Counted from the stretch's first letter, positions 1 through 64,000 are shown. The stretch is DNA of 64,000 nt from Oligoflexus sp. (GCA_014377445.1 JACMPP010000018.1:26702-90701); one strand, 5' to 3'. Notes: generated by a model not told the origin, from the letters alone. A program made the numbers and translations.

Positions 1-1205
1 TTCTTGAATGCTTTGAAGAAACCGTATTTCTTCCAGTCTTCAAGTGGGTAGTTCAGACCTTCGACGATGCGGTTTTCTTTAGCGAAAGAGAAGTGAAGCG
101 AGACCTTGCTCAAAGCATCGAATACGATGAAGGAGAAGTAGTCATCGCCGACTTCCAGGCGTTTTACGCGAAGGGTGTTGGCAACGATGGAATCCGTGCT
201 CAAGACGTCTGATAGGATTTTATCGAACTGGAGTTGAACGTATTGACGATCTTTCCAGTACTTGGCGCCCGCTGCGATGTCATTGAAGACTTCTTCTTTC
301 AAGAAGGCCTGATCGCCTGTCGTCATGAGACGGAAGTCCATCCATTTCGCAGGGATTTCAAGAATCGTCGTTTGTTTCTCAGGATCCTGGTCTTTGAGTT
401 CGTCGGGAGTGTTCTGGCTGACGACAGTCAAAGTTTTATTGGTTTTGTAGAATTTGGCTTTACCGCTGGCAAGCTGGTAGCCGAGTTCGTGGGTGTCGTT
501 GTTATCGGGTGGGCGATCCACAACTGTGACTTCGAAGAACCACTCATTCTTCTCGTCAAAGAATTTGGCCGGGAACATGTCGAGCTTCAGCTCAGTATTG
601 AAGTACGAAGGGTTCGCTGCTTTCACGCTGAAGTGAGTCGCGTCTTTCAGGAATTTCTTCGAGAAAGTGGCGATACGGTTGGTCGATTTACCGCGATCAT
701 CTTTGACTTTCTCGGTCGTGTATTTGCCCAAAGGGAGGCCGAAGAGTGGAACGCGGTAGTTGTCGCCTTCAACTTTTTCAGCGTAAGTCATCTCATCCGA
801 AGGAATCGATGCTTCCGGAGCAATTTTGAAGAAAACCAGGTTGTCTTCAGTAAAAGCGACGCGGATTGGATATTCCGAGTCCGGCTTACCGAAGAATTGA
901 AAGTTACTCATGGTTGCATTGTCGAAAGTACCGAAATCGGTGTCGATCGAGAATTCAACCGCATCAAAACTACGAATGACAGAGGATTTGTCGACTACAA
1001 CTTCATCGGCTTTCGTCGTGACGCCGCGTGTAAGTTTAGCTCCGGTTTTAAGGGTATAGTTCGTTTCCTTAAAATCGTTGATTGCGTAAACGTATTCGCC
1101 GTCGCCTTGGACGAAGCGAGATGCTCTCTTCTTCTCACAGCCGGTGATGACAGTCATCAGCGACAGTAGAAGAATCAAGTAAGATGAACCCAGCCTGGAT
1201 AGCAT
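1..1205 (-). CDS. Lipoprotein of unknown function (C-terminus runs off the left edge of the window)
   Basis: Open frame on the minus strand from ATG at 1205: MLSRLGSSYLILLLSLMTVITGCEKKRASRFVQGDGEYVYAINDF..., with a signal peptide and lipobox TGC; stays open to position 1. Absent from the ORF track because it has no stop in the window. Confidence 0.8.
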   Translation of the reverse strand, partial: MLSRLGSSYLILLLSLMTVITGCEKKRASRFVQGDGEYVYAINDFKETNYTLKTGAKLTRGVTTKADEVVVDKSSVIRSFDAVEFSIDTDFGTFDNATMSNFQFFGKPDSEYPIRVAFTEDNLVFFKIAPEASIPSDEMTYAEKVEGDNYRVPLFGLPLGKYTTEKVKDDRGKSTNRIATFSKKFLKDATHFSVKAANPSYFNTELKLDMFPAKFFDEKNEWFFEVTVVDRPPDNNDTHELGYQLASGKAKFYKTNKTLTVVSQNTPDELKDQDPEKQTTILEIPAKWMDFRLMTTGDQAFLKEEVFNDIAAGAKYWKDRQYVQLQFDKILSDVLSTDSIVANTLRVKRLEVGDDYFSFIVFDALSKVSLHFSFAKENRIVEGLNYPLEDWKKYGFFKAFK

Positions 1206-1446
1206 GCACTCTCCTTTGATAATCAGTATTTACGCTTTGATAAGACAAGTTGAAGATTTAATAAAGCATTAAGATTGGTTGGCTGGCCATTTTTTTAACC
1301 GGCGTGAAATGTTTGAAGTGGTCATTGAGAATAAGCGAATCATTTCAGGCAAGTATAAAGACACAACTGTCAGCAATCAAACTGGCGCTTTGTAAGGATT
1401 ACGACGTATCCGTCATTTTTCGTGACCTGTATTTACGCGGTCATTT

Positions 1447-1971
1447 TTACAAAATCGAATATGCAAAAGGAAAGTGCTCAGCGAAATCCCAAGGTCCATT
1501 CCGATACTGAAAAAGTTCAAGTCCTTCCGCCTGAGCGTTCCAGCTGCCGAACACCGACTCAAGGTCGGCCATACACTTCTCGGCTTCTTTGGGCGAACCC
1601 AGATTCGTGATGGTTACGTGGGGCCTGTAAGGTTGTTTATCCTGAGCCCGTAAAGTGCTGCCAAACAGTCGACTCAGCTTCGCTCGCGCCTCGACAAGTT
1701 CCGCCGACTCGATGGCGACTCCAACAAAACCGGCTCGGGTAATCAAATGGCTAAAGCGGAGAGCAATCGCAGAATGGGTCAAAACAAAGGCCTGAAGCGT
1801 TTCACTGATCTCTTTGATGTTCTGCCCCGGAAGCTGATGATAGATCGTCAGGTGGGCTTTAAGATGGTTACGCGCGGGTGGGAAATACTGTTGCCGCCAG
1901 TTATCGAGACGATCCTGTGAGAATGCGTCCAGTTTAAACGTGAGTATGAGTGGGATGCCGACTTGCTTCAT
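1447..1971 (-). CDS. 2'-5' RNA ligase / 2H phosphoesterase family protein
   Basis: Two HxT motifs (AHLTIYHQLP and PHVTITNLG) spaced as in 2H phosphoesterases. The track ORF starts at 2037; ATG 1971 (MKQVGIPLILTF) is better placed behind aaggat. Confidence 0.75.
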   Translation of the reverse strand: MKQVGIPLILTFKLDAFSQDRLDNWRQQYFPPARNHLKAHLTIYHQLPGQNIKEISETLQAFVLTHSAIALRFSHLITRAGFVGVAIESAELVEARAKLSRLFGSTLRAQDKQPYRPHVTITNLGSPKEAEKCMADLESVFGSWNAQAEGLELFQYRNGPWDFAEHFPFAYSIL

Positions 1972-2291
1972 CCAAAGATCCTTTGCAAAGGGCTCGAAGT
2001 TGGAATCTTCGGTTTTTAGCTGAATGCCGCGCAACAAGTCGACGCAATTTCTCTAGTCCGCTGATTCACGTAATCTTTTTTACGTGTTGTGCGTCTTTTA
2101 GTGCTAGGCATCTCCTGCCGGTCTAGGGGCTTCCAAAAACGGATAGACTTAAATTAAGCCGTGATGCCTCAACTCCCTTTGTCAGCCCTCTGCCATCCTT
2201 TTGGTTTTCGGCCCAGTTCTCTTCGTGAGCCAGCAAATTCATTTTTCTCGAATCGACCACCAAGAGCTTTTCAAAAGCTAAAGGGAGCTGC

Positions 2292-2921
2292 GTGCGTACA
2301 AATATTTGGAACTTCGGCCTTTCTGTATTCACTGTGTTTACCGCTTATTCTTCGAGTCTTTACGCCAATTCAAATTTCAAGGTCGACTCCTTCGAATATC
2401 TTGCGCTGGGCATGGGTTATGAAACTCTCGCCGCGCAAAGTCCTGCGGCTCCTTGTGATGCACCGGCCGATGTCCCGGGTCTTAAAGACAGCAGTTCTGT
2501 GGGATTGACAGCGACCATCTGCCCTGTGGCAAACACCTTTGCGATGGCGACTTTTCTCAATAAGAAGGTTGCCTCTCTGGTCATGGACTGGGTGTCATGG
2601 GATGCCAGTCAGCTAGACGGAAGCAATAAGGAGTTGAGCAAGATGCCAGCCAATCTACGCAAACAATACGGCATTCCGGCAGCTACCGTCGCTTATGAAA
2701 GACAATTCGGGAATCCCGATGCCGATCGATTCTGTCAGGAGAAAGGCAAATGCCTGGTTCATATCTGGCGATCGGCCGAAGCCAATCGAGTGGCGAGTCT
2801 CGTCTATGCAAAAATCAATGATGCGGAAGTTCCCTTGATTTTACATTTAAGCGATGTGGCGGCGGAACACGATATCGATCGACTGAGGAAGAAGTTGAAC
2901 GATTCAGTTCAAGGCCATTAA
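2292..2921 (+). CDS. Secreted protein of unknown function
   Basis: 209 aa, GTG start, N-terminal signal-like segment NIWNFGLSVFTVFTAYSSSLYA, four or more Cys; no family recognised. Confidence 0.6.
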   Translation: MRTNIWNFGLSVFTVFTAYSSSLYANSNFKVDSFEYLALGMGYETLAAQSPAAPCDAPADVPGLKDSSSVGLTATICPVANTFAMATFLNKKVASLVMDWVSWDASQLDGSNKELSKMPANLRKQYGIPAATVAYERQFGNPDADRFCQEKGKCLVHIWRSAEANRVASLVYAKINDAEVPLILHLSDVAAEHDIDRLRKKLNDSVQGH

Positions 2922-3479
2922 AATACGAGACGGAAAGTCGTTTTGAAACGTGTCTTCGCATACATGCACCGATCTTGAGTTGGAAATCGAATGTCTGCAA
3001 AGCTCTGCTGGCAAAGTCATTGGTGAATAATGTGAGTTTTAGTATTGCGCTTTGTTTTGAGGCGGAGTTAAACTCTGAAAGTAACGTCTTTTAGCAGTAA
3101 AAGACGTCTACAACGGCCCACTTTAAAAGTGAGTTGGAAGGTCCTTCAAAAAGATCTTCTGTCTATCTCTCACCAGATAAGTGTGTTTCATAGACGAGTT
3201 GTAAAGTGCTTTTCTATGGTTCGCTCTCTTTTTAGAGTGCAAGATCGTTCGGGATCGACAGAGTCGAGAATCTAAATGGAAGCTGGGACTTGGGATTTAT
3301 TTCTCCGGCCTGATCCTAAATAAGAAATTCGCTTTTAGTCAGTGACCCGGACAGAGTTAATCAAAGCAGGCACCCGGAACGACGTGATCAGTTTGTTAGC
3401 TGGAGCGTGTGTTACCGGGTGTTTGTTTGTGCTTCTAAGTTATGTACTGTTACTGCAAGCCTTTTTTTACCGAACTCAT

Positions 3480-3516
3480 GCCAAGTCCTGATCTGTCAGG
3501 GCTTGGCGCTTTTTTT
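3480..3516 (+). terminator. Rho-independent terminator not attached to a visible CDS
   Basis: GCCAAGTCCTGA-TCTG-TCAGGGCTTGGC (12 bp stem, one G:U) followed by a T7 tract. Confidence 0.8.
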
Positions 3517-4261
3517 AGAAAGTCTGGTTTAAAAAATCGGCAGACTCAGCCGAGTCGTGAATAACTCTCGGTGCAATACGAACCGCTCGCGGTGGGACGG
3601 AGCTGAAGATCTGCAGTGAATCAAAACCGGGGGATTGGAACGGAGAAAAGGACCTTCAAGCTTCTGCATCTTCTCCAAAGGCATGCCATATCGATGTTTC
3701 CTGGGTTTTTAAAGATGGCCTTTGTCTGAACCACGGGCGGGGAATCGCAAGCGATTGCGAGCGAAGTCAAATGTATAAGCAAGCGGAAAGTTCAAGGTCC
3801 TTTGGCATATGCGTGTGTGCACTCTGGACTGGGACGAGCGAGGATTGGGCCATAATGCGGAGAGTCCAAGTACTAAATTTTTGGCATGGTTGGGGATGAG
3901 CAGTTAGAGAGCGGCGATCAAAAATGGCGTGTTTTCCATTGCTCGGGAGGCCGAAGTAGCTTCCGAACGCAATTCAGGAAGAATTTTCCGAGAATAATGG
4001 TCCGAATGAAAATCTGATTTTCCATCCAACCGTTCTTCTTTTTATCTGAAATATTGAGAGTCTACATAGGCGGCAGGAGGGGAGGCGCGCTAGAGATGGC
4101 GAAAATTACGAAGAATTTGCCACGTCAAAGAAAATTGACCAGCATTTTCATTGGCATCTAAGGAAATTTACCGGCATACTCCTCAGGATTTTCGTTCATA
4201 CTCAGCGGAAACGGCAAGTTGACCATCGATACGAGCCTACGCATTTCGGAGGAAAGATATA

Positions 4262-4477
4262 ATGGGACGCACCAAGGAAATGGTAGAGAACTACCTGGCC
4301 CTCGCAACAGCACAAGTAAAGAGCTACGTCACTGGTCTTGAAAAAGACAAGCAAGACAAAAAAGCTCTTAAGCACGATCCAAAATGGCGCAAACTGAACG
4401 CTGAAACTAAAAAACTTCAGCGCCAGATCGTATTCATCGATAAGCGTAACGCCAAGCCTGTCAAAGCTGAAGCGTAA
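4262..4477 (+). CDS. Small charged protein of unknown function (71 aa)
   Basis: Strong RBS (ggaggaaagatataATG), Lys-rich coding sequence, followed by a perfect hairpin. Confidence 0.75.
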   Translation: MGRTKEMVENYLALATAQVKSYVTGLEKDKQDKKALKHDPKWRKLNAETKKLQRQIVFIDKRNAKPVKAEA

Positions 4478-4482
4478 GTGGT

Positions 4483-4508
4483 TAAGGGCTGCACTCGCGC
4501 AGCCCTTA
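4483..4508 (+). terminator. Hairpin terminator (weak U tract)
   Basis: TAAGGGCTGC-actcgc-GCAGCCCTTA. Confidence 0.6.
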
Positions 4509-4577
4509 GTCTCTCCTTTCCGTTTCGCGGAGCTTCATTCGAACCTCTCTTAATCCGTTAGAATTATATTCCTCCAA

Positions 4578-5310
4578 TCATTTTGTCGTTATCTGTTCGC
4601 CATTTAAAGCGTCATCAATTTCTGTAGCCGGTTTTTCGTCGCCTTGCGAAAGCAGACGCACTGTCTTGCCCAATGAGGGAACACCATCTTTATTCACGAT
4701 GCAAAGAAGATAAAAACTGGGAGGCGCCAGATCCATCGACAGAGGGATCTGAGTCTCGAGTGAATGCTGTTCTCGATTGTGGCTATAGGTCAGTGGCACA
4801 ATATGCTGACCGCTGTTGAAGGAATGGGTATCGGAGGAGAGACGGATCACATGCACCTTTCGGATCTCATGGGCTTCCGGACTTTAAATCGTCACATGCT
4901 CGCCATAAACAAAATGGTCTTTGCTCGTCAAACGTGGTCGGGGGCCTTTAAAGAGATAAGGCGGAGAATAGATCTCCATGTTTTTGTGTGTATTGAAGGC
5001 AGCGCCGAGTCCTCCGCCTATCGATAGTACCCGTCCGTCGGGAAGCAGGATGACCGTTGAATGATAGAGTCGAAGTACCATCGGCTGCTGATCCGCCCTG
5101 GCCAGGGCAAACGCCTTCGCAGCGCGCGCAGATGAAATTTACAATCACAGATTTATCCGCGAGAATTTCGCTGAAAAGCTATTTCTCACCGTCTTGGTTC
5201 GTAACCTGATGGTCGCCGCGCAGAGGCGAAACAAAGAAGACCCAAAAAAAACTCAAAGGGAGGCCGACGCTCAGAATACCCGCGACCAGGTGCGATATTA
5301 AATTGTTCAT
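4578..5310 (-). pseudogene. Decayed galactose-oxidase/kelch-like (DUF1929 C-terminal domain) gene
   Basis: Minus strand: 5310-5179 encodes an N-terminal membrane-anchor piece (MNNLISHLVAGILSVGLPLSFFWVFFV...). Frame 5081-4578 encodes RLYHSTVILLPDGRVLSIGGG...MEIYSPPYLFKGPRPRLTS...YGEHVTI*SPEAHEIRKVHVIRLSSDTHSFNSGQHIVPLTYS...APPSFYLLCIVNKDGVPSLGKTVRLLS, interrupted by an in-frame TAA. The kelch middle is missing. Confidence 0.8.
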
Positions 5311-5695
5311 TTAGGAAATCCTTTCGTCGACTCGTCGAGAGCTGTTCATCAAAAAATTACGTGATGGACATACAAAGAGGAAGGATGAAAAGTTTTCCTG
5401 AGATTTTACAAACGACGAACGAGGTCTGGCGCAGGACTTTGCCGCTCTCAGTTGAAAAGAGCGAAAGTGTTTGCGCGCCTTGAAAAAATCGCCGAGTCAT
5501 AAGGGAAAGTAGACCGGGAGGAGGCTGTTCAAAACTGCGCTGTCACAGGTTTAGCGCAAATAAACTCCCTCAACTCTCTTCAGTCGCTGTTGTTTTAGGC
5601 TATTGTCATTGCGAGGGCTGTGCTAAGAGCGTTTGGCAATCCGAAACATTGGCTGAGACATGAGTTAGCTTGACGCGCATAAGGGGGCTCTTGGG

Positions 5696-7096
5696 GTGAC
5701 AGTGAATAATAAGACGTCAAATACAGTTGGGAATTCCGTGCATCCGGACGGAGATTTTATGGGCCATCCGAAGGGACTCTACGTTCTCTTCCTCACAGAG
5801 ATGTGGGAACGCATGAGCTACTACGGTATGCGTGCGCTTCTCGTGCTCTACATGGTGAACCACCTCTTCATCAATCCGGAAGTGGGACAAGCCGTCCTTG
5901 GATTTAATTATATCAAAGGCGGACTGGAGTGGGCTTTCGGGCCGCTCGCGATTCAACCGCTCGCATCCCAAATCTACGGTCTCTACACCGGACTCGTTTA
6001 CTTCACGCCGTTCTTCGGCGGGATCATCGCTGACCGTTGGCTCGGCCAGAGAAAAACCGTGATCATCGGCGGCGTTTTGATGGCGATTGGTCACTTCCTG
6101 ATGGCCTTTGAATCGCTCTTTTTCCTGGCGCTTATGTTCCTGATCGTCGGCAACGGCGCTTTCAAGCCAAACGTTTCAACCCAGGTGGGTGACCTTTACG
6201 CTCCAGGCGATTCGCGTCGTGACGGTGCTTTCACTCTCTTCTACATGGGCATCAACCTCGGCGCTCTCCTCTCACCGCTCGTTTGCGGAACATTGGGCCA
6301 AAAAGTGGGTTGGCACTGGGGCTTCGGCGCTGCTGGTGTTGGTATGGTCATCGGTCTTTGCGTCTACATCTTCGGCCAAAAATATCTTGAACCCCATCCT
6401 GAAAACGCTGTCAAGAAACTTGAAGGCGTTGTCAAAGGCGAGAAAGTTCCTTTTACTACAGGCGAAAAGAAGGCTATCTGGGCCCTTATCGTACTCTGTG
6501 CCTTGAACATCGTCTTCTGGGCTGTTTATGAACAACAAGGCAATACCATGCAGCTATGGGCTGACAACCAAACCAACTGGAACTTCTTCGGCTTCGAAGT
6601 GCCTTCGACCTGGTATCAGTCGTTCAACCCATTCGTTATCCTGGCTTTTGCTCCTTTGCTTGGTATCTTCTGGAAGTGGCAGGCTAAAAAGGGCAAAGAA
6701 CCAACCTCGGTCACGAAAATGGCGATCGGTTGCGTTTTCCTTGCAGCAGCATTCGGAATCATGATCCTGGCGGCCCTTTCAGTCGGTCAGGACAAGGGCA
6801 CAGTCCTATGGCTGGTCGTCACAACTCTGGTACTCACAATCGGCGAACTTTATCTTTCCCCCATCGGTTTGTCACTGGTCACCAAAGTGGCTCCCGCCCG
6901 TATCGTTTCGATGATGATGGGTATGTGGTTCCTCTCAAGTGCCATCGGCAACTACCTGAGCGGCTACCTCGGTACCTTCTACGATACGATGCCTCGCGAA
7001 AGCTTCTTTGGACTCATGGCGATCCTCTCGATCGGCGCTGCGATTTCCATGGCGCTCTTCAATAAGCCATTGCGATCGGTTCTAGGCGATCACTAA
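5696..7096 (+). CDS. POT/PTR family peptide MFS transporter
   Basis: 466 aa; GHPKGLYVLFLTEMWERMSYYGMRALLVLYMV and FYMGINLGALLSPLVCGTLG are POT-family signatures; GTG start. Confidence 0.95.
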   Translation: MTVNNKTSNTVGNSVHPDGDFMGHPKGLYVLFLTEMWERMSYYGMRALLVLYMVNHLFINPEVGQAVLGFNYIKGGLEWAFGPLAIQPLASQIYGLYTGLVYFTPFFGGIIADRWLGQRKTVIIGGVLMAIGHFLMAFESLFFLALMFLIVGNGAFKPNVSTQVGDLYAPGDSRRDGAFTLFYMGINLGALLSPLVCGTLGQKVGWHWGFGAAGVGMVIGLCVYIFGQKYLEPHPENAVKKLEGVVKGEKVPFTTGEKKAIWALIVLCALNIVFWAVYEQQGNTMQLWADNQTNWNFFGFEVPSTWYQSFNPFVILAFAPLLGIFWKWQAKKGKEPTSVTKMAIGCVFLAAAFGIMILAALSVGQDKGTVLWLVVTTLVLTIGELYLSPIGLSLVTKVAPARIVSMMMGMWFLSSAIGNYLSGYLGTFYDTMPRESFFGLMAILSIGAAISMALFNKPLRSVLGDH

Positions 7097-7119
7097 ACTT
7101 AATAAATCATAATCGAAAT

Positions 7120-7154
7120 GAGGTCATTCTCTTCCCGGAGGATGGCCTTTTTTT
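7120..7154 (+). terminator. Rho-independent terminator of the POT transporter gene
   Basis: aggtcattctcttcccggaggatggcct followed by T7. Confidence 0.6.
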
Positions 7155-7246
7155 GCCCTCCCAACTATACGCTAGAAAACCCGCAGAAAATTTGCTCTCT
7201 AGTTTATGAGCTTTCTCCTTTTCCAAGCGACCATGAGGCTAGTCAA

Positions 7247-8077
7247 ATGCTTTCTTTCAAAGGTACTTCATCCTACATCGCATCCGCCGAGCTTCAGGAA
7301 ATCGTGACTCTTGCCTTTGATTTGCAAAAGCCGCTCCTCATCCGTGGCGAACCCGGTACGGGTAAGACGGTTTTAGCCCGGGCCGTCTCGGAGGCACTCA
7401 AGCTTCCGCTTCTGACCTGGCATATAAAATCCAGCTCAAAGGCCCAGGATGGACTTTACGTATATGATACCGTGCAACGTTTGAATGATTCGCGCTTCGG
7501 CACGGGCGATGTTCAGGACATCAAGAAATATATCAAGCTCGGCCCACTCGGACAGGCCTTTGCCTCGCCTACGCGATCGATCGTTCTGATCGATGAAATC
7601 GACAAAGCCGATATCGAATTTCCCAACGATCTGCTGCACGAACTCGATGCCATGAGTTTTGCGATACCCGAAACGGGCGAAACCATCACGGCCCGCGAAC
7701 GGCCGGTGATCATCATCACCTCGAATGCCGAAAAGGAATTGCCGGACGCCTTTTTGCGCCGCTGTATCTTCCACTACATCGCTTTTCCTGAAGCGGACGA
7801 AATGCGGACGATTCTAAAAGTGCATCATCCCCGTGTCGATGAAAAGCTTGTCTCTGCGGCCCTGCTCCGCTTCTATTGGCTCCGCGAGCAGGCTGAAATT
7901 CGCAAGAAGCCTTCGACCAGTGAACTCGTCGATTGGATCGGCGCTCTCTCACGGGCTGGCGTCGATGTGAAGTCACTGGAAAAAGAAGTCCCTTTTCTTG
8001 GCGTCCTCCTCAAAAAGGAGGGCGACATCCAGGCGCTCAAACAAGGGTCCAAGCGGTCACATTCCTCACGCTTTTAA
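7247..8077 (+). CDS. MoxR-type AAA+ ATPase
   Basis: Walker A GEPGTGKT, Walker B IVLIDEIDKAD, sensor ITSNAEKELPDAFLRRC. ATG 7247 preferred over track start 7118, which lies in the terminator. Confidence 0.93.
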   Translation: MLSFKGTSSYIASAELQEIVTLAFDLQKPLLIRGEPGTGKTVLARAVSEALKLPLLTWHIKSSSKAQDGLYVYDTVQRLNDSRFGTGDVQDIKKYIKLGPLGQAFASPTRSIVLIDEIDKADIEFPNDLLHELDAMSFAIPETGETITARERPVIIITSNAEKELPDAFLRRCIFHYIAFPEADEMRTILKVHHPRVDEKLVSAALLRFYWLREQAEIRKKPSTSELVDWIGALSRAGVDVKSLEKEVPFLGVLLKKEGDIQALKQGSKRSHSSRF

Positions 8078-8089
8078 GGGGAGGCAACC

Positions 8090-9277
8090 GTGTTTGTCGA
8101 TTTTCTTTATCACTTAAGATTTTATGGCCTGAAAGTCTCCAGCAACGAATGGCTCACGCTCCTTGAGGCCTTGGATCGGGGGCACGCTGCGGAATCACTC
8201 AGCCGCTTCTATTACCTGGCACGGGCGATATGCTGCCGAAGTGAGCAGGATTATGATCCTTTCGATCGTGCCTTTGCGGAATTCTTCAAAGATGTAAGCT
8301 ACCCGGGCAGTCTTCAGAACGATTTCGAGAAGTGGCTGAAAGACGCGAAAGCGCCCCGCCTTCTGACTGAAGCCGAGAAGGCAGCGATGAAGGCCATGAG
8401 TCTCGATGAATTGCAAAAGATGTTTGAAGAACGTCTCGCCGAACAAAAGGAACGGCACGACGGTGGCAACCGTTGGGTGGGTACAGGCGGAACCAGCCCC
8501 TTCGGTCATGGCGGGTTTAATCCTGCGGGTATCCGCGTCGGTGGCGAAGGGCAGAACCGCAGTGCGGTGCAGATCGCCAGCAAGCGACTTTTCCAGAACT
8601 TTCGCAAAGACATCATCATCGATACGCGGCAGATCGGTCTTGCCCTGAAAAAGCTTCGTTTCTGGGGGCGCGACGGGGCTGCGGATGAACTCGATATTGA
8701 GGGCAGCATCGAGGCGACCGGGAAAAACGCAGGCGATATCCAGCTAGTCTTTCGCCCGGCACGAAAGAACCATGTGAAGCTCCTTTTGCTCATGGATGTC
8801 GGCGGATCGATGACTTACCACAGCGAACTCTGTGAGCATCTTTTTTCAGCTGCGCATCAGATTGCTCACTTTAAAGAATTTCGTCACTACTACTTCCACA
8901 ATTGCCCCTACGATTTCATGTTCACCGATGTGGAGCAGGATCAGCGTGTCCTGACCAAAGATATTCTGCGCGATCTCGATTCGACCTGGATGGTGATATG
9001 GGTGGGTGATGCCGCGATGAGCCCATACGAACTCACGGCTGTTGGGGGAGCGATAGATTACTTTCAGCAGAATCGGGAACCGGGACTGGAATGGATTGCC
9101 AAAATGAAGAAACATTTTCCACGTTCAGTCTGGCTAAATCCCGAGCCCAAAGAATATTGGGAGCGAGCCTCGAACAAACTCGTTCGTTCGGTGTTTCCAG
9201 ATATGTACCCCATGTCGCTCCAGGGAATTGAGGACGCCATCAAGGCGCTCAAGCAGCAGCAGCAGCGAGGTCTATGA
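8090..9277 (+). CDS. VWA domain (CoxE-like) protein
   Basis: KLLLLMDVGGSMTYHSELCEHLFSAAH: MIDAS-like motif; immediately downstream of the MoxR gene; GTG start. Confidence 0.9.
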   Translation: MFVDFLYHLRFYGLKVSSNEWLTLLEALDRGHAAESLSRFYYLARAICCRSEQDYDPFDRAFAEFFKDVSYPGSLQNDFEKWLKDAKAPRLLTEAEKAAMKAMSLDELQKMFEERLAEQKERHDGGNRWVGTGGTSPFGHGGFNPAGIRVGGEGQNRSAVQIASKRLFQNFRKDIIIDTRQIGLALKKLRFWGRDGAADELDIEGSIEATGKNAGDIQLVFRPARKNHVKLLLLMDVGGSMTYHSELCEHLFSAAHQIAHFKEFRHYYFHNCPYDFMFTDVEQDQRVLTKDILRDLDSTWMVIWVGDAAMSPYELTAVGGAIDYFQQNREPGLEWIAKMKKHFPRSVWLNPEPKEYWERASNKLVRSVFPDMYPMSLQGIEDAIKALKQQQQRGL

Positions 9278-9476
9278 ATCAAAATTCTTTTACCATGCCA
9301 GTGTCTAGGGTTAACAAGATTCGCAAGTACAAAACAAGATACTAGGTGTAACAAGAAAAGGGAGCTGCTGTGAAACATCTGTTTTGCTGCTTTATTGTTA
9401 TAAAGCGGCTTCCTGAACGAAAAAAAAGGCCGAAAGCGCAATGCCTCCCGCCTTTTAGCAGATCTGGAATTACGAC

Positions 9477-10514
9477 TTATTTAAAGTTGTCACGCGGGAC
9501 ATAAACAAAGTTCGCCGAGCCCGGTGTCTTCCATTTCAAAACGAGAGCGATACGTAACTTAGGTCCTTGGAAATAGTTCAGGGTCAGAGGGTGATCGCCT
9601 TTTTTCAGAGTCAAGGTTACTTCCTTCATACCGACCTTCAGCGACTCATCCGGACCCGATCCGTAAGCCTGGTGCTGACCATCGTTATCGATCACCTCCT
9701 TGCCATCGATGGCGAGACGCGAGCCATCATCTGAGTTGAGTTGGAAGGTGTAGCTCCCATCGGCCGGAGCGATGAGAATGGTCGAAGTCTGGAGGGAGAA
9801 GTACTCGATGAAGTTATTGAGGTTCGGGAAGCCTTCGGAGAAGTTTTTTGGCTCGACAGCATACTGTTCCATGCAAACCGTGGTGACTTTAGTTGCCTCG
9901 GATGCTTTGCTGTAGTTTGGAATGTGGGCCGTGCTGGGCGGAACCGAATAGACCTGCGCGAGGATGGGAAAGGTCTTGCTGCCTTGCATACAGCTAGCGA
10001 AGATCTGATCCTTCGGAAGGATATTGATGACAGTCGATGCTTTGACTTTGGGGTCTTTTTTGAGAGTGGCTGTGATGGTCACAGGAAACTCTTTGTCGTT
10101 CGTCGCCGGCGATGTGTAAACGCCGTTTTGATCGATTGAACCGATATCAGTTTTGCCAGCCAGTCCTGTGATGGTCCAGGTAACCGATGGGACATCAGTG
10201 CTGCCTTTGATCTTGGCTGTCGCCTGGATCTTCTCGCTGCCGGTTTTCAGCATATTTGCCGTTGTTGTCACGATAAGCTCAACGACCGGTGCCTGGGCTG
10301 TCCCTTGCTCGCCAGTCACGGTGCTCGTTGTGATCGGGCTCACTCCGATTGGACTCGGCGTCGTCGTTGGTTTTTCAGGGGTAACCGGTAGTGCCGCCGC
10401 GTCCTTTTTCTTTTGAAGACTCTTGGTCTTGTCGGTGCTATCGAATTTCGCTTTGTTGCAGGCGATGGATAGGAAAAGGACAATGCTAACAGTCGTCAGG
10501 GTATTCAGTTTCAT
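9477..10514 (-). CDS. PA14-domain lipoprotein
   Basis: Start ATG 10514 gives MKLNTLTTVSIVLFLSIACNK (lipobox). C-terminus GSYTFQLNSDDGSRLAIDGKEVIDNDGQH...KGDHPLTLNYFQG is PA14-like; the middle is Ig/Big-like. Confidence 0.88.
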   Translation of the reverse strand: MKLNTLTTVSIVLFLSIACNKAKFDSTDKTKSLQKKKDAAALPVTPEKPTTTPSPIGVSPITTSTVTGEQGTAQAPVVELIVTTTANMLKTGSEKIQATAKIKGSTDVPSVTWTITGLAGKTDIGSIDQNGVYTSPATNDKEFPVTITATLKKDPKVKASTVINILPKDQIFASCMQGSKTFPILAQVYSVPPSTAHIPNYSKASEATKVTTVCMEQYAVEPKNFSEGFPNLNNFIEYFSLQTSTILIAPADGSYTFQLNSDDGSRLAIDGKEVIDNDGQHQAYGSGPDESLKVGMKEVTLTLKKGDHPLTLNYFQGPKLRIALVLKWKTPGSANFVYVPRDNFK

Positions 10515-10618
10515 ACGGCAGCCTTTATTCAACGCAATCTCTAAGTCTGGGTGCGCATCGGCTTGTTCAGGTCCAAACTTTAGATAATGTTTGAATAAAA
10601 TCGAAATAAGCTGCTGAA

Positions 10619-11305
10619 TCAATGGCTTGGCGAGAGGCGATTTTGCGAAAGGGCAGGGGATTCTGTGCTGAAGGCCCCATTTTCGTAGTCGATCTGCTTT
10701 TGAACCATATCTCTAAATATGTGCAGCAGGTGGTGGTGAGGGGCGGCTGCATCGTGCCCGTTGGCCCGCAGTTCAATCATGTGATGGATCGTCTCGATCG
10801 TTGAGTAACAATCGAATCCAGGCTGCTGCCTTATGAGAAACTCGGAGGCCTTCTCAGGCTTAAACATGACCTGAGGAATCTTCTGCAGGTTCTGACTCAG
10901 CCGAAACATTTTCTTCGCCATCGACCAGGTGGCATCGAGGATGATGAAGACATCGCTCAGGCCGGCTTTCCCAGCTCGGTCTGAGGGCGAGCAAGGCAGA
11001 TCGTGGATATCGATGGCTGCCGGTCCGGGAAAGAGCAGATAGCAGCGTTTTGATGGATCGTTGAGAAGGCGGCTCAAGGAAGGGTCGCCGCTAAAGTCAT
11101 TGCCCACCAGAAGCTTCGCATTCTGCAAATTCAAGAACGCCATGCGCCCCGTGTTGATCGCCTTGCGCGTTTCTTTGGGATGAATGAGAATGACGAACTC
11201 AGGATCGCTGGCGAAAGGCTTGATCTGCGCGCAATAGCACATGACCTTTGCCTTTCGGCAACGGTAACACTCCTCACGGCTTTTCAAGTCTTCTTGTTCC
11301 GGCAA
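10619..11305 (-). CDS. DTW domain protein (tRNA-uridine aminocarboxypropyltransferase family, YfiP/TapT-like)
   Basis: CYRCRKAKVMCYC zinc motif, HPKETRKAINTGR, ILDATWSMAKKM (DTW-type motif). Confidence 0.9.
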   Translation of the reverse strand: MPEQEDLKSREECYRCRKAKVMCYCAQIKPFASDPEFVILIHPKETRKAINTGRMAFLNLQNAKLLVGNDFSGDPSLSRLLNDPSKRCYLLFPGPAAIDIHDLPCSPSDRAGKAGLSDVFIILDATWSMAKKMFRLSQNLQKIPQVMFKPEKASEFLIRQQPGFDCYSTIETIHHMIELRANGHDAAAPHHHLLHIFRDMVQKQIDYENGAFSTESPALSQNRLSPSH

Positions 11306-11319
11306 AATCGAAGGTCTCC

Positions 11320-11592
11320 TTAGGCGCGCCTGAAGCCGCGGCGGCTCACGAACGTCTTCTCGGCAGTTTCACCCGACAAGGCCCAAATCCACGTGCAAAC
11401 AACCAGGATCGTATTCGTGGGCCAGTACGCAATCGTCGCCAGGATGGCAACGAGAAGCCGAGGCGCAAAAACAAAACCAAGCCACCAAAAGATTCCCCCA
11501 AAAGGGATGGAACTGAGGAGGAGCGTCAGGCGCGGGAAGAAGAACATACAGAGGAGAAAAATAACGCCATGGTCATTCCAAAAATTCATCAA
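11320..11592 (-). CDS. Small membrane protein of unknown function
   Basis: 90 aa with several hydrophobic helices (GVIFLLCMFFFPRLTLLLSSIPFGGIFWWLGFVF...). Confidence 0.6.
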   Translation of the reverse strand: MMNFWNDHGVIFLLCMFFFPRLTLLLSSIPFGGIFWWLGFVFAPRLLVAILATIAYWPTNTILVVCTWIWALSGETAEKTFVSRRGFRRA

Positions 11593-11713
11593 TGTCTCCT
11601 AAATCGCTGGCATGAGCTGTCGGGCATTTACTCTCCATCGCGAAGAGAAAGCCGTTATAGACAGAAATCACGGAATTGATAAGAGGGAAAAAATCAGCCT
11701 AAGTCAAACAGGC

Positions 11714-12034
11714 TCACAGACGCTTCCCGATCGCGATGGCCGCGTTCAGAATGCTCGGCAGCAAACCTGGGCAAATGAGGTCAATTTCAGGCCTTAAGGC
11801 CACGAAATAGCGGGTGCCTTCCTTGCGGTGATTGATCAGTCCCGCCATGCGAAGACTCTTCCTATGATGGCTGAGAGTGGCTTTGCCGACGGCCACTTCA
11901 AACTCACCCCAACCAATCTCAGACTTGTTTTCCGCAAGCTGAGACACGATGGATAGACGAATAGGATCCCCCAAAGCTAGCAGGATATTGCCAAGGCTGA
12001 TCGCTTCGATTTCAGGGTGATCAAATTCTTTCAT
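11714..12034 (-). CDS. ArsR/SmtB-family winged-helix transcriptional regulator
   Basis: LGDPIRLSIVSQLAENK...VGKATLSHHRKSLRMAGLINHRKEGTRYFVALRPE. Confidence 0.88.
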   Translation of the reverse strand: MKEFDHPEIEAISLGNILLALGDPIRLSIVSQLAENKSEIGWGEFEVAVGKATLSHHRKSLRMAGLINHRKEGTRYFVALRPEIDLICPGLLPSILNAAIAIGKRL

Positions 12035-12060
12035 CTTTCATTCTCTTTTTTTCTTCAGCC

Positions 12061-12237
12061 TTAGTTTTTGCTTCGGCCAGTCCAGGCATCCATTATGATT
12101 TCATAGCTTCGCAGGCGATGACTGTGTTCGTAAAGATCCGAGCCGATGATAAATTCATCGGCTCCGGTTCTTGCCTGAAGTTCGGCGAAGTCTTCGCCAT
12201 TCAATCCACGGTCGCGGTGAAGGGCCCGCATTGTCAT
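12061..12237 (-). pseudogene. C-terminal remnant of an LLM-class (luciferase-like) flavin-dependent oxidoreductase
   Basis: ARTGADEFIIGSDLYEHSHRLRSYEIIMDAW matches the typical LLM C-terminus (TGADEL...DHADRLRSYE); the frame upstream is non-homologous antisense of the GNAT gene. Confidence 0.55.
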
Positions 12238-12295
12238 TAATCCTCTTGAAAAGAAGAGCAAGGAGAAAGATTTAGTGATGTGGGAGTCAGTTGTT

Positions 12296-12880
12296 TTAAT
12301 CCTGCTCTTCGTATTGAGCGCGACTGCCGACGCGCATCTTGTGGGCGAGGCGCTGGGCGTCGTTGAAATAGTAGATGAGCTTAACATCGAGACCGTACAT
12401 GGGATTAATTTCAAAGCCCTTGATAAAAAATCCATATCGTAATTTCGGAATAAGGATTCGATTGTTGTCGGCGGCATGGGTGCTGACGATAGCCGCATAT
12501 CCCTCATCCCTTGCAAAACTGACAACAGTGTCGAGGAGCTGCCGATAGTAACCTTTGCCTTGATATTCGGGCCGAATGCCACTCTCTTCCATCGAGAAGA
12601 TCACGCTCCCCTGCTGCCGCGCACAATGCCAGCCGATGACCTCCTCGCCCAGCTTCAGAAAAAATCCGTAGCGACGGAGTTTGGGCACACTCAAGGCCGA
12701 AAATTTTTCAGGATCCAGACCCGCGAACAATCGTTCCGAGGGGATCGCCGTCGGACTGAAAGAAATCTCTTGGCTGAAACGGCTCGAATAGGCCTGAACG
12801 TCAGAATAATCCGCAGCGATGAGGCTCAAGACGGGAGAAGTCATAACTTGAGGCTCTTTTCGTGAAGAAGTTGAATCCAA
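12296..12880 (-). CDS. GNAT-family N-acetyltransferase
   Basis: ESGIRPEYQGKGYYRQLLDTVVSFARDEGYAAIVSTHAADNNRILIPKLRYGFFIKG: acetyl-CoA loop R/QxxGxG and GNAT C-terminus. Confidence 0.85.
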   Translation of the reverse strand: MDSTSSRKEPQVMTSPVLSLIAADYSDVQAYSSRFSQEISFSPTAIPSERLFAGLDPEKFSALSVPKLRRYGFFLKLGEEVIGWHCARQQGSVIFSMEESGIRPEYQGKGYYRQLLDTVVSFARDEGYAAIVSTHAADNNRILIPKLRYGFFIKGFEINPMYGLDVKLIYYFNDAQRLAHKMRVGSRAQYEEQD

Positions 12881-12940
12881 GTCAAAGACAACTGTAAAAA
12901 AGCGAGGGTCCTTTTGGAACTCTCGCTGATCTTTGGGCGA

Positions 12941-14113
12941 CTATTGACGATCACTCAAAGGAGCGACCTTTCTTTGCTCGCCACCTATCCATTCGCTCAA
13001 GGGCCGAATGATACGGTTGTTGGCGGTCTGTTCAAGCACATGAGCGGACCATCCCGTCGTTCGGGCCATCACAAAGATGGGTGTAAAGAAATCGATTTCA
13101 AAACCCATCATGTAATAGGCAGGGCCGGCCGGGAAATCGAGGTTTGGATAAATCTTTTTCTTTTCGACCATGACGGCTTCGAGAGCGTCATACATCTTCA
13201 TCCATTTTTGTTCGCCAACAGCATCTGCCATCACCTGTGCATATTTTCGCATCGTGGGGACGCGGGAATCACCGGATTTATACACGCGGTGACCGAAGCC
13301 CATGACTTTTTTCTTATTGGCCAGGGCGTCGAGCATCCAATCCTTGGCTTTCGCCGGATCTTCGATCTCAATCATCATATGCATCACCATCTCGTTGGCG
13401 CCGCCGTGGAGCGGGCCTTTGAGCGCGCCGATACCCGCGACTGTTGCCGAGTAGATATCCGACTGGGTCGAAGTCACGACGCGGGCGGTGAAGGTCGATG
13501 CGTTGAAGCTATGCTCAGCGTAAAGAATGAGCGAAACATCGAAAGCGCGAACGATCTCTTTCGCGGGTATTTTGCCGAAGCACATATGGAAGAAGTTTTC
13601 GGCGATCGAGAGATCCGCTTTCGGTTCGATCGGCCTCAGGCCTTTCTTGAAGCGATAATCGGCCGCAACGATGGTCGGGATGCGCGCAAGGAGTTGCATC
13701 GCCTTGTCGAGATTCACTTCGGGGGTCGCGTCCCAGATGCGGCTGTCTTCACAACCCATGAGAGAAACACCGGTGCGGATCGAATCCATCGGATGGCAGG
13801 TCTTGGGCAGAGCTGCGATGGCGCCTAGGATCATCGGCGAAGCCGTACGGTACGAACGCTCTTTCATGCGGAAGGCTTCGAGCTGCTTCAGGTTGGGTAG
13901 TTCGCCGTGGTACAGCAAATAGGCGACTTCCTCGAAGCTGCATTGCTCCGCGAGGTCCTGAACGGGGTAGCCCCTATAGATCAGCGAATTGGTGTCGGGA
14001 TTTACCTTCGAGACGGAGGTCGTATCCATGACCACGCCTTCTAGGCCTCTCTTCACGTTCATTTTATCGGGCTCGGGAACATAGTCGGGATTGATGTACT
14101 CTGCCACTGGCAT
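12941..14113 (-). CDS. prpC: Citrate/2-methylcitrate synthase
   Basis: GYPVQDLAEQCSFEEVAYLLYHGELP, LYAEHSFNASTFTARVVTSTQSDIYSA, GPLHGGANE, GFGHRVYKSGDSR, VMARTTGWSAHVLEQ. Next to prpD/prpB, hence the methylcitrate assignment. ATG 14113 has aaaggaa RBS; upstream ATG 14200 is an alternative. Confidence 0.9.
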   Translation of the reverse strand: MPVAEYINPDYVPEPDKMNVKRGLEGVVMDTTSVSKVNPDTNSLIYRGYPVQDLAEQCSFEEVAYLLYHGELPNLKQLEAFRMKERSYRTASPMILGAIAALPKTCHPMDSIRTGVSLMGCEDSRIWDATPEVNLDKAMQLLARIPTIVAADYRFKKGLRPIEPKADLSIAENFFHMCFGKIPAKEIVRAFDVSLILYAEHSFNASTFTARVVTSTQSDIYSATVAGIGALKGPLHGGANEMVMHMMIEIEDPAKAKDWMLDALANKKKVMGFGHRVYKSGDSRVPTMRKYAQVMADAVGEQKWMKMYDALEAVMVEKKKIYPNLDFPAGPAYYMMGFEIDFFTPIFVMARTTGWSAHVLEQTANNRIIRPLSEWIGGEQRKVAPLSDRQ

Positions 14114-14434
14114 CGTTCCTTTATTCTTATGCGAGAGTTTCGTTTGCGCCGGGACTGAAAATTTCCGCGCCTGTTCTCTCAACTCTATAACGGTCTTCAT
14201 CCAGCGGAGTATTCATGAGATTCGCGCAAGCAGTCAAGATTTAAGTCTCGGGCTTTTTTGCGGCAGACGTCGTGCCAAAGGCATACGTTCCTTGACACTT
14301 TCTCGCTCTCTCAGTTAGCTTGGCTCTTATTCTCGAATCGAAGCGTGATCTAGATCTGTCTCGCTGAATCCGAGTCGCGAGGTCAGACAGTTCCCTTTTT
14401 ATCGGCCTCTCAGCTCTGCCTGGAAAGGACATTC

Positions 14435-15943
14435 ATGAAAAAGCACCCCGTTCGGGTATACCCATCCAAAGAAAAGTTGGAGCGTAAGGATCAATTGGCT
14501 TGGAAACTAGCCGCTTTGGCTTCCGATCCTGCCCCCATTCCTAACGACGTCTTGGACATGGTCATCAACCGCATCATCGACAACGCTTCGGTTGCGATCG
14601 CGGCGATCAACCGTGGACCAGTCGCATCGGCTCGTGCGATGGCTATCGCCCACCCACGTAACGGTGGAGCAGCGGTTTTCGGCATGCCGAACGATCAAGG
14701 TTTCGACTGCGAATGGGCAGCGTGGGCAAATGGCACCGCAGTTCGTGAACTCGATTTTCATGACACCTTTCTAGCGGCTGATTATTCTCACCCGGGTGAC
14801 AATATTCCTCCTATCCTCGCGGTGGCGCAGCAGATGAAAAAAAGCGGTAAAGATCTTTTGAAAGGGATCGTGACCGGCTATGAAATTCACGTCGACCTCG
14901 TCAAGGCTATCTGCCTTCATGAATACAAGAAAGACCATATCGCCCACCTTTGCCCAGCCCAAGCCGCTGGCATCGGCACGATGTTGGGTCTTCCGACCGA
15001 AACCATCTACCAATCCATCCAACAGGCAGTCCATGTTTCCTTCACTACGCGTCAGTCGCGTAAGGGGGAAATCTCCTCGTGGAAAGCCTACGCCCCTGCT
15101 CACGCCGGCAAGCTCGCTATCGAAGCCGTCGATCGCACGATGCGTGGCGAAGGCGCCCCTTCGCCGATTTACGAAGGAGAGGATTCGGTAATCGCTTACA
15201 TGCTCAAAGGCAAGGACGCACGTTATGAAGTGCCGTTGCCCGAGCTTGGCGAGCAGAAACTCGCAATCCTCGAGACCTACACGAAGGAGCATTCGGCTGA
15301 GTATCAGTCGCAGGCTCTGATCGATTTGGCTCGCAAAATGAAGCCAAAGGTCAAGAATTTCGATGATATTCAAAGCATCGTGATTCACACTTCCCATCAT
15401 ACCCACTACGTGATCGGTACCGGGGCCAACGATCCTCAGAAGATGGATCCCAATGCCTCGCGTGAAACTCTCGATCACTCGATCATGTATATCTTTGCGG
15501 TGGCTCTTCAGGATGGCGATTGGCACCATGTGAAGTCCTATGCGCCTGAGCGTGCGAAGCGTGCTGATACAGTCGCTCTCTGGCACAAAATCTCGACCAC
15601 GGAAGATCCTAAATGGACTGAGTCGTATCACGATCAGGATCCGAACAAAAAACGTTTTGGCGGCCGTGTTGAAATCAAATTTAAGAACGGCGAAACTCTC
15701 GTCGACGAACTGGGTGTGGCCGATGCGCATCCAGCCGGTGCCCGTCCGTTCAAACGTGCGGACTACATTAAAAAGTTCGATACCCTGACCGAGAGCATTA
15801 TCGAAAAAGCCGAAAGAAATCGTTTTATCGAGCTCGTGCAAAACCTTGCCGATCTCACAGCTGATCAGGTTCAGCAGCTAAACGTTCAGGTCGCGATCGA
15901 TCGTCTGGTTAATAACAAACGTGATACCAAGGGGATCTTTTAA
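14435..15943 (+). CDS. prpD: MmgE/PrpD family 2-methylcitrate dehydratase
   Basis: 502 aa; [72 protein letters not shown]. Confidence 0.95.
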
Positions 15944-16845
15944 TGCTGTTCCCTGAAATCAGCCCAGCCCAAAAAAGAGCCAACTTTCGGGCTGCATTGA
16001 AGTCGAATAAGCTCCTTCGTTTTCCTGGGTCCTGGTCACCATTGGTGAGCATGGCGATTGAAAAGGAAGGCTTTGATGGCGTTTATATTTCAGGATCGGT
16101 CCTGTCGAACGATCTCGGGTATCCGGACATCGGTCTGACCAGTCTCACCGAAGTCGCGGCGCGCGGACGGCAGATTGCAAGAACGACGAAGCTCCCGTCG
16201 ATCATCGATATCGATACCGGCTTCGGCGAACCGATGAGTGCGGCCCGAAGCGTTCAGGAAATGATCGAGATGGGTCTGGCTGGCTGCCACATTGAAGATC
16301 AGGTCAATCCCAAGCGTTGTGGTCACCTGGATGGCAAAGAGATCGTCTCGCGCGACGCGATGGTTCAGAAGGTTCTTGCCGCTGCGCGCGGCAAGAAACT
16401 GGACGAAAACTTCCTGCTTATCGCCCGTACGGATTCGCGTGCGGTCGAGGGCCTCGACCAGGCCATCGAACGCTCCAAGGCCTACATCGATGCGGGGGCT
16501 GACTGTATCTTCATTGAAGCGCTCGAAAACGAGCGTGAGTTTGAAACCTTTCGGAAGGCCATTTCGGTGCCATTGCTGGCGAATATGACAGAATTTGGCA
16601 AATCCAAACTTCTGACTTACGACCAGCTCTCAAATCTCGGTTACAATATCGTGATCTATCCTGTCACGACTTTCCGCCTGGCGATGAAGGCGACCATCGA
16701 CGGTCTCTCGGAAATCAAGGCGAAAGGCACTCAGGAAGGTCTGCTCGACAAGATGCAGCACAGGCAGGATCTTTATGCTCTGACCGACTATGAGAAATAC
16801 AACGAACTCGACAGTAGCCTCTTTAACTTCACTCTGAAGTCTTGA
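15943..16845 (+). CDS. prpB: Methylisocitrate lyase (isocitrate lyase/PEP mutase family)
   Basis: LRFPGSWSPLVSMAIEKEGFDGVYISG, PSIIDIDTGFGEP, HIEDQVNPKRCGHLDGKEIVS. ATG overlaps the prpD stop. Confidence 0.95.
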   Translation: MLFPEISPAQKRANFRAALKSNKLLRFPGSWSPLVSMAIEKEGFDGVYISGSVLSNDLGYPDIGLTSLTEVAARGRQIARTTKLPSIIDIDTGFGEPMSAARSVQEMIEMGLAGCHIEDQVNPKRCGHLDGKEIVSRDAMVQKVLAAARGKKLDENFLLIARTDSRAVEGLDQAIERSKAYIDAGADCIFIEALENEREFETFRKAISVPLLANMTEFGKSKLLTYDQLSNLGYNIVIYPVTTFRLAMKATIDGLSEIKAKGTQEGLLDKMQHRQDLYALTDYEKYNELDSSLFNFTLKS

Positions 16846-16850
16846 TATCA

Positions 16851-16888
16851 AACGCCCCAGGGACCGAAGTCCTGGGGCGTTTTCTTTT
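16851..16888 (+). terminator. Rho-independent terminator downstream of prpB
   Basis: AACGCCCCAGGgaccgaagTCCTGGGGCGTT + TTCTTTT. Confidence 0.8.
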
Positions 16889-16903
16889 AGCGGGAACCAT
16901 TCC

Positions 16904-18025
16904 ATGACTGACTCGTCTCAAGATGCCGTGATCCTGTCTGAACTTATCCCCTGCAAAGTGCCAGGGAAATTCATCGGTCGTATCACATTGAACTCTCCGC
17001 GCACGCTCAACTCCCTCTCGCTCGATATGATCGTGGGGATGCGCGAGATTTTGCACAACTGGGAGCGTGACGCCCGCGTGGCCATGTTATTTATCGATGG
17101 CTGCGGGGAAAAGGCTTTTTGCGCCGGCGGTGACGTCAAGCGCATTCATGGCTTTATCGCTCACGCTCGAGCCTCGGCGGCTGATCCAGTGGCTCTTTGC
17201 CAAGTCTTTTTTGAAAACGAATATCGCCTCGATTTTGCGATTCACCGTTACCCCAAACCGATCGTCGTATGGGGTGATGGGATCGTCATGGGTGGAGGCA
17301 TCGGCATTATGAATGGCGCGAGTCATCGCATCGTGACTGAAACCACGATGATGGCTATGCCTGAGATCACGATTGGGCTTTATCCTGATGTGGCGGCTTC
17401 CTATTTCCTGCCTAAAATGCCCGGACGTATCGGTTTGTTTCTGGCGATGACAGCGGCGCGGGTCAACGGAGCCGACGCACTCTTTGTTGGTCTCGCCGAT
17501 CACTATCTGCCTCGCGCTTCCAAAGCAAAAATGCTCGATGCCCTGAAGAGCATTCGACTCGATAGCGGACTTGCCGATGAGATTACCCGCGTGCTCTCGG
17601 CTCACAAGGTTCCTCATTCGCCTCTGAAAGGACGGCAGAAGGAAATAGATAGCTGGATGGCAGGCGACGATGTTGAGACGATCTACGATCGCTTTCAGGC
17701 CATGGAGCCCCGTGACGACGACAAACTGCTTACAGCGGCTCGGCAGACCATTCTGAGAGGCTCGCCCAGTTCACTCAAGATCGCCTTTGAGCAATACCGT
17801 CGTTCGAAAGGCATTTCTTTAAAGGCGGCTTTCGAGCAAGAGCTTGTGATGTCGATTCAATGCTGTCTGCACCCCGATTTTCCTGAAGGTGTGCGAGCCC
17901 TTTTGGTGGATAAGGATAACGCTCCAAAATGGTCACCTGGTGCGGTTGGAGAGGTCTCCCAGGTCCTGGTCAATGAGCATTTCAAGGCGCCATGGCCTCA
18001 TGAAAATCCGCTCTCGGATCTCTAG
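16904..18025 (+). CDS. Enoyl-CoA hydratase/isomerase family, 3-hydroxyisobutyryl-CoA hydrolase-like
   Basis: CAGGDVK, GGGIGIMNGASHRIVTETTMMAMPEITIGLYPDVAASYFLPKMPGRIGLFLAMTAARVNGADALFVGLADHYL, HPDFPEGVRALLVDKDNAPKW (HIBCH signature). Confidence 0.88.
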   Translation: MTDSSQDAVILSELIPCKVPGKFIGRITLNSPRTLNSLSLDMIVGMREILHNWERDARVAMLFIDGCGEKAFCAGGDVKRIHGFIAHARASAADPVALCQVFFENEYRLDFAIHRYPKPIVVWGDGIVMGGGIGIMNGASHRIVTETTMMAMPEITIGLYPDVAASYFLPKMPGRIGLFLAMTAARVNGADALFVGLADHYLPRASKAKMLDALKSIRLDSGLADEITRVLSAHKVPHSPLKGRQKEIDSWMAGDDVETIYDRFQAMEPRDDDKLLTAARQTILRGSPSSLKIAFEQYRRSKGISLKAAFEQELVMSIQCCLHPDFPEGVRALLVDKDNAPKWSPGAVGEVSQVLVNEHFKAPWPHENPLSDL

Positions 18026-18164
18026 ACTACGAGCCTTGCTCAAGAGATGAGTAAGGTCTTTTCTTCGCCGCTGCTTTTGTGGGCTCGCTTAAGCCTCTTG
18101 AACGCGCAGCATAAATCACTCTTCTTCGGACTTGCTCATTTTTTCGCCCTTGAAGAGACTTCAG

Positions 18165-18317
18165 ATGCCTGACGGGTCGGCAATCGACCGGTTTATTCCC
18201 GCTCTCATTTATTCAAGCAAGAACCCGGGAAATGGCGCAGATCTCACGCAGTGGAATTACCATTCCGATACGAACCAGGACTTTCGCTTTGATTCTTTGA
18301 CGAAGGTCAAGCGATAG
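18165..18317 (+). pseudogene. Short ORF resembling the C-terminal repeat of a ricin-type beta-trefoil lectin (remnant or micro-ORF)
   Basis: MPDGSAIDRFIPALIYSSKNPGNGADLTQWNYHSDTNQDFRFDSLTKVKR; NGADLTQWNYHSDTNQDFRF resembles the ricin-B repeat (x-QW-x-Y-x-G-x-x-NQ-x-F/W-R). Confidence 0.35.
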
Positions 18318-19329
18318 GGTGAATCAAGCGATTTTCTTCTAGATCTGCAAATAGCCCTCCCCGATAAAATCCAAAGACCAGAGGAATCGCCTCATCCGCC
18401 AGGGCTTTCGCAACGCGAAGGTCCGCGGCTCCTTCGACTGAGAGATCGGCGAAACTGGTTTCGAGCACGCGCGGGAGAGTCGTTTTCTTCGCATCGAAAT
18501 AATCGCCCCGCAACCACGCATCGATCCGATGATGATTCTTCGGATAGAGATAGAACTCTTGATGATAAAGCTGATGGGCGGCGAATTCAGGATCTTCATT
18601 TGGAATCTCCTCACCCCATAAAAAGCCGAGCCTTTGCCAGGTCTCGGCCTCCGCTTTTAGAATGCTTTCCGCCTGACTCTGTCCTGCACCACAGCCCAGG
18701 ATCAAGGGGGCATAATTGTTTTCACTTCCACCTTTATCGCGGGCTTTTAAAATAACGCCCGTGACGTAGATGGTGCCTGGGAACGAAGAGGTCTTTTGAG
18801 AGCCAAAATCATAATGCTCCACCGTGTAGATATTCTTCAACCTATGGAGAGCAGTCTTCCTAACCCTCTGCATCAAGAGTGGTTTAGTCATCCCAAGCCA
18901 AGATGCAAGAACGAGATGGCGTTCGACGAGTTCCATAGCCCCACGACGACAGGCTTCCTGCCAGGAGGAATAGAGGGCGACTCCATTTGATTTCGCGAAC
19001 CGATACTCGATTGATGAACTCTGCGGAAAGACCAACGCGGTCTTGGCCTCGCCGATAACGGCTTCGCTGGTTTCATGGCGCAAAACAAGCGCTGGCTTCG
19101 ACAAGGATTCGACGATGGCTATTCGTTCGATAAGTTCATAGGAGGCGCTGTTATCGGGGAATGATACAAGACTCGCCGAACTCCCGACCATTTCCCCGTG
19201 CTGAGGATGGGTGGCCTGCATACCCGACAAGTAGATGGAATTGCCTTCAACGGTAGCCTTTTCCTGAAACGCCGGAGTAAATTGCCAATCTACAAACCCA
19301 TCGGGTAACGACAGTTTTTTTGCCAACAT
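18307..19329 (-). CDS. YcaO-like domain protein
   Basis: ATP-binding motif SxxxExxER (SASYELIERIA), EACRRGAMELVERH, GCGAGQSQAESILKAEAETWQRL, C-terminal IHPIA. Confidence 0.85.
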   Translation of the reverse strand: MLAKKLSLPDGFVDWQFTPAFQEKATVEGNSIYLSGMQATHPQHGEMVGSSASLVSFPDNSASYELIERIAIVESLSKPALVLRHETSEAVIGEAKTALVFPQSSSIEYRFAKSNGVALYSSWQEACRRGAMELVERHLVLASWLGMTKPLLMQRVRKTALHRLKNIYTVEHYDFGSQKTSSFPGTIYVTGVILKARDKGGSENNYAPLILGCGAGQSQAESILKAEAETWQRLGFLWGEEIPNEDPEFAAHQLYHQEFYLYPKNHHRIDAWLRGDYFDAKKTTLPRVLETSFADLSVEGAADLRVAKALADEAIPLVFGFYRGGLFADLEENRLIHPIA

Positions 19330-19802
19330 GGAAGACCCCTTTGCCTGCGGCGAATAGCTGCTTATGCTGAAGAACCGAACTCTCCCGATTCTGTACTCGA
19401 TCTACCTTCGGCCTTTGAATGGGTGGACTTGAGTTGATTTTGACGGCTTTCCCACAGTCTTCTAATAGCTGGGGATGCACATGATAAGATTGGCTTATTC
19501 GCTTAAGGCTAAGGCATACGTTATGAGTAAATTTATTCATCTGGCAGCTTTTAATCTGTCTCCATTGCCAAATAAAATTCAGTTAAAATTTTCTCAACCC
19601 CGCAACACTTTGTCCCTCAACAGATACAGGCGATCTGCTTAAAAACCTTCCTGTATTGTAATTAGACAGTTGAAAATCCCTTTGATATAGCCAATTTATT
19701 CGAAATTGATGAGCAAAGTTATAAAAGTCATAGCAGGGTTTGAGCATAGGTAAATTTTCGTGCGCATTTTGGGCGTTGCTATGATTTCCAGAAGAGGGTG
19801 TT

Positions 19803-20612
19803 ATGTCGCGTTTGCAATCGATGGCTGTTATGGGTTTGGTCACAATGAGTCTCTGGGAGCAGTCAGTTCTTGCGAACAGTCAGCATGAAGATGCACTGCG
19901 CGTGACGCTCTCGCCCTTAGTTGAATCGGCAGCCACCCGGAATAGTGAAGCAGCCCGGCCTCTTGATTCGGGGTTGAAATTACAACTCCGCGAGGGGAGC
20001 GATCCCCTGCCTGAAAAGATCAGCTATAGCTTGAACGTCTCGACTTCCTCTTCCAAGGGCGACAATGCTCTCGGAGCGGTGACGGGGGAAAGCGGCGGAA
20101 GTCTGGCGCCAGGCCTTTATGATTTGGCCATTCAGGAGAATGATCATGAAGTCTTTCGCAAACAAATCCTGGCGATGGATAAAGTTTTGTCCGGCCTTGA
20201 AATCAGCTATTCGCATACAGGGGGCTATACCCTCAGACAGACCATCGAGTTGCCACAGTTGAAGTTTGCTCCCGGGCAACGCAAGTTGGCAAAGCCGTCC
20301 TTTGCAGTATTAAAAGACCTCGTCACCTTTCTCAATAAAGAGGAGTCGATCGAAGTCTTTGCAATCGAGGTGCACACCGATGCCAACGGCGATGCCGAAA
20401 TGAATAAAGAGCTCACGGAAGCCCGAGCGATTGAAGTGCGGAACTATCTGGTGAAAAACGGAGTCGACGCCCAAAGGGTCCGCGCCGCCGGCTTTGGTGC
20501 CGCACATCCGCTAGCCAGCAACGAAACTAAAGAAGGCCGCCTGCTCAATCGCCGAGTCGAATACGTAATACTCGAGACCTCCGGCCAACCTAAGCTATTA
20601 GGGGATCGATAA
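19803..20612 (+). CDS. OmpA-family C-terminal (peptidoglycan-binding) domain protein
   Basis: IEVFAIEVHTDANGDAEMNKELTEARAIEVRNYLVKNGVDAQRVRAAGFGAAHPLASNETKEGRLLNRRVEYVI. Confidence 0.93.
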   Translation: MSRLQSMAVMGLVTMSLWEQSVLANSQHEDALRVTLSPLVESAATRNSEAARPLDSGLKLQLREGSDPLPEKISYSLNVSTSSSKGDNALGAVTGESGGSLAPGLYDLAIQENDHEVFRKQILAMDKVLSGLEISYSHTGGYTLRQTIELPQLKFAPGQRKLAKPSFAVLKDLVTFLNKEESIEVFAIEVHTDANGDAEMNKELTEARAIEVRNYLVKNGVDAQRVRAAGFGAAHPLASNETKEGRLLNRRVEYVILETSGQPKLLGDR

Positions 20613-20640
20613 AAAAACCAAAAAAAACAGGTTCCAAGGG

Positions 20641-20739
20641 TGGCAGCCCTTGCCAAGGGGGTGTCGGGGGGTATTGGTAGCCCCGACTGGAGTCCCCTAG
20701 GCCCCAAGTACTCTGGGGTTGAGGCAAAGCCTCAACCCC
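20641..20739. repeat. GC-rich array of inverted repeats (three hairpins)
   Basis: TGGCAGCCCTTGCCA (20641-20655); GTCGGGG...CCCCGAC (20663-20687); perfect 11 bp GGGGTTGAGGC-AAA-GCCTCAACCCC (20715-20739). Confidence 0.6.
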
Positions 20740-20816
20740 CGCCGAGAGGCGCACTGTAAATCAAAATCACCACAGGCCCTACAAATAAGCACGATCACAC
20801 GGAACTAACCTTGACC

Positions 20817-21178
20817 CTAGACTTCTTCGGCAAACCAAACCACCGTCCCCATCTTCCCCCTCTCAATCCCAATCATCCCATCATGCGCATCAATAATCCG
20901 CTTGCACAGAATCAACCCCAGCCTATATGGATAAAGCGAATCGCAAAGAACGCAATGGCGATCAGGAACGTTACGAGAAAGAGAGTGGGAAAGAGCAGTC
21001 TTTGATACTTTCGGGCAAAGTTTCTGTGATCCGGCAGAAAGAATCCATATCGGGTCTCGCCTGATTTGATGATGATCGCCTGAGGGGGAGGTCCCTTGCC
21101 GAAATTTTTAGGCCGCGAAAGTAAATCATTTCGTAACTTTGTAACTAAATAGAACAGAAATTCTGAAAGCTTTTTCAA
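20817..21178 (-). pseudogene. Sensor histidine kinase with internal deletion
   Basis: ORF 21178-20912 has an N-terminal TM segment (QRLLFPTLFLVTFLIAIAFFAIRFIHIGWG*). Overlapping frame to 20817 reads RLGLILCKRIIDAHDGMIGIERGKMGTVVWFAEEV*, the end of a HATPase domain (GLGLxxxKxIIxxHxGxIxVExxxxxGTxxxF). Core kinase missing. Confidence 0.65.
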
Positions 21179-21526
21179 CTTTGTTTTTCTTCAGAACGAA
21201 GTCGCGGGCTTAGAAGCTTTGGCTCCGGCCTGAGGGTTACAATTCGGCATAATAAACCGCTGATCATCGGAGCCGACCTGGCCGATAGAGTTTTATCAAG
21301 CGAATGATCGCTTCGACTGGTTCCCCGAAGTCGTTTTTGATCCGTTTGGTTCGTTAGACGGATTTTTTTTTCGGTATGAGCTCGTTCGTAATTCTGAGTT
21401 CATTGAATACGCCTTTACGGCGGTATCTAAGAGCTGAACCCCAAGTTTTTTATGATCAAAAGACTTCGCTCTGGTCAAATAGTGGCGTTCGTGTTTGATT
21501 GTGGGGAACCGCGGAAAGGGAGAGCT

Positions 21527-21985
21527 ATGGTTGACACCGTCAAAGTTGGGCACGAATGGTTTTGGGAGCGTTTGGACCAATACCTGGCTAAATCTCAACT
21601 TAAACATAGTAAGCAGCGCAATTTCATCATCGAAGAATTTTTGCAGATGAAAACCCACGTGAGCGCCGAAGAACTCTATAGCCAGCTCAAGACCATGGAT
21701 CATAATCCAGGGCTTGCAACGGTATATAGGACGCTTAATCTGCTTAAAGATGCAGCTCTGGTTGATCAGAAGCAATTTTCGGACGGTAAATCCGTATTTG
21801 AAGTCATGGAACCTGGCAGCCATCATGATCACTTGATCTGTTTGACTTGCCATAAAGTTATAGAATTTGAGAATGAAGAGATCGAACGTCTTCAGGAGCA
21901 GGTTGCCAAAAAACTAGGCTTCAAGTTGACCAAACATTCCCTCGAACTTTTCGGTCACTGCAGCGACTGCGTAAAGACGCTCTAA
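21527..21985 (+). CDS. Fur-family transcriptional regulator
   Basis: KHSKQRNFIIEEFLQMKTHVSAEELYSQLK...GLATVYRTLNLLKDAALV...HHDHLICLTCHKVIEF...CSDC. Confidence 0.93.
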   Translation: MVDTVKVGHEWFWERLDQYLAKSQLKHSKQRNFIIEEFLQMKTHVSAEELYSQLKTMDHNPGLATVYRTLNLLKDAALVDQKQFSDGKSVFEVMEPGSHHDHLICLTCHKVIEFENEEIERLQEQVAKKLGFKLTKHSLELFGHCSDCVKTL

Positions 21986-22007
21986 TCTCTGCAACATTCT
22001 GCGCGCT

Positions 22008-22049
22008 AAAAGAGAAGGCTAAATATTGTATATTTAGCCTTCTCTTTTA
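22008..22049 (+). terminator. Rho-independent terminator of the fur-family gene
   Basis: AAAAGAGAAGGCTAAATA-ttgta-TATTTAGCCTTCTCTTTT. Confidence 0.9.
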
Positions 22050-22106
22050 TTTGAATCCATTCCCAAAGATCCATTCGGCTTGGTCTTTGGTTTTTTTATT
22101 CGCTGC

Positions 22107-22535
22107 TTACGTTTCTGATTCGGCGCGCTTTTTCACCGACTCAAGAGTTTGAGTGACGAATCTCTCAACATTTCTGCGGATCATCGAATCCACGCGCTCG
22201 CTCTTGCTTTCCCATTCGATATGACTCGAAAGAAAACAGATCCCCGCTTTGTCAGGGTTTTTGCGAATACGTTTTTCGATGACACCGACGAGATCGGGGT
22301 GACCCACAAGATGAGAACTCACCACACCTTTTTCGTATTCAAATGTGATTTTCTCCCGTACGTCAGCATCGGGAACGGAGATGCTGCGCAGCACACCGTT
22401 GTTGAAACGTTCAAGAATTTTCGACTGCATGATACCTTGATTGAACTGTTCCGGGTGTTCCAGTTCGGCGATCAATTTCTGCCAGAGATGATCATAAGAA
22501 GCTTTGACTTCGCATTGAAAATCGACCGTTGCCAT
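22107..22535 (-). CDS. SRPBCC-fold protein (DUF1857/AtaL-like)
   Basis: 142 aa; ATVDFQCEVKASYDHLWQKLIAEL...ITFEYEKGVVSSHLVGHPDLVG: START-like length and pattern. Confidence 0.55.
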   Translation of the reverse strand: MATVDFQCEVKASYDHLWQKLIAELEHPEQFNQGIMQSKILERFNNGVLRSISVPDADVREKITFEYEKGVVSSHLVGHPDLVGVIEKRIRKNPDKAGICFLSSHIEWESKSERVDSMIRRNVERFVTQTLESVKKRAESET

Positions 22536-22568
22536 GACGTATCCCTTGTTTTTGCCCGCTTGAGTTAC

Positions 22569-23699
22569 CTAGGATTGTACACTGACTTTAAAGGCTTTCA
22601 GCAAAGATTCTGCTGAGGCTTTACACTCATCCATCGTGATCCCTGCAAAGAGAGGCAGGTTGATAACCATTTTGCTGAAGCGCTTGCTATGTTTCAAGTC
22701 GGAGGTGCGAAGGGTGTCCTGCGCTGGCGGCTGCTCGCAGAGCGTCTGGGGGTAGGTCCGCGCGCTGCCAATTCCATCGTCTCTAAGACTGGCCGAAAGC
22801 TCGTCGCCCGTGCGCCTTATGCTTTCGATGACACAAAGATAACCATTGCTTTGAACGCCTTGGGGAGCCTTGTGTACGATGCAGTCGCTGCTATGTTTGG
22901 CGAAAAAGTTCTGATAGTAGGTCTCGGCCGAGATGCGGGACTCAAGCATGCCATCGATCTGATCGATCATGCGGTTGAGGAAACGCGCCTGAAGACCACT
23001 GAGCCGTGAGTTCCAGCCCACATAGTCGTAGGTATAGTGACCGGCGCGGCCGTGGTTGCAAAGCGCTCGGATTTTTTCTGCGAGTTTGGGATCCGGAGTC
23101 ATGATCGCACCGGCATCACCTGCCGCACCAAGGACTTTTGCCGGATAGAAGGAAATCGTGGAGATCTCGGCGTCGGCGTAGATCGAACGGTTGTTCTTTT
23201 TCACGCCGAAGGACTGAGCTCCGTCTTCGAGGAGGCGGATATTGTGCTTTTTGCAATATTCACGATAATTTTCGAGATGCTCACTCGTCCAGCCAAAGAG
23301 GTGAACGAGGATCGCAGCGTCGAACTTGAATTTTTCGTGGCCGCGGCAGAACTCCTCGAAGTCCATTTGAAGATCGCGTGGGCTGATATCGACGAGAACA
23401 GGCGTGGCTCCAACCTGAACGATCGCTTCGTAGGGTGACCAGAAGGTCATATTGGGAACGGCGACCTTAGCGCCACGACCGATGCCAAGGGCCTGGAGCC
23501 CGATCACCAGGGCGTCGGTGCCGTTGGCACAAGCGACGACATGGGTGGTCTCAAGATATGCTTCCAGTTTCTTTTCGAGATTTTGTACACCTGGACCGCC
23601 CACGAATTCGGTGTTATCGAGGCATTCGGTCCAATCGGCCAGAACCTGCTCCCGGATCGGAGTGACAATCCGTTTGAGGTCGATAAAGGGAACGCGCAT
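22569..23699 (-). CDS. DegT/DnrJ/EryC1/StrS family PLP-dependent aminotransferase
   Basis: VPFIDLKR...GPGVQNLEKKLEAYLETTHVVACANGTDALVIGLQALGIGRGAKVAVPNMTFWSPYEAI...LLEDGAQSFG...ISFYPAKVLGAAGDAGAI. Confidence 0.95.
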   Translation of the reverse strand: MRVPFIDLKRIVTPIREQVLADWTECLDNTEFVGGPGVQNLEKKLEAYLETTHVVACANGTDALVIGLQALGIGRGAKVAVPNMTFWSPYEAIVQVGATPVLVDISPRDLQMDFEEFCRGHEKFKFDAAILVHLFGWTSEHLENYREYCKKHNIRLLEDGAQSFGVKKNNRSIYADAEISTISFYPAKVLGAAGDAGAIMTPDPKLAEKIRALCNHGRAGHYTYDYVGWNSRLSGLQARFLNRMIDQIDGMLESRISAETYYQNFFAKHSSDCIVHKAPQGVQSNGYLCVIESIRRTGDELSASLRDDGIGSARTYPQTLCEQPPAQDTLRTSDLKHSKRFSKMVINLPLFAGITMDECKASAESLLKAFKVSVQS

Positions 23700-23775
23700 A
23701 CAAATCCTCTAGCTGTGTAATAAAAGCATGTTCTCCACACTGCCCTTCATAGTTACCAGAGAGGATAGAGGAGAA

Positions 23776-24651
23776 TCAAGGACCTTCGGCTCCGATCCAG
23801 AAGCCATCGTCAAGGCTTTGGGAGAGCCAAATCATGACCTTCTCGTCGAGGTCCGGGAGCAAAGGAAGGTATTCCCTTCCCATTCGATCCATAGCCTCTT
23901 CCAGAGGATAGGCGGTAAGGAACTGATAGAGTCGATACTGAGGCTCGGGCAAGGGCTTTGCCGTGACGGCGCCCTGACTCCGAAAGAGAGCCCAGTACTG
24001 CGGCGTGGGGAGAGCCGGGCCGGGGGATACAGCCCCTTCGCCCGGATGGAGTCCATTCAAAATTTCCAGGCGAAGTGGAAGAAGGGCCAAACCTTCTTCG
24101 AAGAGGGCCAAGGCTTTCGACGCTACAAGTTGTAGATGAGGCAGACGAGCTGCTTCGTCTGAATTTGGACGCCATAATTTTTGCGGGGCAGCATAAAAGA
24201 CTTGGGTGAAGGCCTGATCGATCGTAAAGGCTTCACCAACTGTCGAGACTGCGAGTTTTTTGTGGCCGAGCTTGGCGAGATCGGTCGGGGCAAGGTTTTG
24301 CAGAAATCTTTGAAACCCACGACTTAGTTCACTGAGATCATAATGCGCAGGTGGCTCCGCGATAAGAAATTCCTGAACGAGCTGATTGAACTGCCAAAGG
24401 CCGAGAAGTCTCGATGTCAAAGGCGCCTGATCCTGCATCACATTAAAAAGACGAAACCAGTACTGCTGATTATAAACGCTGAGACGCGAGCTGGCAGGGC
24501 CGTGTTCACTCTCCTGGATCCTGAGGCCTTGGCTTTGGATACCTAGATCCTGGACTTTGAGCTTCCCTGTTGAGACGGAGAGGGGAGTGCGTATCGCATC
24601 GCCAAAGTTTTTTTGAAAACGTTCTAAAAAATCTTTTGTTTCGGCCTTCAT
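23776..24651 (-). CDS. DUF2063-type MNIO partner protein (BufC/HvfC-like)
   Basis: RLSVYNQQYWFRLFNVMQDQAPLTSRLLGLWQFNQLVQEFLIAEPPAHYDLSELSRGFQRFL; coupled to the DUF692 gene (shared base 24651). Confidence 0.8.
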   Translation of the reverse strand: MKAETKDFLERFQKNFGDAIRTPLSVSTGKLKVQDLGIQSQGLRIQESEHGPASSRLSVYNQQYWFRLFNVMQDQAPLTSRLLGLWQFNQLVQEFLIAEPPAHYDLSELSRGFQRFLQNLAPTDLAKLGHKKLAVSTVGEAFTIDQAFTQVFYAAPQKLWRPNSDEAARLPHLQLVASKALALFEEGLALLPLRLEILNGLHPGEGAVSPGPALPTPQYWALFRSQGAVTAKPLPEPQYRLYQFLTAYPLEEAMDRMGREYLPLLPDLDEKVMIWLSQSLDDGFWIGAEGP

Positions 24652-25487
24652 CAGCGCCCCCCCCGAATCAAGGACGCTTTTTCCAGTTCGGCGATCACGT
24701 CTGTGAGGCTTGGAATCTGATCATCCCATTCCAGAAGGGTGGGGAAGGGCCCGCCGAAGCTCCACGCTGTCTGATAAAGCTCCCAGACGGCCTGGGTGAC
24801 GGGCGCATCGTGGGTATCGATGATACTCCCATCGGCCTGACGTTGATGACCGGCAATGTGTACCTGAGACACGCGGGAAAAGTCGATCGATTCGATATAG
24901 CGTATGGGATCGAAGCCATGATTTTGGCTCGACACATAGATGTTATTGATGTCGAGCATGAAGTGACAATCGGCTTCTTTGACGACTGCGCCGTAGAACT
25001 CCCATTCGTTCATCGTGGAGTCGGCAAAGCTCACGTAGCTCGATAGATTTTCCAACGCAAAGGGTCTTTGCAGAAGTGTCTGCACTTCGGCCGCGCGTTC
25101 CGCCGCCCAACTTATGAGATCGTGGGTGTAGGGAGTGGGCAGGAGATCGTGATGATGGGCCCCATGCGCTCCGCTCCAGCAAAGGTGGTCGCTGACAAAG
25201 TCCGGATCGACCTTGTCCGTGAGGGCTTTTAAGCGCAGAAGATAATCCGCCCTTAGGACTTCGTGACCCAATAGATTGAGCCCCACCCCGTGCATGACCA
25301 CGGGATATTCTTGGAGGATCCTATCGAGTTTTTCAGCAGGGGGGAGGGCGTCGCCCATAAAATTTTCGCTGATGATTTCGAAGTAGTCGAGAGGGGGGTG
25401 GTCGGCGAAGATTTGCTGGTAATGAGCGGGTCTAAGGCCGATGCCGAGCGCGTTGCGAGCGAGTTTCAATGGTCTTTGACTGCTCAC
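24651..25487 (-). CDS. DUF692 multinuclear non-haem iron oxidative enzyme (MNIO; BufB/MbnB/TglH family)
   Basis: GIGLRPAHYQQI, FEIISENFM, VMHGVGLNLLG, VSDHLCWSG, LENLSSYVSF, LDINNIYVSSQNHGFD, VHIAGH, IDTHDAPV, LLEWDDQIP. Confidence 0.95.
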   Translation of the reverse strand: MSSQRPLKLARNALGIGLRPAHYQQIFADHPPLDYFEIISENFMGDALPPAEKLDRILQEYPVVMHGVGLNLLGHEVLRADYLLRLKALTDKVDPDFVSDHLCWSGAHGAHHHDLLPTPYTHDLISWAAERAAEVQTLLQRPFALENLSSYVSFADSTMNEWEFYGAVVKEADCHFMLDINNIYVSSQNHGFDPIRYIESIDFSRVSQVHIAGHQRQADGSIIDTHDAPVTQAVWELYQTAWSFGGPFPTLLEWDDQIPSLTDVIAELEKASLIRGGR

Positions 25488-25502
25488 AATGCGCTCCGTT
25501 TT

Positions 25503-26228
25503 TTACAGACCCAGGTTTTCGCCGAAGACTGTGTATTCCTCAGCACGAGGCGTGAGCGCCCGAAGGTGGGCCACCACGCGTTCGATCTCCGCACGGGATA
25601 GTTTCTCATAGAAGGCTGGCATATTCGAGTAGGATGTTCCGTTGGCGTTTACGCCGTGCTTGCCGAAGGCTACGATGGCAACTTGAGCTTCCAAAGATTT
25701 CATGCGGAAGCTGTCCTCAGCTTTCTTGAGATCCGCGCCGGGTGCAGCGAAGACTTTAAATGCAGTCGGATCTTTTGTTTTCGTGGCTTCGTCGGCGACA
25801 CCGTGACACTCACCGCAGCTTTTTGAGTAGAGTTCTTCGGCAAGGGCTCCCGTATCTTTGGGAAGCTCGACGCAGGACATGCCACCACAGCTATTTGAAG
25901 CGCTACAACTATGCTCGATCATCTTTTGGCTGTATTTATTGTAAGACATGCCTTTGCAGCTGTTGGTACCGCCGCAGGTTGCGTGGGTTTGCACAAGGCC
26001 GCCTCGCGTCTTGCAGTCGCTTGAGAATGTGGCAAAGGTCAAGCCGGGGATGGGCTTGGTGGAGATGATCTTGTTGGCGCTTTCCATAGGTGTGATCAGA
26101 GCCGTGGGGGCTTGATCCTCTTTATCATTGGAACAGGCGACCAGACCGCCTGCCATGAGGCCGGCAAGTGCCGCTGTGAGAAGGCGTGATGGTTTGGCCG
26201 AAGTATTGAGTTCGTTGGTAACGTTCAT
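25503..26228 (-). CDS. Lipoprotein with Cys-rich repeat region fused to a monohaem c-type cytochrome; candidate MNIO substrate
   Basis: Lipobox LVAC; CGGTNSCKGMS and CSASNSCGGMSC; haem motif CGECH; likely axial Met in YSNMPAF. 15 bp upstream of the DUF692 gene. Confidence 0.85.
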   Translation of the reverse strand: MNVTNELNTSAKPSRLLTAALAGLMAGGLVACSNDKEDQAPTALITPMESANKIISTKPIPGLTFATFSSDCKTRGGLVQTHATCGGTNSCKGMSYNKYSQKMIEHSCSASNSCGGMSCVELPKDTGALAEELYSKSCGECHGVADEATKTKDPTAFKVFAAPGADLKKAEDSFRMKSLEAQVAIVAFGKHGVNANGTSYSNMPAFYEKLSRAEIERVVAHLRALTPRAEEYTVFGENLGL

Positions 26229-26331
26229 AGGTTTATCCTGCTATAGAATTTTGAATGGAGAAATAAAGATTTTTACGAATAAGCGTGTTGCCCAAGCGAG
26301 CGCAAATTGTGGCTCGTGGCTCAGTCTTTAA

Positions 26332-26742
26332 TCATGAAATGAGAAAGGGGGCTTGACTGAACTTGGGGTAGGGCGGTTCGATCGCAGGGGAATAATTTAG
26401 ATAATAATGGGGGGGTAATTGGGTGTCGGGCGCAAAGACTATTGATTTGACTACTATAAAGTCGCTCGGATTTTCGAATTTGAGAACAGCGTAAGCGAAT
26501 GTGCTTATCGAACAGGGACAAAGATCGTAGGCGCTTATCTTTGTCTGACCTGGATTGGATGACTTCACTGCCGGATCATGAGACGCATCTTCATGGCAGG
26601 AGAGAGCTGCGGAAGCGTCGTGCGAATGAATCTTTAAAAAAGACAGGAGAGAGTCACAACGGGGAACGCTGGCGATCGCTACATTTATGGCAAGCCATAA
26701 GATAGCGAAGAGATTTAGATATTTTTTGAAAATGGCCGTCAT
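26332..26742 (-). CDS. Small exported Cys/His-containing protein
   Basis: 136 aa; N-terminal hydrophobic signal, then IHSHDASAALSCHEDASHDP and AYDLCPCSIS; co-directional with the MNIO operon. Confidence 0.6.
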   Translation of the reverse strand: MTAIFKKYLNLFAILWLAINVAIASVPRCDSLLSFLKIHSHDASAALSCHEDASHDPAVKSSNPGQTKISAYDLCPCSISTFAYAVLKFENPSDFIVVKSIVFAPDTQLPPHYYLNYSPAIEPPYPKFSQAPFLIS

Positions 26743-26882
26743 GGCTTCCTGACCGAAATGAGAATCAGGTCTGAGGATAGCAGGACTTTGAGCTGATAAC
26801 CACTTCTATCCTAATGCTTTAAGCAATTTTTTCATCGCTTTCGGCGTCAATATTTTTGATCGGCTGCGCGAAGCGAAAAAAT

Positions 26883-26918
26883 GCCCCCGGCTCTTTCTTT
26901 CGAGAGAGTCGGGGGCTT
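26883..26918. terminator. Hairpin between the VWA lipoprotein and MNIO regions
   Basis: GCCCCCGGCTCTttctttcgAGAGAGTCGGGGGC. Confidence 0.6.
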
Positions 26919-27038
26919 AGGCGAGAGGGATCAAAGCATTGTCAGAACAGTTTCCTACCATCTCCCTATCGTTCTCTATTCAGGGAGCTTATCGCGCGGA
27001 ACATCCCTTGCGAGATGTTCTGATGGTCATTCTCTAAA

Positions 27039-29153
27039 TTAGATCTCCGGGTGCACGATCACCTTTATTTCTGAGTTCGGCGGCAGATTCTTTTTCAGAA
27101 TCACCAGGTCATCTCCCAGGATGGAGAACTTCGTGATTTCCACGCCGTTGATAAACACGCGGTAGCTCTTGATGCCGGAGAAGTCGGTGGCGACATCGAA
27201 GGTGTTTTTATAGTTTTCCGCATATTGATAGCTGACGTCGATGCTCTTGAAGTCTTCATCGCTGCAGCTAAAACTGATTTTGCTTTGTTCTACCAGGATG
27301 TTCTTGCTGCAAACCGATTCATCACCACCGGCGGAGATTTTTAATGTGTCCGGGAAAGGGATCTTCGAAGAATCAAGAACAAATCTTTGACCTTCATAGT
27401 CGTGCTTGAGGTTATAGCGAGCCTCAACCTTGCGGCCTTCCGAGACTTCGAGCGGATCGATCACGATAATTCCATTCTCGAGCGAAGCACGGAGTGTGGC
27501 TCCGTTGGCCGGATCGACTATGGAATAATCTTCAATCTCATCGTTCAGGACACCGAGGATCGGGTATTCGGTGTGGCGATCGCCGGGCAGTTCGTAGGTC
27601 AGATACACGGCCTGACCATCACGAGGGGCTTCGGCCAGAGTGATTTTCTTTTGCGCGCGATCGACTGTAAAATTGCTTGTCTTGCCCCCGGCTACGCTCA
27701 ATTCAAGTGTCTCTAGGTAGTAGTCAGCGAGGTAGCTAAAGGTCTTGGGAAGAAGCGCGCTATCCCTGTAGCGAAGTTTGATCAGGGCCAGTTCACCCGG
27801 GAGATCCCGGAGCTCGACCTTGCCCGTCGTCGTGTTGTAAGTATAGTCCTTAGGAGGGAGCGCGCTGCCGTTGACGAAGACTTCAACTGTCGAGTTGTCG
27901 AAGGCGCGCGTCGGTGCAAAAGATTTGGTCATCGCGATGGGGTTGTGTTTGTACTTGACCACCAGGTTCGCGTTTTTCTCGGTGACCGGTTCGAGGACAG
28001 TCAGGATTTTGCCATTGACGTTGAAGGCATTGATTTTTTTGCTGTCGATCTGAATGTCGAGCGAAGCGAGCTCGGCAGGGAAGTCGAGTTCGAACTGGAC
28101 GTTGATTTTCTTGCCCACATCATCCGACATCTGATCGAGAACGTTGGAGTAGTTGGAGCGGCAGATGTCTCCAAATCGGCCGCCTGTCGCGCTTACCAGT
28201 TTATAGTACTCGGTTGGATTCGGGAGGTCGGCATAACCACCTGAGTTTTCACAGTCGTGGTTGGGATCGCTGGGATTGGAAGAATTCGCTGCAGGTGGTT
28301 CCTGTGTAAGCAGCATCGCGTTGACGGTTACATTTTTACCGACGCGGTCAAAGAAATAATCCGCTTTTTCGTAAGGAAGACCCGGGCAACCTTCGTTGGC
28401 AGCGCTTCCGCAGTTATTTTCATCGGTGAGGATGAGCACAGCGCGTTGCGAATCGGGTCTTAGCCATGCTACGTTACCCGTATCACAACCTGTTTCCTGC
28501 ATCGCTTGTGTCGCCATATAGATACCGCGTTCAATAGGGTTGCCTGTTTCGCCAACCTTGATCATCTTTTGGAAATCGGCATCCGCTATTACCGAGTTCT
28601 TGTCGAAGTCAGCGCGCGTGATGAAGGATTTTCCGCTATCGGTCTTGCGTAGACAGGGGCTGGTGCTGGTTACGACAGCGATTCGCCAGTTGGTGTTGGT
28701 GATGTGGCGTAAGATGTACGGCAGGGTCTTCGCTAATCGTCCTTGGTAGGGCCCCATCGAGCTGGAGTTATCGATCATAAGAAGCAGGTCGAAGATCCCG
28801 GCTTCGGACACTTTGAATGATTGCTCGGAAGCGATACCCTTGTGGCCCTGAGTATAGTTATCAGTGTAGATCGCCCGCTCGATTTGCGTGTAACCCTCTT
28901 GTTGGCGAGGGTTTTGCTCGAGACTAAATGTTTGAGTGAGATCTGCGAATCCTGAGTTGAGTGTCAGTTCCACCGATTGGGTTTTACCCGACTGGTAAAT
29001 CCGGGTCACATCGCTTCGGGCGTCGGAGCTTAATTCCGTCGGAATAATTTTATCAGAAGCACCTTTGAAGGGTGAGGTTTCCCCGCAAGCCCATAAAACG
29101 GAACTACAAGCCAGGACAGTGCTGAGGCGACGAAAGAAATGTTTGCGAACCAT
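27039..29153 (-). CDS. VWA-domain lipoprotein
   Basis: Start ATG 29153: MVRKHFFRRLSTVLACSSVLWACGE (lipobox). DLLLMIDNSSSMGPYQGRLAKTLPYIL = MIDAS DxSxS-like (DNSSSM). C-terminal repeats of beta-type modules. Confidence 0.88.
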   Translation of the reverse strand: MVRKHFFRRLSTVLACSSVLWACGETSPFKGASDKIIPTELSSDARSDVTRIYQSGKTQSVELTLNSGFADLTQTFSLEQNPRQQEGYTQIERAIYTDNYTQGHKGIASEQSFKVSEAGIFDLLLMIDNSSSMGPYQGRLAKTLPYILRHITNTNWRIAVVTSTSPCLRKTDSGKSFITRADFDKNSVIADADFQKMIKVGETGNPIERGIYMATQAMQETGCDTGNVAWLRPDSQRAVLILTDENNCGSAANEGCPGLPYEKADYFFDRVGKNVTVNAMLLTQEPPAANSSNPSDPNHDCENSGGYADLPNPTEYYKLVSATGGRFGDICRSNYSNVLDQMSDDVGKKINVQFELDFPAELASLDIQIDSKKINAFNVNGKILTVLEPVTEKNANLVVKYKHNPIAMTKSFAPTRAFDNSTVEVFVNGSALPPKDYTYNTTTGKVELRDLPGELALIKLRYRDSALLPKTFSYLADYYLETLELSVAGGKTSNFTVDRAQKKITLAEAPRDGQAVYLTYELPGDRHTEYPILGVLNDEIEDYSIVDPANGATLRASLENGIIVIDPLEVSEGRKVEARYNLKHDYEGQRFVLDSSKIPFPDTLKISAGGDESVCSKNILVEQSKISFSCSDEDFKSIDVSYQYAENYKNTFDVATDFSGIKSYRVFINGVEITKFSILGDDLVILKKNLPPNSEIKVIVHPEI

Positions 29154-29436
29154 AAGGATACCTCTAAGATGGAACAATGGGCTCTGACCCACCGCTAACT
29201 CCAGAGTATTCGGCGCCTTAAAAACTCTTTTTGAACCTTATCCGCAGCAGCTTAAATACCGATTTAGACATTATTATAAACCGTTGTTTATTCAGGGATA
29301 TTTGAAAATAAATAAAAATGCTAAAGTTTCAGCGATGGCTTATAGAATTCGGTTTTTTTTCCAAGCTTTCTTCATCTTTGGAATTTAAGCTGTAACTTGT
29401 CAAACTTTCAAAGCAAAGTAGTGGAGCGAGCAAATT

Positions 29437-31530
29437 TTGGAATCGTTACTCAGTGAAGTTCTGCTCGATAAGACGATTGGTGTGGTTATCGTCGAGCCGA
29501 CGATGTCGATAGCAGGTACCGTTCGGCGCGTCCTCTTGGAAACGGGTTACTCAAGTGTGTTCATCGCCCATTCGGTGCTTGATGCCTTTAATACCCTAAG
29601 TAACAATACGATTGGCTGGATGATAGTCTCGCCGCTTCTGGAAGAAAAACTCACGCAGTGGCACTGCTTGAGACTTCCTCTTGAAGTTCAGGCCTGTAGT
29701 AATGTGATGGTCTCCATTCTGGTCAATGCGGATCAGTTGGGGGGCTTTGAGGACTACTACGCTTTCGGTGCCCTTTCGATTCATTCGCGCCAGCTCACTT
29801 ACAACAGTTTTCATGAAGAATTTAATCAACTTCTCGATCGTTTGAGAACGAACGCCACCGTTGCCGAAGCGGTGGCGGCCGATGTCCGTGACCGCCTGAT
29901 TCGAGCTCAAAACTGGGTAAAACTTGAGCAGTTCGAAGACAGCGTCCTGGCAGGAGTTGATAAATCGGTGAAACAATGTCTAAGGCTGATCGATGCGCGC
30001 TTCAAGAATGGCAGCAAGCTTGAAGCGATGCTCGATATCAAAACGACCCTTCAGGCTCATCCCGAACTCGCTCCCGATATCAAGGCCCTGTGCCAGACCT
30101 ATCTCGGAACATCAGATGTCCAAAGCTTTCGGGGGCAAGTCCCCCTCTCCTCTGTTCTCGTCCTTGATCCTGACGCCTCGCAGCAACAGTTTCTCCGCAC
30201 GACTTTAACGGAAATGGGCGCGGAGATCATCGTGTGTTGCGATACGCTTGAAGCTGCCTGCGACGCCCTTCATGTCGGACAAATCTATGATTTGATCGTG
30301 ACTGAATGGAAGCTGCATAAGGTCGAGGGACACGCCTTCATACAGCACGTTCGTCACCATGGGCACGAAAATCAGCCGGTTCTCGTCTTCTCCAGTTTGG
30401 TCAAACCTGAGGATATGGCGCTCATCTCCGAGATTCATGGTGTATTCATCATCACCAAACCCAGCGCCAAGAAACAATTCAAAGTCGCGCTCACCGAGAT
30501 TTTGGAGCGCTGGAATTATCCTCAGGAAGGTCTTGACCAAGAGGATAAGATCGTCAACTCAGCGGCTTCGGGCAAACTTTCGCAGGCACAAAAGCTCAAT
30601 GCGGTCTTCCAAGCAAATAAGAAGATTGAGCGCCAACGCAAAGACTACGTGAAGGCAACTCTGACCTTCTACGAGGGCCGTTATCAGGAGGCGAAGGATA
30701 TCGTCCTCGCCAGTGCGAAGCAGGGGACTCCGAGCTACAAGGAAATTTCTCTGCTCGGCAAAATACTTTTGCGCATGGGCGATTCCGTGACAGCTCTCAA
30801 GTTTCTTGAGCAAGCCAATCAAATGGTGCCGGGTAATATTGAAAGGATGTGCAATCTTGCCGATGCCTCGACGGAAGTCGGGAAGCCTGAGCGCGGCCTG
30901 CAATTTGCCAGCGAAGCCAAGAAAATAGGTGGTGATATTGGAATGGTGCAAAGCGTCTACGCGAAGCACGCAGTAGCCAACGGTATGCTCGACGAAGCCT
31001 CCCATTATCTCGAATCCGAATCGACGGCGCGCGAAATGATCGCCTTTATGAATAATCTCGGCATCGCTCACGCAACCTCACAGAAGTGGGTGGAAAGCGA
31101 CACGGCCTATCAAAACGCATTGAAATCGCTAGATGGCAGACATCCCGTGCTTCAGGCACTGGTCTCCTATAATCTGGGTTTGAGTTTGGTTCGTCAGAAC
31201 AAATTGAAGGATGCCATGGCGCATTTGAAGCTGGCAGAATCTCAAGGCGAAGCCTTGGTCAAGCGTAAAGCGGCTGATCTACGAGACCGGGTGGAAAAAT
31301 CAATGACTTCGAAACAGCCCTTGGTCCTCAAGGAAGTCCTGCGCGAAGTGGTAGCACCTCGCGCATCAGTTGCCAATACACAGTTTCAGACCTACGAAGG
31401 CAAAGCAAAAGCCGGTGTGCACGGGTTATTTCGTGTTCTTCATTGTCAGGGAATTGTATTGGGAATGGATCTCACCAGCGAGTTGCCGAAGCATATTACG
31501 AAGAAGGACCATGAAACAGGGGTGGTTTGA
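29437..31530 (+). CDS. Two degenerate receiver domains plus TPR-repeat protein
   Basis: VVIVEPTMSIAGTVRRVLLETGY and VLVLDPDASQQQFLRTTLTEMGA...DLIVTEWKLHKVEGHAFIQHVR...IITKPSAKKQF, then TPR-like helices; TTG start. Confidence 0.8.
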   Translation: MESLLSEVLLDKTIGVVIVEPTMSIAGTVRRVLLETGYSSVFIAHSVLDAFNTLSNNTIGWMIVSPLLEEKLTQWHCLRLPLEVQACSNVMVSILVNADQLGGFEDYYAFGALSIHSRQLTYNSFHEEFNQLLDRLRTNATVAEAVAADVRDRLIRAQNWVKLEQFEDSVLAGVDKSVKQCLRLIDARFKNGSKLEAMLDIKTTLQAHPELAPDIKALCQTYLGTSDVQSFRGQVPLSSVLVLDPDASQQQFLRTTLTEMGAEIIVCCDTLEAACDALHVGQIYDLIVTEWKLHKVEGHAFIQHVRHHGHENQPVLVFSSLVKPEDMALISEIHGVFIITKPSAKKQFKVALTEILERWNYPQEGLDQEDKIVNSAASGKLSQAQKLNAVFQANKKIERQRKDYVKATLTFYEGRYQEAKDIVLASAKQGTPSYKEISLLGKILLRMGDSVTALKFLEQANQMVPGNIERMCNLADASTEVGKPERGLQFASEAKKIGGDIGMVQSVYAKHAVANGMLDEASHYLESESTAREMIAFMNNLGIAHATSQKWVESDTAYQNALKSLDGRHPVLQALVSYNLGLSLVRQNKLKDAMAHLKLAESQGEALVKRKAADLRDRVEKSMTSKQPLVLKEVLREVVAPRASVANTQFQTYEGKAKAGVHGLFRVLHCQGIVLGMDLTSELPKHITKKDHETGVV

Positions 31531-31535
31531 GAGGC

Positions 31536-32003
31536 TTAATTGACGAATTTTTTCGCGATATTGAGCTTTCGATATTGGACCACGCCGTTTTCAAACTTGT
31601 AGAAGTGAAGCGAGACGTTCTTGTCATCGGACGTGCAGGAATAAAGAGTCTGTCCAAGCGCTTTGGTCGCCAGATACTCTTCGAGCGGTTTGATCGTCGA
31701 GGGATCGACGATCGCTTTGAGGGCGTCATCGATTGCACAAGTGAAGATCGCGGGCGCAAGGACAGTGCAGGTTTGTGATCCGAGATCATAGAAGTGATTG
31801 CTCGCTTCGCAAGCCAGGACTTTATTCTTAAGCGAGGGCGGGAGACTCGTGAGACGCGGATCATTGCTGCTGCTATAGTCGGTCGTACCTTTTCCGGCAT
31901 CGGCCGAGGGGACGGGCGTCAGAGCTTCGGGAACGGCAGGACCGCCTCCTTCTTCGCCACAGGCAAAGAGGCCCAAACACGATGCTAAGAATAAACGCTT
32001 CAT
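31536..32003 (-). CDS. Lipoprotein of unknown function
   Basis: MKRLFLASCLGLFACGEEGGG lipobox; start refined from 32027 to ATG 32003. Confidence 0.75.
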   Translation of the reverse strand: MKRLFLASCLGLFACGEEGGGPAVPEALTPVPSADAGKGTTDYSSSNDPRLTSLPPSLKNKVLACEASNHFYDLGSQTCTVLAPAIFTCAIDDALKAIVDPSTIKPLEEYLATKALGQTLYSCTSDDKNVSLHFYKFENGVVQYRKLNIAKKFVN

Positions 32004-32107
32004 AGACAACCTCCACGGGGTGGTCATCGGCAGAGCCCGTGAAAAACCAAGATATCCTGTATAAGTTCTTGCAACAACTGATGAATATTACCATCAATAA
32101 AAAAGGG

Positions 32108-32140
32108 AAGCCCAAGACTTTACGGTCTTGGGCTTTATTT
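32108..32140. terminator. Terminator hairpin
   Basis: AAGCCCAAGAC-tttacg-GTCTTGGGCTT. Confidence 0.8.
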
Positions 32141-32164
32141 CATTTCTCATAGGATCTTGAGATC

Positions 32165-32992
32165 TTAGTTTTTCGCAACCCTGGACTGAGCAGAAGCCGA
32201 TGCCGGGCAGGTTCCGGCAGCAAGGCCGAGATTTACGCCCGAATCTTTTTGCACCCAGCAGATGCTGACGGCGAGCAGTCCGTAGACTCCGCCTTGACCG
32301 CAACTGCCGCCGCGCGAAACAACACCGAGTTGGCGCCATTGTCCGTTGGCAAGTTGCGCAAAGGCCGGTCCTCCGCTATCACCCTGGCAAGAATCTTTGC
32401 CACTGCCGCCGGCTGTGATTTCATTTTTGTTGAGTCCTGTGACAGGCGCATCGACTTGAAATTTGACACCAACATCACCGTTGTTGCGTTCACCAAAACC
32501 GATGACCCGTAATAATTTGCCGACTTTTGTAAGTTCATCGATTTCCGCATTGCTCGTGGCAACCGGGATGTAAGCCGAAGCAGGAAGTGTCAATGGCTTC
32601 GTCAGGACAACATAAGAAACATCGTAGTCATAGCCAGCATAAGCGGGATTTGCATTGGCTTTTTTGATCGTATACTGACCAAGGTAAGCGCCGCCCGAGA
32701 CGCCAGAGCCGACATACACTTGGACGGCAGCCAGATATTCAATGGCTTCAACACAGTGAGCCGCTGTAACAACAACAGTCGGTGTAATCGCAGTTCCTGT
32801 GCAGAAGATGCCCATATCGCTTTGTGTCAGCGACACCACGTTTTGCCAGGTTCCAGCCGTGGTCTTGGACCCGCCATATATAGAAGATTCACTGTTTTGT
32901 TCTGTAGAACTTCCGCAACCAACCAGAAGGGTGGCGGATAGGCTGAGTGAGCTAATTGCGACAGCAAGGGTCTTTAGAGTTTTTGTAGTCAT
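32165..32992 (-). CDS. Trypsin-like (S1A) serine protease lipoprotein
   Basis: LSATLLVGCGSS lipobox; VVTAAHC, DYDVSYVVL, KDSCQGDSGGPAF: catalytic His/Asp/Ser motifs. Confidence 0.93.
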   Translation of the reverse strand: MTTKTLKTLAVAISSLSLSATLLVGCGSSTEQNSESSIYGGSKTTAGTWQNVVSLTQSDMGIFCTGTAITPTVVVTAAHCVEAIEYLAAVQVYVGSGVSGGAYLGQYTIKKANANPAYAGYDYDVSYVVLTKPLTLPASAYIPVATSNAEIDELTKVGKLLRVIGFGERNNGDVGVKFQVDAPVTGLNKNEITAGGSGKDSCQGDSGGPAFAQLANGQWRQLGVVSRGGSCGQGGVYGLLAVSICWVQKDSGVNLGLAAGTCPASASAQSRVAKN

Positions 32993-33211
32993 TGCGTCAT
33001 CCTCGTCTTGTGCACAGCTTGATGGGAAAGGTTTCAACCTTTATTTGACTATCTAGCCAGTTAATTAAGTTTTCTCTATTAAGTAGAAATAAATTGACCG
33101 CTGTTGAAAACAAGTATTCCGCCCTGAACTCATTAGGCTTTCGTTACAAACGGAAGGTCAATTGAAGCTTTTTGCCATCTGTGCGATGCTCCCTTGAATT
33201 CCGGGGAGCCT

Positions 33212-34393
33212 ATGGAAATGCTTAAAAAAACTGTGCTTGGGCCGTTTGAAGAAAAGTTTCTTGCCGAATACTGGCAAAAAAGGCCGCTCTTGATCCGGGC
33301 GGCGTTTCCTGGCGGTATTGACGCCATCGATCCTGATTCCCTCGCTGGGCTGGCCTGCCAGGATGCAATTGATTCTCGTCTGGTCATCGAAAAAGGTCTT
33401 CGTCCCTGGCATACGCAGCAAGGGCCATTCGCCGAAAGCGTATTTGAGACGCTGCCCAAGACTCACTGGACTTTGCTGGTCCAGGCTGTCGACCGTCTGA
33501 TTCCAGAAGTCTCGGCCATTCGCGAGTCCTTTCAGTTCATTCCCAACTGGCGCCTCGATGACATCATGATTTCCTACGCGGCCGACCAAGGCAGTGTGGG
33601 CCCCCATACAGATAACTACGATGTCTTTCTCATTCAGGCGATCGGCAGGAGGCGTTGGCAATTCGGTGAGCATGCTCTCGATGAGCCCGGTTTTATCGAT
33701 GGCCTTGATATGAAGATCCTGAAAGAATTTAAAGCCGATCATGACTTTGTCCTTGAGCCCGGCGATATGCTTTATCTTCCGCCGCTCATCGCCCATCACG
33801 GTGTGGCCCAAGGCGAGTGCGTAACCTATTCCGTCGGATTTCGTGCCCCCACGCAAAACGAGCTTCTCGTTTCTTACAGTCAATTCCTGATGCAATCCGA
33901 AAACCCTGATAGTTTTTATCGAGATCCTGTGAATGAGCTGGCCCCAATCAACAGTACGCTGAACGATCCGGGACTTATCCGTGACCAGGATATCGAGAGT
34001 CTGCGAAAGTTCATGATTGAAAGCCTTAAGGACGAACAGATCTTTCGCCGATGGATAGGAGCCTTCCTAACCGAGCCGCGGAACTTTCATGAAGCGAACG
34101 ACGCGCCACTCGACTATGCCGGTTTTCTTCAACTTCTTCGGACCGAGAAAGCTCTTCTTAAAGTGGAAGGTGGGCGTTTTGCTTATCACGTTTTGGATCG
34201 ACAAGTTTACTTAGCGGCCGAAGGTGAAACTTTGGTTTTATCGGAAGAGCTCCTTAAACTCGTTCAAATTCTTTGCGCAAAGGAATATATTCCCACCCGT
34301 GAGCTATTGCGCTTCGAACAGACAGCAGGCTTTGCGGAATGCATGCTGCATCTTTGGAACCAAGGTTTTTTACGGAGAGACTATGACGCATAA
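33212..34393 (+). CDS. roxA: JmjC/cupin ribosomal oxygenase (50S uL16 3-hydroxylase, RoxA/YcfD-like)
   Basis: FLAEYWQKRPLLIRAAFPGGI, MISYAADQGSVGPHTDNYDVFLIQAIGRRRWQFG, PGDMLYLPPLIAHHGVA. Confidence 0.88.
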   Translation: MEMLKKTVLGPFEEKFLAEYWQKRPLLIRAAFPGGIDAIDPDSLAGLACQDAIDSRLVIEKGLRPWHTQQGPFAESVFETLPKTHWTLLVQAVDRLIPEVSAIRESFQFIPNWRLDDIMISYAADQGSVGPHTDNYDVFLIQAIGRRRWQFGEHALDEPGFIDGLDMKILKEFKADHDFVLEPGDMLYLPPLIAHHGVAQGECVTYSVGFRAPTQNELLVSYSQFLMQSENPDSFYRDPVNELAPINSTLNDPGLIRDQDIESLRKFMIESLKDEQIFRRWIGAFLTEPRNFHEANDAPLDYAGFLQLLRTEKALLKVEGGRFAYHVLDRQVYLAAEGETLVLSEELLKLVQILCAKEYIPTRELLRFEQTAGFAECMLHLWNQGFLRRDYDA

Positions 34394-35051
34394 GCGAGGC
34401 GCGGCTTTCTTTGACCTGGATCGGACCTTGATCGACGTGAACAGTGCGGTACTTTTTGCCCAGTTCGAGCGGAAGGCCAAGCGCATATCCAACTTCCAGT
34501 TTTTGGGTGTTCTGAAAAATAGTTTGCTTTATCACTTCAACATTCTCGATATGGAATCGGCTTATAATAATGCGGTTAAGCATTATCAGGGACAGACGGA
34601 GGAATGGGTTGAGGCACGCACGCTCGAGTTCTTCGATGCGAAGATAAGATCGCGGTTACAGCCAGGCGCAGAGAAGGCCCTCAGTCATCACAAAGGCCTG
34701 GGGCATCCCTTGGTGCTCCTGACGACAAGTACGAGCTTCCAGGCCAAAATAGCCAGCTCTAGGTGGGGATTTGACGCCTGGCTTGCCAATCGCTTTCTGG
34801 TTGAAGATGGGAAGCTCAAGGGTGAGGTGAATTCGCCTTTGTGTTATGGCGAAGGCAAAGTCGTGTATGCGAAGGAATGGGCCGCTGAAAACGCAGTGGA
34901 CCTTTCCGCCTCTTATTTCTATAGCGACTCATATTCCGATGTGCCCATGCTGGAGGAGGTCGGATTTCCTGTGGTCGTCAATCCCGATCCCAAGCTCAGG
35001 ACGCATGCTGCGCGGAAGGGTTGGAAGGTTGTGGACTGGTCTTTGAATTAG
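34383..35051 (+). CDS. HAD-IB family phosphatase
   Basis: AAFFDLDRTLIDVNSAVLF, LLTTSTSFQ, FYSDSYSDVPMLEEVGFPVVVNPDPKLR; ATG overlaps the upstream CDS end. Confidence 0.92.
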   Translation: MTHKRGAAFFDLDRTLIDVNSAVLFAQFERKAKRISNFQFLGVLKNSLLYHFNILDMESAYNNAVKHYQGQTEEWVEARTLEFFDAKIRSRLQPGAEKALSHHKGLGHPLVLLTTSTSFQAKIASSRWGFDAWLANRFLVEDGKLKGEVNSPLCYGEGKVVYAKEWAAENAVDLSASYFYSDSYSDVPMLEEVGFPVVVNPDPKLRTHAARKGWKVVDWSLN

Positions 35052-35084
35052 TAAGTTGTGAGGAGTAAGTAGTGGGAACGAAGA

Positions 35085-35114
35085 AGGGCCGGAGTCAAAA
35101 CTCCGGCCCTTTTG
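35085..35114. terminator. Bidirectional terminator
   Basis: AAGGGCCGGAGT-caaa-ACTCCGGCCCTTTT. Confidence 0.85.
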
Positions 35115-35126
35115 ATATCAAGTTTC

Positions 35127-36044
35127 TTAGAACGTTTGTTTCATCGAGAGGAGAAGGCCCGGTTCGCGGTTTGGCATGACCTGCAGGTCGAATTTCCAAG
35201 ACTTGTCGAGCCCACGGTCCTGACTTTGCGTACCAAGGTTTGCATAAGCATTTTCCGATTTTGATTCCAAGGCAGCGGTCCTGTTGGTTCCCAGCGGATC
35301 GAAGAGAGCATCGACCACGCTGAGTCCGTAACCGGCCATCGTAATCAAAAGAGCCATGTATGCTTCGCTGTTGGCTTTCTTGACGAAGGCGTCATTGTCA
35401 TCTAGGAACTTCAGGAACGTTTCGGTTCGTGTGGCGCTGTTGGCTTCAGCATCCGCGATCACAGCCTTGGCGTCTTTATTCGCATCCCCAGCCGCTTGTT
35501 TGCGGTTGAGGAAGAGGAGAAGTCCACCGACCTGAGCGCCACCGAAGGCGATAGCTGTCAGAGTCTTGCCCTGCATGAAGCTGTTCAAACCAAAAGGAAT
35601 ATAGTTTTTAAGATTGCTAGCAGACTTATCGCCTTTGCTCGCTGTTTTCGTGAGTTTATCGGAGCCTTTGCCCGATCCACCATCGGAGACAGATGTGCCG
35701 GCTTTCTTCTGGGCCGCTGCAAACGCCTTTTTGACTTTTTTGTCACCCGAAGCTTCCGCAGGCAGCGTGACGTTAGGATCAAGCTTTAAAGCTTTAATAA
35801 ACTTTGATTTGCCTTTGCCAGCCTTGCCCATCTTAACAGTTGCTGCACCAGCCAATGCATAAGCTTCAGCTTTGTCGCTTGGGCTTTTGGCTTTTTTAGC
35901 TGCTTTACCTGCAAGCTTGCCAGCTTTCTTAAAGTCACCGGCAGTGAAAGCTTCTTTGGCTTGGTCCAATGGACCTGCTAGGAGCGGACTTGATGCCAGC
36001 CAAAAGCTTAGAAAGCAAAGAAGTAAACGTGAGAAAATTTTCAT
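35127..36044 (-). CDS. Exported TPR-like Lys-rich protein with C-terminal membrane segments
   Basis: Signal MKIFSRLLLCFLSFWLASSPLLAG; repeated AKEAFTAGDFKKAGKLAGKAAKKAKS..AYALAGAATVKMGKAGKGKSKFIKALKLDPN; hydrophobic C-terminal helices. Confidence 0.75.
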   Translation of the reverse strand: MKIFSRLLLCFLSFWLASSPLLAGPLDQAKEAFTAGDFKKAGKLAGKAAKKAKSPSDKAEAYALAGAATVKMGKAGKGKSKFIKALKLDPNVTLPAEASGDKKVKKAFAAAQKKAGTSVSDGGSGKGSDKLTKTASKGDKSASNLKNYIPFGLNSFMQGKTLTAIAFGGAQVGGLLLFLNRKQAAGDANKDAKAVIADAEANSATRTETFLKFLDDNDAFVKKANSEAYMALLITMAGYGLSVVDALFDPLGTNRTAALESKSENAYANLGTQSQDRGLDKSWKFDLQVMPNREPGLLLSMKQTF

Positions 36045-36510
36045 GTCCCTAACCTACACATCGATTTGAACCACTTTCTTGGTATCGGCGACGAAACGAA
36101 AGGATTAAGTCAAAACGAGCGATAAAATTTTCGCGACGTAAACATTGAAAATTGAGTCAACTAAAATGACTGCCTAAAACTGATCTTTTCACCAATTGCT
36201 CTAGTGCCGCTTTTTTTGAACTACCGACAAGGGGTGCGGAAGAAAGAGCGAGAGATATCGTCCAAAGCCAAGTGAGGATGAAAAGAGGTAGATGTGACGC
36301 ATTTCGTAATTTGTATCGCAGAGACATAAAATATTTTTGATACGAACTACGATTCCGCTTTATTCTGAGGCCTGTCTCTATTAAGAGAGGTATCTCCCTG
36401 TCTCGCCTCGTCTTTTTACCATAGGATATAAGCCAAAGTGGCTTTCTGCTATCTCGAATTATCGTAATTTCCAAGTGCTATAAATCGCTGGGTCAGGTTT
36501 TGGTATTGAC

Positions 36511-36538
36511 TTGATCAATAAGCACAGGTAGTTATAAT
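36511..36538 (+). promoter_or_regulatory. Sigma70-like promoter upstream of the LuxR-type gene
   Basis: TTGATC - 16 bp - TATAAT. Confidence 0.5.
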
Positions 36539-36588
36539 GAACATTACGAAAACGTAAGAATTAGTTTGTTAGTTCGTTTGAGTTATCT

Positions 36589-36906
36589 TTGTTGAGAAGA
36601 AAGATGGGAAATATGAAGCCAGATGTCAAAGTGCCCATAGCCGCGTTCAGCAAAAAGTATAATCTTTCGCCGCGTGAGCAAGACGTTTTGAGATTGATGA
36701 TAGATCGCGTTGTAAACGCTGAGGATATCTCTCAAAAGCTAGGCATTAGCCAGAACACTGTGCGAATCCATGTAAAAAACATCAACAACAAGGTTGGTGC
36801 TCGCAGCAAGACTGAGATCTTGAGTGCGTTTATCGATTTCCTAGAATCTTACTACGAACGTATTCTTTCAGGTGGGGCTCTAGAGCCTCATCAAGTTCCG
36901 ACTTGA
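36589..36906 (+). CDS. Stand-alone LuxR/GerE-type helix-turn-helix protein
   Basis: YNLSPREQDVLRLMIDRVVNAEDISQKLGISQNTVRIHVKNINNKVGARSKTEILSAF; no receiver domain. Confidence 0.9.
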   Translation: MLRRKMGNMKPDVKVPIAAFSKKYNLSPREQDVLRLMIDRVVNAEDISQKLGISQNTVRIHVKNINNKVGARSKTEILSAFIDFLESYYERILSGGALEPHQVPT

Positions 36907-36939
36907 TATCGCAAGATACTCCTTTCATGTTTGGTTTCG

Positions 36940-36976
36940 GCTGAGTCGTCCCGTTGGGATGACTCAGCTTTTTTTT
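36940..36976 (+). terminator. Rho-independent terminator
   Basis: GCTGAGTCGTCCCgttGGGATGACTCAGC + T8. Confidence 0.9.
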
Positions 36977-37657
36977 GAGCTGAAAATGCAAGTCTTAAGC
37001 CTTCAATTTCAGGTCTTAAAATAGATTTCTTTAGGCTTTTGCCGAAAGACCCGACGTGACTTGTATCCTGTTTCCCCACGCATCTTCTAGAGGTTAACTC
37101 ACCCAAGAGGTCAGTCATGCTTTGGCAGCTCTTATGTCTTCAACCCAATGATTGGCTATTTATGCTGCGCTCCGGCTCGAGTTTCTCGGACAAACACCTT
37201 AAACTTCAGCTCAAGCCCCTAAGTCTCCTGAGGCCTAAGCTTTTTCTCGTAAAAAATAGGCCTCTTGCTCATCGCAAAAGGCCAAGGTCGACAGATCGAG
37301 GCGGGCGTTTTTTTCTCTAAAAAATAGTAGCGGAATCTTGCAAGTCTAAGGGCAGATAGTGTTGCGCGGATTTAGGCATAGTCAACCCGAATATCAAATA
37401 CGCTCCTTGAGAGAGCGATTGATCCATTTCTAAGCTCTTCGATGGGGTACTGCAGACCAAATCATGTGTCCTCCAAACCTTCTGAGAACTCTGCGGCTTT
37501 TTTTGGCGCTCAGATAAATCGAAACGAAAAAACCAGCGGTCTTGGGGGCTTGGAGAGGTCTTTAATTGCTTATTTTGGAAGCATGAGTTCAGTTTTGAGC
37601 GCTATCCCCCCAGAGCTCCGGTTGTTAAGTTCGTTTAGGCAGATGAGGGGAAAAGGG

Positions 37658-38557
37658 ATGGAGCAGTGGCCTTTGCTAGGGGAGTCAGCGGCACTCCTAG
37701 CAGCGATGATTTGGGCTGTATCGATGTCGATGTACACAAGATTTGGTCAGGGCGTGAGTCCTCGCCATCTCAATCTTTTCAAAAACTGTCTGGCCTTGGT
37801 CTGCCTTGGGGTTGTGTCGCTCTTCGCGCGGTGGCAATGGCCTGGCGACACGCGAACCTATCTTGTCCTTGCATCATCCGGACTGGTAGGACTTGCGCTT
37901 GGCGATACCTTGCTCTTTGTTTCGCTGAAGTCGATGGGTGTGCAAAGAACCTCTGTCTTCCAGTGTCTTGCGCCCCCCTTCGCGGCTTTGATGGCCTGGG
38001 TTTTCTTTGGCGAAGTTTTGGTCCTCTGGGAATGGCTTGGACTTATTCTCACTGTGGTTTTTCTAGCTCTCATTCTAAAAGCCCGTTCGGGATCGGATCA
38101 TCTGCCATTGACATCCCTGGGAATTCTTTCAGCCCTCGGCGCGGCTCTCTGTCAGGCTTTTGCGATGACGAGTCTACGCTGGTCACTGCAGGGCGTCGAT
38201 GTCTGGGCCGGGACCTTCCTGCGTATTTCCCCGTCTATTCTTGCTCTTCTCCTCTACGCAAGCTTCATTCGACGGGATCTTGGGGAACTGAAGGCGGTCG
38301 TCATTCCCAGAAGTCGTGTGTTTTTCCTCTCTGCGGCCGCCTTCATCGGGACCTTTCTGGGTTTGGTGCTTATGAGTACAGGGGCTAAATATTCGAAGGC
38401 GGGTGTGGCGACGGCTTTGAGTTCGACGACTCCGATTTGGATCTTGCCTGTCGCTCATTTTATGTTGGGTGAAAAGTTGAGTGTGAAGCTTTTGCTTTTA
38501 ACGTTTGGGGCCGTACTTGGTGTGGCCCTTATGATACTGGGACCGCATTTCTTATGA
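37658..38557 (+). CDS. EamA/DMT-family transporter
   Basis: Ten hydrophobic segments in two repeats; ATG 37658 has aggggaaaaggg RBS; preferred over 37442. Confidence 0.85.
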   Translation: MEQWPLLGESAALLAAMIWAVSMSMYTRFGQGVSPRHLNLFKNCLALVCLGVVSLFARWQWPGDTRTYLVLASSGLVGLALGDTLLFVSLKSMGVQRTSVFQCLAPPFAALMAWVFFGEVLVLWEWLGLILTVVFLALILKARSGSDHLPLTSLGILSALGAALCQAFAMTSLRWSLQGVDVWAGTFLRISPSILALLLYASFIRRDLGELKAVVIPRSRVFFLSAAAFIGTFLGLVLMSTGAKYSKAGVATALSSTTPIWILPVAHFMLGEKLSVKLLLLTFGAVLGVALMILGPHFL

Positions 38558-39243
38558 AAGGATCCGCCATGGATCGGGATCTTACACGAAAAAATTTGGC
38601 CTCAATGATCGATCACACCGTTCTTGCTGTTGAAACGCCGAGGCAGGATATTGTCCGACTTTGTGAAGAGGTGCAGCGCGAGGACTTTGCCTCGGCCTGC
38701 ATTCATCCTTTTTGGGTAAAGGAGATGGCGCCGCAATTCCCTGATATAAGGCTATGCACAGTCATTGGGTTTCCGCTCGGTCTGTCGACGATCAAGCTCT
38801 ATGAGGCCGAAAAGGCGGCGGAATCTGGGGCGGTGGAACTCGATATTGTGGTGAATCACGCTTGGGTCATGGACGAGAATTGGAAAAATATTGCGGAAGA
38901 ACTTTCGAGTTTTCGACACGTATTACCAGAGGTCACCCTCAAGCTCATCCTAGAGACCTGTCGCCTGACGGATGAACAGATCATCAAGCTTTCGTCGCTG
39001 GCGAGCAGCGCTTCATTCGATTGGATAAAGACGTCCACTGGATTTGCTGCGAGCGGAGCCACCGTGGAGGCTGTGCGTTTGATGAAATCTCAGTGCAAGG
39101 GCGGGATGCAGGTCAAGGCGTCAGGGGGTATTCGCAATCTCGAATCGACCCTCGCTATGATTGAAGCAGGTGCAAGCCGCATCGGAACCAGCTCAGGTCT
39201 CGCGATTCTTAAAGAGTTTGGAGTTAAACGAGGGATCAATTAA
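38554..39243 (+). CDS. deoC: Deoxyribose-phosphate aldolase
   Basis: MIDHTVLAVETP, ASACIHPFWV, CTVIGFPLG, ELDIVVN, LKLILETCRL, DWIKTSTGF, VKASGGIR, GASRIGTSSG. Confidence 0.95.
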   Translation: MKGSAMDRDLTRKNLASMIDHTVLAVETPRQDIVRLCEEVQREDFASACIHPFWVKEMAPQFPDIRLCTVIGFPLGLSTIKLYEAEKAAESGAVELDIVVNHAWVMDENWKNIAEELSSFRHVLPEVTLKLILETCRLTDEQIIKLSSLASSASFDWIKTSTGFAASGATVEAVRLMKSQCKGGMQVKASGGIRNLESTLAMIEAGASRIGTSSGLAILKEFGVKRGIN

Positions 39244-39396
39244 ATCGAAATCCGCTGTACGCGGGACGTAAATATTTGGTAGGTCCTGAGTCGTTACGAA
39301 GGTCGAGTTGAGCTGAATCTTTTCCGCATAACGACTCAAATTTTTTGAACGGCAAAGAGAAAAAAGGCGTCCCAGGAGGGAAGCCCTTGCCCTGGA

Positions 39397-40623
39397 TCAA
39401 CCAAGTTTTTTAGTGAATCTTTCAGCTAGCTTGTCCAAGAACTCATCGGTGCTTAAGAAACTTCCGGCCGGCAGATTGTTGCCGTGGATGTTGATGGCAA
39501 GATCTTTGGTCATAAAGCCGGCTTCGATGGTCTCGACGCACACTTTTTCCAGAGTCTCGGCCCAATGAGTGAGTTCAGGTTGATTATCAAGTTTACCGCG
39601 GTGTGCGAAACCCTGAGTCCACGCGAAGATGCTCGCGATTGGGTTGGTACTCGTGGTTTTGCCTTTTTGGTGTTCGCGGTAGTGACGAGTCACGGTTCCG
39701 TGAGCGGCTTCTGTTTCCATCGTGCGGCCGTTTGGACACAAGAGGACAGAGGCCATCATGCCAAGACTACCAAAACCTTGAGCAACAGTATCGGACTGGA
39801 CGTCTCCGTCGTAGTTCTTACAAGCCCAAACGATACCGCCATCCCATTTCAGAACTTGGGCGACCATGTCATCTATCAAACGGTGTTCGTAAGTCAGGTC
39901 GGCTTTTTCGAACTGAGATTTGAACTCAGCTTCGTAGATTCTTTGGAATGTGTCTTTGAAGCGACCATCGTAGACCTTGAGGATCGTGTTTTTGGTTGAA
40001 AGGTAGACGGGGAAGTTCTTTTGGAGACCATATTGGAAACAGGAACGGGCAAAACCTTCGATCGAATCGTTGGTGTTGTACATGCCCATACCGATACCGG
40101 CGCTTTTGAAGTCGAAAATTTCCCAGGTCTGCTCAGGACCGCCATCGGCAGGCTTGAAGACCATGTTGAGTTTGCCCGCTTTTGGCACATCAATATCAGT
40201 AGCCTTGTACTGATCGGCGTGCGCATGACGACCGACAACGATAGGTCGTTTCCAGTTCGGCACAAGGCGGGGAACGTTGGTACAGATGATCGGCTCACGG
40301 AAGACGGTGCCGCCGAGGATGTTGCGGATCGTGCCGTTCGGGCTCTTCCACATCTTCTTCAGACCGAATTCTTTTACACGTTCTTCATCTGGCGTAATGG
40401 TCGCGCACTTGATGCCGATATCGTACTTGATAATAGCTTCGGCCGCATCTGTCGTGACTTTGTCGTCAGTCGCGTCGCGGTTTTGAATGGAAAGGTCATA
40501 GTATTTAATGTCGGCATCGAGGAAGGGGAAAATCAGTTTGTCTTTGATTTTCTGCCAGATGATGCGGGTCATCTCATCACCGTCGAGTTCGACTACAGGG
40601 TTTTTTACTTTAATTTTTTTCAT
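39397..40623 (-). CDS. icd: NADP-dependent isocitrate dehydrogenase (eukaryote-like dimeric subfamily)
   Basis: [85 protein letters not shown]. Confidence 0.95.
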
Positions 40624-40792
40624 GAGTGCCTCTACCTCCACATGGGATCAAATGCGATGGGGAAGTCTAGGATCTTATCAAGATCTTCGCAAGCGTGCAT
40701 CCAGACTGTTTGGGCAAAAAAGGCCGCGAAAAATGCGCCCTGGCGAGTGTCCTCGCCAAGCTGGCCCAATTTTATGAATTGTCGGAGAATTT

Positions 40793-41755
40793 TTAGTTGG
40801 AAAAGTAGTGGATCGAACGGGCGAGGGTGGCGAAGTCACGAAGCGGGTCATTGATATCGATCAATGCCATAATCTCGGTGCGTTTGCCGAGGGACACATT
40901 GCAGACGATGCCGTGGCTCGAATAAAGGATTTTAAAGAGGCCAAGGCCAGCGCCGCTTTTCTTGTCATCGATCAGGCCCTCACCATCTTCGCGCCTCAAG
41001 ACTTTCTTCAGATAGGTGAGCAGGGTCGTCTTTTTCAAAGTTCCGAAAGGATCGGAGCTGGAGATGGCAAGGATTTGACCATCGCAGGCGTAACTCAGCT
41101 CACCGTACTCTTCGGGCTGCAGCACGATCGAATTCATCTGATCGATGTTTTGAAAGCGGGCGATGCCAGCGGCTGCCGGCGCATCATATATTGCGTTCAT
41201 AAGAAGTTCTTCAGTGATCCCAAAGGCTACGCGACTGATGTGTTGCCCGAGGTGACAGGCTTCAGCAAATCTCTGGACTTTGAGATTGAGGCCTTCACGC
41301 TCGGCCGACGAACGAATGACTTCCTTGTGAATCGGCGTGTGGGGCGCAAGATACTTGTCGATGCCAAAGATATCTTTGGTCCGGATCTTTGCCAGCGTGA
41401 CCCTCAACTGATTGACAGTCCAGTTTTCGCGGCCTTTGTTTACTATAATATGATCGATGAGATTGGCTTCCTGCCCTTGCAGGAGCGCCGAGTAGTTCTT
41501 CATTGCGAGATCCGTGACGAGAATACTCTCACCTTTGGGATGCAGCGCACGGAACTGAGTGAAGAGTTCGAAGTCGGGTGCATTCGAAACGAGCAGATCG
41601 ATTTCCGAACGTTGTTTGAGAATGAGGACAGCAGCGCGCGAGTCCGTCACGGATTCTAGCTGATGACCGGACGCCACGACCCGTAGAGCTTCAATGGTCG
41701 GTAGCGGCTTGTAACCACCACTGTCGGCAAATAGTGCAGTCGCTGTCATACCCAT
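40793..41755 (-). CDS. Protein with receiver-like N-terminus and GHKL/HATPase-type C-terminus
   Basis: FGITEELLMNAIYDAP (N-box) and KSGAGLGLFKILYSSHGIVCNVS (G-box). Start uncertain (track 41905). Confidence 0.65.
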   Translation of the reverse strand: MGMTATALFADSGGYKPLPTIEALRVVASGHQLESVTDSRAAVLILKQRSEIDLLVSNAPDFELFTQFRALHPKGESILVTDLAMKNYSALLQGQEANLIDHIIVNKGRENWTVNQLRVTLAKIRTKDIFGIDKYLAPHTPIHKEVIRSSAEREGLNLKVQRFAEACHLGQHISRVAFGITEELLMNAIYDAPAAAGIARFQNIDQMNSIVLQPEEYGELSYACDGQILAISSSDPFGTLKKTTLLTYLKKVLRREDGEGLIDDKKSGAGLGLFKILYSSHGIVCNVSLGKRTEIMALIDINDPLRDFATLARSIHYFSN

Positions 41756-42031
41756 CCCAGTGAGTCTAAGGTGCTGGAACAACTTATAGGAGCGATGATC
41801 TTCGTATTCTGAACAAAGCCAATAACAGTCGTTTTTTCCTGACTTAGTTCTTTCACTATAAACGAAACTGCCTACCAAATCCAGCCAGATTGAAGGAAAG
41901 ATCAAAGGGGTAGTTGACAGTATAGGCCTATGGTTCGTAGAATTTTAGTAAAGCCAAAAAAGCTATTTCTGCTTTCTTCGCGGCGCTTGGGTTCTCAAGC
42001 TGGAAACCTATCATGGAGGTCGGGTTAGGAT

Positions 42032-42688
42032 ATGGAGGCTCTACATCACTATTTTGAGTCGGGTGGATATCCGGTCATGTTTTCGATTCTTGCAACACTC
42101 GTCATCTCATTGGCATTGATTATCGAAAGATCGTACCGCCTGTGGATGGAGTTCGATCTCGTGAATTCGGACGGATTCATGGCCATGGTTCAAAAAATGG
42201 TCATGAATAACTCGATTGAAAACGCGATCCGTCTCTGCAAGAAAGCTCGCCCCAAGCTTTTGCCTTATGTTTTGGCAGAGGGCCTGAAGCGCTCCAACGA
42301 TTCGACTCAAGAGATTTCGAATGCAGTTGATCAAGCGGTTCTCACAGTGGTTCCTAAGATCAACAAGACTGTTTCGTTCCTGGCTACAACCGCGAACGTC
42401 GCAACTCTTCTCGGTCTCCTCGGTACTATCTTCGGTCTGATGCGCTCCTTCGCAGCGGTTGCCAAGGCCACAGGTGCTCAGAAGCAAACTCTTCTCGCTG
42501 AAGGTATCTCAGAAGCTTTGAACGCGACCTCATTTGGTCTCTCCACAGCTCTCTTCTGCCTCTTCTGCTACGGTGTTCTTTCCGCGAAGCAAAAAATCAT
42601 CGTTGATGATGTCAACAAAAACGCAGCGAAGCTGGTTGACTTGCTTTATACACGTAAAATGAAGCTCAAAGGCACCAAAAAAGCCTAA
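42032..42688 (+). CDS. MotA/TolQ/ExbB proton-channel protein (AglR-like)
   Basis: TTANVATLLGLLGTIFGLMRSFAAVAKA...GISEALNATSFGLSTALFCLFCYGVL. Confidence 0.92.
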   Translation: MEALHHYFESGGYPVMFSILATLVISLALIIERSYRLWMEFDLVNSDGFMAMVQKMVMNNSIENAIRLCKKARPKLLPYVLAEGLKRSNDSTQEISNAVDQAVLTVVPKINKTVSFLATTANVATLLGLLGTIFGLMRSFAAVAKATGAQKQTLLAEGISEALNATSFGLSTALFCLFCYGVLSAKQKIIVDDVNKNAAKLVDLLYTRKMKLKGTKKA

Positions 42689-42704
42689 AGCTTAGGAGTC
42701 GATA

Positions 42705-43253
42705 GTGTCATCGCATAAAAAAAGACGGGGTCAGAATAGTGGCGCGGGTCCTGAGACCCCGGAACTCAATGTTATGCCATTTATCGATGTCTTCTCTATG
42801 CTAAATATCTTTCTCCTGGTGTCAGCATCGTTCTTGGGGCTGGGGATTTTGGAAGTCCAAATACCCTTCCTTTCGAACTCTCCTGACGTGAAAGATCCAC
42901 CGAAGCGATCCTATTCGATTCGGATTGATCTGGAAGACGCTCAGGTGAAAGTGACTTCCCTCTGGACCGCAGCGCCGGAAGAGAAGAACGAGAAGACATT
43001 CACCTACGAGCCCGCAGACATCGCGAAATTCCATCAGGAAATGATCGATCTGCGAGTTAAAGTGCCTGAGAATGACAAAGTTACGGTTTATGCGGACAAC
43101 ACGGTGAAGTACGAGCAGTTGATCAAGGTCATCGACAACGTCAAGACCTTGAAAGAGAAGGAACCACCGTTGGCTATCCCGGGTCAAGAAGAGAAGAAGG
43201 GCAACCAAAACTTCATCTTCGAAAAAGTAATTATCGGTAGTGTTATTCTTTAA
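42705..43253 (+). CDS. TolR/ExbD-family protein (AglQ/S-like), copy 1
   Basis: PELNVMPFIDVFSMLNIFLLVSASFLGLGILEVQIP: TolR TM with conserved Asp. Confidence 0.88.
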   Translation: MSSHKKRRGQNSGAGPETPELNVMPFIDVFSMLNIFLLVSASFLGLGILEVQIPFLSNSPDVKDPPKRSYSIRIDLEDAQVKVTSLWTAAPEEKNEKTFTYEPADIAKFHQEMIDLRVKVPENDKVTVYADNTVKYEQLIKVIDNVKTLKEKEPPLAIPGQEEKKGNQNFIFEKVIIGSVIL

Positions 43254-43270
43254 GATAAAGGAGATGGCTT

Positions 43271-43783
43271 ATGGCTTCAGCAGGTGGTGATTCAGGCGAG
43301 ACGTTATCGCTCAACCTCATGCCCATGCTCGATATCTTCAGTATCTTGGTAACATTCCTACTGATGAGTTACTCGACAGATCCGACCAATCACGACGTCG
43401 ATCAGAACCTTGAGTTGCCGGATTCGGTGACCATGGTGACGATGGACGAAGTGCCCGCCATCATCGTCAACAGAAACGAGATTTTTGTGAACAACAAGAA
43501 AATCGTCACTCTGGAAAACGGTAAGGTCCCTGCGGGCGATCTTGCGCAGGGGGCTATCATGCCCGTTTACACCGCGCTCAAAGAAATCGATGATGCCAAC
43601 GCCAAGGTGTTGGCCGATTTCCGCGGTGAAAGTGCCAACGGAGAGAAAAAAGCCAAACCTGGCGAGATCACGATCGAGATGGACAAGAAGCACGACTTTC
43701 AGCTTCTGAAAAGAATTATGCTCTCAGGCCAGCAGGCGAATTTCATCACCTTTAAGCTCTTGGTGGCTAAAGAGTCGATCTAG
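43271..43783 (+). CDS. TolR/ExbD-family protein (AglQ/S-like), copy 2
   Basis: LSLNLMPMLDIFSILVTFLLMSYS...NHDVDQNLELP: TolR TM with conserved Asp. Confidence 0.88.
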   Translation: MASAGGDSGETLSLNLMPMLDIFSILVTFLLMSYSTDPTNHDVDQNLELPDSVTMVTMDEVPAIIVNRNEIFVNNKKIVTLENGKVPAGDLAQGAIMPVYTALKEIDDANAKVLADFRGESANGEKKAKPGEITIEMDKKHDFQLLKRIMLSGQQANFITFKLLVAKESI

Positions 43784-43801
43784 ACCCGAGGAAAGGCAAA
43801 C

Positions 43802-44626
43802 ATGAAGGCCCTTCTGCCTAAATGCGGTAAGTTCTCAAAAGTCGTCCGGGATACGGGCAGGGGTAGCTTGATTGCTCTCCTGGCCTTTGCGTTTCTAGAA
43901 ACCGCTGTGATGACCCGGCCGGTCTTTGCCGAGGACGCAGTTCCTTCAGCAGAAGCCGAGCGATTCAAGAATACTGAGATTCGAGTGATTCGACCTCGGT
44001 ATTTCAATAAATCGAAGCGATTCGAGCTTGGGGCGGCGTTCAATGCCATCATGAACGAGAGCTTCATCTACACCTTCATGGCGACCGGCATCGCCACGTT
44101 CCACCTTAATGAAGAGTGGGCGCTGGAAGGTCAATTGTCCTATGGACTTAATGTCGATCGCGAAGACAAGCGTATCCTCTTTGATGAATTCGACATCAAA
44201 ACCCAAATTTTCCGAACGCAATACCAAATGGAACTGGCCATTCAATACACCCCGATTTACGGGAAATGGCAGCTTCCTTCGGGGCGTTTGATCTATTTCG
44301 ATACCTATCTGACCGCAGGTTTGGGTCAAACCGGTATCGCCTGGAAGTACGACGACTTTTGCGAAGCCCCAACCGGCACCGATGCCGAGGCGCTTCCTGC
44401 CAACGCGGTGAAAGGCTATCCGACCTTTATGGTGGGTGGCGGCCAACGTTATTTTATCAATCGCACCACGTCGTATCGTTTTGAGATCAAGTTTCACCGG
44501 TTTCTATACAATGAAATCGATGCAGAATGTAGCCCGATCAAAGCGCAGGCTTCGGGCACGCAATTTGCCAGCGGTGCACCCCATGATGTCATTACTATCC
44601 TCCTTGGTATCTCACGATTCTTTTAG
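43802..44626 (+). CDS. Outer-membrane beta-barrel protein (GltA/B-like position)
   Basis: Signal peptide (LIALLAFAFLETAVMTRPVFAED), amphipathic strands, aromatic C-terminus GISRFF*. Confidence 0.7.
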   Translation: MKALLPKCGKFSKVVRDTGRGSLIALLAFAFLETAVMTRPVFAEDAVPSAEAERFKNTEIRVIRPRYFNKSKRFELGAAFNAIMNESFIYTFMATGIATFHLNEEWALEGQLSYGLNVDREDKRILFDEFDIKTQIFRTQYQMELAIQYTPIYGKWQLPSGRLIYFDTYLTAGLGQTGIAWKYDDFCEAPTGTDAEALPANAVKGYPTFMVGGGQRYFINRTTSYRFEIKFHRFLYNEIDAECSPIKAQASGTQFASGAPHDVITILLGISRFF

Positions 44627-44640
44627 TTCTTCGAGGGCAT

Positions 44641-46203
44641 ATGGCTAGGAAATCGCGATTCGCAGCAACAATTCTCCTTCTTGCTTGGTCTATGCTGGGG
44701 AGCCAGTCGCTTTTTGCTGATTACAAGCAGGCGAAGGCTCTCTACACCAAGAAGAATTATCCGAAGGCCGCTGAAGCCTTCTTTGAAGTCTATGAAAAAG
44801 GCGCCAACAAGGTTGAGAAACGCAAGGCGGAATGGGGCCTCGCCCAATCCCTTGAGAAGATGAACCTCGCTTATTCGGCTTCCAAGTACTACAGCGTGAT
44901 CGTCAGACGGGGTCGGGTAGCCGATAACCCGTTTTTCCGCTCGGCGCTCGAAGAATTGGGCAAGATCAACAGCCGGATCAGTCTCGGTCAATCGCACATC
45001 GTGCAGCTCTTCAAGACCGAGATCAGGCTCTCCGACGTTCCCGGTCCCGCACGCGGCTTCTATTTCTACTACAAAGGCGTAGAAGCTTTCAGTGACAAGG
45101 CCCTTGAGACAGCGGACAAACATTTTGAAATGGTGCCTGCCGGTAGTCCCTACCAGTTGGGCGCTTTGTTTCATCAGGGCGTAATCGCCAACCTTCAGGG
45201 TCGCCACTCACGGGCGATCGCTCTTTTCGAAAAAGTACTGGCCGGTACTCGGGAGCGTCCTGAGTACAAAGAGCTGCAAGAGATGTCTCTTATGAACATC
45301 GCGCGGGTCAACTACGAGATCAAACGCTTCACTGAGGCGATCTCCTACTATGGCCAAATTCCACGCGATTCAGAAAACTGGCTCGACGCTATCTGGGAAT
45401 CCTCATGGGCGTTCTTCTTTATTGAGAAGTTCAATAACACTCTCGGGAACATCCATACGATTCACTCGCCCTTCTTTGAGAATCGTTTCTATCCCGAGGC
45501 GTATATCCTTCAGGCGATCACATTCCTCAGAATGTGCCGCTTCGATCAGGTGAAAGAGTCGATGAAACGCTTCAAAGATCGCTACCAGCCGGTCTTTGGT
45601 GATGTGCGTGGGATGATGAACCGCTACAAAGGCGATCCCAAAGGCTTCTTCAAGTTTATCTATGACTACCGTACAGGATCATTGACGAGCTACCGCAAAG
45701 CTGAAGAGATCGTGAAGAAACTGTCTCAGGTCGACGCCTTCAAAGAAGCGATGGATACCATTCGCTTTACGGATCGCGAATTGAATACTTTGAAGTCCAA
45801 AGGCGCGAGCTGGAAGGGTGGGGCTCTGTTAGAGGATATCACCGGTTTCCTTGAATCCAAAAAATCAGCTGCGATTCTCGATGCCGGCCAACGTGTTTAT
45901 AAAGAAGGCAGCACTTACTACACACAGCTCCTCGATCTGTCCAACCAGACCAAGTTGATCGTGGCCGAGATGCAGCTTGGTAAACTCGCCAACCTTCGGG
46001 CCCTCATTAGTATTTCGGATGCCGATAAGAAAGCTCAGTTTATCGGTGGTCTTCAGTCGATGAATATTAACCAAACCTTGGAGTTCTGGCCTTTTGAAGG
46101 CGAATACTGGGAAGACGAACTTGGCTTCTATGTCTACAACATGCCAAGCAAGTGCGTTTCTCAGAAAGATGCTGATAAAGAAAAATCCGGACCTTCAGAA
46201 TAA
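44641..46203 (+). CDS. Exported TPR protein
   Basis: Signal FAATILLLAWSMLGSQSLFAD; TPR-like AKALYTKKNYPKAAEAFFEVYEKG, HFEMVPAGSPYQLGALFHQGVIANLQGRHSRAIALFEKVL. Confidence 0.8.
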   Translation: MARKSRFAATILLLAWSMLGSQSLFADYKQAKALYTKKNYPKAAEAFFEVYEKGANKVEKRKAEWGLAQSLEKMNLAYSASKYYSVIVRRGRVADNPFFRSALEELGKINSRISLGQSHIVQLFKTEIRLSDVPGPARGFYFYYKGVEAFSDKALETADKHFEMVPAGSPYQLGALFHQGVIANLQGRHSRAIALFEKVLAGTRERPEYKELQEMSLMNIARVNYEIKRFTEAISYYGQIPRDSENWLDAIWESSWAFFFIEKFNNTLGNIHTIHSPFFENRFYPEAYILQAITFLRMCRFDQVKESMKRFKDRYQPVFGDVRGMMNRYKGDPKGFFKFIYDYRTGSLTSYRKAEEIVKKLSQVDAFKEAMDTIRFTDRELNTLKSKGASWKGGALLEDITGFLESKKSAAILDAGQRVYKEGSTYYTQLLDLSNQTKLIVAEMQLGKLANLRALISISDADKKAQFIGGLQSMNINQTLEFWPFEGEYWEDELGFYVYNMPSKCVSQKDADKEKSGPSE

Positions 46204-46225
46204 TAGTGTTTGATAAGGGATTTCT

Positions 46226-49200
46226 ATGCGCTTTCTGCTCGTCACATTGTTGTTGCTGGGACTTGGCTTAAGTCCTGTCGCCCTAAAGGCGCAGGAGCAA
46301 AAGCGTTCGGTTTTGAAAGTTGAGGAGCGTAAACGCGAGAAAAGCGGTGTGGATGCGAAGAAGCCGCCTCAACTCCGCCGTTCAGCTGTCTTTGCGATGC
46401 AAGTCGAAAAAAAGCTGATCACCGGTATTGATAAAACAACTTCCTATCTCGAGAAAACTGCGAAGAGCCTGCCACCCAAGTCGCCGCAGCGCCTCCAGAT
46501 ACTCGAGCGTATTTTGAACCTTCATATGGAACAAGCCACCTACGTTCGTTCCGAAGAGGAACGGGATTTCGATAAGCGTTGGAAAGCCTGGCAAGGTGTC
46601 GGTAAGAAAGGCGCTGAGCCACGCCTTTCAACGGCCAAATCCATGGGTCACTGGAAAAAGGTCATCAGTCAGACGTCTGAGATCCTCACCGAGTACCCCC
46701 GCAGTGAAAACGCGGATCAGATCACTTATAACAAGGCCGTCGCTCTCCAATACCTTGGCAAGGAAAAGGATTCGGCCCGTATCTTCACACAGTTGATTCA
46801 GCAGTATCCCAACTCAGCGATCGCCGGTGATGCTTACGCGTCGCTCGGAGACTTCTACTTTGACCGTAACGACTTTTCGAGCGCCAAAGGCAACTTTAGC
46901 AAAGCTTTGAAATACAAAAGGTCGAAACGCTACCTCTGGTCGATGTTCAAACTCGGCTGGTGTTCCTACAACTTGAGCGATTACAAAGGGAGTTTGACCT
47001 ACTGGAAACAACTCGTTCTGCTCGCCAAGGGTAGCTCAGGCCAGGACGCAAACTTACGTGAAGAAGCTCTCCGCGACATGGTTTATGCCTTTGCGGAATT
47101 GAAAATGATCGACGAAGCGATCGCTTACTACCGTGCGAACGGTGGCGTTCAGTACATCGGTCCCTTCCTGACCCTTCTCGCTCAGATCCTCTCGGATCAG
47201 GGCGCTTATGCTCAGGCGATCTCGGTTCTCAAACGCTTCCAGAGTTTGGTGCCAAACGATCCGGAAGGCGCGAACGCACAAAAAGAAGTCATTAGTCTCT
47301 ACGCAGCCTTGGGCACAATGCCTAAGGTGTGGGTTGAACTTGAGCGTTATGCCTTGCAATACGGCGCTACCTCGGCCTGGGCCAAAGCGAACGATCCGAA
47401 ACTCGTTCTCGAGACTCAAAATGAAATCAAAGATCAAATGATCTACTACTCGACCCTGACCCACCAAAACGCAATCAAAGATGACAACCGCGAGGGCAAC
47501 CTCGAGGCGAAGAAGGGTTATCTCCTCTTTATCAAGTACTTCCCGAAAGCACGCGAAGTCACGGCCATCAAGTACTACGTGGCTGATATCGAGTACTACA
47601 TGAAGGATTACAAATCTGCGGGACGTTACTATCTCGAGATCGCCAGTCTGGGCAAAGCCAACGCGATCAAATACATCGGTAAGGCTGACAAAGGTGAGAA
47701 CATTCACAAAGAAACGTCCGTCAACATGGTGAACGCTTTTGTTAAAGACTTCGAACCTGAATTCAAAGTTCTTAAAAAGGAAAAGCCTGACTTCACCAAA
47801 CCCAAACCCATCTCGGTGCGAGCCCGCAACTATGCCAAGGCCTGTAGCAAATACGTGGAATGGTATCCGGAAGACAAAGAGCGCGTGAAGAGTTGTGACA
47901 TCGGTGTCACCGATGTGTTCTATCACTCGGCTCAAAAAGAGAACGCCATCAAGTACCTTAAGAATGTGGCTGTGAAGTATTCAAGTGCCAAGGAAGGCCA
48001 GAACGCAGTCGATTCTTTGATTCCGATCGTTAAGAACGATCGTCAGGCGCTCCTGACAACGGCCAGCTTTCTCCTGAAAGTACCTGAGTACCGAAACGGC
48101 AAAGTCGGCCAGGATTTGCGCAACATTCAACGGGGCGCTGAGAAAGAAGACATTGCCAAGGAAAGCGATGTGTTCAAACGCGGTCAACGGTCCGAAGCGC
48201 AGGCGCGTAAATACCCAACCGATCCGGATGTCGATAAACTTTGGTATAACGCTGCGGTCGATTATCTGAAAGCCGGAGCGATCTCGCAGGCGATCACAGC
48301 TTACCTCGTGATCGTGACCAAGTTCCCCGACAAGCCGCAGGCCAAGGATTCTTTGCTTCAGGTCGGGCAGATTTACGAAAAACAACTGGAATACGAAAAA
48401 GCCTCTGAGTACTACACCGTATTTGCGAATAAATATCCGAAAGAGAAGGAAGCGGGTCCGGCTTTGGCCACTGCTTGCGAACTTCAGATTGCTTTGAACA
48501 CAGCGAAGGCACTCTCGGCCTGCAATGCTTATGCAGCGAAAGAACCAGCGGGCGCTCAGGGCTTTACGGAAGAACTGATCGAAGGGGCCGAACGCGCAAA
48601 ACGCACCGAGCAACTCGTGACGATCATCAAGACGCAATACCTGAACAAGTTTAAACTCAATCCGAATCAGCAGATCGTGGCTTACTACCGCATCTACCGT
48701 TCGGGTTCAGGCGAAGCCGCTCAGGCGGCCCAACAGATTCGCGCTATCTTCAATCAGAACTCCTCGGCGGTGTCGGGTGAAGCTGTTCGTTACGTAGGGG
48801 AACTCGCTTACAAAGAAGTCGAAGGTGTGGTACCCCGCTTCATGAAACTCGGCCTTGCCGGTGGAACTGTCGACAACCTCGCGAAGTCGATCGAAAACAA
48901 AGGCGTTGGTCTGCAGCAAGTTGAGCAACAACTGAGTAAAGTCGTGAACACGAAAGACCCTTACTGGGGTGTTGCGGCTCTCTACCAACTCGGTCTGGCG
49001 AACGAACATTTTGCTGAGATTCTGGCCAATCCACCTGCAATTCAGGGCGCGAGCAAAGAGGAGGTCATGAAAGAACTGGCACCTCAGATTGCCGGCCGCA
49101 AGCAGGAAGCTATGAAGTGGTACAAAACCGCTCAGGATACGGTCTCGCAATTCAAAGTGTATAACGATTGGTCCATCCGGGTCCTGGCGGGTGTCAACCG

Positions 49201-49306
49201 CCTCTCCGGCAAAAAGCTTCAGTTCGACGACTATGTGGTCTCGCCTGACTTTATGGGATCGGAATTGGCTGGCAGCATGACCTCTAGCCTGAAAGGAGAT
49301 AAATAA
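46226..49306 (+). CDS. Large exported TPR protein (GltD/AgnA-like position)
   Basis: 1026 aa; signal; many TPR repeats (e.g. NADQITYNKAVALQYLGKEKDSARIFTQLIQQYPNSAIAGDAYASLGDFYFDRNDFSSAKGNFSKAL). Confidence 0.85.
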   Translation: MRFLLVTLLLLGLGLSPVALKAQEQKRSVLKVEERKREKSGVDAKKPPQLRRSAVFAMQVEKKLITGIDKTTSYLEKTAKSLPPKSPQRLQILERILNLHMEQATYVRSEEERDFDKRWKAWQGVGKKGAEPRLSTAKSMGHWKKVISQTSEILTEYPRSENADQITYNKAVALQYLGKEKDSARIFTQLIQQYPNSAIAGDAYASLGDFYFDRNDFSSAKGNFSKALKYKRSKRYLWSMFKLGWCSYNLSDYKGSLTYWKQLVLLAKGSSGQDANLREEALRDMVYAFAELKMIDEAIAYYRANGGVQYIGPFLTLLAQILSDQGAYAQAISVLKRFQSLVPNDPEGANAQKEVISLYAALGTMPKVWVELERYALQYGATSAWAKANDPKLVLETQNEIKDQMIYYSTLTHQNAIKDDNREGNLEAKKGYLLFIKYFPKAREVTAIKYYVADIEYYMKDYKSAGRYYLEIASLGKANAIKYIGKADKGENIHKETSVNMVNAFVKDFEPEFKVLKKEKPDFTKPKPISVRARNYAKACSKYVEWYPEDKERVKSCDIGVTDVFYHSAQKENAIKYLKNVAVKYSSAKEGQNAVDSLIPIVKNDRQALLTTASFLLKVPEYRNGKVGQDLRNIQRGAEKEDIAKESDVFKRGQRSEAQARKYPTDPDVDKLWYNAAVDYLKAGAISQAITAYLVIVTKFPDKPQAKDSLLQVGQIYEKQLEYEKASEYYTVFANKYPKEKEAGPALATACELQIALNTAKALSACNAYAAKEPAGAQGFTEELIEGAERAKRTEQLVTIIKTQYLNKFKLNPNQQIVAYYRIYRSGSGEAAQAAQQIRAIFNQNSSAVSGEAVRYVGELAYKEVEGVVPRFMKLGLAGGTVDNLAKSIENKGVGLQQVEQQLSKVVNTKDPYWGVAALYQLGLANEHFAEILANPPAIQGASKEEVMKELAPQIAGRKQEAMKWYKTAQDTVSQFKVYNDWSIRVLAGVNRLSGKKLQFDDYVVSPDFMGSELAGSMTSSLKGDK

Positions 49307-50445
49307 TGAAATCTCTTTGGCAAGTCAGTCTCCTGGCCTTTCTCGTCGTATCCTGTGCGACGACTGATAAAAAAGGTGGCAAAGCGGATTCCTCCTCGTC
49401 TTCGAAAGACGATGACGACAAGGATGACAAGAAAGACGGCGATAAGGGCGACGAGGCCTACGTCTCATCGGGCTTCTCGACCTTCACTTATAGTCTGACG
49501 AATAATGGTTTGACGTCTTTCACGGTGAATTCCTCCAAGGCCAAGGGCATGGCGGATGATCTGGACGGCAAACTGAAAAATCCGACTTCCAAGGATCGCA
49601 AGGAGTTCATCGCCTTGATGGCTGCGAAGCGTCTGGCGGGTGAGGGTGTCCTCCCCGTATTTCAGGTGGCCAAACGCCTGATGGTTGTCGAGATGAAAGA
49701 CAACATCAAAAAGAATATGCCAGAAGTCGCGATGCTCGAGCTGGCCTTGGCATCGATTCACTCCAAGCAGATTCCGATGGCCGAACACTGGATCGGCAAA
49801 CTCCTTCAATCCAAAAACCCGAAGACCAAGGCCGCGGCTTTGAACGCTCAGGGCATGATCGCTCTGCTCGATAACCGTCTGCCGGAAGCTGTGGCTTTTT
49901 GGAACGACGCTTTGAAAGCCAAAAGTGATTACGAACCTTCCCGATTGAACATCGCTTTCACGGCACTGCGTTACGGCGATGTGAAAACAGCCAAAGCCAT
50001 GTTTCAAGGTGTGAACCAGGACTGGTTCGTTCAAACGGGTATGATGCAGGTTGAGCGACTGAGCGATAATGCTTCGGAAGCTGCCAGCCTCTGTAAATCG
50101 ATTCTTGAGAAAAAGCCAAATTATAAGCCGGCTCTCTTCAGTTGTGCCCTCAACGAGTATCAGGGTCTCGGTAATCTCGCGAAAGCGCGTACCGATCTTG
50201 AGCATGTGGCAAAGTCGGGTGGCGGACCTTCTTCGATCGACGAAAAAACTTTCCTGGTTTTGGGTAAAATCGAAAAAGAACTCTACGTTCAGCAACAAAA
50301 AGATGGGGCCGCGAAGGCCGCCGCAGCCAATGCCGCCGCTAAGGCGAAGGCCGCTGCCGCCGCACCAGCCCCTACTTCTGCGGCGCCCGCTGCACCCGCA
50401 GCCCCCGCGAGCGGTGAAAAAGCCGCTCCGCCTCCTGAAAAGTAA
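49306..50445 (+). CDS. TPR lipoprotein with Ala/Pro-rich tail (GltE-like position)
   Basis: MKSLWQVSLLAFLVVSCATTDKK lipobox; start codon overlaps previous stop. Confidence 0.85.
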   Translation: MKSLWQVSLLAFLVVSCATTDKKGGKADSSSSSKDDDDKDDKKDGDKGDEAYVSSGFSTFTYSLTNNGLTSFTVNSSKAKGMADDLDGKLKNPTSKDRKEFIALMAAKRLAGEGVLPVFQVAKRLMVVEMKDNIKKNMPEVAMLELALASIHSKQIPMAEHWIGKLLQSKNPKTKAAALNAQGMIALLDNRLPEAVAFWNDALKAKSDYEPSRLNIAFTALRYGDVKTAKAMFQGVNQDWFVQTGMMQVERLSDNASEAASLCKSILEKKPNYKPALFSCALNEYQGLGNLAKARTDLEHVAKSGGGPSSIDEKTFLVLGKIEKELYVQQQKDGAAKAAAANAAAKAKAAAAAPAPTSAAPAAPAAPASGEKAAPPPEK

Positions 50446-50455
50446 AGATGCCAAG

Positions 50456-50483
50456 GCCCGCAGCGATTTGCGGGTCTTTTTTT
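50456..50483 (+). terminator. Rho-independent terminator
   Basis: GCCCGCAgcgattTGCGGGT + T7. Confidence 0.75.
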
Positions 50484-50625
50484 ATAGCCGAAAAGCATAA
50501 AGCATATGTCTTGCTCTTCAGCTATTTCTGTATCATTTACCAAGAAGGCTTCCCATTTACGCCCTGACACGCAATAATAGTTGTATTAGCGTTTTAATTT
50601 CGATCTTGATGACAGAGGAACGTGA

Positions 50626-52770
50626 ATGAACCTCGAGATTCACTATTCGCCTCCGAATCAGTCGCGACAGGTAGTCCCTGTACGCGACCGACTCATGATA
50701 GGTTCCTTGTTATCGAATGAAGTCGTGATTCGCGCGGCGGGTATAGAACCTATTCACGCGATGATAGAAGTGCTGGAAAACGGCGTTCACATTCTTACCG
50801 ATCTTGGCTCCCAGTCGGGAGTGTATTTGAACGGTCAGAAGGTTGATGTAGAAGCACCCGTAAAAATTGGCGATAAGATAACCATCGGCAACGTTTTGGT
50901 AGAGGTTTTTGCACAAGCCGCAGCTGGGGCAGCCCAGTTTCAACGTGCAGAAAACGACAGGATTCAGGTTGGAGACATGACAACCCATCGTGGCAAAGCC
51001 ACAGTTGTCAGTCCAGCAACTCGAGCCGCCTACTCGGACGAAGACGACGATGCGGAGCATGCAGACGAGATGAGCGAAGATTCAAGGTCTACAGTACTCG
51101 CAGATCCAAGAGATGGGGATAGGGGATCCGATAACGGAGAACCATTATTCTCGCCGCGTAACGCAAAACCAAGTGGCAACGTTCTTGAAGTCGTAGCTTA
51201 TTGGGATGATACGATCTTGGACGTGGATATGTTCCACCCAAAGATTAAGAACAATGAACGCGTGACGATCGGTACCCCCAGCAAGGCGCATTTTCTTGCC
51301 GGCGGCACAGAGGATATTAAGCGCTACAAGCTTGCTTCGGTTGCCAAAGAAGGCTACACCGTTCACCTTAAATCAGATATGACCGCGCGCATCCGCAAGG
51401 GTGGCCGCGTGATCGAGGAGACCGGCGACAAATCGATCGAAATGAGCAAGAACGATATCGCGCACGTCACCCACGGCGCGATCAAGTACTTCCTCATGTT
51501 CATCAAGCCACCGGTTTTGGATCTGCCCAGGAACAGTGCCCGCGATCCTTTGTTCATGGCCATTCTCGCTATTTCTGCGCTCCTCTATTGCGCCGCGATT
51601 CCTGCGATCTACATGAGCAAGAATCCAAAAGCCGCGGATAACGATGACATCTGGTCGATCGTGAATACACCTGAGAAAAAAGAGGAAGTAAAGCCGCCAG
51701 AGAAACCAAAACAGGTTGTGGCGGAAGTAAAAAAAGAGCCACCACCTCCGGTTGAACCTCCCAAGCCGCCACCCAAACCTCCGGCTCCGGTGAAGCCTGA
51801 AGAGAAGGCGAAGCCCGTTGAGACCCCAAAACAAACGGTGGCGGTAACGAAGCCGGTGGAGATTCCTAAGCCGGTCCAAGCCCCTGCGACGCCTCCTAAA
51901 GCGCCAACGCCTGAAAAGGCTGCTGCGAAAGAAGGTATGGCTAAGCTTGCTGATAAACCCGACATGAAGAATGCCGGCAAGGTCGATAAATCCAAGGCGC
52001 AAGGTCTCAGTGGCGGTCCTTTAGCGGGTGGCAAGCCCAACCCAACAGGCGGCGGCGCGCGCGAAGGTAAAACCAAGGTTGATATGGCCGGAGCCGAAGG
52101 CGGCGCTCCGAACAAAGCTTCCGGTATCAACCTCTCGAAACTCGGCATGAGCGCAGGTAAAGTCTCGGCATTAGCCGGAGCGGGCGCGATTAAAACAGAC
52201 TTTAAAGACAGTGCTGGCGGTGCTGGCGGTGGATCGGGCTCGGCGAATAAAACATCCGGTCTCGGTGGACCGGGTAGCGGTGCAACTCTCGGTGTATCCG
52301 GAGCCGGTGGCGCGACCAACAACTTCGGTGGCGGCATGGGCGGTTCAGCCTCCGGTGCCGGTGGAGCGGGTGGTCTTGGCGGTGCCGGTCTCGGCAATGG
52401 CTTCGGGAAAAAAGGTGGGACAGGCAATTCAGGCCGCGCTTCCGTCGAAGTTCCCCCAGGCGATCCAGTCGTCAGCGGTGGTCTTACGCAGCAGGAAGTT
52501 CAAGCTGTTATCCGGGCGAACCTCAACCAGATTCGCCACTGTTACGAACAACTCCTGCAGCGTTCACCGAACGCCAACGGTAAGATTAAGGTGAACTTCG
52601 TGATCGGGCCGAACGGTTCGGTAACAACAACCTCGATCGGTTCGGACACAGTCAACGATTCGAACATGGCAGGATGTGTGACCGGAAAGATCGTTCGTTG
52701 GAAATTTCCCACCCCTCGCGGTGGTCAAAAGGTCGATGTTAACTATCCTTTCGTCTTCAATCCTATGTGA
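50626..52770 (+). CDS. FHA domain - TM - Pro/Gly-rich - AgmX/PglI (TonB-like) C-terminal domain protein (GltG-like)
   Basis: N-terminal FHA-like (DRLMIGSLLSNEVVIRAAGIEPIHAMIEVLENGVHILTDLGSQSGVYLNGQKV); TM LFMAILAISALLYCAAIPAIYM; C-terminal VSGGLTQQEVQAVIRANLNQIRHCYEQLLQRSPNANGKIKVNFVIGPNGSVTTTSIGSDTVNDSNMAGCVTGKIVRWKFPTPRGGQKVDVNYPFVF. Confidence 0.9.
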   Translation: MNLEIHYSPPNQSRQVVPVRDRLMIGSLLSNEVVIRAAGIEPIHAMIEVLENGVHILTDLGSQSGVYLNGQKVDVEAPVKIGDKITIGNVLVEVFAQAAAGAAQFQRAENDRIQVGDMTTHRGKATVVSPATRAAYSDEDDDAEHADEMSEDSRSTVLADPRDGDRGSDNGEPLFSPRNAKPSGNVLEVVAYWDDTILDVDMFHPKIKNNERVTIGTPSKAHFLAGGTEDIKRYKLASVAKEGYTVHLKSDMTARIRKGGRVIEETGDKSIEMSKNDIAHVTHGAIKYFLMFIKPPVLDLPRNSARDPLFMAILAISALLYCAAIPAIYMSKNPKAADNDDIWSIVNTPEKKEEVKPPEKPKQVVAEVKKEPPPPVEPPKPPPKPPAPVKPEEKAKPVETPKQTVAVTKPVEIPKPVQAPATPPKAPTPEKAAAKEGMAKLADKPDMKNAGKVDKSKAQGLSGGPLAGGKPNPTGGGAREGKTKVDMAGAEGGAPNKASGINLSKLGMSAGKVSALAGAGAIKTDFKDSAGGAGGGSGSANKTSGLGGPGSGATLGVSGAGGATNNFGGGMGGSASGAGGAGGLGGAGLGNGFGKKGGTGNSGRASVEVPPGDPVVSGGLTQQEVQAVIRANLNQIRHCYEQLLQRSPNANGKIKVNFVIGPNGSVTTTSIGSDTVNDSNMAGCVTGKIVRWKFPTPRGGQKVDVNYPFVFNPM

Positions 52771-52792
52771 TTTTGGCTTGGTTAAAGTGCAG

Positions 52793-52819
52793 AGCATGCT
52801 CCAAAAGGGCATGCTTTTT
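52793..52819 (+). terminator. Rho-independent terminator
   Basis: AGCATGCTCcaaaaGGGCATGCT + T4. Confidence 0.6.
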
Positions 52820-53204
52820 CTTGTTTTAGGGATAAAATCAATTTCTATCGATCAATTTTTTCCGGGTCCTGGGGGTTCCTAAGCGACTAAAAATATATAT
52901 AATAATTAGATGTGGCGCATGCAATCCCGAGTGACGAATGCCTTTTTAGGGTTCGCGTGACGGGAATTTTGGGGTAGAGTCTTTCAACTCGAATGTTTTT
53001 TCGTCACCCCTGGTGGCAGTTCAAACGAGAAGTTTTCTTGAAAAGATTTGCTGAAAAGCAAACCCGATTGGAAAGCTGTTACGCCTCGTCTCTTGGAGAT
53101 GGGTGTTAGGAGCTGCAGTTCGTGTGGATTGAAGGGTCAATCAAAGGACCCCCAGAGTTAGCCACTGCATACATCTCTAAACCTTCGATAAGGAAGTGGT
53201 CACG

Positions 53205-53966
53205 ATGATCAAGTTCAAAACGCTTGCCCTCTACGCAAGCAGCATAGCTGTTTTTAGCTGTGCCCACCGTCTGCCAGCTCCTCCGGGCGCGGAATTTAAC
53301 AAGTTTAAAGTTTTGGAATACAAGGTCCAGAAAGGCGAGACTCTCGCACAAGTTGGCCAGCAGTACTCCGTAGCAACCCGCAGCATCCAACGCATGAATC
53401 GTCTCGGCTCACTCGAAGAGCTAAAACCCGGACAACTGATTTATATCCCTGTTAGTGAGAAGGCTCTAGAGTCTGCTGACTTGCGCGGAAGAGGTAAACT
53501 GGTCGAAAGCCCAGAGGGTTTGCCCCAAGATGACGAGGACGCTCCTGCGACCGGTCGTAGAGCCGAGCTCTACTCTCAGTATCGCCAGCTCGAATTGCCC
53601 CTTAAAGATGGTCTCATCCGTTCCCATTTTGGTCGACGTTCAGGTCGTGCCCATGAAGGCCTCGATATCTTTCCAACGACGGACAAAGAAATCGTTGCCG
53701 CACAAGATGGTGTCGTTGAATTCGTCGGCAGGAAACGCGGTTACGGTTTGACCGTCGTCGTGAATCACAAGACCTTCAAGACTCTTTATGCACACTGCTC
53801 CAAAGTCTTCGTCGCCAAAGGCGAAAAAGTTGAGATGGGCGAAAAGATCGCTCACGTCGGTGCGACAGGCAACGCTCACGGCGTCCACGTTCATTTCGAA
53901 TACCAGAATATGAACAACGTCGCGCTTGATCCCATGCCTCATTTGGATCGTGGTTACGCTCACTGA
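53205..53966 (+). CDS. LysM - M23 peptidase (NlpD-like) lipoprotein
   Basis: SSIAVFSCAH lipobox; LysM YKVQKGETLAQVGQQYSVATRSIQRMNRL..LKPGQLIYIP; M23 GRAHEGLDIF...VNHKTFKTLYAHCSKV...HVHFEY. Confidence 0.93.
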   Translation: MIKFKTLALYASSIAVFSCAHRLPAPPGAEFNKFKVLEYKVQKGETLAQVGQQYSVATRSIQRMNRLGSLEELKPGQLIYIPVSEKALESADLRGRGKLVESPEGLPQDDEDAPATGRRAELYSQYRQLELPLKDGLIRSHFGRRSGRAHEGLDIFPTTDKEIVAAQDGVVEFVGRKRGYGLTVVVNHKTFKTLYAHCSKVFVAKGEKVEMGEKIAHVGATGNAHGVHVHFEYQNMNNVALDPMPHLDRGYAH

Positions 53967-53990
53967 GTTTTATTTCCCGTTCAATTAAAT

Positions 53991-54024
53991 AAAAGCCGCT
54001 CTCATCACTGAGGGCGGCTTTTTT
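53991..54024 (+). terminator. Rho-independent terminator
   Basis: AAAAGCCGCTCTCA-tcac-TGAGGGCGGCTTTTTT. Confidence 0.9.
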
Positions 54025-54090
54025 GATGATTGGAATAGAAATAGAAATAAAAATAGGACAGAACTAGAAACTAAACAAAAACAGCCCGTT

Positions 54091-54366
54091 TTATAGCTTT
54101 GCAGCGCTTCGCTTCGGAGGATTTGGTTTCGGCCTTATGCTCGCAATGCGTGAGGACATTCCGTAACGCTCTTCACCAAGGATTACATAACTCTGTTCAC
54201 TCGTGAGCGCAGCGTAGAAATCGCGGGTCATAGTCGGATTATCCTTCGGCTTCTGGCCGAGCATGCGCAGGAGGATCCGTTTGAGTCGTGACATCGGCCT
54301 AGTTAAGAACGTGCTACCGTGCTCATTGATATACATCCCTTCCCCAGCGTATTTTTTCGTTCCCAT
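54091..54366 (-). CDS. Small basic protein of unknown function
   Basis: 91 aa ORF; no family recognised. Confidence 0.45.
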   Translation of the reverse strand: MGTKKYAGEGMYINEHGSTFLTRPMSRLKRILLRMLGQKPKDNPTMTRDFYAALTSEQSYVILGEERYGMSSRIASIRPKPNPPKRSAAKL

Positions 54367-54671
54367 GTCTTGGTCCCTTTCGTTCAGTAACTTCCTCTAC
54401 CCTTCGGTGCGCCGCCAAAAATCTAAACGGGGAAAAATTTGCCCTCCTCAAAAAAACAGAATGCAAAGAATCAAAGGGTGGCGAAGATCGTTTCTGCAAA
54501 AGCAGAAAGATAAGAATTAAATTAGCTAGATGGAGTCATAGAGAATGCGAATTCGCTTTACTCGGAATGTGCGGCGGTGATATGACGCGCTTGTCTGCAG
54601 AGCACTGAAAACGATTCTTTGCGGGTCACGCCAGACGATTTTGCGATGAATTTTAAAAAAAGGTTCTACTC

Positions 54672-55289
54672 ATGAAATGGCTAAGCAAAAGCGCTTTTTA
54701 TATTTTTGTTCTAGCGATTCCCTTACATTCGAGTCTCTATGCGGGTTCGCCTCCAGCCGAGGATGATGGAGGTACGGCCCAGCAAGAATCACCCGCTCAG
54801 CCACTTCCTTTTCCCGAATTTTCAACGCAAGGCGTCAACGCCATGAAACTCCGAGGCGGCAACTACTGGATGGGCTATTTCATTTATAGAATCGATCTGG
54901 AACATTCGTTGATGAGTGCCCTGTGGAATAAGTTCGACTGTACGATGCAGGCCTTTGAAGCGGAAGTGAAACTGAGTGATGAAGATGTGAAAGCGATTCG
55001 TTCAGCGGTCGAGGCCCTCCAGTATGAAGTTATCGCCAAGGACTATGAATGCAATATGATGGCCGATGGCGATGAATCCAGTCTGACTCTCATTCATTCC
55101 GGACAGGGTGAGGCAATTCCGGCTTTCTATCCGATGAAATCCTGGGCGTCCCGTTGTGTGGGCAAGCCTTTGTCAGACCTTTCATACCAAACGGTTGAGG
55201 ATGTGATTTTCACGATTTTGCCTCAACCCAGCGAGTCAAGTCCCGCGCATGGTTTTGGTTCGACGGAAGTGTGTCGCTACAAAAGATAA
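54672..55289 (+). CDS. Exported protein of unknown function
   Basis: Signal MKWLSKSAFYIFVLAIPLHSSLYAG; 205 aa. Confidence 0.65.
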   Translation: MKWLSKSAFYIFVLAIPLHSSLYAGSPPAEDDGGTAQQESPAQPLPFPEFSTQGVNAMKLRGGNYWMGYFIYRIDLEHSLMSALWNKFDCTMQAFEAEVKLSDEDVKAIRSAVEALQYEVIAKDYECNMMADGDESSLTLIHSGQGEAIPAFYPMKSWASRCVGKPLSDLSYQTVEDVIFTILPQPSESSPAHGFGSTEVCRYKR

Positions 55290-55586
55290 ACGGCTTAGGT
55301 AAAACGCGAAGCGCGCATGGGAGCTCTATTAAAAATAGCGTCTTCAACTTCGCTCGATGTTTCGGCTTCCCCGACTCCCAGGGAGCCTATCGCGAAACAA
55401 AGCGAATCCGGAGCTGAGCCAAGTTCTTTCCGAGGCGAGAAAGCTTCTTGTGCTGGCTATGCGGGAAGGGGATTACGTAAACGAAGCGTCCGTGAATGCT
55501 CAGGGCGAAAATGATTACGATCGAACCGGTGATTTCCACTGAAGGCCAGATTATGGGGAGGTCGAACGGACCTCCCAAGAGCGCGC

Positions 55587-55910
55587 TTAGAAATTCGCGA
55601 GGATGTTTTCGTCATGGCTATCGCCCAGATGATTTTCGTAAGAGGCCGTATGGCTCTCCTTCCATTCCTCAAAAGTCAGCGGATCATGGCTTGCCAAATC
55701 GATTTCGCCATCGTGGGCACCCTGGATAAATTCGAGGAGATATTCGGAATAGTCCCGGTAGGAGTGGCCTGAAAATTCTCGAATTTCCAGTATCGCAGCA
55801 TTGTCCTTCGTAGCGCTCGATTTATAACTCTCGATTAGAGGATCTGTGAGAGCGTGCCACTCTTTCGAGTGAACACTGTTTGTTTTAAGCAAAATCTTGA
55901 AGTACTTCAT
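55587..55910 (-). CDS. Small acidic cytoplasmic protein of unknown function
   Basis: MKYFKILLKTNSVHSKEWHALTDPLIESYKSS...; start refined from 55937. Confidence 0.5.
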   Translation of the reverse strand: MKYFKILLKTNSVHSKEWHALTDPLIESYKSSATKDNAAILEIREFSGHSYRDYSEYLLEFIQGAHDGEIDLASHDPLTFEEWKESHTASYENHLGDSHDENILANF

Positions 55911-56162
55911 TCCCAACCTTCCGAATAAAGAAAACAAAATTAAGTGGCTTCATGGAAGGCCATCCACCTGGCTTTGTCGCGATTGACTATGATGTTATGT
56001 CTAACCCAAGAAAATTTGCAAGGTACATGACCATGGGGATAATTGCGAGGATATCCCGGGGCCTTGGTACGACTTTGTGACAAAATATGACGATCGAATT
56101 TTGCGGAATAACATACGATATCTGGAGCGCCTTAAAGTATAGGCTCATCGGGAGAGAAATTG

Positions 56163-56197
56163 AAAACAGCCTGGTTCGTGGAACCTGGCTGTTTTTT
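56163..56197. terminator. Terminator hairpin downstream of the HD-GYP gene
   Basis: AAAACAGCCtGGTTCgtgGAACCtGGCTGTTTTTT. Confidence 0.7.
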
Positions 56198-56216
56198 ATG
56201 CGACTCAAGGTCGGGT

Positions 56217-57449
56217 TTAGGCACCCATTTTAGGCTTCGTCACTTGAGCTTTCGCTGAATCCGCTTTGCGCGTCTCAGCAATCTTCTGCGCAATCGAATC
56301 GCCTTTATCCACCATGTAGATATTTCCGCGGGACTTTTCTTTTTCACGCGCATCACGCAGAGCATTCAGACTCAACTTCACATTGTGCACAAAGGGCTCG
56401 AAAATCAAAGGATCAAAGTCGTCCGGAGCGGACTTCGACAGGAGTTCAAGAGCCATCTCGGCTGGCAGAGCTGGTTTATAAACGCGTTTCATAAGAAGGG
56501 CTGAGTAGGCATCGGCAATCGACACGATGCGGGAATAGGGGTGAATTCCGTTTTCCTGATCGTCTTCAAAACGACCTCTTTTGCCGTAGGGATATCCTTT
56601 GCCGGTGAAACGTTCATGGTGTTCGATGGCGACCTGCGCGACCAATGGATCGATCGGGGCACCGGCGTGAATCGCTGTGCTCAACTCCCGAAACCCATGA
56701 TGAACATGGCTCTTCATCACATCAAATTCTTCAGGTGTAAACGCTCCTGGCTTATTCAAAATAGCGTTCGGCACGCAGCTTTTGCCCGCATCGTGGTAGA
56801 GACCGCTTTGCGCGAGAATTTCGGCATCCCTGATGGGAAACTTGTCCCCGTACTGACGCCTGGCCATCACTGTGGAAAACATCGCCACCGATGCACTGTG
56901 ATCGTAGAGCGTCGGATCGATGCTGATCATTCGACTCAAAGTCGCCATCGCACTATCGCTGTCCATCAGGTTCTGGACCATGAAGCACGCAGCCGCCTTC
57001 ACGCGCTCGGCCACCTGTTTGTCGATCCCGCCTCTGAGCACCATCTGGCTCGCGGCACTCATGTCAGAAAAGATCTCTAAGGTCTTCCTGTCGAGGCTTG
57101 GTTCCTTCTCAACGAGACTGTTGATTTTCTTTTTACGAACATAATCGAGGGTATGCTCGAAGCGTGGGAAGTCCTTACGGGCTACATAAACGTCGACGCC
57201 CGCATCGTCCTTAAGTGAGGCCAGCCACACATGTTGGAGAAGTTCGATACTAAGTTCAGATGGCTTAATATATTCGAGAAGTTCCGACTCCACGCGCAGA
57301 AAAATGCTGAAATCGATCGTCTTTACTTCCCAAAGGTAAGCGAAGAGCTCCAGACTGATCGGTCGGTAAGCGCTGAGGGTGCTTTGTTCTATCTTAATGA
57401 TTTTGCAACGATTTCGGGTCGATTCTTTGATGATGAACTTACGCGACAT
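56217..57449 (-). CDS. HD-GYP domain protein (putative cyclic dinucleotide phosphodiesterase)
   Basis: LYHDAGKSCVPNAILNKPGAFTPEEFDVMKSHVHHG...IEHHERFTGKGYPYG...IVSIADAYSALLMKR. Confidence 0.92.
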   Translation of the reverse strand: MSRKFIIKESTRNRCKIIKIEQSTLSAYRPISLELFAYLWEVKTIDFSIFLRVESELLEYIKPSELSIELLQHVWLASLKDDAGVDVYVARKDFPRFEHTLDYVRKKKINSLVEKEPSLDRKTLEIFSDMSAASQMVLRGGIDKQVAERVKAAACFMVQNLMDSDSAMATLSRMISIDPTLYDHSASVAMFSTVMARRQYGDKFPIRDAEILAQSGLYHDAGKSCVPNAILNKPGAFTPEEFDVMKSHVHHGFRELSTAIHAGAPIDPLVAQVAIEHHERFTGKGYPYGKRGRFEDDQENGIHPYSRIVSIADAYSALLMKRVYKPALPAEMALELLSKSAPDDFDPLIFEPFVHNVKLSLNALRDAREKEKSRGNIYMVDKGDSIAQKIAETRKADSAKAQVTKPKMGA

Positions 57450-57674
57450 AGTTTTACCCCGAACCCGCTTTCAAGACCTAGCCGTGAGGACAATTGTGAC
57501 ATATATCCCCGCCTAGGATTCTATCGGCCGCGTACAAAAGTTCTTTAAGATTCGGCCTCATACTTTAAATTTTCTTGAAGATTTTAAAGCAATGTCATTA
57601 GTATGACCCCTCGTGCCTATATGCAGCAAGCGCAGCGTTTCGTTCGCCTTTGTGACTGAATCTGGAGTCGGTGG

Positions 57675-58058
57675 GTGGCAAATTTGACAAAAATCCTCGT
57701 AGTCGAAGATGAAGTGGACTTTTTGATGACGATGCAAGCGATCCTCATAGACGAAGGCTACGAAGTTATCGTGGCGGAAAACGGTACGCGTGCCCTCCAC
57801 TTGGTGGAAGAGCAGAGGCCGGATCTCGTGCTCACAGACATTGTTATGCCCGACATATCAGGACTTCAGTTGGCTCGCAGTATTCGTCAGAGCAGCAACA
57901 AGCTCATTCCTATTATCTCAATCACAGGTTATCCGTTTCGTGATGATATCGCGGCCGCTGAGCCATGCCTTGTCGATCTCTATTTGACCAAGCCCATCCA
58001 AGTATCCGACCTCCTCACCGCCCTCAATATTTGCCTGGATGGCCGTTTTCTCAACTGA
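57675..58058 (+). CDS. Single-domain response regulator (CheY-like)
   Basis: KILVVEDEVDFLMTMQAILIDEGYEVIVAENG...DLVLTDIVMPDISGLQLARSIR...ISITGYP...LTKPIQVSDLL; GTG start. Confidence 0.93.
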   Translation: MANLTKILVVEDEVDFLMTMQAILIDEGYEVIVAENGTRALHLVEEQRPDLVLTDIVMPDISGLQLARSIRQSSNKLIPIISITGYPFRDDIAAAEPCLVDLYLTKPIQVSDLLTALNICLDGRFLN

Positions 58059-58239
58059 CGTCGTGCTGGACTCGAGAGTCAAAGCACGATGATTTGTAAC
58101 TCCGAAAATGGCTGGAATTGCCGGCAAATGAGCATTTTTTCTCTAAAATTAATCATTTTCTCATCCTCTTTGCGTCAATAAGTGTTAACCCGAAGGCCTT
58201 TCTCTTTACTCGCACACTCTAGATCAAGGAGATGCAGCT

Positions 58240-58659
58240 ATGAACCGCATGACTTTTAACGAAGTAGTGCACAAAATTCCTCATTTGGCCGCCGAAGGCC
58301 TGCTGATCGTCAATGAGCCGAAGTATCTGTCCAAACGCCACGAATTCGTCAACAACGCCCTCTATCTTCAAGAAACGATCGATGCGGTAAATTTTCTGCA
58401 AAAAATTGGCAAATCCTCGCGTTTTTCCCAGTGGCAGCGAAGCAACTGCACGCCCGAAATCCTGCAGCCCCTTCTGGAGTGGCACATCGGTCGTCCCATA
58501 GCTCCTGGAGCTATCATTGCTGCAGCCTTGCACCTTGGATTCACTATGGGTGTGCAAGACGGAACAAAGGTCTATTTCAATTTTCTGGCGCGACAGATCG
58601 AAACCGAGCTTGCGCAACTCCGCACTCTTCAACAGATTCGTCGCGTCGTAGGCGCTTGA
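58240..58659 (+). CDS. Protein of unknown function (139 aa)
   Basis: Good RBS (caaggagatgcagctATG); coherent globular sequence. Confidence 0.65.
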   Translation: MNRMTFNEVVHKIPHLAAEGLLIVNEPKYLSKRHEFVNNALYLQETIDAVNFLQKIGKSSRFSQWQRSNCTPEILQPLLEWHIGRPIAPGAIIAAALHLGFTMGVQDGTKVYFNFLARQIETELAQLRTLQQIRRVVGA

Positions 58660-58682
58660 TTTCTGCCGATTGCGCCCCTCAT

Positions 58683-58709
58683 CCCGCAGCCTTTCCCTGC
58701 GGGATTTTT
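58683..58709 (+). terminator. Rho-independent terminator
   Basis: CCCGCAGcctttccCTGCGGGaTTTTT. Confidence 0.75.
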
Positions 58710-58759
58710 GCGTGTAAAGTCCCGGCGCCTTGCCTTTCTTCGCGGCATCGATTAGTTAG

Positions 58760-58906
58760 GTGGCTTTGGCGGACAGTCGTCCGCTCGGACGGCTGCAGGA
58801 ATTTTATTCGCAACTCGATTATCCGCAGCGACCCGCTGAAGTCGCCCGAGTCGCGGCATTGTTCTTTCAATACTTCAAAGACTGGCCGATTACGGAAGGC
58901 CTCTGA
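58760..58906 (+). CDS. Possible 48-aa small protein (below ORF-track cutoff)
   Basis: GTG start: VALADSRPLGRLQEFYSQLDYPQRPAEVARVAALFFQYFKDWPITEGL*; protein-like composition, but no clear RBS. Confidence 0.3.
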   Translation: MALADSRPLGRLQEFYSQLDYPQRPAEVARVAALFFQYFKDWPITEGL

Positions 58907-58986
58907 TCGAGTCCCAAAGACCTTTTTCCCCTTGCCCGAGCCTTCTCTCTGGTTCAAACTCAAAGAGAACTTGCCAAGGATGCAAT

Positions 58987-59793
58987 ATGGCTGTTTTGGA
59001 AAGAGAATCAGGAAAGATTTTTTATTCGGTTCAGGGCAAAGGCAAGGGCGAAACGCTCTTGATGCTGCGCGGCCTTGGACGATCGAGCCGTTACTGGCTC
59101 GGCTTTGATTCGCTCATGGCCCATTATTTTCAGGTTGTGACGATCGATCAGCGCGGTCTTGGCCGGAGCACGCAACCCATGGAGTGGAGCGATTCGATCG
59201 ATACTCTCGCGGACGATTGTCTGGCCGTCATGGACCAACTCAACATTGAGAACTTTCATATGTTCGGATTGTCGCTCGGGGGCATGATAGGGACTTCCAT
59301 CGCATCAATGGCGCCTGATCGTGTGCTTTCCCTGGTCGTGGGCGCCAGCTCTTCGGCCGACTACAAGGCCTTTCGGTTGAATCCCAAGGCATTGGCCAGA
59401 CTCCTTTTCGCGTTGCGTGCCGGTCGCTTTCAGGATGCGCTGCTCGAAACTGTGGTACCGGCCATGATTATGCGCAGCCGGGGCCCCGAATTGCAGGCTT
59501 CCTGGCAGAAAATTCTTGATCAGGAGGGCTTTCCACTGCTCACCGTATTGAAGCAAATACGGGCCAGTATGAGCCACAGAATTAAAGGACGTCTCGATTC
59601 GAGCCAATATCCGGTCATGTTTGTCCATGGCAGCATGGATGGTTTTGTGCCTCTGCACAATTCTCAGCGCTTGCAACGTCTGGTGCCGGGCTCGGTCCTG
59701 AAGATCATTAAAGGCGCGGGGCATGAGTTAGCCTTGGGTTTTGAGCAAGAATTGAGCCTCGTGTTGCGCGAATTCACCAAAGCCAAAGCTTGA
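58987..59793 (+). CDS. Alpha/beta-fold hydrolase
   Basis: LLMLRGLGRSSRYWLGFDSLMAHYFQVVTIDQRGLGRS, nucleophile elbow GLSLGG, FVHGSMDGFVPL, GAGHELALG. Confidence 0.92.
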   Translation: MAVLERESGKIFYSVQGKGKGETLLMLRGLGRSSRYWLGFDSLMAHYFQVVTIDQRGLGRSTQPMEWSDSIDTLADDCLAVMDQLNIENFHMFGLSLGGMIGTSIASMAPDRVLSLVVGASSSADYKAFRLNPKALARLLFALRAGRFQDALLETVVPAMIMRSRGPELQASWQKILDQEGFPLLTVLKQIRASMSHRIKGRLDSSQYPVMFVHGSMDGFVPLHNSQRLQRLVPGSVLKIIKGAGHELALGFEQELSLVLREFTKAKA

Positions 59794-60001
59794 ATGATTT
59801 ATTTGTTCGAACTCTCGATGAGAACGGTTTTTTATAGGGATTTTATGCTGCAGATCAAGCCAAAGACTTGATCTGCTTCGCTTTATATTTCACCGTGCAC
59901 ATCTTCTTCAATCTTTCGATTCTTTGCCGTTGCCGACCCCCCTGTCACCGGCTATATACTCTATATTTAAAGGGCTATTAACCAGACTGAGGGATAAAGT
60001 C

Positions 60002-60709
60002 ATGAAACGTTTGATTCTTGCCGCCGGAGTTCTGTTGGGGTCATCTCAGGTCTATGCCGACGGGATGAACTGTAAGGCAGGTGGAACAGGTCCTGGCGCA
60101 GACGCTCTCGCGGCTCAACTTGCACCCAACGTGACGATCGGCGAATCGGAAATATTTATCGATCTAGTGCCGAGCGGTTTTGATACGCTGTTTACAACAG
60201 CAGATTTGTCTCAGATTAAGAAACAGGCGAAGTGCAAAGGCGTCTGGGAAGGTGTGGTCCATCTCCCTTACTACGGCCGCCTCGTCGGTATCGAATATAA
60301 TGTGTTCCAAGCGACCTTCGACTTTTTGGATTCGACAGCTCCTTCGGGTAACAACGAAGTCATGAAAGCCCTTGGCGGCAATGTCTACATCAAAGGCAAA
60401 GCGATCGTCGACGGTCGTGAAGACGTCTTTGAGAAAGATCTGAAATTGCCAGGCGACGAAGATAAAAAACTCGCTGCGACCAACAACACCAGCGTTTTCC
60501 CTTTGTCGATCTCTCAAGGTCTCCGCACGATTCGTGAGAATAACAGTGTCTGTGGACGCGATGTTAAAATCCATCTCGACGAGATCACGGCGAACATCCA
60601 CAAGGGTGACAGCTATGCCTTTGCTTCGGCTTCCATGGTCGTTCCATCGATTCGTCTTGTGTTCATCCCCGTACAAGAAAATGATCCTGAATGTGTAAAC
60701 CGTAAATAA
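60002..60709 (+). CDS. Exported protein of unknown function
   Basis: MKRLILAAGVLLGSSQVYADGMNCK signal peptide; start refined to ATG 60002. Confidence 0.7.
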   Translation: MKRLILAAGVLLGSSQVYADGMNCKAGGTGPGADALAAQLAPNVTIGESEIFIDLVPSGFDTLFTTADLSQIKKQAKCKGVWEGVVHLPYYGRLVGIEYNVFQATFDFLDSTAPSGNNEVMKALGGNVYIKGKAIVDGREDVFEKDLKLPGDEDKKLAATNNTSVFPLSISQGLRTIRENNSVCGRDVKIHLDEITANIHKGDSYAFASASMVVPSIRLVFIPVQENDPECVNRK

Positions 60710-60720
60710 TCCCTTATTCA

Positions 60721-60747
60721 GTGCGCTTCAATTTCGAAGCGCACTTT
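60721..60747 (+). terminator. Rho-independent terminator
   Basis: GTGCGCTTC-aattt-CGAAGCGCAC + T4. Confidence 0.75.
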
Positions 60748-60763
60748 TCTATCGAGATCGATC

Positions 60764-63700
60764 ATGGACCGGCAAACCTCACGGAAAACCCTATGGCTCC
60801 TATTCCTATCGGGCCTGTTCCTTTTCCTGAACGCAGGTTGTGACCGACTTAGTAATAAAATATCGCAGGTCGCTCTCGACTGCGGCGCCGACGCTGATAA
60901 AAGCCAGGCTTACGTAAAAGTCCTGGACCCCGAAGGTCTTGAAACCAATGGCCGCGATCTCCGGATCCGCTACAGTAGCGAAGTGGAAGTTCCGGCCACG
61001 AGCCGCGGGTGCTTCTCGCGAAGCGCTTTGAATGAAGGGGCTCTCGTCATATCCTCCCGCTTAGAAAACAGGGTCTGGGGCGTCATCGCCCGCAAAAACG
61101 AAGTGCCTTTTCTAGCCGAGATGAAGCTCAGTGAGCAAAGCGCCCAAGACATCGAAGCCTCCTGCGGCAGCACCCAGTACACCAACGGCAATCTCACGCT
61201 CCCCGTCGCGCTGCCAAGCGATCAAATCGAGGCCTTTCCCTACCGCGTGAGTATGGTCCGTGCCCACTCTCAGGCGGGCGAAGAAGCAGTCGTCGAGACA
61301 TCTCTCGCCCTGCAAGGTGACAAGCTGGCTTTGATTCCAGGGACCATGCCGGAAGGCGAGTTCGCGCTGCATATCCGCTATCGCAATTTATTCCTGCCAC
61401 AAGGTGCCGAGGCCAGCCGGGAATTGACCTGCGCCTACGTGCTCGACCGTGATGCCCCCTCGGTGCAGGCGAGTTTTCATGACGTCTACAAGGGCGATTT
61501 TTTTCGCGTCGAACCCGGCGAGAAACTCCAGCTCTCGACCAGCGATGTGAATCCGCTCAAGCTCCACAGTTGTATGGCACCTGAAGGCTCCGATGTCTGC
61601 GCGGACAAAGACCAATTTCAACTGGGTCTCAGTGACGACAGCGTAGTGGCCCCAGACGCCGGCTACTGGTGTCTTTCTTATTGGGCAGAAGACAAAGCCG
61701 GCAACGCCAGTGCGGTCCAAAAATCCTGCTTTCTGGCCTATCAAAGCCGTGCGATTTCTCAGATCAAAACTCTTGTGCAGAGCGCCAATCTTCAACTTGC
61801 GAGCGATCCTTTGCATGCCGCTGTCCTGGTGCTCAAGGCCAGCAAGTTGCTGCACGAGCTTCCCACCGCAGACGAGAAGGCTGAGGTTCAAGGGCTGGTG
61901 AATAGCGTACTCGCGTCGGTTCAGGGTCAGTCCTACGAACTCAATCGCTCCCTCAGCGATGACATCATCACCAGTATCGAAGCCTGGGGCGACCTCTTCC
62001 TTATCCGCCGCTCAAACCGCATTGAGCTTCATGGCAGCGATGGGCAGCTTCTCGACAGTCTCGTCGTGGATGGCAAGATCGCTTTCGATCCTGCACGCAA
62101 GGCCTTGCTCGTCTACAACGCGAAGTCGTTCGTGCTTTACAATGTTGAGCAGGGTTTTAAGATCCAAAATGAATGGCTCAACCCCGGGCTCGGAAGTGGT
62201 ATGGCGGCAGCCTTCGATCCAAAATCTTCGGCAATCCTTTTCACCGACGACGATCAAAAGGTTCATTTCTTTCAAACAGATCAGAGCGGCGTCTATAGCG
62301 ATGTCCACAGTATGAGCGTCTGGGGCGCAGAGAATTTTTCTTGGTCTGGGGATGGAAGTCTCCTCTTGACCCGCTTTGAAAACGGTCTTCAAGTCTGGAA
62401 GCGTGCCGACTCTCGCCATTACGAGCCACTCTTCAGTCTCGATACCCCCGTCTACGGAGCCGCATTTTTATCAGCGGAAGGTGGGGATGAAAACCGTCTT
62501 CTCTACCTCAAGAGCGATGGAGGCCTCTGGGCTTGGGCGGAAGGTGCAGAGGATCGATCTCTGAAGAACTATGCCGTTCCAGAGAATGGTCTCTCCACCG
62601 AATTCCTGAAGGCTTCAACTCCAGGTCAGGCGTTGATCGCGATCGGTGAAAATCTTGATTTTCTGAGCCTTGAAAACGGCCAGGTCGCAATCACGGGCGT
62701 GAAGAATCCAAGTGTGCTCAAGGGCCTGAGCCTGACCCAATCCGCTCTCGCGGGTGGACTCGTCAGTGTGCGCAGTGCGAACGAAGTCTTCCAATTCAAA
62801 AACGATGCTGGAACAGGTGTCTGGCGTCTCTTTTCACGTCTTCGGGTCATCGATTCCTCGATTGCCACCTATGTAGTTCTCCCCACACGCATCGTCACCG
62901 TCGACAATGGCGGCCGTCGACTGCGTCTGTGGTCGGCTCAATCGATACTCGCAAGTTTCATGACCGATGCGACAGACAGCCCGTCTTTGCGTTGGCTTGA
63001 CGCTTCAACCCTTATCAGCTCTGGCTTTGATGGAGACAGTAAATTCTGGACGAAAGCCGGCGAACTCTTGAAAAGCTGGGTCCACACATCCCGGCCGGAG
63101 CAGGTGAACGACCTCTTCTCAAACCACGATCAGAGCGTCTGGGTATCGGTCGGTGAAGATGGGCATGTGCTGGTGCGCGACAGCCAGGGCACCGTACTCG
63201 ACGATCTCAATCAGAAAGCTTTGGCCGGGACCAGCAATTCGGCCTGGATCGGAACCGGGCTTTTTGCGGACGATAACATTCGTTTCATGACGGCCGCCTC
63301 GGGGAGTCTCATCATTTGGAATCGTGACGCCAGCGGTCATTATCAGGCGGCGCATATTATTAAAGACCCGGACCTTGGCCGCACGCGCTCTCTGCCAGGT
63401 GATTTGCAGCGTTTTCACTGGAAGGGTGAGGAGCTGTTTCTGATCCGCGCGCCTTTCGATGGTACGCATAACTTTGCGATCTACGATTTCGAAGGCAAGA
63501 AACGCAGCGATGTCATGACCCAGCAAGGCCGCATGCAGGCTGTGGACCTGACAGCTGACGGCCAACGTCTCGCTCTCTCACGGGTCAATGGCAAAGTTGA
63601 GATCTACGAACTAGAAGATCAGGGTTTTATCCTGAAGGCCTCGGTCGGGGATGAGCAGCCCTGGACGCGCCTTCAGTCTTTGCGTTGGAACCCTGAAGGG

Positions 63701-64000
63701 ACAGCGTTGGCCGGGATCTTTGGGCAGGATCGCCTGCTCATGTGGAGCTATGCACCAGGGCTCATTCGCGCGAATGCCACGGTCTATCTCGAAACGACGA
63801 GTGATGGTTACTATCTCCCGCTGTGGATCGGTAAAATGTTTCTGATACGCGATGGCAATACGCTCTATCGTTACGACACAAACCTCAGCAAAGTCTCGGA
63901 GTGGGCGCCTTTCGCGCGCGATATGCCGATCTCTGCCGTCGCATACAATGAGGCCCTGCAAACACTAGCGGTGGAGGCGAGAGGCCAGGTCAAACTCCTG
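60764..64000 (+). CDS. Large beta-propeller (WD40-like) lipoprotein, C-terminus beyond the window
   Basis: Open frame from ATG 60764 to the window end, at least 1079 codons: MDRQTSRKTLWLLLFLSGLFLFLNAGCDRL lipobox; WD-like blades (SWSGDGSLLLTRFENGLQVWKRA, RWLDASTLISSGFDGDSKFWTKAGELLKSW). Not in the ORF track because no stop is reached. Confidence 0.8.
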   Translation, partial: MDRQTSRKTLWLLFLSGLFLFLNAGCDRLSNKISQVALDCGADADKSQAYVKVLDPEGLETNGRDLRIRYSSEVEVPATSRGCFSRSALNEGALVISSRLENRVWGVIARKNEVPFLAEMKLSEQSAQDIEASCGSTQYTNGNLTLPVALPSDQIEAFPYRVSMVRAHSQAGEEAVVETSLALQGDKLALIPGTMPEGEFALHIRYRNLFLPQGAEASRELTCAYVLDRDAPSVQASFHDVYKGDFFRVEPGEKLQLSTSDVNPLKLHSCMAPEGSDVCADKDQFQLGLSDDSVVAPDAGYWCLSYWAEDKAGNASAVQKSCFLAYQSRAISQIKTLVQSANLQLASDPLHAAVLVLKASKLLHELPTADEKAEVQGLVNSVLASVQGQSYELNRSLSDDIITSIEAWGDLFLIRRSNRIELHGSDGQLLDSLVVDGKIAFDPARKALLVYNAKSFVLYNVEQGFKIQNEWLNPGLGSGMAAAFDPKSSAILFTDDDQKVHFFQTDQSGVYSDVHSMSVWGAENFSWSGDGSLLLTRFENGLQVWKRADSRHYEPLFSLDTPVYGAAFLSAEGGDENRLLYLKSDGGLWAWAEGAEDRSLKNYAVPENGLSTEFLKASTPGQALIAIGENLDFLSLENGQVAITGVKNPSVLKGLSLTQSALAGGLVSVRSANEVFQFKNDAGTGVWRLFSRLRVIDSSIATYVVLPTRIVTVDNGGRRLRLWSAQSILASFMTDATDSPSLRWLDASTLISSGFDGDSKFWTKAGELLKSWVHTSRPEQVNDLFSNHDQSVWVSVGEDGHVLVRDSQGTVLDDLNQKALAGTSNSAWIGTGLFADDNIRFMTAASGSLIIWNRDASGHYQAAHIIKDPDLGRTRSLPGDLQRFHWKGEELFLIRAPFDGTHNFAIYDFEGKKRSDVMTQQGRMQAVDLTADGQRLALSRVNGKVEIYELEDQGFILKASVGDEQPWTRLQSLRWNPEGTALAGIFGQDRLLMWSYAPGLIRANATVYLETTSDGYYLPLWIGKMFLIRDGNTLYRYDTNLSKVSEWAPFARDMPISAVAYNEALQTLAVEARGQVKLL

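Follow-up and report, generated by a model that had tools for sequence, protein, structure and literature searches.

The closest described relatives of the locus presented here are the Buf2 bufferins (BufA2-BufB-BufC), in which the gene of an exported Cys-rich precursor with a CxGxNxC ... CxGxNxC core precedes those of a BufB-type MNIO (DUF692) enzyme and of a DUF2063 protein, and of which about 16% are predicted lipoproteins (PMC12452194). In established systems, pairs of an MNIO and a PME1 partner convert Cys to 5-thiooxazoles, at -4 Da each, before Sec export, and their products bind copper (PMC12452194, PMC13097082); the systems of this type characterised so far install copper-associated 5-thiooxazoles (PMC13097082). 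Two further kinds of precursor come close to ours. Bufferin domains joined to a cytochrome c domain, as here, have been named in a few instances, the Buf1|Cytochrom_C and Buf1|Cytochrom_C|FGE-sulfatase fusions (WP_017136223.1, WP_160059411.1), without an analysis of their linkage, clade or context (PMC12452194). The DAG-RiPPs likewise start from an MNIO-modified lipobox precursor that is destined for lipidation after modification in the cytoplasm; their products are lipidated modified peptides, and no cytochrome c substrate is mentioned (PMC12636315). The methanobactin system (MbnA/MbnB/MbnC) shares the MNIO superfamily, copper and Cys chemistry.

The operon analysed in this study lies within 64,000 nucleotides of Oligoflexus sp. 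(hereafter the window) and follows the bufABC order: on the minus strand, the gene of a lipoprotein cytochrome c of 241 aa (25503-26228) is succeeded by an MNIO gene with a GTG start (24651-25487) and by a DUF2063 gene (23776-24651). The stop codon of the cytochrome gene ends at 25503, leaving 15 bp to the GTG, and the TGA of the MNIO gene has one base in common with the ATG of its partner. An earlier sequence-only reading had placed this pair at the same coordinates with the same anatomy, and it had described the gene 15 bp upstream as a lipoprotein with a Cys-rich segment, a CGECH motif and an axial Met, all of which are present. Compared to Buf2 bufferins, the precursor is a two-domain protein with a haem c domain and two of its six Cys relocated, it stays below the BufA2 cut-off, the MNIO belongs to a separate clade, and DoxX is missing among the neighbours scanned in the window. 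The Buf1|Cytochrom_C fusions carry DUF2282, whereas the window protein has a Buf2-derived domain and no DUF2282 match. We consider it probable that a copper-binding RiPP and a cytochrome c are combined in the membrane-anchored product of this operon, a hybrid that would serve copper handling at the respiratory envelope.

The MNIO matches the Pfam family MbnB_TglH_ChrH with 327 bits and the NCBIfam model of BufB (NF050167) with 324.2 bits against a cut-off of 310, and it is similar to the solved MNIO structure 3bww (E 2.5e-41). Its residues H66, H101, E146, D179, H210, D224, H226 and E253 are kept in all 14 fusion-linked MNIOs that were compared. The partner is a DUF2063 protein of PME-type 1 (PF09836, 51.7 bits against 27.2). 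With regard to an RRE-type second domain, it reaches 13.1 bits with the HvfC model against a required 142, and a comparison with PDB sequences returned no match. A BufB-type enzyme above its curated cut-off, together with a DUF2063 partner in bufABC order, supports the copper-binding hybrid. A methanobactin-type reading was rejected, as the MbnB model (TIGR04159) yields 57 bits against a cut-off of 325, and the locus differs from methanobactin also in its DUF2063 partner and its exported two-domain substrate.

The lipoprotein begins with a signal peptide (26133-26228) that ends, by direct reading, in the lipobox L-V-A-C32, and it continues with six Cys (72, 85, 91, 108, 114 and 119), the haem-attachment motif CGECH at residues 138-142 (25803-25817) and the axial Met203 (25620-25622) in an N-M-P context. 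Cys32, Cys138, Cys141, His142 and N202-M203-P204 are invariant among eight aligned proteins. The C-terminal domain (25554-25841) is a class I cytochrome c by its CXXCH motif, axial Met and fold: it lies above the Pfam cut-offs of PF00034 (Cytochrom_C, 31.2 against 21.3) and PF13442 (Cytochrome_CBB3, 30.5 against 27), the alignment profile retrieves CcoP (2.4e-7) and cytochrome c6 (8e-5) among PDB sequences, and the predicted domain resembles cytochrome c6 with a probability of 0.99 but an E-value of 0.02. The genome from which the window derives encodes cytochrome c assembly proteins, which counts in favour of the hybrid. The Cys domain is poorly resolved in the AlphaFold model, with a pLDDT of about 46-66 through the core, which counts against the hybrid, and the model gave no haem-copper geometry. 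The h-region of the signal peptide contains an A-x-x-G-L motif (AALAGL), found in 10 of 14 Cys-domain lipoproteins, 12 of 20 ordinary BufA precursors and 3 of 24 background lipoproteins in an exploratory comparison, for which the motif was picked after viewing the data and in which at least two of the background sequences are actually fusion proteins. Its presence in both groups is suggestive of a role of the signal peptide in recognition, a view also taken by the authors of the work on MNIO-PME1 systems (PMC12452194, PMC13097082).

The six-Cys core, C72 to C119 (25872-26015; C85-x5-C91 ... H106-x-C108-x5-C114-x4-C119), is the presumed region of modification. A profile of 14 such segments aligns with a profile of 11 BufA precursors at Prob 94.9 and a score of 39.6, while 60 column shuffles reach at most 13.3. 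The aligned core reads C-x-G-x-N-x-C-x-G ... E-H-x-C-x-x-x-N-x-C-x-G; four of the six BufA2 Cys find a counterpart in it, and in place of the other two the segment has C72 ahead of the core and C119 behind it. By BLASTP, four Cys of a relative (L008) align with the BufA2 peptide of the window's own genome. Matches of relatives to the BufA2 model are subthreshold (E 6.6e-4 and 1.7e-3; 18.5-19.8 bits against a cut-off of 60), the window protein does not match the curated model (NF050166), and Pfam offers no useful match to the segment. Within the 14 segments C72, C85, C108, C114, C119 and H106 are kept throughout and C91 in 13, being lost in L077. On these comparisons the segment is a diverged BufA2-type (Buf2 bufferin) domain that falls outside BufA2 by the curated test, and this homology in turn supports the hybrid; the score below the BufA2 model, the two Cys that do not align and the loss of C91 in one relative weigh against it. 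The sequence-only reading had set the protein apart from typical short bufferin and DUF2282 precursors. An identity of the segment with Buf1 was rejected, there being no DUF2282 match up to E 10, but the Cys segment is not foreign to bufferins. The window's genome also contains a second, ordinary system (L012:2736-4764, contig C99), composed of a BufA2 peptide with 54.4 bits against the cut-off of 60 and, after it, an MNIO-DUF2063 fusion protein of 575 aa. In five relatives (L046, L047, L050, L051 and L054) tandem BufA-like precursor genes precede a single MNIO gene and have long inserts between the Cys pairs.

Because the MNIO was never part of the query, which consisted of the 66-aa Cys segment alone, the linkage that emerged is independent evidence. 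Six of 63 genomes of the window's phylum were positive, a GTDB-wide pattern scan returned seven loci, two of them beyond these six genomes, and among 378 genomes from the phylum to which a myxococcal relative belongs, eleven were positive, nine of them strongly. The cytochrome c fusion is present in 15 distinct genomes, from the window's phylum, from Myxococcota and from one further delta MAG, and its recurrence in 14 genomes other than the window's argues that the cassette is not a product of chance; plasmid-borne relatives of the fusion were searched for and none was found. MNIO and DUF2063 genes adjoin the fusion gene in 14 of the 15. Thirteen genomes have the order cytochrome-MNIO-DUF2063, and G364 has its MNIO and DUF2063 genes ahead of the cytochrome gene. 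In the fifteenth genome (G324) the fusion sits on a short 4.4-kb contig (L078) without an MNIO gene; this locus was rejected as an exception to the linkage, since one MNIO of G324, encoded on another contig, falls inside the fusion-linked clade described below. In G131 the Cys domain belongs to a lipoprotein without cytochrome, whose gene is convergent with the MNIO and DUF2063 genes, and the two weak matches are plain BufA2-like lipoproteins adjoining MNIO-DUF2063 fusions. Every strong match of the Cys domain thus adjoins an MNIO and a DUF2063 gene or, in G324, has an MNIO of the clade elsewhere, a regularity in favour of the copper-binding hybrid. The lipoprotein cytochrome c is therefore the likely MNIO substrate: a failure of the cytochrome gene to be conserved beside DUF692 and DUF2063 had been set beforehand as a possible refutation, and the comparison of genomes speaks for the substrate that the sequence-only reading had proposed, with the amendment that its Cys segment is bufferin-derived.

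The linkage also bears on a different reading of the six Cys, which could be simple disulfides. A respiratory cytochrome c would then have a domain with three such bridges, of structural or thiol-redox function, and the MNIO would modify some other, unlinked peptide. The number of conserved Cys is even, the curated BufA2 model does not recognise the segment, and thioredoxin-like genes are found near related operons (L011 and L087). However, a query with nothing but the Cys domain recovered the linkage, the MNIO clade goes along with that domain, the domain is homologous to BufA2, and in the window the cytochrome gene stands in the position of the precursor, 15 bp before the MNIO gene. We regard the disulfide domain as improbable.

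In MNIO trees of 48 and 49 sequences, the second of which adds the enzyme of G324, the fusion-linked MNIOs and the MNIO of the cytochrome-less homologue in G131 form one clade (support 100/99), within which the G324 enzyme is placed and the deep forks are unresolved under the limited sampling. The MNIOs sampled from systems with short precursors (BufA2, BufA1 and other Cys-rich types), among them the second MNIO encoded in the window's own genome, fall outside. The branch closest to the clade (L055) is an MNIO that serves a BufA2-like lipoprotein, and a single clade with such a relative agrees with a hybrid of bufferin descent. The simplest history would be that a lipidated BufA2 gained a cytochrome c domain once, followed by one later loss.

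The same branching can be read with a more modest role for the haem. On the one hand, the protein may be an ordinary captophorin with a passenger: copper is buffered by the modified BufA2-like domain, and the cytochrome is electronically separate from the copper site, being only a stable anchored carrier or an electron carrier in its own right. Bufferins that are lipidated but lack a cytochrome have been described (PMC12452194), the sister MNIO of L055 is preceded by a lipoprotein BufA2, and L076, a clade member without cytochrome, has kept its Cys domain and MNIO, so that one lineage at least does without the haem. A passenger without function should degenerate over time, yet the CXXCH motif and the axial Met are retained in 15 of 15 fusions across two or more phyla, and the RegB/RegA-like and YtkA-like neighbours treated below indicate redox and respiration. 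This explanation is a serious competitor to which we give roughly one chance in three. On the other hand, a Cys-derived copper site may be electronically coupled to the covalent haem within one lipoprotein, which would capture copper at the respiratory envelope and oxidise or reduce it there, and the maturase would have to separate three kinds of Cys; we put this strong form forward tentatively, at about the same weight as the passenger.

As the most likely product we propose a copper ligand of the thiooxazole type (a "captophorin") that is anchored by a lipid and linked to a haem. Since the Cys domain is homologous to bufferin precursors, conversion to 5-thiooxazoles should occur there too; in some environmental bacteria the MNIO, an iron enzyme that uses oxygen, and its partner would probably rewrite Cys in a membrane-anchored cytochrome c and so equip an electron carrier with a copper-binding module of its own, a type known hitherto almost only from free small peptides. 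In the cytoplasm, the two proteins would recognise the precursor, probably in part via its signal peptide, and turn some Cys of the BufA2-derived domain oxidatively into what are most likely 5-thiooxazoles, leaving untouched the Cys of the lipobox and the two that bind haem. Export by Sec, lipidation at Cys32 and attachment of haem c at CGECH in the periplasm would follow. Once mature, the protein would hold copper on the modified domain beside the haem of the same chain and act as a buffer for Cu that either alters the redox state of the metal or passes it on. We infer the modification itself, the choice of Cys, the binding of copper and the redox link from the copper and 5-thiooxazole precedent of MNIO-PME1 pairs and from the features of the locus. 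One chain would thus contain three kinds of Cys, for heterocyclisation, for lipidation and for haem binding.

Genes around related operons, as far as their sequences identify them, speak for copper and respiration. In L008 the DUF2063 gene is followed by that of a Csp1 copper storage protein (TIGR04401, 113 bits against a cut-off of 100). YtkA-like lipoprotein genes lie near the operon in six loci (L008, L009, L011, L013, L018 and L075, the last a weak match with E 1e-4) and genes of RegB/RegA-like two-component systems in five (L008, L009, L013, L018 and L075); the YtkA and RegB profiles were built in-house from L008, L013 and other loci, and the independent matches are mainly those of L018 and L075. 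The best named models for the two-component proteins of L008 are the redox regulators ActS/PrrB/RegB and ActR/PrrA/RegA, below their cut-offs. A Silvanigrellales MAG encodes, a few genes from its fusion operon (L018:9938-12099), an MbnH di-haem enzyme and an MbnP copper-binding protein (487 and 264 bits). The fusion proteins L079:6203-7261 and L080:2029-2940 contain extra DxDG repeats, and that of L079 matches PF11617 (the MopE metal-binding motif), which represents a further accretion of metal sites in the fusion family. Csp1, the YtkA-like, MbnH/MbnP and RegB/RegA-like neighbours and the MopE motif inside one fusion fit the hybrid well; the copper genes vary between loci, and in the window none was identified as an immediate neighbour of the operon, which weighs against it. 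It is these neighbours that favour the metal- or redox-coupled role suggested by the sequence-only reading, in which modification, copper binding and electron transfer are presumed.

The neighbours are compatible with protection from copper as well as with its supply to oxidases, and the latter gives rise to a further explanation that overlaps with our preferred one and differs in purpose. The protein could supply copper to a haem-copper oxidase, as a chaperone or metallation factor, instead of acting as a detoxifying buffer: the attached haem would reduce the copper bound on the modified domain, which would then go to YtkA-like proteins and to those that assemble CuA. In Bacillus subtilis, YtkA/CtaK assists in the assembly of CuA (PMC13344008), and the six loci with YtkA-like genes (weakly in L075), the RegB/RegA-like regulators and the MbnH/MbnP pair of L018 are in line with such a purpose. 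Against it, characterised bufferins protect from copper excess (PMC12452194), the Csp1 gene adjoining the operon in L008 also fits storage, and oxidase genes were not recognised adjacent to the operon. A metallation factor appears rather unlikely to us, at perhaps one chance in four; the CuA precedent also counts for the copper-handling hybrid that we prefer.

Bufferins, lipidated bufferins, DAG-RiPPs and a few Buf1|Cytochrom_C fusions are already published (PMC12452194, PMC12636315). Relative to the literature searched, what is new is a cytochrome c fusion built on a Buf2-type domain, the separate MNIO clade that accompanies it, the occurrence of the fusion in both the window's phylum and Myxococcota, and its surroundings of copper- and redox-related genes, although some of the proteins may be contained in the tables of PMC12452194. 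The published screen of signal-peptide precursors was restricted to fewer than 200 residues (PMC12452194), and proteins of the 241-aa class would therefore have been passed over there. If our interpretation is true, MNIO chemistry extends from small peptides to a folded redox protein, and the family is a natural test of how an MNIO chooses between Cys, since lipobox and haem Cys must stay intact. It would also be a concrete candidate for a tie between RiPP copper ligands and respiration, which has so far merely been suggested.

The span 23776-26742 contains a further ORF on the minus strand (26332-26742), which was absent from the earlier description and proved informative. It encodes a small exported Cys/His protein of 136 aa, a putative operon member and a candidate accessory or metal-sensing protein; the metal-sensing role is a guess. 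It has the pattern PRC29 ... C49-H50 ... C75-x-C77 ... PPYPK and matches neither Pfam nor NCBIfam. Together with L086:6543-6938 and L087:5922-6305 it constitutes a family of small exported Cys/His proteins (PRC...CHE...CxC...PPPK), whose genes either stand upstream of copper-type operons or diverge from them; in L010, a homologue diverges from the fusion operon itself. A paralogue elsewhere in the window's genome and a homologue in G005 lie directly upstream of a YtkA-like and a barrel-like gene, and YtkA-like and barrel-like genes also flank the fusion operon in L008, L009 and L011. The position of these homologues links the window operon to the YtkA/barrel set, though the two are apart in the window's genome. 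The barrel-like protein (L008:6762-7697, L011:489-1361, L086:5077-5985 and L087:4261-5148) is distinguished by an N-terminal C[AS]SCGSG..DP motif, and its gene always directly follows that of the YtkA-like lipoprotein. It has no Pfam match in L008 and L011 and no NCBIfam match in L008.

Promoter-like sites in the operon region occur at chance level only. A Fur-family regulator is encoded on the plus strand (21452-21985), about 2 kb from the operon. Farther along the window (42032-52770), genes for ExbB, ExbD, several TPR proteins and an FHA/TonB_C protein stand in a row, which we take to resemble the Agl/Glt motility cluster of myxobacteria.
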